A stretch of DNA of 25,186 nt from a virus. Each line of letters begins with the position of its first letter. The first letter of the stretch is position 1. The notes beneath the pieces are model-generated. The model made no database searches, had not been told where the DNA came from, and worked only from the letters and a program-made list of their open reading frames with translations. Below are positions 1 to 25,186 of the stretch, in pieces. The stretch spans positions 1 through 25,186 of IMG/VR virus record IMGVR_UViG_3300005918_001071, one strand, 5' to 3'. The position numbers were made by a program, and so were the translations under genes.

Positions 1-7161: not shown

Positions 7162-7575
7162 ATGAGCAGTGAGCATGAAACCCGAGCGCTGGAAACGCCC
7201 CAAGCAGTCGGCCCTGGCCGCAAGCAAGACGTCCGAAACTGGGCCACCCTATCAATCCAAATAGTTGCAGAGCCTGGGGCCGAGTACCCTCCAGAGAGCG
7301 GAGAAGAGGACGACTACGGCCCAGAGGGCCACGGGTACGGGTACGGCTACGAGTACGGCAGCACGGGCTTCGTAGGGCGCATCCGCATCGAGGTAAGCCT
7401 GGACGGGATTATGTGGAGCCTGCCGCAGAACACGGAACTTCACGACCTCTCAGTGTTCCCGCACGCGTACATCGAAGAGATCCAGGAGAAGGTCTGCTGG
7501 GTCAGGGTCCGCACTCTGGCGTATACGTCTGGTGAGCTCCAGGTCATGTGCGCTGGCAGGCGGGACGTGAGCTGA
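7162..7575 (+). CDS. Beta-rich small protein with Tyr/Gly-rich loop, possible decoration or acceptor protein
   Basis: This 137-aa protein reads as a small beta sandwich of the type found in phage structural proteins: NWATLSIQI, then GRIRIEVSLDGIMWSLPQN, then VCWVRVRTLAYTSGELQVM. The spacing resembles proteins with a 'SLDGxxW ... VRVRxxAYTSGxLxV' pattern. Inserted between the first and second strand is an acidic Tyr/Gly-rich loop (residues about 48-68) with tyrosines at 52, 59, 61, 63 and 65, encoded partly by GGNTAC hexamer repeats. The start has GGGGAAACG upstream. Its stop overlaps the ATG of the glycosyltransferase gene. It may be a head decoration protein and is a candidate substrate for the enzymes encoded next; both are inference. 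Confidence 0.6.
   Translation: MSSEHETRALETPQAVGPGRKQDVRNWATLSIQIVAEPGAEYPPESGEEDDYGPEGHGYGYGYEYGSTGFVGRIRIEVSLDGIMWSLPQNTELHDLSVFPHAYIEEIQEKVCWVRVRTLAYTSGELQVMCAGRRDVS
7333..7356 (+). repeat. In-frame hexamer repeat (GGNTAC)
   Basis: Four successive units GGGTAC, GGGTAC, GGCTAC and GAGTAC encode Gly-Tyr steps in the 137-aa protein. The unit length keeps the frame, so copy changes would lengthen or shorten the loop without breaking the gene. Confidence 0.6.
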
Positions 7576-10430
7576 TGCGAATTCTGGTCCAGGGGAGGAC
7601 CAGGAGCCCGGACAGCGAAGCGGCGCACCTTGCCCTTGCCTTGGTCCGGGCCAACACCGTCTCCGATGTCGCCCTAGCGCCCCATGATGGTGAGGTAGGG
7701 CTGTCAGCAGCTCGCCACCTCGTCCGCTCGATGGACAAGCCAGACGTGCAGATCCTCGTAGGCGTCTCTGGATCCGCCAGAAAGGGGGCCTACACGGTCG
7801 CCTACCCTGGGATGAACGGGACGTCATGCCCGGGCGTGAGCCTGTCCCTGTCATCCGCCTCCAGCGGTGGCGTGGGCGTGGGGATCGCCAAGGATTTTCT
7901 GGTTCCGAAGGGTCCCTGCTACCGCCATGGGCATCGACTGGTCTACGTGGACTGCGCGTCAGCATGGAAAGATGCTATTGCAGCAGCGGGAGCAGCTCTC
8001 CGCACGAACAAGGCCCTCACCTTCACCCTCGCCAAGACATCGCCCCAGATCCGGGAGCTTGTCCAGCGCTTCGGTCTGAGCCACCGTGTCCGGTATGATA
8101 CTCGGAGCTACGATCCTCAGAATCTGGCTCGAGTCCTCTCCATGCACTGCGCTGTCATGACGGACTTGCCGCAGCTAGCTCTCCGGGGGGCTGGGCTTGA
8201 CCTCCCCGTGGTCACCCTCCGAGACGCTGGCCGGCTCCTCCCCGTGAATGCTTTCCCTGCACTATCTCCAGCGGAAGCGACAGCTGTACTCGTTCAGATT
8301 GACAGCAAGAGCACCGTAGCGACTGCGCGGGCATCTGGTTCCGCTGTTCGCTCATCCTGTCAATGGGGCCTCGTTGCGAGCCGCATCCTGTCCCGTCTGC
8401 CCTGTCCGCTACCCAGCGGCGCCCTCAAGGCTGCGAACTCTGTACAGGGCAAGCCTGCCCCCTCGATGGACGCAGATACAGCGGTATCCCCCAGGGTTGC
8501 CACCGTGGCAAGACGCCCTCGAATCGGGCTGATGCACGACGGCGCAACCTGGGCGTTCAGCCGGATCGCTAAGCAGATGAAGATCCAACTCGAGCCGTGG
8601 GCTGATGTGGTGATCGGTAGCCTGGCGGACCCGCTGAATCCTGACCGGATGGACGCCGTCGTCTTGATCTGGTGGAAGTCGATCCACGCTGTCTGCTCTC
8701 GGCTCCCTGTCAAGACCCGAATCTACCCTTGTCTATACGATTACTTCACATGGACCGGGTGGAGGCAGCACAACCACCTCAGCAACCTCGTGGCACGCTC
8801 TGACGGGCTTATCTTCGCGTCGTGTGACGACCTCTCGCAGCGGCTCATCCGAGAGAAGGTGGCGAAGGAGGCTATCACGCTCACGGATGGAGTGGACCCG
8901 TCCATGTTCGTCGCCCACCCGCGGCCAGCAGATGACGTGCAAAGAGACCTCGTGGTGGGCTGGGTGGGGAACCCCCGGCGACACGGAAAACTCAAGGGGC
9001 TCGGGCTCATCAGGAGAGCCATCAAACAGGTCAAGGGCGTGCGGCTCGTGGAAGCCAACGCTCTTCACTCGCCGGTCCCCTTCGAGCAGATGCCCGCCTT
9101 CTACGCCGGCTTGGATGCAGTGATAGTGGGGAGCACATCTGAGGGGACACCCAACCCTCTCCTGGAGGGGATGAGCGCAGGGCGCGTGGTCCTGTCAACT
9201 GACGTAGGCGTGTCTCCGATGATCCAGTCTCCTGGACTGCGGCGGATCAACTCCAGGACGGTGGACGGGATCGCCTCTGCCCTCAATGACCTCCTAGACA
9301 ACAGGGCGCAGCTCGATGCCTGGGGAGCTGCGAACCGTCGTGAGGTAGAGGAGCGCTGGACATGGGAACGGAGACTAGAGCCCTTCGTGTCGCGGTTGAG
9401 GACTGACCTGAGAAACCTCCCAGCGGCTGCCCCACGCTCTCCCGTGCCAGAGGCCCCGAAGGCGGTAGTCATCCCGGTGACGACGCGGCCAGCGACGGAG
9501 AAGCCGCGTGCTCTCTTGATCTCGGACGTGCGAGCCTGGGCATTCCACCAGAACATGAGCGACCTCGAGGCGCACCTGAAGGGCCGCTTCAGCTTCGATC
9601 ACTTCTTCGTGATGGATTACCAGAACGGGACGCCACTGCCGGACCTGAGCCGCTACGACAGCATCTTCTGTTGTTACCACCGCTGGCCGGTCTGCCCGCA
9701 CCTCCCCATGGATCGCACCGTGGGGAGCCTACGAGCGCTCTGGTTTTGGCCGGAGTCCCCGGGCCCACCTGGACCGCGGGAGTACGCTCTGGTCAACAGC
9801 TACAAGGCATTCCATGTCGTCACCAAGCAGAACTACCAGGAGTTGGAGCCCCACTGCCCCGGCGTGGTCTACCTGACGAATCCGGTGAACATGGCTCGCT
9901 TCCCCACACCTACACCCGTCGAAGGCGAGGTGATCGCTTCATGGAATGGGAACGCGCAGCACTACAACATCGCGGGCCAAGACGTGAAGGGCTACAGCTC
10001 CTGCCTCGTGCCCGCCTGCCAAGCCGCTGGGGTCCCGCTGCACGTCGCAGAGTACAACACGAGCCGCAAGTCCCCGGCGCAGATGCCTGCCTTCTACGGG
10101 CAAGCGAACCTTTCGGTCTGCGCCTCGTTATATGAGGGGGCGAGCAATAGCGTTATGGAAAGTATGGCAGCAGGGCTCGCTGTCGTGGCGACGGACGTGG
10201 GCAACCACCGAGAGATGAGGGACGCGCAGCTTGCGGACTTCGGTGAGAGCGGGATCATTCTGTTGTCCAGCCGTGCCCCTGCCACGATCGCCAAAGCGTT
10301 GACGTGGCTCAAGCGTGACCCTGCGCGAGTGAAAGCGATGGGCCTGGTCAACCGGGCAGAAATCGAGAAGCGGTGGAGCTGGGCGGTCTGGCGCGACCGC
10401 TACGCCACCTTCCTGGAAGCAGCGCTGTAG
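7575..10430 (+). CDS. Multidomain glycosyltransferase with tandem GT-B (GT4-like) modules
   Basis: This 951-aa protein contains two clear GT-B modules. Module 2 runs from about residue 313 (RPRIGLMHDGATWAF) through a nucleotide-sugar-binding half with VVGWVGNPRRHGK near 460 and EGTPNPLLEGMSAG near 522. Module 3 runs from about 644 (RALLISDVRAWAFHQ) through IASWNGNAQHY near 790 and EGASNSVMESMAAG near 854. In GT4 enzymes the E-x7-E motif contacts the donor. The similar openings suggest duplication. The first 290 residues look like a third, diverged module (start MRILVQGRTRSPDSEA; later VRYDTRSYDPQNLARVLSMHCAVM). It would transfer sugars from activated donors in the cytoplasm; substrate unknown. 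The start at 7575 overlaps the previous stop (TGATG). A start at 7548 would lie inside the previous gene. Confidence 0.85.
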   Translation: MRILVQGRTRSPDSEAAHLALALVRANTVSDVALAPHDGEVGLSAARHLVRSMDKPDVQILVGVSGSARKGAYTVAYPGMNGTSCPGVSLSLSSASSGGVGVGIAKDFLVPKGPCYRHGHRLVYVDCASAWKDAIAAAGAALRTNKALTFTLAKTSPQIRELVQRFGLSHRVRYDTRSYDPQNLARVLSMHCAVMTDLPQLALRGAGLDLPVVTLRDAGRLLPVNAFPALSPAEATAVLVQIDSKSTVATARASGSAVRSSCQWGLVASRILSRLPCPLPSGALKAANSVQGKPAPSMDADTAVSPRVATVARRPRIGLMHDGATWAFSRIAKQMKIQLEPWADVVIGSLADPLNPDRMDAVVLIWWKSIHAVCSRLPVKTRIYPCLYDYFTWTGWRQHNHLSNLVARSDGLIFASCDDLSQRLIREKVAKEAITLTDGVDPSMFVAHPRPADDVQRDLVVGWVGNPRRHGKLKGLGLIRRAIKQVKGVRLVEANALHSPVPFEQMPAFYAGLDAVIVGSTSEGTPNPLLEGMSAGRVVLSTDVGVSPMIQSPGLRRINSRTVDGIASALNDLLDNRAQLDAWGAANRREVEERWTWERRLEPFVSRLRTDLRNLPAAAPRSPVPEAPKAVVIPVTTRPATEKPRALLISDVRAWAFHQNMSDLEAHLKGRFSFDHFFVMDYQNGTPLPDLSRYDSIFCCYHRWPVCPHLPMDRTVGSLRALWFWPESPGPPGPREYALVNSYKAFHVVTKQNYQELEPHCPGVVYLTNPVNMARFPTPTPVEGEVIASWNGNAQHYNIAGQDVKGYSSCLVPACQAAGVPLHVAEYNTSRKSPAQMPAFYGQANLSVCASLYEGASNSVMESMAAGLAVVATDVGNHREMRDAQLADFGESGIILLSSRAPATIAKALTWLKRDPARVKAMGLVNRAEIEKRWSWAVWRDRYATFLEAAL

Positions 10431-10450
10431 AAAACGAACGGAGGACCGTC

Positions 10451-11353
10451 ATGGATTCCAAGCTGATCGACCTGCTTCGCTGCCCGGCCTGCAAGGGTAC
10501 CGATCTCGTGATCTCAGGAAAAAAGAGGGTCGCCCTCGTCTGCCGTGAGTGCAAGCACAGGACCAGGGTTCTGGACGACATTCCGCGCTTCGTTGCCGCC
10601 GGTGATCAGGGATTCAATGAGCGCTGGCAGCGTCACGCGAAGCCCCAAGCCAACGATGGCCGCAATCAAGCGATCTTCGAGGACAAGACGGGCTGGCACC
10701 CCTGGGACATGGACGGCAAGACGTTCCTTGTCGGCGGCTGCGGAGCTGGCCGGTTCCCCCGTCTGGCAGTGGACAACGGTGCCACCATCATCGGCGTGGA
10801 CGGGACAGCGACGGGTCTTGAGGGCACGGCGAAGCTGGTTCCAGAGGCGCTGCTGCTGCAGGCTGACCTCCTGGATCTGTCCATGCTTCGAGACGGCTGC
10901 GTGGATGCCGCCTGGAGCATCGGGGTGCTGCATCACACCGCAGATCCCGAAAAGGCTTTCAACGAAATCGCTCGTTGCATCAAGCCTGGTGGGTCCTTCG
11001 CCGTGTGGGTCTACGTCCAGCACACGACAGACCCCGCGCTGCTCGCTCCCCTGGAGATGTTCCACGCCATCACCCGTTGCTGCCCCCCCGGCAAGCTGTA
11101 TGAGGCGATCGAGAAGTACGCTCCTGGTGTGCGGGACACCTATAACAAGGCATGGGGACCGCTCCAGCAGATCCTCCGCGTTTCCATTGAGGAAAACAAC
11201 GAGGACTGCATCAGCGATACCTTCGACTGGCACACGCCGCAGTACCGGAGTTGGCACACCGAAGCCGAGGTGCGCGGCTGGTTCGAGGCGGCTGGCTTCA
11301 GCGTGGACCGCGTCGGAGACTTCCCGGTAACGATGCGTGGCGTAAAGAACTGA
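10451..11353 (+). CDS. SAM-dependent methyltransferase with N-terminal zinc ribbon
   Basis: The 300-aa protein opens with a Trm112-like zinc ribbon (Cys 11, 14, 31 and 34 in CPAC...CREC). A class I methyltransferase domain follows: motif I FLVGGCGAGRFPRLAV near residue 93, an acidic residue in IIGVDGT, and the AWSIGVLHHTADPEKAFNEIARCIKPGG stretch (shown here in two parts: WSIGVLHHTADP and IARCIKPGG) typical of the Methyltransf_11 group. The C-terminus has a long helical segment and a final YRSWHTEAEVRGWFEAAGF pattern common in methyltransferases of polysaccharide and natural-product clusters. ATG 10451 follows CGGAGG. It sits 20 bases after the glycosyltransferase gene, suggesting it methylates the same product or acceptor. 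Substrate cannot be deduced. Confidence 0.85.
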   Translation: MDSKLIDLLRCPACKGTDLVISGKKRVALVCRECKHRTRVLDDIPRFVAAGDQGFNERWQRHAKPQANDGRNQAIFEDKTGWHPWDMDGKTFLVGGCGAGRFPRLAVDNGATIIGVDGTATGLEGTAKLVPEALLLQADLLDLSMLRDGCVDAAWSIGVLHHTADPEKAFNEIARCIKPGGSFAVWVYVQHTTDPALLAPLEMFHAITRCCPPGKLYEAIEKYAPGVRDTYNKAWGPLQQILRVSIEENNEDCISDTFDWHTPQYRSWHTEAEVRGWFEAAGFSVDRVGDFPVTMRGVKN

Positions 11354-11364
11354 GGGGAACTCAG

Positions 11365-12327
11365 ATGAGCGAAGATCCAGTCTACAACTACCGAATTGGG
11401 CCGGCACACATCACCTTCTATCTCGGGTGGAAGTGCAACGCTCGTTGCATCATGTGCTGGCAGGACGTCGCCAGGAGAAAGCAGCGGGAAAAGGGCGAGT
11501 CTCCCCCAGAGCTCTCCTTCGATCATTTCAACGCAATTCTTCAGCGCTATCCTTCCACTGCGTCAATAGAGCTTTGTTCGTTTGGCGAGCCCATGCTGAA
11601 TCCCGACTTCGGCAAGATGCTTGATCTGCTTCTGTCACATAAAGAGCGCTGGCAGAACGTCAACATCATCACCAATGGATCGCGGCTAGATCGGTTCATG
11701 GGAATCGGAGCGCTGCCTGGGTCGCTCACGGTCTCTATCGACAGCCCAGACCCGACGACATACGCAGAAATCCGCAGGGGGCTGAGGCTTGGCCCAGTCG
11801 CTAGAAACGTGAGAAGCTTCATCGATCAGAGAACCAACGATCAGCGATTCGTCGGCATCAACATGGTCTTGCTCCGCAAAAATCTGGATCAAATCGAACA
11901 AATGGCGCAGATGGCAGTAGACATCGGAGTCGACTACCTGGCCTTGCTGCGTGGGGCCACCCTGGAATACACAGACGCGGCAGGAGAGGGGGTACCAGAG
12001 GGCGATCCGGCCGTTAAAGCGGCCATTCAGAAGATCGCCGAGAGGTTCCCAAAGCTACGCGTGATCGACTACTTCAACCCAGAGCATACAGGGCGAGACA
12101 AGGCCAAGCAGGGTCACTGCCTGCACCCGTGGATCAACCTAGATGTAGGGCCCGACGGCAAGACCCACCCATGTTGCCGGGCACACCGTCTCGACTTCGG
12201 AGACGCTCTCACAGGGAACCCGTGGGACAACTGGACACTGGTAGAGCTCCGAGAACAGATCCAGTCGGGGAAGGTAGACGCTGAGCGCTTCCCCGACTGC
12301 GCCAAATGCCCGATGCTGCTCGGATAG
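11365..12327 (+). CDS. Radical SAM/SPASM protein 1
   Basis: This 320-aa protein has the radical SAM [4Fe-4S] motif CNARCIMC (Cys 24, 28, 31), the GEP motif in CSFGEPMLNPDF, the TNGSRL strand, and the SIDSPDP segment. The C-terminus is a SPASM-type region with HCLHPWINLDVGPDGKTHPCC near residues 250-271 and CAKC near 312-315, which would bind an additional cluster. Family members reduce SAM to a 5'-deoxyadenosyl radical and act on peptides, sugars or other small molecules. The ATG at 11365 follows GAGGGGAA. It is 11 bases after the methyltransferase gene and 9 bases before a second radical SAM gene. The order within SPASM proteins gives no substrate; sugar or protein modification is plausible from context. 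Confidence 0.85.
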   Translation: MSEDPVYNYRIGPAHITFYLGWKCNARCIMCWQDVARRKQREKGESPPELSFDHFNAILQRYPSTASIELCSFGEPMLNPDFGKMLDLLLSHKERWQNVNIITNGSRLDRFMGIGALPGSLTVSIDSPDPTTYAEIRRGLRLGPVARNVRSFIDQRTNDQRFVGINMVLLRKNLDQIEQMAQMAVDIGVDYLALLRGATLEYTDAAGEGVPEGDPAVKAAIQKIAERFPKLRVIDYFNPEHTGRDKAKQGHCLHPWINLDVGPDGKTHPCCRAHRLDFGDALTGNPWDNWTLVELREQIQSGKVDAERFPDCAKCPMLLG

Positions 12328-12336
12328 GGGTCAGCA

Positions 12337-13263
12337 ATGCAACGTATCGGAATGATCTACCTGTGGCTCGGAGAATCCTGCAACGCCAGGTGCCGCAAGT
12401 GCTGGGCTCAGCATCCTCCGAGGAAGCACGTCTGGGCAGGAGATATGCCGACGGACAAGGCTATCGAGTTGCTGCGTCGCTACCGTCCTGTAGGGGTCAA
12501 CCTGACATCCTACGGCGAGCCGTTTGTTCATGCCGGGATCGGAGAGATCATTGTTGAGTGTGAGCGCCTTGGAATCGAGGTGCACGCGTGCTCCAACGGG
12601 GCGCTAATCAGGCAGAGCGGGCAGGTGGACTCGATCGCCAGAACCCCTGGTTTTTTGACCGTCTCATGCGACAGCGCTGATGCTGAGCTACACGACTGGA
12701 TGCAACCTGGCGCAGCGTTCGACGCCGTTGATGAGGCAGTCCGTGCTATCACAACGCATCCGAGTAGGCACCCTGGACGGCAGGTGTACCTGAACCTCGT
12801 AGCGAGCAAGATGAACGTCCACGACCTCAACAAGACGATGGAGTGGGCTCAAGATGTAGGCTTTGGGCTAGTGAACGTTATCCGAGCCTACGGCATGGAC
12901 AAGACCCCGGCGGCGGGGCAAGAGCTGCTGCACGATGATCCTCGAGTGATTGCCGCCATTGCCTTCGGTCGCGGGCTTGGGCTCACCGTGGCCGACAACT
13001 TCTCCCACGTTGACGCCCTCCACGCCCCGCCAGCTCCTGGATGCGATCTCGTCATGATCTGGGTCAACCCAGACGGAAGCACCCACGCCTGCTGCTTCTC
13101 GTCGGGCCAGCAACTCGGAAACGTCTTCCAGGAGGACGTGTGGAACGGGGCTAAGGTGAGGCGGCTAAGCGAGCAACTGGCGGCTCGTTGTGTCGACGCA
13201 AAAGAGTTCCCAGCATGCGCAGCCTGTCCGCGTGTGCAACCAGTCAAGACAACGAAGGAGTAG
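12337..13263 (+). CDS. Radical SAM/SPASM protein 2
   Basis: This 308-aa protein has CNARCRKC (Cys 15, 19, 22), LTSYGEPF, CSNGALI and a SCDSAD segment, all typical of the radical SAM barrel. The C-terminal SPASM region has GCDLVMIWVNPDGSTHACC and FPACAACP. It resembles the preceding gene in plan (same motif order and similar length) but is clearly diverged, so the pair are paralogues or two separate acquisitions rather than a recent duplication. The gene starts at ATG 12337 behind ATAGGGG, 9 bases after its neighbour. It probably acts in the same pathway; the substrate is unknown. Confidence 0.85.
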   Translation: MQRIGMIYLWLGESCNARCRKCWAQHPPRKHVWAGDMPTDKAIELLRRYRPVGVNLTSYGEPFVHAGIGEIIVECERLGIEVHACSNGALIRQSGQVDSIARTPGFLTVSCDSADAELHDWMQPGAAFDAVDEAVRAITTHPSRHPGRQVYLNLVASKMNVHDLNKTMEWAQDVGFGLVNVIRAYGMDKTPAAGQELLHDDPRVIAAIAFGRGLGLTVADNFSHVDALHAPPAPGCDLVMIWVNPDGSTHACCFSSGQQLGNVFQEDVWNGAKVRRLSEQLAARCVDAKEFPACAACPRVQPVKTTKE

Positions 13264-13268
13264 CCCCG

Positions 13269-14513
13269 ATGCGACATATTTGCGTGATGGGAGTCGCGGG
13301 CGTTGGCAAGAGCTACCTTTGTTTTTCGTGTGTGCCGGACCTGATTATTGGGAAAAACAAGGGACATTCGCTGGTTGATGGCACCATTCTAGTTCCTTCG
13401 GACGAAAGTATACGAAAAAGCAGAGCACTGCTCGGCATCAAAGTCGATGAGAAGGTCTGCTCTGTCAAGATGGGCGAGGTATACGCCGACGCCAGAAGCC
13501 GCCTGGGGAAAAATGTTCAGGGACGAGCCATCAACTCGCTTGTTGATGTGATGTTCACTGAAATCTGTGACAGCTTGGCAGATGATGTCGACGTAGTTTT
13601 GTGTGACTACGCACACGCAGCAAGAGAAAACGAGGCAATCTTCTATCTGACTGCCCCGCTGAGCGTGCTGGAAGACCGTAGCAAACAGAAGTTCTGGAAC
13701 CGGACTGCTTTTAATCCGGCAAACATACTGAAACACCTCCGTCATGGGCTACTTGAGCCAAACGCATGGTCAGTTTCTCCAAATATACACCATTTGTACT
13801 GGCACAATGAGCAATGGATGCCTCTCGCCAAAGGAGTCAAGGCTCGCATCAAAGAGCTGGCTCCATGGTACCACCACGCCGATCTCGCTGGGATTGCGGT
13901 AGCACCTCCCAATGCCGCCAACGGGTGGGAAAAGTGGGGACACTATCGAGAGTGCATGCCTGAGTCACTCAAGGGACTGCTCTGCTTGGATATCGGGATG
14001 AATGCTGGCTTCAACGCCTTCTCCCTGGCCCGCGAGGGCGCCAACGTGATTGGGTATGAGCCTGACAAGCGGTTCAGGACGCAACACCAACTCACCAGAG
14101 AGCTGGGTCCCGACGGGCAAGAAATCACAAGCCGGGTTGAGGTGAGACCTGCACTGATCCAGTCAGCGCCGATTCCAGAAAAACACATTGACATCGCGCT
14201 GCTCGGGGCAATCCACTACCATGTCAATCGATCTGGCTTCGCACCGTACCGAGCCCCGCGTCGAGACTACGGAATCCCGGATCTGCTCCCGCCGCTGGCG
14301 GTCTTGCTCGAGGATCTCCTGGACAAGGCTGGGCTCGTCATCATCGGAACCAACAAGGCCCACGCTGACCGGCCACCGGCCAAGAGACCCTACCCGGAAT
14401 CACTTCCTGAGTGGATCATGGATGCTCTGATCAAGATCGGATTCCACGATGTCAAGCTGGCAACGAATCACCGGATAACCACGCCCATCGTAGTCGCCAG
14501 AGGAAGAGGCTAG
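13269..14513 (+). CDS. Fusion of a P-loop NTPase/kinase-like domain and a CmoB-like methyltransferase
   Basis: The 414-aa product begins with a Walker A motif (GVAGVGKS, residues 8-15) and a possible Walker B strand (DVVLCDYAHA) near residue 112, as in small P-loop kinases. From about residue 195 (ELAPWYHHADLAGI) it switches to a class I methyltransferase close to the CmoB/DUF1698 pattern: WEKWGHY, then LPxSLxG-like PESLKGLLCLDIGMNAGFNAF near 232-250, then GYEPD. The usual Gly-Cys of motif I is Gly-Met here. The P-loop half is noticeably lower in GC (about 47-48% in the two 60-base lines I counted, 13321-13440) than its surroundings. ATG 13269 follows GAAGGAG. A kinase plus methyltransferase could phosphorylate and methylate a sugar or nucleoside; this is speculative. 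Confidence 0.75.
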   Translation: MRHICVMGVAGVGKSYLCFSCVPDLIIGKNKGHSLVDGTILVPSDESIRKSRALLGIKVDEKVCSVKMGEVYADARSRLGKNVQGRAINSLVDVMFTEICDSLADDVDVVLCDYAHAARENEAIFYLTAPLSVLEDRSKQKFWNRTAFNPANILKHLRHGLLEPNAWSVSPNIHHLYWHNEQWMPLAKGVKARIKELAPWYHHADLAGIAVAPPNAANGWEKWGHYRECMPESLKGLLCLDIGMNAGFNAFSLAREGANVIGYEPDKRFRTQHQLTRELGPDGQEITSRVEVRPALIQSAPIPEKHIDIALLGAIHYHVNRSGFAPYRAPRRDYGIPDLLPPLAVLLEDLLDKAGLVIIGTNKAHADRPPAKRPYPESLPEWIMDALIKIGFHDVKLATNHRITTPIVVARGRG

Positions 14514-14538
14514 ACGCGTGGCCCTGGGAGACAACACA

Positions 14539-15537
14539 ATGACCCAGCGGAGAGTCCTAGTCACCGGAGGCGCCGGATTTATCGGCTCCCACCTCGTTGA
14601 TGCCCTCGTCCAGGAGGGGCACGCGGTCGCGGTCGTGGACGATCTCTCCTCTACAGGGAGCCGGCGCAACCTGCGGTCTGCAGTCGCAATGGCATACAAG
14701 ACAGGTGCTCCTATTCCGCAGATGTTAGTCCGGTCCATCCTGAGCGATGGCGACTGGCCGGGATGGGTGGAGGAAAAGCTAGGTGGCCCGCCGAAAGCGA
14801 TCTTCCACCTTGCGGCTATCCCGTCGGTGGCACGCTCCGTCAGGGATCCCGAGGCATCCGTCAAAACGAACGTCTTGGGCACCCTTCGTGTCCTGGGGGC
14901 TGCGCACGCCTGGGGCTGTAGAGTCGTCCAGGCATCCTCATCGTCCGTGTACGGGGGCATCCAAGGAGGTGGGGCGAGAACCGAGAACGAGCGGCCGATG
15001 CCTCTCAGCCCCTACGCTGCGAGCAAGGCGGCGGCTGAGCACCTCGCATCCTCCTACGCCCACTGTTTCGGGCTCTCGATCGCGTCCCTTCGCTTCTTCA
15101 ACGTGTTTGGGCCGCGCCAGGACCCGAATAGCCAGTATGCCGCCGTGGTACCCGCCTTCGTGACGAGAGCGCTCCAGGGAGAGCCGCTGACCGTCCACGG
15201 GGACGGCAAGCAGAGCCGGGACTTCACTCCGGTCTGGAACGTCGTGTCAGCCCTCCTGACCGCCGCAAGACAGTCCACCCGAATCTCGGGAGCACCTGCG
15301 ATCAACATCGGCATGGGCAGGTCCCACTCCCTCCTGGATCTGATTAGCTGCTTGTCGGCGATCCTGAACCGAGAGTTGACCGCGGAGCATGAGCCCCGCC
15401 GGCCTGGTGATCCAGATTTCTCAGAGGCAGACATCGGTCTGGCGACGTCGGTCCTCAGCTACAGCCCACACGTCAGCTTCGAGGAAGGGCTACGCAAGAC
15501 GGTGGCTTGGTTCCAGAACGTCCAGGAGAGAAGCTGA
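14539..15537 (+). CDS. NAD-dependent sugar-nucleotide epimerase/dehydratase (extended SDR)
   Basis: The 332-aa protein has the Rossmann motif VTGGAGFIGSHL (glycines at 10, 13 and 16), DDLSSTGSRRNL, HLAAIPSVARS, SSSSVYGG and the catalytic YAASK (Tyr 159, Lys 163). It also has the FFNVFGPRQDPNSQYAAVVP and HGDGKQSRDFT segments characteristic of UDP-sugar 4-epimerases and related dehydratases. It would convert one nucleotide sugar to another in the cytoplasm, supplying donors for the glycosyltransferase encoded upstream. I use ATG 14539 (GGGAGA upstream); a GTG at 14518 in the same frame, with GGAAGAGG upstream, would add seven residues. The stop overlaps the next start (TGATG), so it is coupled to the amidotransferase gene. 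Confidence 0.85.
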   Translation: MTQRRVLVTGGAGFIGSHLVDALVQEGHAVAVVDDLSSTGSRRNLRSAVAMAYKTGAPIPQMLVRSILSDGDWPGWVEEKLGGPPKAIFHLAAIPSVARSVRDPEASVKTNVLGTLRVLGAAHAWGCRVVQASSSSVYGGIQGGGARTENERPMPLSPYAASKAAAEHLASSYAHCFGLSIASLRFFNVFGPRQDPNSQYAAVVPAFVTRALQGEPLTVHGDGKQSRDFTPVWNVVSALLTAARQSTRISGAPAINIGMGRSHSLLDLISCLSAILNRELTAEHEPRRPGDPDFSEADIGLATSVLSYSPHVSFEEGLRKTVAWFQNVQERS

Positions 15538-17297
15538 TGTGTGGACTCGTTGGCGTGGTCGGGTTGCCAGGTGCTCCCCGTGAGCCCCTCCAAGATGAGG
15601 TGCTGAGCGGGCTGGTCAGGCTCGGGCATCGGGGCCCTCACGGTAGGGGCTTCTCCACGTGTCGAATCGGCGGGAGACCTGTCGTTGTGGGTGGGGCTCG
15701 CCTGGAGATCGTCGGCGGTCCTGGCGTCGTGGTGCCCTACCGAGACGAGGCAACCAAGGTCACGGTGGCCTTCAATGGTGAGCTGTATAACCACCGCCCC
15801 CTGCGCGCAGAGCTCAGCGACGGCATCCCCTGGGTCACTAGCTGCGATACCGAGGTGATCGCCCGGGCGTGGGGACGCTGGGGGCCCGGCATGCTGGATC
15901 ACTTCAACGGGATGTTCGCCATTGTCGTAGTGGATCAACGGCAAGGCGTCGTCTTCCTCGCTCGTGACAGAGCTGGCCAGAAGCCGCTCTATTGGACCGG
16001 CGGTGGTGACGAGCCTCTCTGGTTCGCCTCCGAGATCAAGGCTCTCCCTGGACAGCGAGAGGAGTGCGCGTGTCCCGCTATGGAGCTGCTCGAGTTCGAC
16101 TGCGGGAGCGTCACGCCATTCGCTGGCGTCCATGCGGTGGACCCCGGGACATGCCATCAGATCCACCCTGGAGACCACCTCCGAGTCGAGACCACCACCT
16201 GGTGGCAACTCCCCATCTACAGCCCCATGGAGCAGCACACAGACCGCGTGACCGCCGAAGAGGAGCTGCTCGCGCTGCTCGTGGATGCTGTGAAGCTCCG
16301 GGCTACCGCCGATGTCCCCATGTCGCTGCTGCTCTCCGGCGGGCTCGACAGCGCCATCATCCAAGCCATCGCGCAGGAGCAGCACCTGTATTGCTGCGAC
16401 TTCGATGGGGTGGACAACATCACGGGAGCGCGGCTCGCCAGCTTCGGCCGCCACGACGACGTGCAGCGCGTCACCTTCGGACCTAATGACGTACTCGAGG
16501 ACTTGCGCTCCGTTGCCTGGCACCTCGACACGCCGGCCACATGGACAGCGCTCTGTCACTGGCACCTCGCCCGCCAGATTGCAGCCGACGGCGGGCGCGT
16601 GGTGCTCAGTGGTGAGGGTGCAGACGAGCTCTTCGGCGGCTACACCCGCTATCGCCTGTTGTGGCACTTGGACAGGGCAGCATCGGACCCCCACCTGGAG
16701 CCAGCATACCGCCCCACCCGTGACCAGCTCCTGGGACCCGACCTCGAGGTATTGGCGAGGATGCTGGACAGGAGCGGGGGAGGTCCCGAGGGTCCCGACA
16801 GAGATACGGCGCGGCACCTTGTAGCGCGACACGGGGGCAGCAGCCCCCTGCTCGTTGACCGCATGGCCCGCGTAGACTTCTACACCACCATGCAGGTGCT
16901 GCTCCGCATGGCCGATCGCATGATGGCCGCGCACTCGCTGGAGAACCGAAGCCCCTTCCTGGATCATCGGGTCATGGAATGGGCGGCGCGCTGCCCAGCG
17001 TCGTGGAAGATCACTGAGCGGGAATCCAAGAGCGTGCTGCGCAACATCGCTCGGCAGCTCGGGGTCTACAAGGGCACCATTGACGAGCGCACCAAGCGGG
17101 GTCTCTTCATCCCGTGGCAGGCGTGGCGTTCGCAGATCATGGGGTCCACCGTGGAGACTCCAGGGGCTCGTGGGGCGTGGGACCGTTCGGGCTTCGCTAC
17201 CCTCATGCGCGAAGCGTGGCGGTCTGCTTTCTTTGGTGCCCACCCTGGGCCAGACAAATCTGAATGGGCAGAAGGAGAACTCCATGACAGAGCTTGA
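15537..17297 (+). CDS. Asparagine synthetase-type glutamine amidotransferase (AsnB-like)
   Basis: The 586-aa protein begins MCGLVGVVG, exposing the catalytic Cys2 of class II glutamine amidotransferases. The glutaminase signatures follow: LGHRGPHGRG (canonical HRGPDG, with His for Asp here), FNGELYNH, CDTEVI, FNGMFAIV, DRAGQKPLYW and FASEIKAL. The synthetase half has LLSGGLDSAI near residue 264 (PP-loop) and SGEGADELFGGYTRY near 358, then NRSPFLDHRVMEW. The reaction is ATP-dependent transfer of glutamine nitrogen to a carboxylate. In surface-polysaccharide clusters such enzymes (for example WbpS of Pseudomonas O-antigen) amidate sugar acids rather than aspartate. With an epimerase and glycosyltransferases next door, a sugar acid or protein carboxylate is a likelier target than free aspartate. 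ATG 15537 overlaps the previous stop. Confidence 0.88.
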   Translation: MCGLVGVVGLPGAPREPLQDEVLSGLVRLGHRGPHGRGFSTCRIGGRPVVVGGARLEIVGGPGVVVPYRDEATKVTVAFNGELYNHRPLRAELSDGIPWVTSCDTEVIARAWGRWGPGMLDHFNGMFAIVVVDQRQGVVFLARDRAGQKPLYWTGGGDEPLWFASEIKALPGQREECACPAMELLEFDCGSVTPFAGVHAVDPGTCHQIHPGDHLRVETTTWWQLPIYSPMEQHTDRVTAEEELLALLVDAVKLRATADVPMSLLLSGGLDSAIIQAIAQEQHLYCCDFDGVDNITGARLASFGRHDDVQRVTFGPNDVLEDLRSVAWHLDTPATWTALCHWHLARQIAADGGRVVLSGEGADELFGGYTRYRLLWHLDRAASDPHLEPAYRPTRDQLLGPDLEVLARMLDRSGGGPEGPDRDTARHLVARHGGSSPLLVDRMARVDFYTTMQVLLRMADRMMAAHSLENRSPFLDHRVMEWAARCPASWKITERESKSVLRNIARQLGVYKGTIDERTKRGLFIPWQAWRSQIMGSTVETPGARGAWDRSGFATLMREAWRSAFFGAHPGPDKSEWAEGELHDRA

Positions 17298-17598
17298 CGC
17301 AGCCAAAGCAGCGGCCCTCCTCGTTGACAACGGGCTTCTCTGGGACATCAATCGGCGCATCCTTCATCCGCTCGGGCTCGCTCTTGCGGTTGACATGGAT
17401 GGCGAGGACTTCCTGAAGTTCTCTCTCCTGGAGACCAGGGACCCAGAGGGGCTCGCTTTCGACGCAGAAGCCATGGCGGACGGAATCCAAAAGCACCGCG
17501 CCTACATGCGGCACATCGGCAACGCTCGGGTCATCAAACGACGTGCTGCGCTCGGCTACGCTATCCAAGGGACGGGACCCAAACCGCGGAAGGGCTAG
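17284..17598 (+). CDS. Conserved small phage protein
   Basis: The 104-aa protein contains GLLWDINRRILHPLGLALAV followed by DFLKFSLLETRDPEG. I recognise this combination (a 'LLxxINRxxLHPLGLAL' segment then 'TRDPEG') from small proteins encoded near head and tail genes of other phages, with no known function. Its ATG, behind AGAAGGAG, lies 14 bases inside the end of the amidotransferase gene. It marks the return from the enzyme cassette to ordinary structural-operon genes. Confidence 0.65.
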   Translation: MTELDAAKAAALLVDNGLLWDINRRILHPLGLALAVDMDGEDFLKFSLLETRDPEGLAFDAEAMADGIQKHRAYMRHIGNARVIKRRAALGYAIQGTGPKPRKG

Positions 17599-17624
17599 AC
17601 ACTCAGCCGCTGATTCCGTACCCT
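17596..17624 (+). promoter_or_regulatory. Candidate sigma-70-like promoter ahead of the neck genes
   Basis: TAGACA at 17596-17601, overlapping the preceding stop codon, is followed after 17 bases by TACCCT at 17619-17624 and GGG. It lies 22 bases before the ATG at 17647. The arrangement mirrors the motifs at 51-80 and 1611-1640. Match to consensus is modest. Confidence 0.3.
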
Positions 17625-17646
17625 GGGAGCAAGGAGGACTTCGGCG

Positions 17647-18399
17647 ATGGGCAACTACTGCGAGCTTCAGGACGTCCGTGACGAGGGCTTCACGGTCGCT
17701 CAGTTCAGTGACGCCAGGGTTAACGCTCAGAGGACTCTCGCAACCACCTACATCAACGAAATGTGCGGGCAGTGGTTCGAGGCTCGCGAGTTTGCAGACT
17801 CAGCACCGCTCGAGCTGTGTGGCGACGACAGCAAGATCCTCCATGTCCCGATCCCGATCATTTCCGTGTCTCGTGTCCGAGTCCTCAACCGGGCGCTGGG
17901 GTCTTCGTCCTACGTGGATCTCGACGCTGACAGCTACTACGTCTACAACCGGCACATGGACGGGATGACCAGTGGAGCTGCTGATGATCGAGACAATCCG
18001 AGGATTACGGCTATCGCCGCTGAGACGCCACAACGGCGCTACCTCGAGTGGGACACCACTGGGCCGCGTTTTCCACGTGGGAGTGGAAACGTGCAGCTCT
18101 CCGGCTGGTTCGGTTATACCGATCCGTCTGATGAGTACGGCTACGAGGCGACTGGAGTCACTCCACCGCTCATCGTTCACGCCTGCCTTCTCCTCGTGGT
18201 TCGTGAGCTGGAGCTCCTCCGTCGTCAAAGCAGGCGGGCTACCTGGAGAAATCGAAATCGGATCATCGAGGCGTGGACCAAGGATCAAAAGTACACGCTG
18301 GCGAAGCTACTACAGGGCGGTTTTTTGACAGGAGATCAAGAGATCGACTCTATCCTGGCTCGCTACACCCGGGGCTATGGCCGAGTGGGTAGCGCATGA
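17647..18399 (+). CDS. Head-tail connector (gp6-like adaptor) protein
   Basis: The 250-aa protein has the layout of the HK97 gp6/SPP1 gp15 adaptor class. A helical N-terminus (CELQDVRDEGFTVAQFSDARVNAQRTLATTYINEMCGQWF) is followed by beta strands (LELCGDDSKILHVPIPIISVSRVRVL), a YLEWDTTGPRFPRGSGNVQLSGWFGY strand region, and C-terminal helices (LIVHACLLLVVRELEL). Such proteins dock beneath the portal. It is the first of three tightly linked neck genes, with ATG overlap at 18396. The ribosome site is AAGGAGG. Identification rests on architecture and order, as the sequences in this class are diverse. Confidence 0.65.
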   Translation: MGNYCELQDVRDEGFTVAQFSDARVNAQRTLATTYINEMCGQWFEAREFADSAPLELCGDDSKILHVPIPIISVSRVRVLNRALGSSSYVDLDADSYYVYNRHMDGMTSGAADDRDNPRITAIAAETPQRRYLEWDTTGPRFPRGSGNVQLSGWFGYTDPSDEYGYEATGVTPPLIVHACLLLVVRELELLRRQSRRATWRNRNRIIEAWTKDQKYTLAKLLQGGFLTGDQEIDSILARYTRGYGRVGSA

Positions 18400-18911
18400 T
18401 CAACCCAGGGACCATCTGGACCTACACCGTGGTCATCGGACGGCTCAACACCGCTGCCATGGAGGCCGCTGGCGTCTACAACGACGTGCTCCGTGAGCCC
18501 GTCCTGTCTGACTCAGACGGCGATGGAGTCGGGGAGACCGTTCGAGAGGAGACGGAGCTGGAGGTCCCTGCTCAGATCGCCACGGACACCTGGGAAAAGC
18601 TGCGCCTTGCCGCTGGAGGGCTCGCACCGAGCACGGAGATCGCCATCGCCTTCGACCGTGAGGAGTTGGAGATCGCAGACATGCTGGACACCACCGGAGA
18701 GACCCTGCTGAGGCAGAGCGATCGGCTCATCAGGGTGGACGACATGGACGGCGTGACCATTATGACCTTCCCCACTGACCCCAATGAAGATGACTACAGG
18801 CCCCCGCTGGTCGCTACGAGCATCCGGCCCACCGGGTTCATGGGCGCCCAGAACCTCGTTAACGTGATCTTCCAGCAACGTGACGTCTTCGGCGGACGCT
18901 TCGGCTCATGA
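18396..18911 (+). CDS. Head closure / neck protein
   Basis: The 171-aa protein is beta-rich and acidic, with an initial WTYTVVIGRLNT strand, ETELEVPAQI and GLAPSTEIAIAFDREELE, DRLIRVDDMDGV and a final LVNVIFQQRDVFGGRF strand. Position between the connector and the tail completion gene fits a head-closure (stopper) protein, and the small beta-barrel-like strand pattern agrees. No specific family is named with certainty. It overlaps both neighbours by four bases (ATGA), so translation of the three neck genes is coupled. Confidence 0.5.
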   Translation: MINPGTIWTYTVVIGRLNTAAMEAAGVYNDVLREPVLSDSDGDGVGETVREETELEVPAQIATDTWEKLRLAAGGLAPSTEIAIAFDREELEIADMLDTTGETLLRQSDRLIRVDDMDGVTIMTFPTDPNEDDYRPPLVATSIRPTGFMGAQNLVNVIFQQRDVFGGRFGS

Positions 18912-19588
18912 GCGCCACCCTCACAGGCCAGTGGAAAGAAGCTCTCAAGACCCTGACCGACCTCTCCAAGAAGTCTGCCCCGATTGCCGGCCAAGTCATG
19001 ATGCGGGAGGGTCTCCGGTACCAAGAGGAAATGAAGGACCGGATCCTCAAGCAGAAGATCGTCCCGCCTCCTCTGAGCGAGTTCACACTGAAGCTGCGGA
19101 AGCTCCGAGGCTTCGCGGGGACCAAGGCCCTGATCGTCAACCGAGACCTCGTAGGATCGATCAAGGCGGTCCCCATCAGCAAGGGAGGGCGGCTCCTGGA
19201 CGTATCGATCTCGACTTCTGGGCAGATCTATGGGGTCTTCGCTGGGGTCAACAGAAAAGCCCGTGCAAAGAAGGCCGGGAAAGCGTGGGCAGGGAAGCTG
19301 GTCAACGTGGCATGGGCCCAGGAGAAGGGAGCTGGCCCGTTCTACATCACGGTGACGCCGGCTCTCCGCAGATTCTGGGTCTACCTTTTCATGAATGGCG
19401 TAGTGAACGCCCCGCTCAAGAGGAGCACGACGCAGATCGGACCCATCCGAATTCCAGCGAGGCCCTTTGTCGGCCCGGTTTTCAAGGCAAATCGAAGGAC
19501 TGGGCCAGCCAGAATCAAGAAAGCAGTCACCATTGAGCTAGACAGGCTTGCGCAGAGGAATGGAGCGCGGCCTGGAGAGACAATTTAA
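18908..19588 (+). CDS. Tail completion protein, HK97 gp10 / virion morphogenesis-like
   Basis: The 226-aa protein starts with a helical stretch (WKEALKTLTDLSKKSAPIAGQVMMREGLRYQEEM), has LRKLRGFAGTKALIVNRDLVGSI-type central strands (LIVNRDLVGSIKAVPI), and ends with the IPARPFVGPVFKANR motif followed by a basic helix. The I-P-A-R-P-F segment and the 'L..SI.....' strand are hallmarks of the HK97 gp10/Mu gpG-like neck proteins that prepare the head or tail for joining. The ATG overlaps the previous stop, and its stop overlaps the next start by one base. Confidence 0.7.
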   Translation: MSATLTGQWKEALKTLTDLSKKSAPIAGQVMMREGLRYQEEMKDRILKQKIVPPPLSEFTLKLRKLRGFAGTKALIVNRDLVGSIKAVPISKGGRLLDVSISTSGQIYGVFAGVNRKARAKKAGKAWAGKLVNVAWAQEKGAGPFYITVTPALRRFWVYLFMNGVVNAPLKRSTTQIGPIRIPARPFVGPVFKANRRTGPARIKKAVTIELDRLAQRNGARPGETI

Positions 19589-20106
19589 TGACGACGACAG
19601 CGAAAAGGGCGGCGGCGGTGCTTGGGTTGAGCTGCGTCGTGATCCTGTTCTCCCTCGCTATAGGGGCTTGCTCGGTGGCCTGGGCGGATCCATCTCCCCC
19701 TTCTCCTGGAGTCGTGGCCCCCTCGAGTACCTTGGTTGACGCAGCTCGCTACGGTCTCCCCGCCGGAGGGTCTGCATCGCTCACCGCCTTCCTGATGTGG
19801 TTTCTGCTCCGGAGGAAAGAGGATCCAGTCAGCGGGCACGCCGCCGTAGTAACCAAGCGCTTCGACAGTCTCGAGTCAGCGCTGAGAATGATGGCCGAGT
19901 GCGATCGGCTCTCTGCTCAGAGGATAGCGGATTATCAGGTGCGGTCACTCGCCCTCCTGGAGGCGATACAGGAGACCAACCGAGGCATCCACGAGGTCCA
20001 ACGAATCCAAGCGGAAAAAACGACGGCAGCTCATAGGACACAAGCCCTTGAGCTTCGAGACCTGGTCAAAGGACATGCTACCGTTATCGCAGCTGTAGGC
20101 GGCTAG
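19588..20106 (+). CDS. Membrane protein with N-terminal signal anchor and helical C-terminus
   Basis: The 172-aa protein has an N-terminal hydrophobic segment (about residues 8-33) with a lipobox-like IGAC and an AWA site, a Pro/Ser-rich loop, a second hydrophobic segment around 57-75 (SASLTAFLMWFLL) capped by RRKED, and about 95 residues of charged helix likely to form a coiled coil (SLESALRMMAEC...AIQETNRGIHEVQRIQAEK). No family is recognised. Two membrane segments with both ends inside would suit a class II holin; the lipobox could instead make it a lipoprotein. Its location among neck genes is unusual for either. The start overlaps the preceding stop (TAATG). Confidence 0.6.
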   Translation: MTTTAKRAAAVLGLSCVVILFSLAIGACSVAWADPSPPSPGVVAPSSTLVDAARYGLPAGGSASLTAFLMWFLLRRKEDPVSGHAAVVTKRFDSLESALRMMAECDRLSAQRIADYQVRSLALLEAIQETNRGIHEVQRIQAEKTTAAHRTQALELRDLVKGHATVIAAVGG

Positions 20107-20108
20107 AC

Positions 20109-21014
20109 ATGGCTCCTTCGATTTCAGCCATCTCCCCGGCTACGGGACTCACCCGCGGCCGTACCTTCGTGCTCATCACCGGGGCCGGCTTCGACACGCA
20201 AGCCGTTGGTGAAGGGGACACGGCGAAGGTAGAGGTCACCTTCGGGGGCGAGGACGCCGTAGACATCCGAGTAGAGACAGCAGCTCGCTTGACCTGCATC
20301 ACGCCAGCCAACGCGGCCGGAGCGGTGGACGTCGTAGTGACCAACATCGGACCACCAGAGGAGAGCGCTACCGAGGCGAGCGGCTACACCTACGCGATGC
20401 CTGACCTGACGGCCAAGACCAACATCCAGCGAGTCGTGGAGGCGGTGCTGCTCTGGTGGCGTCGCGACCTCCTGAAGAACACGATCAGGATGACGCACAC
20501 CGAATACGATGCAACCACCGGGGATCTCCGGAACATCGTGGAGCACGCGAAGCTCCCAGCGGTTGTCCTTGTTGGCCCCACCCTGGACGCAGACGATGTC
20601 TACGGGGTCACGTCAACGGAGAGCTTCCAGGACGACGAGGACGCGCCAGTATCGTTCACCTCGCACAGGCCCCCTCGTCGTCGAGATCTCATCTTCGTGG
20701 TGGAGTTGCACTCACGGGGAGACGCAGAGCTATTCTCTCTGATCCACCACGCAACGGCCCTCCTGGAGCACACCGACGAGCTTCTCGTGGCAGCCCCTAG
20801 CGATCCGGGATCATCGGTGGTAGCATACCAGCTAGACATCCTGGATGATTTTGACGCCGGGGCTGGAGGGCCGCTAGTGTCAAATGTCCGGTCTGCCAGC
20901 GGGCGCTTCGTGGTTCGAGGCGTGACCTTCTCCGACGAGGAGACTCTGGCATCTGGGCCCGTCATCCAGGAGGTGGAGGATTCCCTAGTGATCTCCACCA
21001 CCGAGCTTGAGTAG
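20109..21014 (+). CDS. Tail terminator-like protein with N-terminal IPT/TIG domain
   Basis: The first 97 residues of this 301-aa protein fit an IPT/TIG immunoglobulin-like domain: SISAISPATGLTRGRTFVLITG, then VEVTFGG, then LTCITPANAAGAVDVVVTN and a closing GYTY. The rest (from MPDLTAKTNIQRVVEAVLLWW) has LPAVVLVGPTLDAD and RRRDLIFVVELHSRGDAELFSLIHHATALLEHT, the strand-strand-helix pattern of tail terminator proteins, and sits where that gene is expected. Terminators cap the tail tube and stop its growth. IPT/TIG domains in phage proteins are usually surface-exposed. The combination suggests a decorated neck. Start at ATG 20109 is two bases after the previous stop. Confidence 0.55.
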   Translation: MAPSISAISPATGLTRGRTFVLITGAGFDTQAVGEGDTAKVEVTFGGEDAVDIRVETAARLTCITPANAAGAVDVVVTNIGPPEESATEASGYTYAMPDLTAKTNIQRVVEAVLLWWRRDLLKNTIRMTHTEYDATTGDLRNIVEHAKLPAVVLVGPTLDADDVYGVTSTESFQDDEDAPVSFTSHRPPRRRDLIFVVELHSRGDAELFSLIHHATALLEHTDELLVAAPSDPGSSVVAYQLDILDDFDAGAGGPLVSNVRSASGRFVVRGVTFSDEETLASGPVIQEVEDSLVISTTELE

Positions 21015-21023
21015 GAGGATCCG

Positions 21024-21299
21024 ATGCGGAAGCGAGCCGAGCTGAAGAACACATCAAAGGGCCAGATGGTCACCTGTCGGCTGGATGGCACCTTCCTCGC
21101 CTACGACGGACCCAACGGCGTTGGGAGTCATGAGACCCTCACTATCCTGGCTAGAGAGACGGTGACGGTGGACGCCGCTGTCCTTCGCCAGGCGGACGTG
21201 AAGCGGATGATCAAAGCCAGGAGGATCCGACACGTTCGGACCTTCGTGCCGCTTCCGATCGATCCGCCGGCCATGTTCGATCTGACAAAGCAAACCTGA
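21024..21299 (+). CDS. Small protein before the sheath gene, unknown function
   Basis: The 91-aa protein is not recognised. It appears to have short strands (QMVTCRLDGTFLAYDG, TLTILARETVTVDAAVL) followed by a basic helix-turn (DVKRMIKARRIRHV). The 'V......S.DVKRLIK.G' type ending occurs in small phage head and tail proteins. It has a good ribosome site (TAGGAGG) and lies between the terminator-like and sheath genes, so a minor tail role is likely. Confidence 0.55.
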   Translation: MRKRAELKNTSKGQMVTCRLDGTFLAYDGPNGVGSHETLTILARETVTVDAAVLRQADVKRMIKARRIRHVRTFVPLPIDPPAMFDLTKQT

Positions 21300-21346
21300 A
21301 GACCTGACGCAGCGGTCTCGAGCCGCCACCGGAGAGGGGAGAATCC

Positions 21347-23602
21347 ATGTCCAATCTGCTGAGAAGCCAGGTCGCAATCCAGGAAGCGAATCCTGAAGTC
21401 AGACCGATCCGAGCGAGCGCTGTCCACGTCTCCTGTTTCGTGGGGATCGCCAAGAAGGGCCCCCTCGTCACCGCTACGGAGATCCTGGATCTGGAGCAGT
21501 TCACCAAGATATTCGGGGAGCACCGCGCCTCCACGACCCTCCGGACAGCGGTAGAGGCTCACTTTGGTGAGGGCGCCGGACGCTGCTACATCAGCCGTAC
21601 CTGTCACTTCACCGACATCACGGACGCCACGACCTTCGCGGCCGTGGCCTCGAGTCTCACGCTCAAGACCGATGCGATCGCAACGGCGAGCGCAGGGGCT
21701 GTCACCGGGACAGTCAGCGCACCGTTCAACCTGGAGCCTCTGGACACCCTGGAGATCCACGTAGACGAGGAGGCGCTTGGTCCTGACACCGCGACCTTCA
21801 CGGCTACGGCCGCTATCCTGAACGGTTCTGCGGGACCGTTCGACCTGACGTTGACCCCGGTGCTGAACCTCACGCTCAATGACGTGGCGATCCAGACCTA
21901 CACCTTTGTAGCTGGTGACTTCGGCGCAGGCATCGCCGCGGCAACCCGTGCCGAGGTGGCAGCCGCCATCAACCGTGAGTTCGCGGGCGTCCAGGCTTAC
22001 GACAGCGGGGCGGTCCTTATCGTCCGGACGGACTGGCGTGGCTCTGATGCTACCCTGACCGAGAGCGGCAACGCTTCGACTGTCCTTGGCCTGGACACAG
22101 GCCCCACGGCATCCACCGGGAACTGCGCCAACATCGACGCGGTCACGGCCGCTGAGATCAAGACGATTGTGGAGGCGGCGTGCGTCAACGGTACCTGCAC
22201 GGTCACCGGGGCCACGACCATCACGATGACATCGGACACCACCGGGGTGGGATCCACGATCATGGTCGAGGTGGCATCCACTGCCGACGATGAGCTGGGC
22301 TTCGACAACATCAGCCACGCGGGCTCCGCGGCGTCTCCTGCGGTGGACACGCTGACCGTGGATGCGAAATACGAAGGCGGATGGGGCGACAACCTCGCCA
22401 TCACCATCGAGGACGCCAGCAACGCCGAGGCGGCTCTCTTCAACCTCAAGGTCTACGAGTCCAGCGTGCTGCGTGAGACGTGGCCGAACGTGTCGATGCT
22501 CGACACTCATGCTAGGTTCTGCGAGACCATCATCAACGATGCAACCACGGGGTCTACCCGTATCACTGTCACCGACCTGGACTGCGGGGAGACCCCCCCG
22601 GCGGATCGTCCCGTCAACATCGCCTACACCGCAGCAGCTCTGGCGGGTGGAGATGATGGGATCGTGGCCATCGCTGACACGGACTTCGTTGGGAGCTCTG
22701 CCGGCGGAACCGGGATGAACGCCTTTGACGTGAAAGACGACGGGACCCTGCTCGTGGTCCCTGATCGGAGCGCCAACCAGACGGTCTCCACCGGGATGAT
22801 CGCCTACTGCGAGGTGGCCCGAAAGGGTCGGATGTTCGCCCTGATCGATCAGAGCGCCGATCTCACCGCCAGCGCGTCCAAGACGGACCTGTCCACACGG
22901 TCCCTGGGGGCGGCTACTGAGTTCGCTGGTGTCTGGTGGCCACGGATTAAGGTCGCCAACCCGGACAAGGACGTCCACGGGAGCGGTGAGACCATCACTA
23001 TTCCCAACTCTGGCCTAGTGTCCGGGGTCATGGGTCGGGTCGCGTCCAGCAAGTCCGGCGGGATCTACGAGAACCCGGCTGGCGAAGAGGTGGGCAAGCT
23101 GTTCACCGCTCTGGGGCTGGAGACCGAAGAGGTACGCAAGGACGCTGCCCGCGACCTGGTCTACCCTGAGCGAATCAACCCGATCACGAAGACCTCTGGC
23201 GGCGTGATCTACCTAGACGGATCGCGGACTCTGAAGGGCACGGGCAACTTCCCGGCGCTGGCTGAACGTCTGGGAGCGACCTTCATCGAGTTCGCCATCA
23301 AGGCGGGGATCCAATTCGCCAGGCATCGGAACAACGACGCTAAGCTGCGACGCCAGATCCATCGGACGGTCTACGCCTTCCTGCTGATCCAGATGAGGGT
23401 CGGGGCGTTCCGGTCCATGGATCCGACGGACGCCTTCACCGTCAACTTCGGGGACGATCTGAACCCGCCCACGGAGATCTTCGCGAATCGCCTCAACGGG
23501 GAGATCGGGCTGGCCACGCAGAAGCCGGCCGAGTTCATCCCGATCACGTTCCGTCAGGATACCCGCGACATTCAAGCAGAGCTGGCAGCGGCGGGCGCGT
23601 AG
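21347..23602 (+). CDS. Contractile tail sheath protein
   Basis: The 751-aa protein has sheath hallmarks at both ends. The N-terminus includes SAVHVSCFVGIAKKGPLVTATEILDLEQF and IFGEHRASTTLRTAVEAHFGEG. The C-terminus includes YLDGSRTL, GTGNFPALAERLGATFIEFAIK and the sheath-like tail LNGEIGLATQKPAEFIPITF. Between residues about 105 and 340 is a long Thr/Ala-rich beta insertion with two diverged units, each containing an AAxxAEv helix and a following GT/DT strand region that ends in LG(L/F)D. It is larger than a typical sheath of about 400-500 aa because of the insert, which would point outward on the tail. Sheath contraction drives the tube through the host envelope. The ATG follows GAGAGGGGAG. 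Confidence 0.88.
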   Translation: MSNLLRSQVAIQEANPEVRPIRASAVHVSCFVGIAKKGPLVTATEILDLEQFTKIFGEHRASTTLRTAVEAHFGEGAGRCYISRTCHFTDITDATTFAAVASSLTLKTDAIATASAGAVTGTVSAPFNLEPLDTLEIHVDEEALGPDTATFTATAAILNGSAGPFDLTLTPVLNLTLNDVAIQTYTFVAGDFGAGIAAATRAEVAAAINREFAGVQAYDSGAVLIVRTDWRGSDATLTESGNASTVLGLDTGPTASTGNCANIDAVTAAEIKTIVEAACVNGTCTVTGATTITMTSDTTGVGSTIMVEVASTADDELGFDNISHAGSAASPAVDTLTVDAKYEGGWGDNLAITIEDASNAEAALFNLKVYESSVLRETWPNVSMLDTHARFCETIINDATTGSTRITVTDLDCGETPPADRPVNIAYTAAALAGGDDGIVAIADTDFVGSSAGGTGMNAFDVKDDGTLLVVPDRSANQTVSTGMIAYCEVARKGRMFALIDQSADLTASASKTDLSTRSLGAATEFAGVWWPRIKVANPDKDVHGSGETITIPNSGLVSGVMGRVASSKSGGIYENPAGEEVGKLFTALGLETEEVRKDAARDLVYPERINPITKTSGGVIYLDGSRTLKGTGNFPALAERLGATFIEFAIKAGIQFARHRNNDAKLRRQIHRTVYAFLLIQMRVGAFRSMDPTDAFTVNFGDDLNPPTEIFANRLNGEIGLATQKPAEFIPITFRQDTRDIQAELAAAGA

Positions 23603-23635
23603 CCCCTGACTCGAGAGCTTAGAGAGGAGGACTAG

Positions 23636-24097
23636 ATGGGCTTCGGAGCACCGCGCAGCTATCACAAGCGCTTCAGTTTTGAGGTTGAAATCGACGGCAT
23701 TGCCAGCGCTGGATTCATGTCCTGTAGCGGGCTATCGGCTGAGGTGGAGACCATCGAGATCCATGAGGGCGGCGGGCTCAAGCCGTCATCCAAGGATCCC
23801 GGCAAGGTCTCATTCCCGCCGATCACGCTTCGACGTGGCGTTACCACGGATCTGGACACCTACGCATGGTTTCTGACCGTCGCAGAGGGGACCTCTGGGC
23901 TCGGTCTCCCTGATCCGCTGTTCCGCCGTGGCGTGAGCATCAACCAACTCAACCGAGCGGGCGCGGTCATCCGCCAGTGGGACCTCGTGGACGCGTGGAT
24001 TAAGAAAATCCAGGTGGGTGACTGGGACAGCAACAGCAACGAGGCCAACGTGGAAGAGATCGTGATCGAAATGGATCACTGGTTGTTGTCTGAGTAG
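23636..24097 (+). CDS. Tail tube protein (T4 gp19-like)
   Basis: At 153 aa, with FSFEVEIDGIASAGFMSCSGLSAEVETIEIHEGG near the start, PPITLRRGVTTDLDTYAWF in the middle and a closing WIKKIQVGDWDSNSNEANVEEIVIEMDHW region, this matches the gp19-like tube family shared by phages, R-type pyocins and related injection systems. The 'F.V.I.G...A.F..CSGL..EVE..E..EGG' signature is especially clear. Subunits stack in hexameric rings to form the rigid inner tube inside the sheath. It directly follows the sheath gene with a strong ribosome site (AGAGGAGG). Confidence 0.88.
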   Translation: MGFGAPRSYHKRFSFEVEIDGIASAGFMSCSGLSAEVETIEIHEGGGLKPSSKDPGKVSFPPITLRRGVTTDLDTYAWFLTVAEGTSGLGLPDPLFRRGVSINQLNRAGAVIRQWDLVDAWIKKIQVGDWDSNSNEANVEEIVIEMDHWLLSE

Positions 24098-24111
24098 CGA
24101 GTAGGAGGCCC

Positions 24112-24156
24112 GTGAGCGGCCTCAACGGTTTGTGTGGACCGCTGGGAGAGGTTTGA
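24112..24156 (+). CDS. Possible 14-codon leader peptide
   Basis: AGGAGG at 24103-24108 stands three bases before GTG 24112, which opens a 14-codon frame (MSGLNGLCGPLGEV, then TGA). No longer gene uses this ribosome site. The stop codon falls in the loop of the first of three hairpins. The spacing is shorter than ideal, so it may be fortuitous. Confidence 0.2.
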   Translation: MSGLNGLCGPLGEV

Positions 24157-24226
24157 CCTTCTCGGCAGTCCACGGACGCAGGAGCCCAGCTCTTGCGTCT
24201 ACTTGGCGAAGGCTAGATCCTTCGCC
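24136..24226 (+). other. Three successive hairpins in the tube-chaperone gap
   Basis: Hairpin 1 pairs 24136-24151 with 24157-24171 imperfectly. Hairpin 2 pairs 24175-24185 with 24189-24199 over 11 positions with one G-U pair and a 3-base loop. Hairpin 3 pairs GGCGAAGG (24205-24212) with CCTTCGCC (24219-24226) perfectly. None is followed by a T-run. The 196-base gap 24098-24293 is the longest non-coding stretch here; besides these it holds only weaker stems (for example 24263-24278) and the ribosome site of the next gene. The pairing is directly visible; the role is not. Confidence 0.55.
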
Positions 24227-24293
24227 CGTGAGTGAGTGAATGGACAGGCGGCCTAGCCTCTCCGGCTTCGGGTTGCCGAGTGAAGGAGACGAC

Positions 24294-25124
24294 ATGGCGC
24301 GCACCGCAGAAATCACCCTCCCCTCTGGCTTGGTCGTTGAGATCCGCAACCTCAAGGTTTCGGATGAAGACGCTCTGACCGACCGCAACGCCCAGCGCAA
24401 TCCAGTCATCTGGAACAAGCTCTTGAGCAGCGTGATTACGAAGGTCTCAGGGGTCCCAGAGGGCTACTCTGGAGTGAAAGCCGAAGACTCTCTCAAGGCT
24501 ATCAAGCTCTACACGGGCGACCGGATGGCGCTGCTGCTATACGTTCGCAGGATCAGCTACGGGGACATCCTGGACCTCGACTGGAGCTGCCCGTGTGGGG
24601 ATCTGGTCTCCTGGAGCTGCGACCTCTCCCTGCTGCCGATCAAGTCCTTCCCCGAGAGCACCAAGGAGAGCCTGGCCAAGGGTGAGCCCCTGATCGCTTG
24701 GCTCCCGGATGCTGGGGTTGAAGTGGCCTTCAGACTCACCACCGGAGAGGACGAGACCAAGCTGGCACGCAACCGAAAGGGCGGACAGAAGCGGCTCATC
24801 AGCGACATGCTGCTACGACGCATCGTCCTCCTGGACGGAGAGAGGCCGCGGCGGCAGGATGTGGAGGATCTGTCCGGCTACGACGGCGACTGCTTCCGAG
24901 AGGCCATGGACGATGCAGACGGCGGCGTGGACACGGAGATCGAGGTTTCATGTCCCGCTTGCGGGAGAAGCAGGCGAATCAGCCTCCCTTTCGATTCGAG
25001 CTTCTTCAGCAGGCCAAAGAAGATGAAGAGGACGCTCGGGTTGAGGCCCGGCGAGAGCGAGACAGGGAGGAAAAGGCCCGCAGTGGTGACGACGAGCCAC
25101 CCCACGAGCCAGGAGAGCGAGTAG
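24294..25124 (+). CDS. Tail assembly / baseplate hub chaperone-like protein, zinc-ribbon containing
   Basis: The 276-aa protein follows the tube gene, where tail assembly chaperones are encoded. It begins MARTAEITLPSGLVVEIRNL and has TGDRMALLLYVRRISYGDILDL followed by CPCG and DLSLLPIKSFPE, a pattern I associate with the T4-type baseplate hub chaperone group (PF12322-like). A second cysteine motif, CPACG, lies near residue 221, then RRISLPF. After this the zero frame runs into a Lys/Arg-rich tail. An in-frame CCCTTTC at 24986-24992 suggests some ribosomes slip to the -1 frame. I chose ATG 24294, behind GAAGGAG; an upstream ATG at 24240 has no ribosome site. Confidence 0.65.
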   Translation: MARTAEITLPSGLVVEIRNLKVSDEDALTDRNAQRNPVIWNKLLSSVITKVSGVPEGYSGVKAEDSLKAIKLYTGDRMALLLYVRRISYGDILDLDWSCPCGDLVSWSCDLSLLPIKSFPESTKESLAKGEPLIAWLPDAGVEVAFRLTTGEDETKLARNRKGGQKRLISDMLLRRIVLLDGERPRRQDVEDLSGYDGDCFREAMDDADGGVDTEIEVSCPACGRSRRISLPFDSSFFSRPKKMKRTLGLRPGESETGRKRPAVVTTSHPTSQESE

Positions 25125-25186
25125 GAGCCAGCGTCAGGGGCGGGTCCCTCCCTCCCCTGGAGTCAGACGACGACGAGCTAGCCAGC
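24950..25186 (+). CDS. -1-frame extension of the chaperone (partial, runs off the window)
   Basis: A frame one base behind the chaperone gene is open from at least 24950 to the last base and encodes a charged helical segment (RFELLQQAKEDEEDARVEAR) followed by an acidic, Gly/Pro-containing stretch. It can be reached either by a -1 slip at CCCTTTC (24986-24992), giving a fusion ...ISLPF-RFELLQQ..., or from its own ATG at 24950, which has GAGG only four bases upstream. The gene order (tube, chaperone, shifted extension) parallels lambda G and GT, so the fusion is the better reading. The end lies outside the window. Confidence 0.5.
   Translation, partial: MSRLREKQANQPPFRFELLQQAKEDEEDARVEARRERDREEKARSGDDEPPHEPGERVGASVRGGSLPPLESDDDELAS
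24986..25025 (+). promoter_or_regulatory. Candidate programmed -1 frameshift site
   Basis: The heptamer CCCTTTC at 24986-24992 is read ctC CCT TTC in the chaperone frame, which fits the X XXY YYZ rule exactly. Eight bases later CTTCTTC (25001-25007) can pair with GAAGATG (25019-25025) at six of seven positions, a possible stimulating hairpin. The -1 frame is open beyond it. Confidence 0.5.

Follow-up and report, generated by a model that had tools for sequence, protein, structure and literature searches.

A seven-gene putative sugar-tailoring cassette between the capsid and head-tail adaptor genes of an environmental contractile-tailed phage

Gene content and layout of the cassette

The DNA analyzed here (hereafter the window) is an entire IMG/VR virus record, a linear fragment of 25,186 bp from an environmental phage. 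Its tail is of the contractile type, with sheath and tube genes past a neck1-like gene. A block of seven enzyme genes (7575-17297), all of them intact and on the same strand as the structural genes, separates the region of the major capsid protein (MCP) from the head-tail adaptor. The features of the region are the following:

4468-5418, + strand: MCP, the upstream landmark (phrog_1623, E = 7e-78; 39-45% identity to kin MCPs)
5469-5504, + strand: strong hairpin followed by a T-rich tract, just after the MCP (16 pairs; consensus match only)
6844-7101, + strand: small head gene (34% identity, E = 4e-10, to L180:6381-6614)
7162-7575, + strand: Gly/Tyr-rich-loop protein of 137 aa, coupled to the next gene (no family matches)
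7575-10430, + strand: glycosyltransferase (GT) of 951 aa, two GT4-type lobes in tandem (PF13692, E = 2e-24, two stretches)
10451-11353, + strand: class I methyltransferase (MT) with an N-terminal Trm112-like zinc ribbon (PF08241, E = 8e-19; PF03966, E = 5e-5)
11365-12327, + strand: first radical SAM/SPASM protein, rSAM1 (PF04055, E = 6e-13; SPASM, E = 4e-4; CNARCIMC at residue 24)
12337-13263, + strand: second radical SAM/SPASM protein, rSAM2 (PF04055, E = 1e-12; SPASM, E = 5e-5; CNARCRKC at residue 15)
13269-14513, + strand: P-loop NTPase-like domain fused to a TIGR04290/CmoB-like MT (TIGR04290, E = 6e-16; Walker A GVAGVGKS at residue 8)
14539-15537, + strand: NDP-sugar epimerase, an extended SDR (PF01370, E = 2e-56; GGAGFIG and YAASK, the latter fitting YxxxK)
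15537-17297, + strand: AsnB-type glutamine-dependent amidotransferase (TIGR01536, E = 1e-92; Cys2, SGGLDS, GEGADE)
17284-17598, + strand: small phage gene overlapping the AsnB end (phrog_3954, E = 2e-8)
17647-18399, + strand: head-tail adaptor, the downstream landmark (phrog_442, E = 2e-8; kin homolog directly after the MCP/small genes)
18908-19588: neck1-like gene, downstream of the adaptor
21347-23602, + strand: tail sheath (phrog_15814, E = 2e-148; about 40% identical to full-length kin in Myxococcota genomes)

Chance does not account for seven long ORFs whose motifs are intact and whose family E-values reach 1e-92. The two GT lobes are 33% identical to each other over 164 columns, while the N-terminal third of the protein has no family assignment. 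All four cysteines of the MT zinc ribbon (CxxC...CxxC; Cys 11, 14, 31, and 34) are present. The two radical SAM proteins are paralogs (32% identical) and both keep the CxxxCxxC motif. The P-loop domain matches no family and is assigned from its Walker A motif only. The top PDB match of the epimerase was 6wjb (E = 7e-56) and AsnB matched 1ct9 (E = 3e-33); among curated NCBIfam cut-offs, AsnB exceeded that of asn_synth_AEB only. AlphaFold models were of low confidence, with a mean pLDDT of 32 for the P-loop/MT fusion and 39 for the 7162-7575 protein. No TM-like segment was detected in any of the seven cassette proteins. A viperin (pVip) identity was considered for the radical SAM proteins and rejected, as rSAM1 (43.8 bits) and rSAM2 (43.2 bits) fell short of the 180-bit cut-off and the padloc match covered the radical SAM core only.

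Successive cassette genes are separated by 20, 11, 9, 5, 25, and -1 nt. The GT start falls on the last base of the 7162-7575 stop codon (a 1-nt overlap), and that of AsnB falls in the same way on the epimerase stop codon. The 17284-17598 gene overlaps the 3' end of AsnB by 14 nt. The initial annotation had described seven consecutive same-strand enzyme genes between head and neck genes, tightly spaced, two of them starting on the preceding stop; coordinates, families and motifs agree with this, the gaps ranging from -1 to 25 nt and the two starts being those of the GT and AsnB. It had also seen no terminator between 6221 and 17598, which holds in practice: the only hairpin-plus-T matches on the + strand there are two weak ones (6960 and 12637), both within coding sequence. 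From this gene order we infer that the cassette would be co-expressed, late, with the head and neck genes. The hairpin at 5469-5504 is a possible attenuator that may lower the expression of the genes downstream; it might also split the MCP from the genes behind it, which counts against a single-operon reading.

The capsid-adaptor site in related phages

Two short IMG/VR contigs, L002 and L003, match the window at 100%, on its tail side only; L003 additionally encodes tape measure-like, LysM-like and gpD-like genes (named by eye). The sample from which L003 derives (3300025697) is mentioned together with an Antarctic saline-lake phage in a paper whose contig identifiers differ between text and legend (PMC8116208), and such a habitat for the window phage is therefore tentative. 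Close kin were retrieved by searching IMG/VR with an MCP profile and whole genomes with a sheath profile. The whole-genome search gave full-length sheath homologs of 734-751 aa, about 40% identical, in several Myxococcales-phylum genomes and, on sequence grounds, the phage belongs to a large myophage family with Myxococcota-linked relatives. Actinomycetota were set aside as the host lineage (best sheath E-value of 1e-82, against 1e-160 for the Myxococcales phylum, a comparison limited by the profile model and the genome sample). The head maturation protease domain of the window occupies only residues 510-625, approximately, of a 634-aa frame (1565-3469) with a long Gly/Pro-rich linker, and the kin L109, L110, and L180 have still longer open frames around this domain. 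Among the neck genes, the product of 19588-20106 (172 aa) contains a TM-like segment (KD 2.5); kin G219 leaves no room for this gene between its neighbors.

The distance between MCP and adaptor was compared across 66 loci having both genes, the window counted and near-duplicates kept; distances were taken from open frames and are approximate. The interval is shorter than 0.65 kb in 30 loci, 0.8-2.8 kb in 25 and longer in the remaining 11, spanning near 0 to 12.2 kb, with the window at the maximum. Kin with the same gene order (G219, G363 twice, G653, and L180) have an interval of 0.4-0.6 kb. In four of these loci (G219, G363:C223, G363:C187, and G653) only 396-420 bp separate the MCP and adaptor matches, and the conserved order is protease, MCP, small gene, adaptor, homologs of the window genes at 18396, 18908, and 20109, and sheath. 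In the IMG/VR contig L180, the homolog of the 6844-7101 gene ends 10 bp before the adaptor (6624), whereas in the window the 7162-7575 gene, the seven enzymes and the 17284-17598 gene sit between the two. Synteny of the distant phages PBP180, RcZahn, and BRock, which have related MCPs or sheaths, is alike: MCP, small genes, then adaptor, neck or sheath genes. The cassette is thus an insertion into a conserved head-neck order at a variable accessory site.

Concerning the other long inserts in IMG/VR kin, most encode large proteins without a Pfam match; of those scanned, the exceptions are L257, with a ConA-like lectin domain, and L255, with a SASA carbohydrate esterase. Because lectin-like and carbohydrate-esterase domains are the only matches in these long inserts, the site suits virion genes that contact surfaces. 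The domain in L255 is sialate-acetylesterase-like and lies at 14543-15178, between MCP and adaptor of that kin phage.

A smaller parallel was found in G785:C330 (L222), where the insert between MCP and adaptor contains a class I MT (PF13649, E = 4e-15) and a GT4 (PF00534, E = 1.5e-14). The order at L222:11412-15024 is a Gly/Tyr-rich small gene of 157 aa, which directly abuts the MT start, the MT, the GT4 and another small gene; the adaptor ORF of this locus is longer, with an N-terminal extension. Beyond fold level, neither enzyme is homologous to those of the cassette. The Gly/Tyr-rich stretch holds 13 Gly and Tyr residues per 30 aa in the G785 protein and 14 in the 7162-7575 protein, which within the window is exceeded only by the low-complexity linker of the protease. 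No homolog of the 7162-7575 gene was seen in the minimal kin. A Gly/Tyr-rich gene before the first enzyme in two cases (the window and G785) is a lead that could be due to chance, and the 7162-7575 product is no more than a candidate for the glycan acceptor.

Distribution of the enzymes in phages and bacteria

No homolog of any cassette protein was found in 157 kin loci (2.47 Mb), and GT4 is absent from the 95.6-kb contig L109. Among 50,697 phage records (INPHARED; the GT was searched by tblastn at E = 1e-5), the GT, the MT and the P-loop/MT fusion had no match, rSAM1, rSAM2, and AsnB had distant matches only, and the epimerase had generic ones. Known virion GTs (Che8 gp110, Corndog gp38, and those of Myrna) are themselves diverse. 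Scans of viral contigs with rSAM1, the P-loop/MT, the rSAM pair and AsnB gave no relative by exact short-peptide matching, which may miss distant ones.

In bacteria, the genome-contig scan with the P-loop/MT gave no match, and that with AsnB led to 80 loci, none with both AsnB and the rSAM pair and each with at most four of the seven cassette families, generic ones. Searches with rSAM1 in 149 Planctomycetota genomes and with the rSAM pair in 379 Myxococcales-phylum genomes gave generic matches of 25-31% only. The full seven-gene set is absent from the kin, the INPHARED phages and the bacterial loci searched. It had been proposed at the outset that the set would be new as one system, and that its occurrence mainly in bacterial chromosomes with no phage link would speak against the proposed pathway; the seven-gene order was found in none of the phage, metagenome-contig or bacterial searches run, and the bacterial loci searched, within their limits, gave no sign of a chromosomal home. 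Near the closest Myxococcota relatives of the fused MT domain, epimerase/dehydratase homologs lie within about 10 kb in four of five loci, compared to none of six rSAM loci of the same phylum taken as a rough control. A Planctomycetota locus (L102) combines GT4, a polysaccharide deacetylase and tandem rSAMs. Together with L105 of the same genome, it represents glycan-type loci in which tandem or triple short radical SAM genes stand beside glycosyltransferases.

A putative virion glycan pathway, its alternatives and known systems

The best reading of the cassette, to which we give a probability of roughly 45%, is a late, cytoplasmic pathway that builds a sugar and attaches it to a virion surface protein. 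A Myxococcota-linked contractile-tailed phage would have gained a seven-gene sugar-tailoring pathway at the accessory site between MCP and adaptor, and through translational coupling at both cassette ends it would be expressed along with the structural genes. In this scheme, the epimerase would adjust an NDP-sugar; epimerization, deoxygenation or another C-H step on it may be the work of one radical SAM/SPASM enzyme or of both; AsnB would form an amide, and the two MTs would also tailor the sugar. Finally, the tandem-lobe GT would transfer it to a protein of the same operon, most likely one exposed on the virion surface. The epimerase, the GT and the TIGR04290-like MT suggest a sugar substrate. 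We infer the step order, the product and the acceptor, and also the radical SAM and AsnB steps, the latter two from family chemistry only; the "amidated and methylated sugar" of the initial annotation is a guess from family names. As none of the enzymes has a membrane segment, synthesis probably takes place with the acceptor in the cytoplasm. Indirect support for virion decoration comes from the independent MT and GT at the same site in kin, from the lectin-like and esterase inserts, and from this lack of membrane segments. Against it, SPASM radical SAM enzymes act more often on peptides, and AsnB homologs also form amides in peptide natural products. In Rhodococcus phages, GT and MT genes have led to the same inference of virion glycosylation (PMC13313380).

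Among the alternatives, synthesis or alteration of a host surface glycan late in infection, so that competing phages or released progeny can no longer adsorb, is unlikely on balance yet deserves attention, as this is the usual reading of clusters of GTs and sugar enzymes in cyanophages and pelagimyophages (PMC7824862, PMC7029224), and the host-recognition regions of the latter also acquire radical SAM cassettes (PMC7029224). Bacterial homologs are likewise found in glycan clusters, and a Brachyspira plasmid carries rSAM, GT and epimerase genes (PMC4267127). However, the cassette contains only soluble enzyme families, with no membrane protein, flippase, polymerase or priming transferase, its insertion site and coupling are structural, and genes for lysogenic conversion would not normally be expressed from a structural operon in the lysogen.

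Modification of a peptide or protein side chain of virion or host by the radical SAM/SPASM pair, AsnB and the MTs, in a RiPP-like manner and with glycosylation by the GT afterwards, appears improbable. Peptide maturases are the commonest SPASM class, and weak NCBIfam maturase matches were obtained (e.g., StsB for rSAM2, E = 5e-14, and lasso cyclase for AsnB), but every such match is far under its curated cut-off. Gaps of 25 nt or less exclude a precursor gene inside the cassette, no RRE or peptidase gene occurs among its Pfam/NCBIfam matches, and the epimerase indicates a sugar.

Still less credence is given to passenger cargo, i.e., recently acquired genes unused in infection, or to an assembly join. 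GC content by gene is mosaic (0.548-0.654, the P-loop/MT being lowest in the cassette at 0.548), neither a second copy of the cassette nor an independent contig across its junctions was found, and the close relatives L002 and L003 cover the tail side alone. On the other hand, the cassette at each end overlaps the neighboring phage gene cleanly, by 1-14 nt, no ORF or motif is disrupted, and codon usage stays inside the range of the structural genes.

Phage base-hypermodification loci can carry P-loop kinases and radical SAM genes, while to our knowledge SPASM rSAM, AsnB and NDP-sugar epimerase are outside their hallmark set. A DNA base hypermodification shielding the genome from restriction is very improbable, even if phage GTs are able to modify DNA (PMC12619734), since the cassette sits among head and neck genes and no hydroxymethylase, DNA-binding or replication gene lies within the 25-kb fragment, itself a minor part of the phage genome.

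Returning to virion glycosylation, which is known in few phages, the cassette is a putative and unusual case of phage-encoded glycan modification, GT-based decoration of virions being already established for mycobacteriophages. A more specific version is doubtful as a whole: here a complete glycan operon within the structural genes would place a radical-SAM-tailored, amidated and methylated sugar on the phage's own head-surface protein, and the MCP-adaptor site would be where a large family of myxobacterial phages exchanges virion glycan enzymes, lectins and esterases. If virion decoration by the cassette is true, a phage can encode an entire pathway of sugar tailoring and not the transferase alone. 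The kin panel supplies empty sites, one minimal MT and GT version and candidate acceptor genes, making the system testable. Radical SAM genes in environmental phages are not new per se, a T4-like ocean phage having 12 of them (PMC5332604); no earlier report linking radical SAM chemistry to virions was found in the literature.

Compared to known systems, phage-encoded GTs are shared with the mycobacteriophages Che8, Corndog, and Myrna, whose own enzymes are reported to glycosylate the capsid and tail tube proteins (PMC12363180, PMC12619734). Those reports center on GTs, whereas the window, which belongs to another phage lineage, has seven enzymes including two radical SAM/SPASM proteins, AsnB and two MTs. 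The polysaccharide clusters of cyanophages, pelagimyophages and jumbo phages also include cargo blocks of GTs and enzymes of nucleotide-sugar metabolism, with radical SAM cassettes in pelagimyophages; however, they lie in host-recognition or accessory regions, while the present block lies within the head-neck order, includes AsnB and the P-loop/MT, and matches them in sequence only through the generic epimerase. In the bacterial loci (Planctomycetota L102 and the Brachyspira plasmid), rSAM genes adjoin a GT and sugar enzymes as they do here, but these loci are chromosomal or plasmid-borne, lack AsnB and the P-loop/MT, and the rSAMs of L102 are only about 25% identical. Finally, G785:C330 shares the phage family, the MCP-adaptor site and a small Gly/Tyr-rich gene followed by an MT and a GT, with two enzymes instead of seven and with sequences that are not recognizably homologous.
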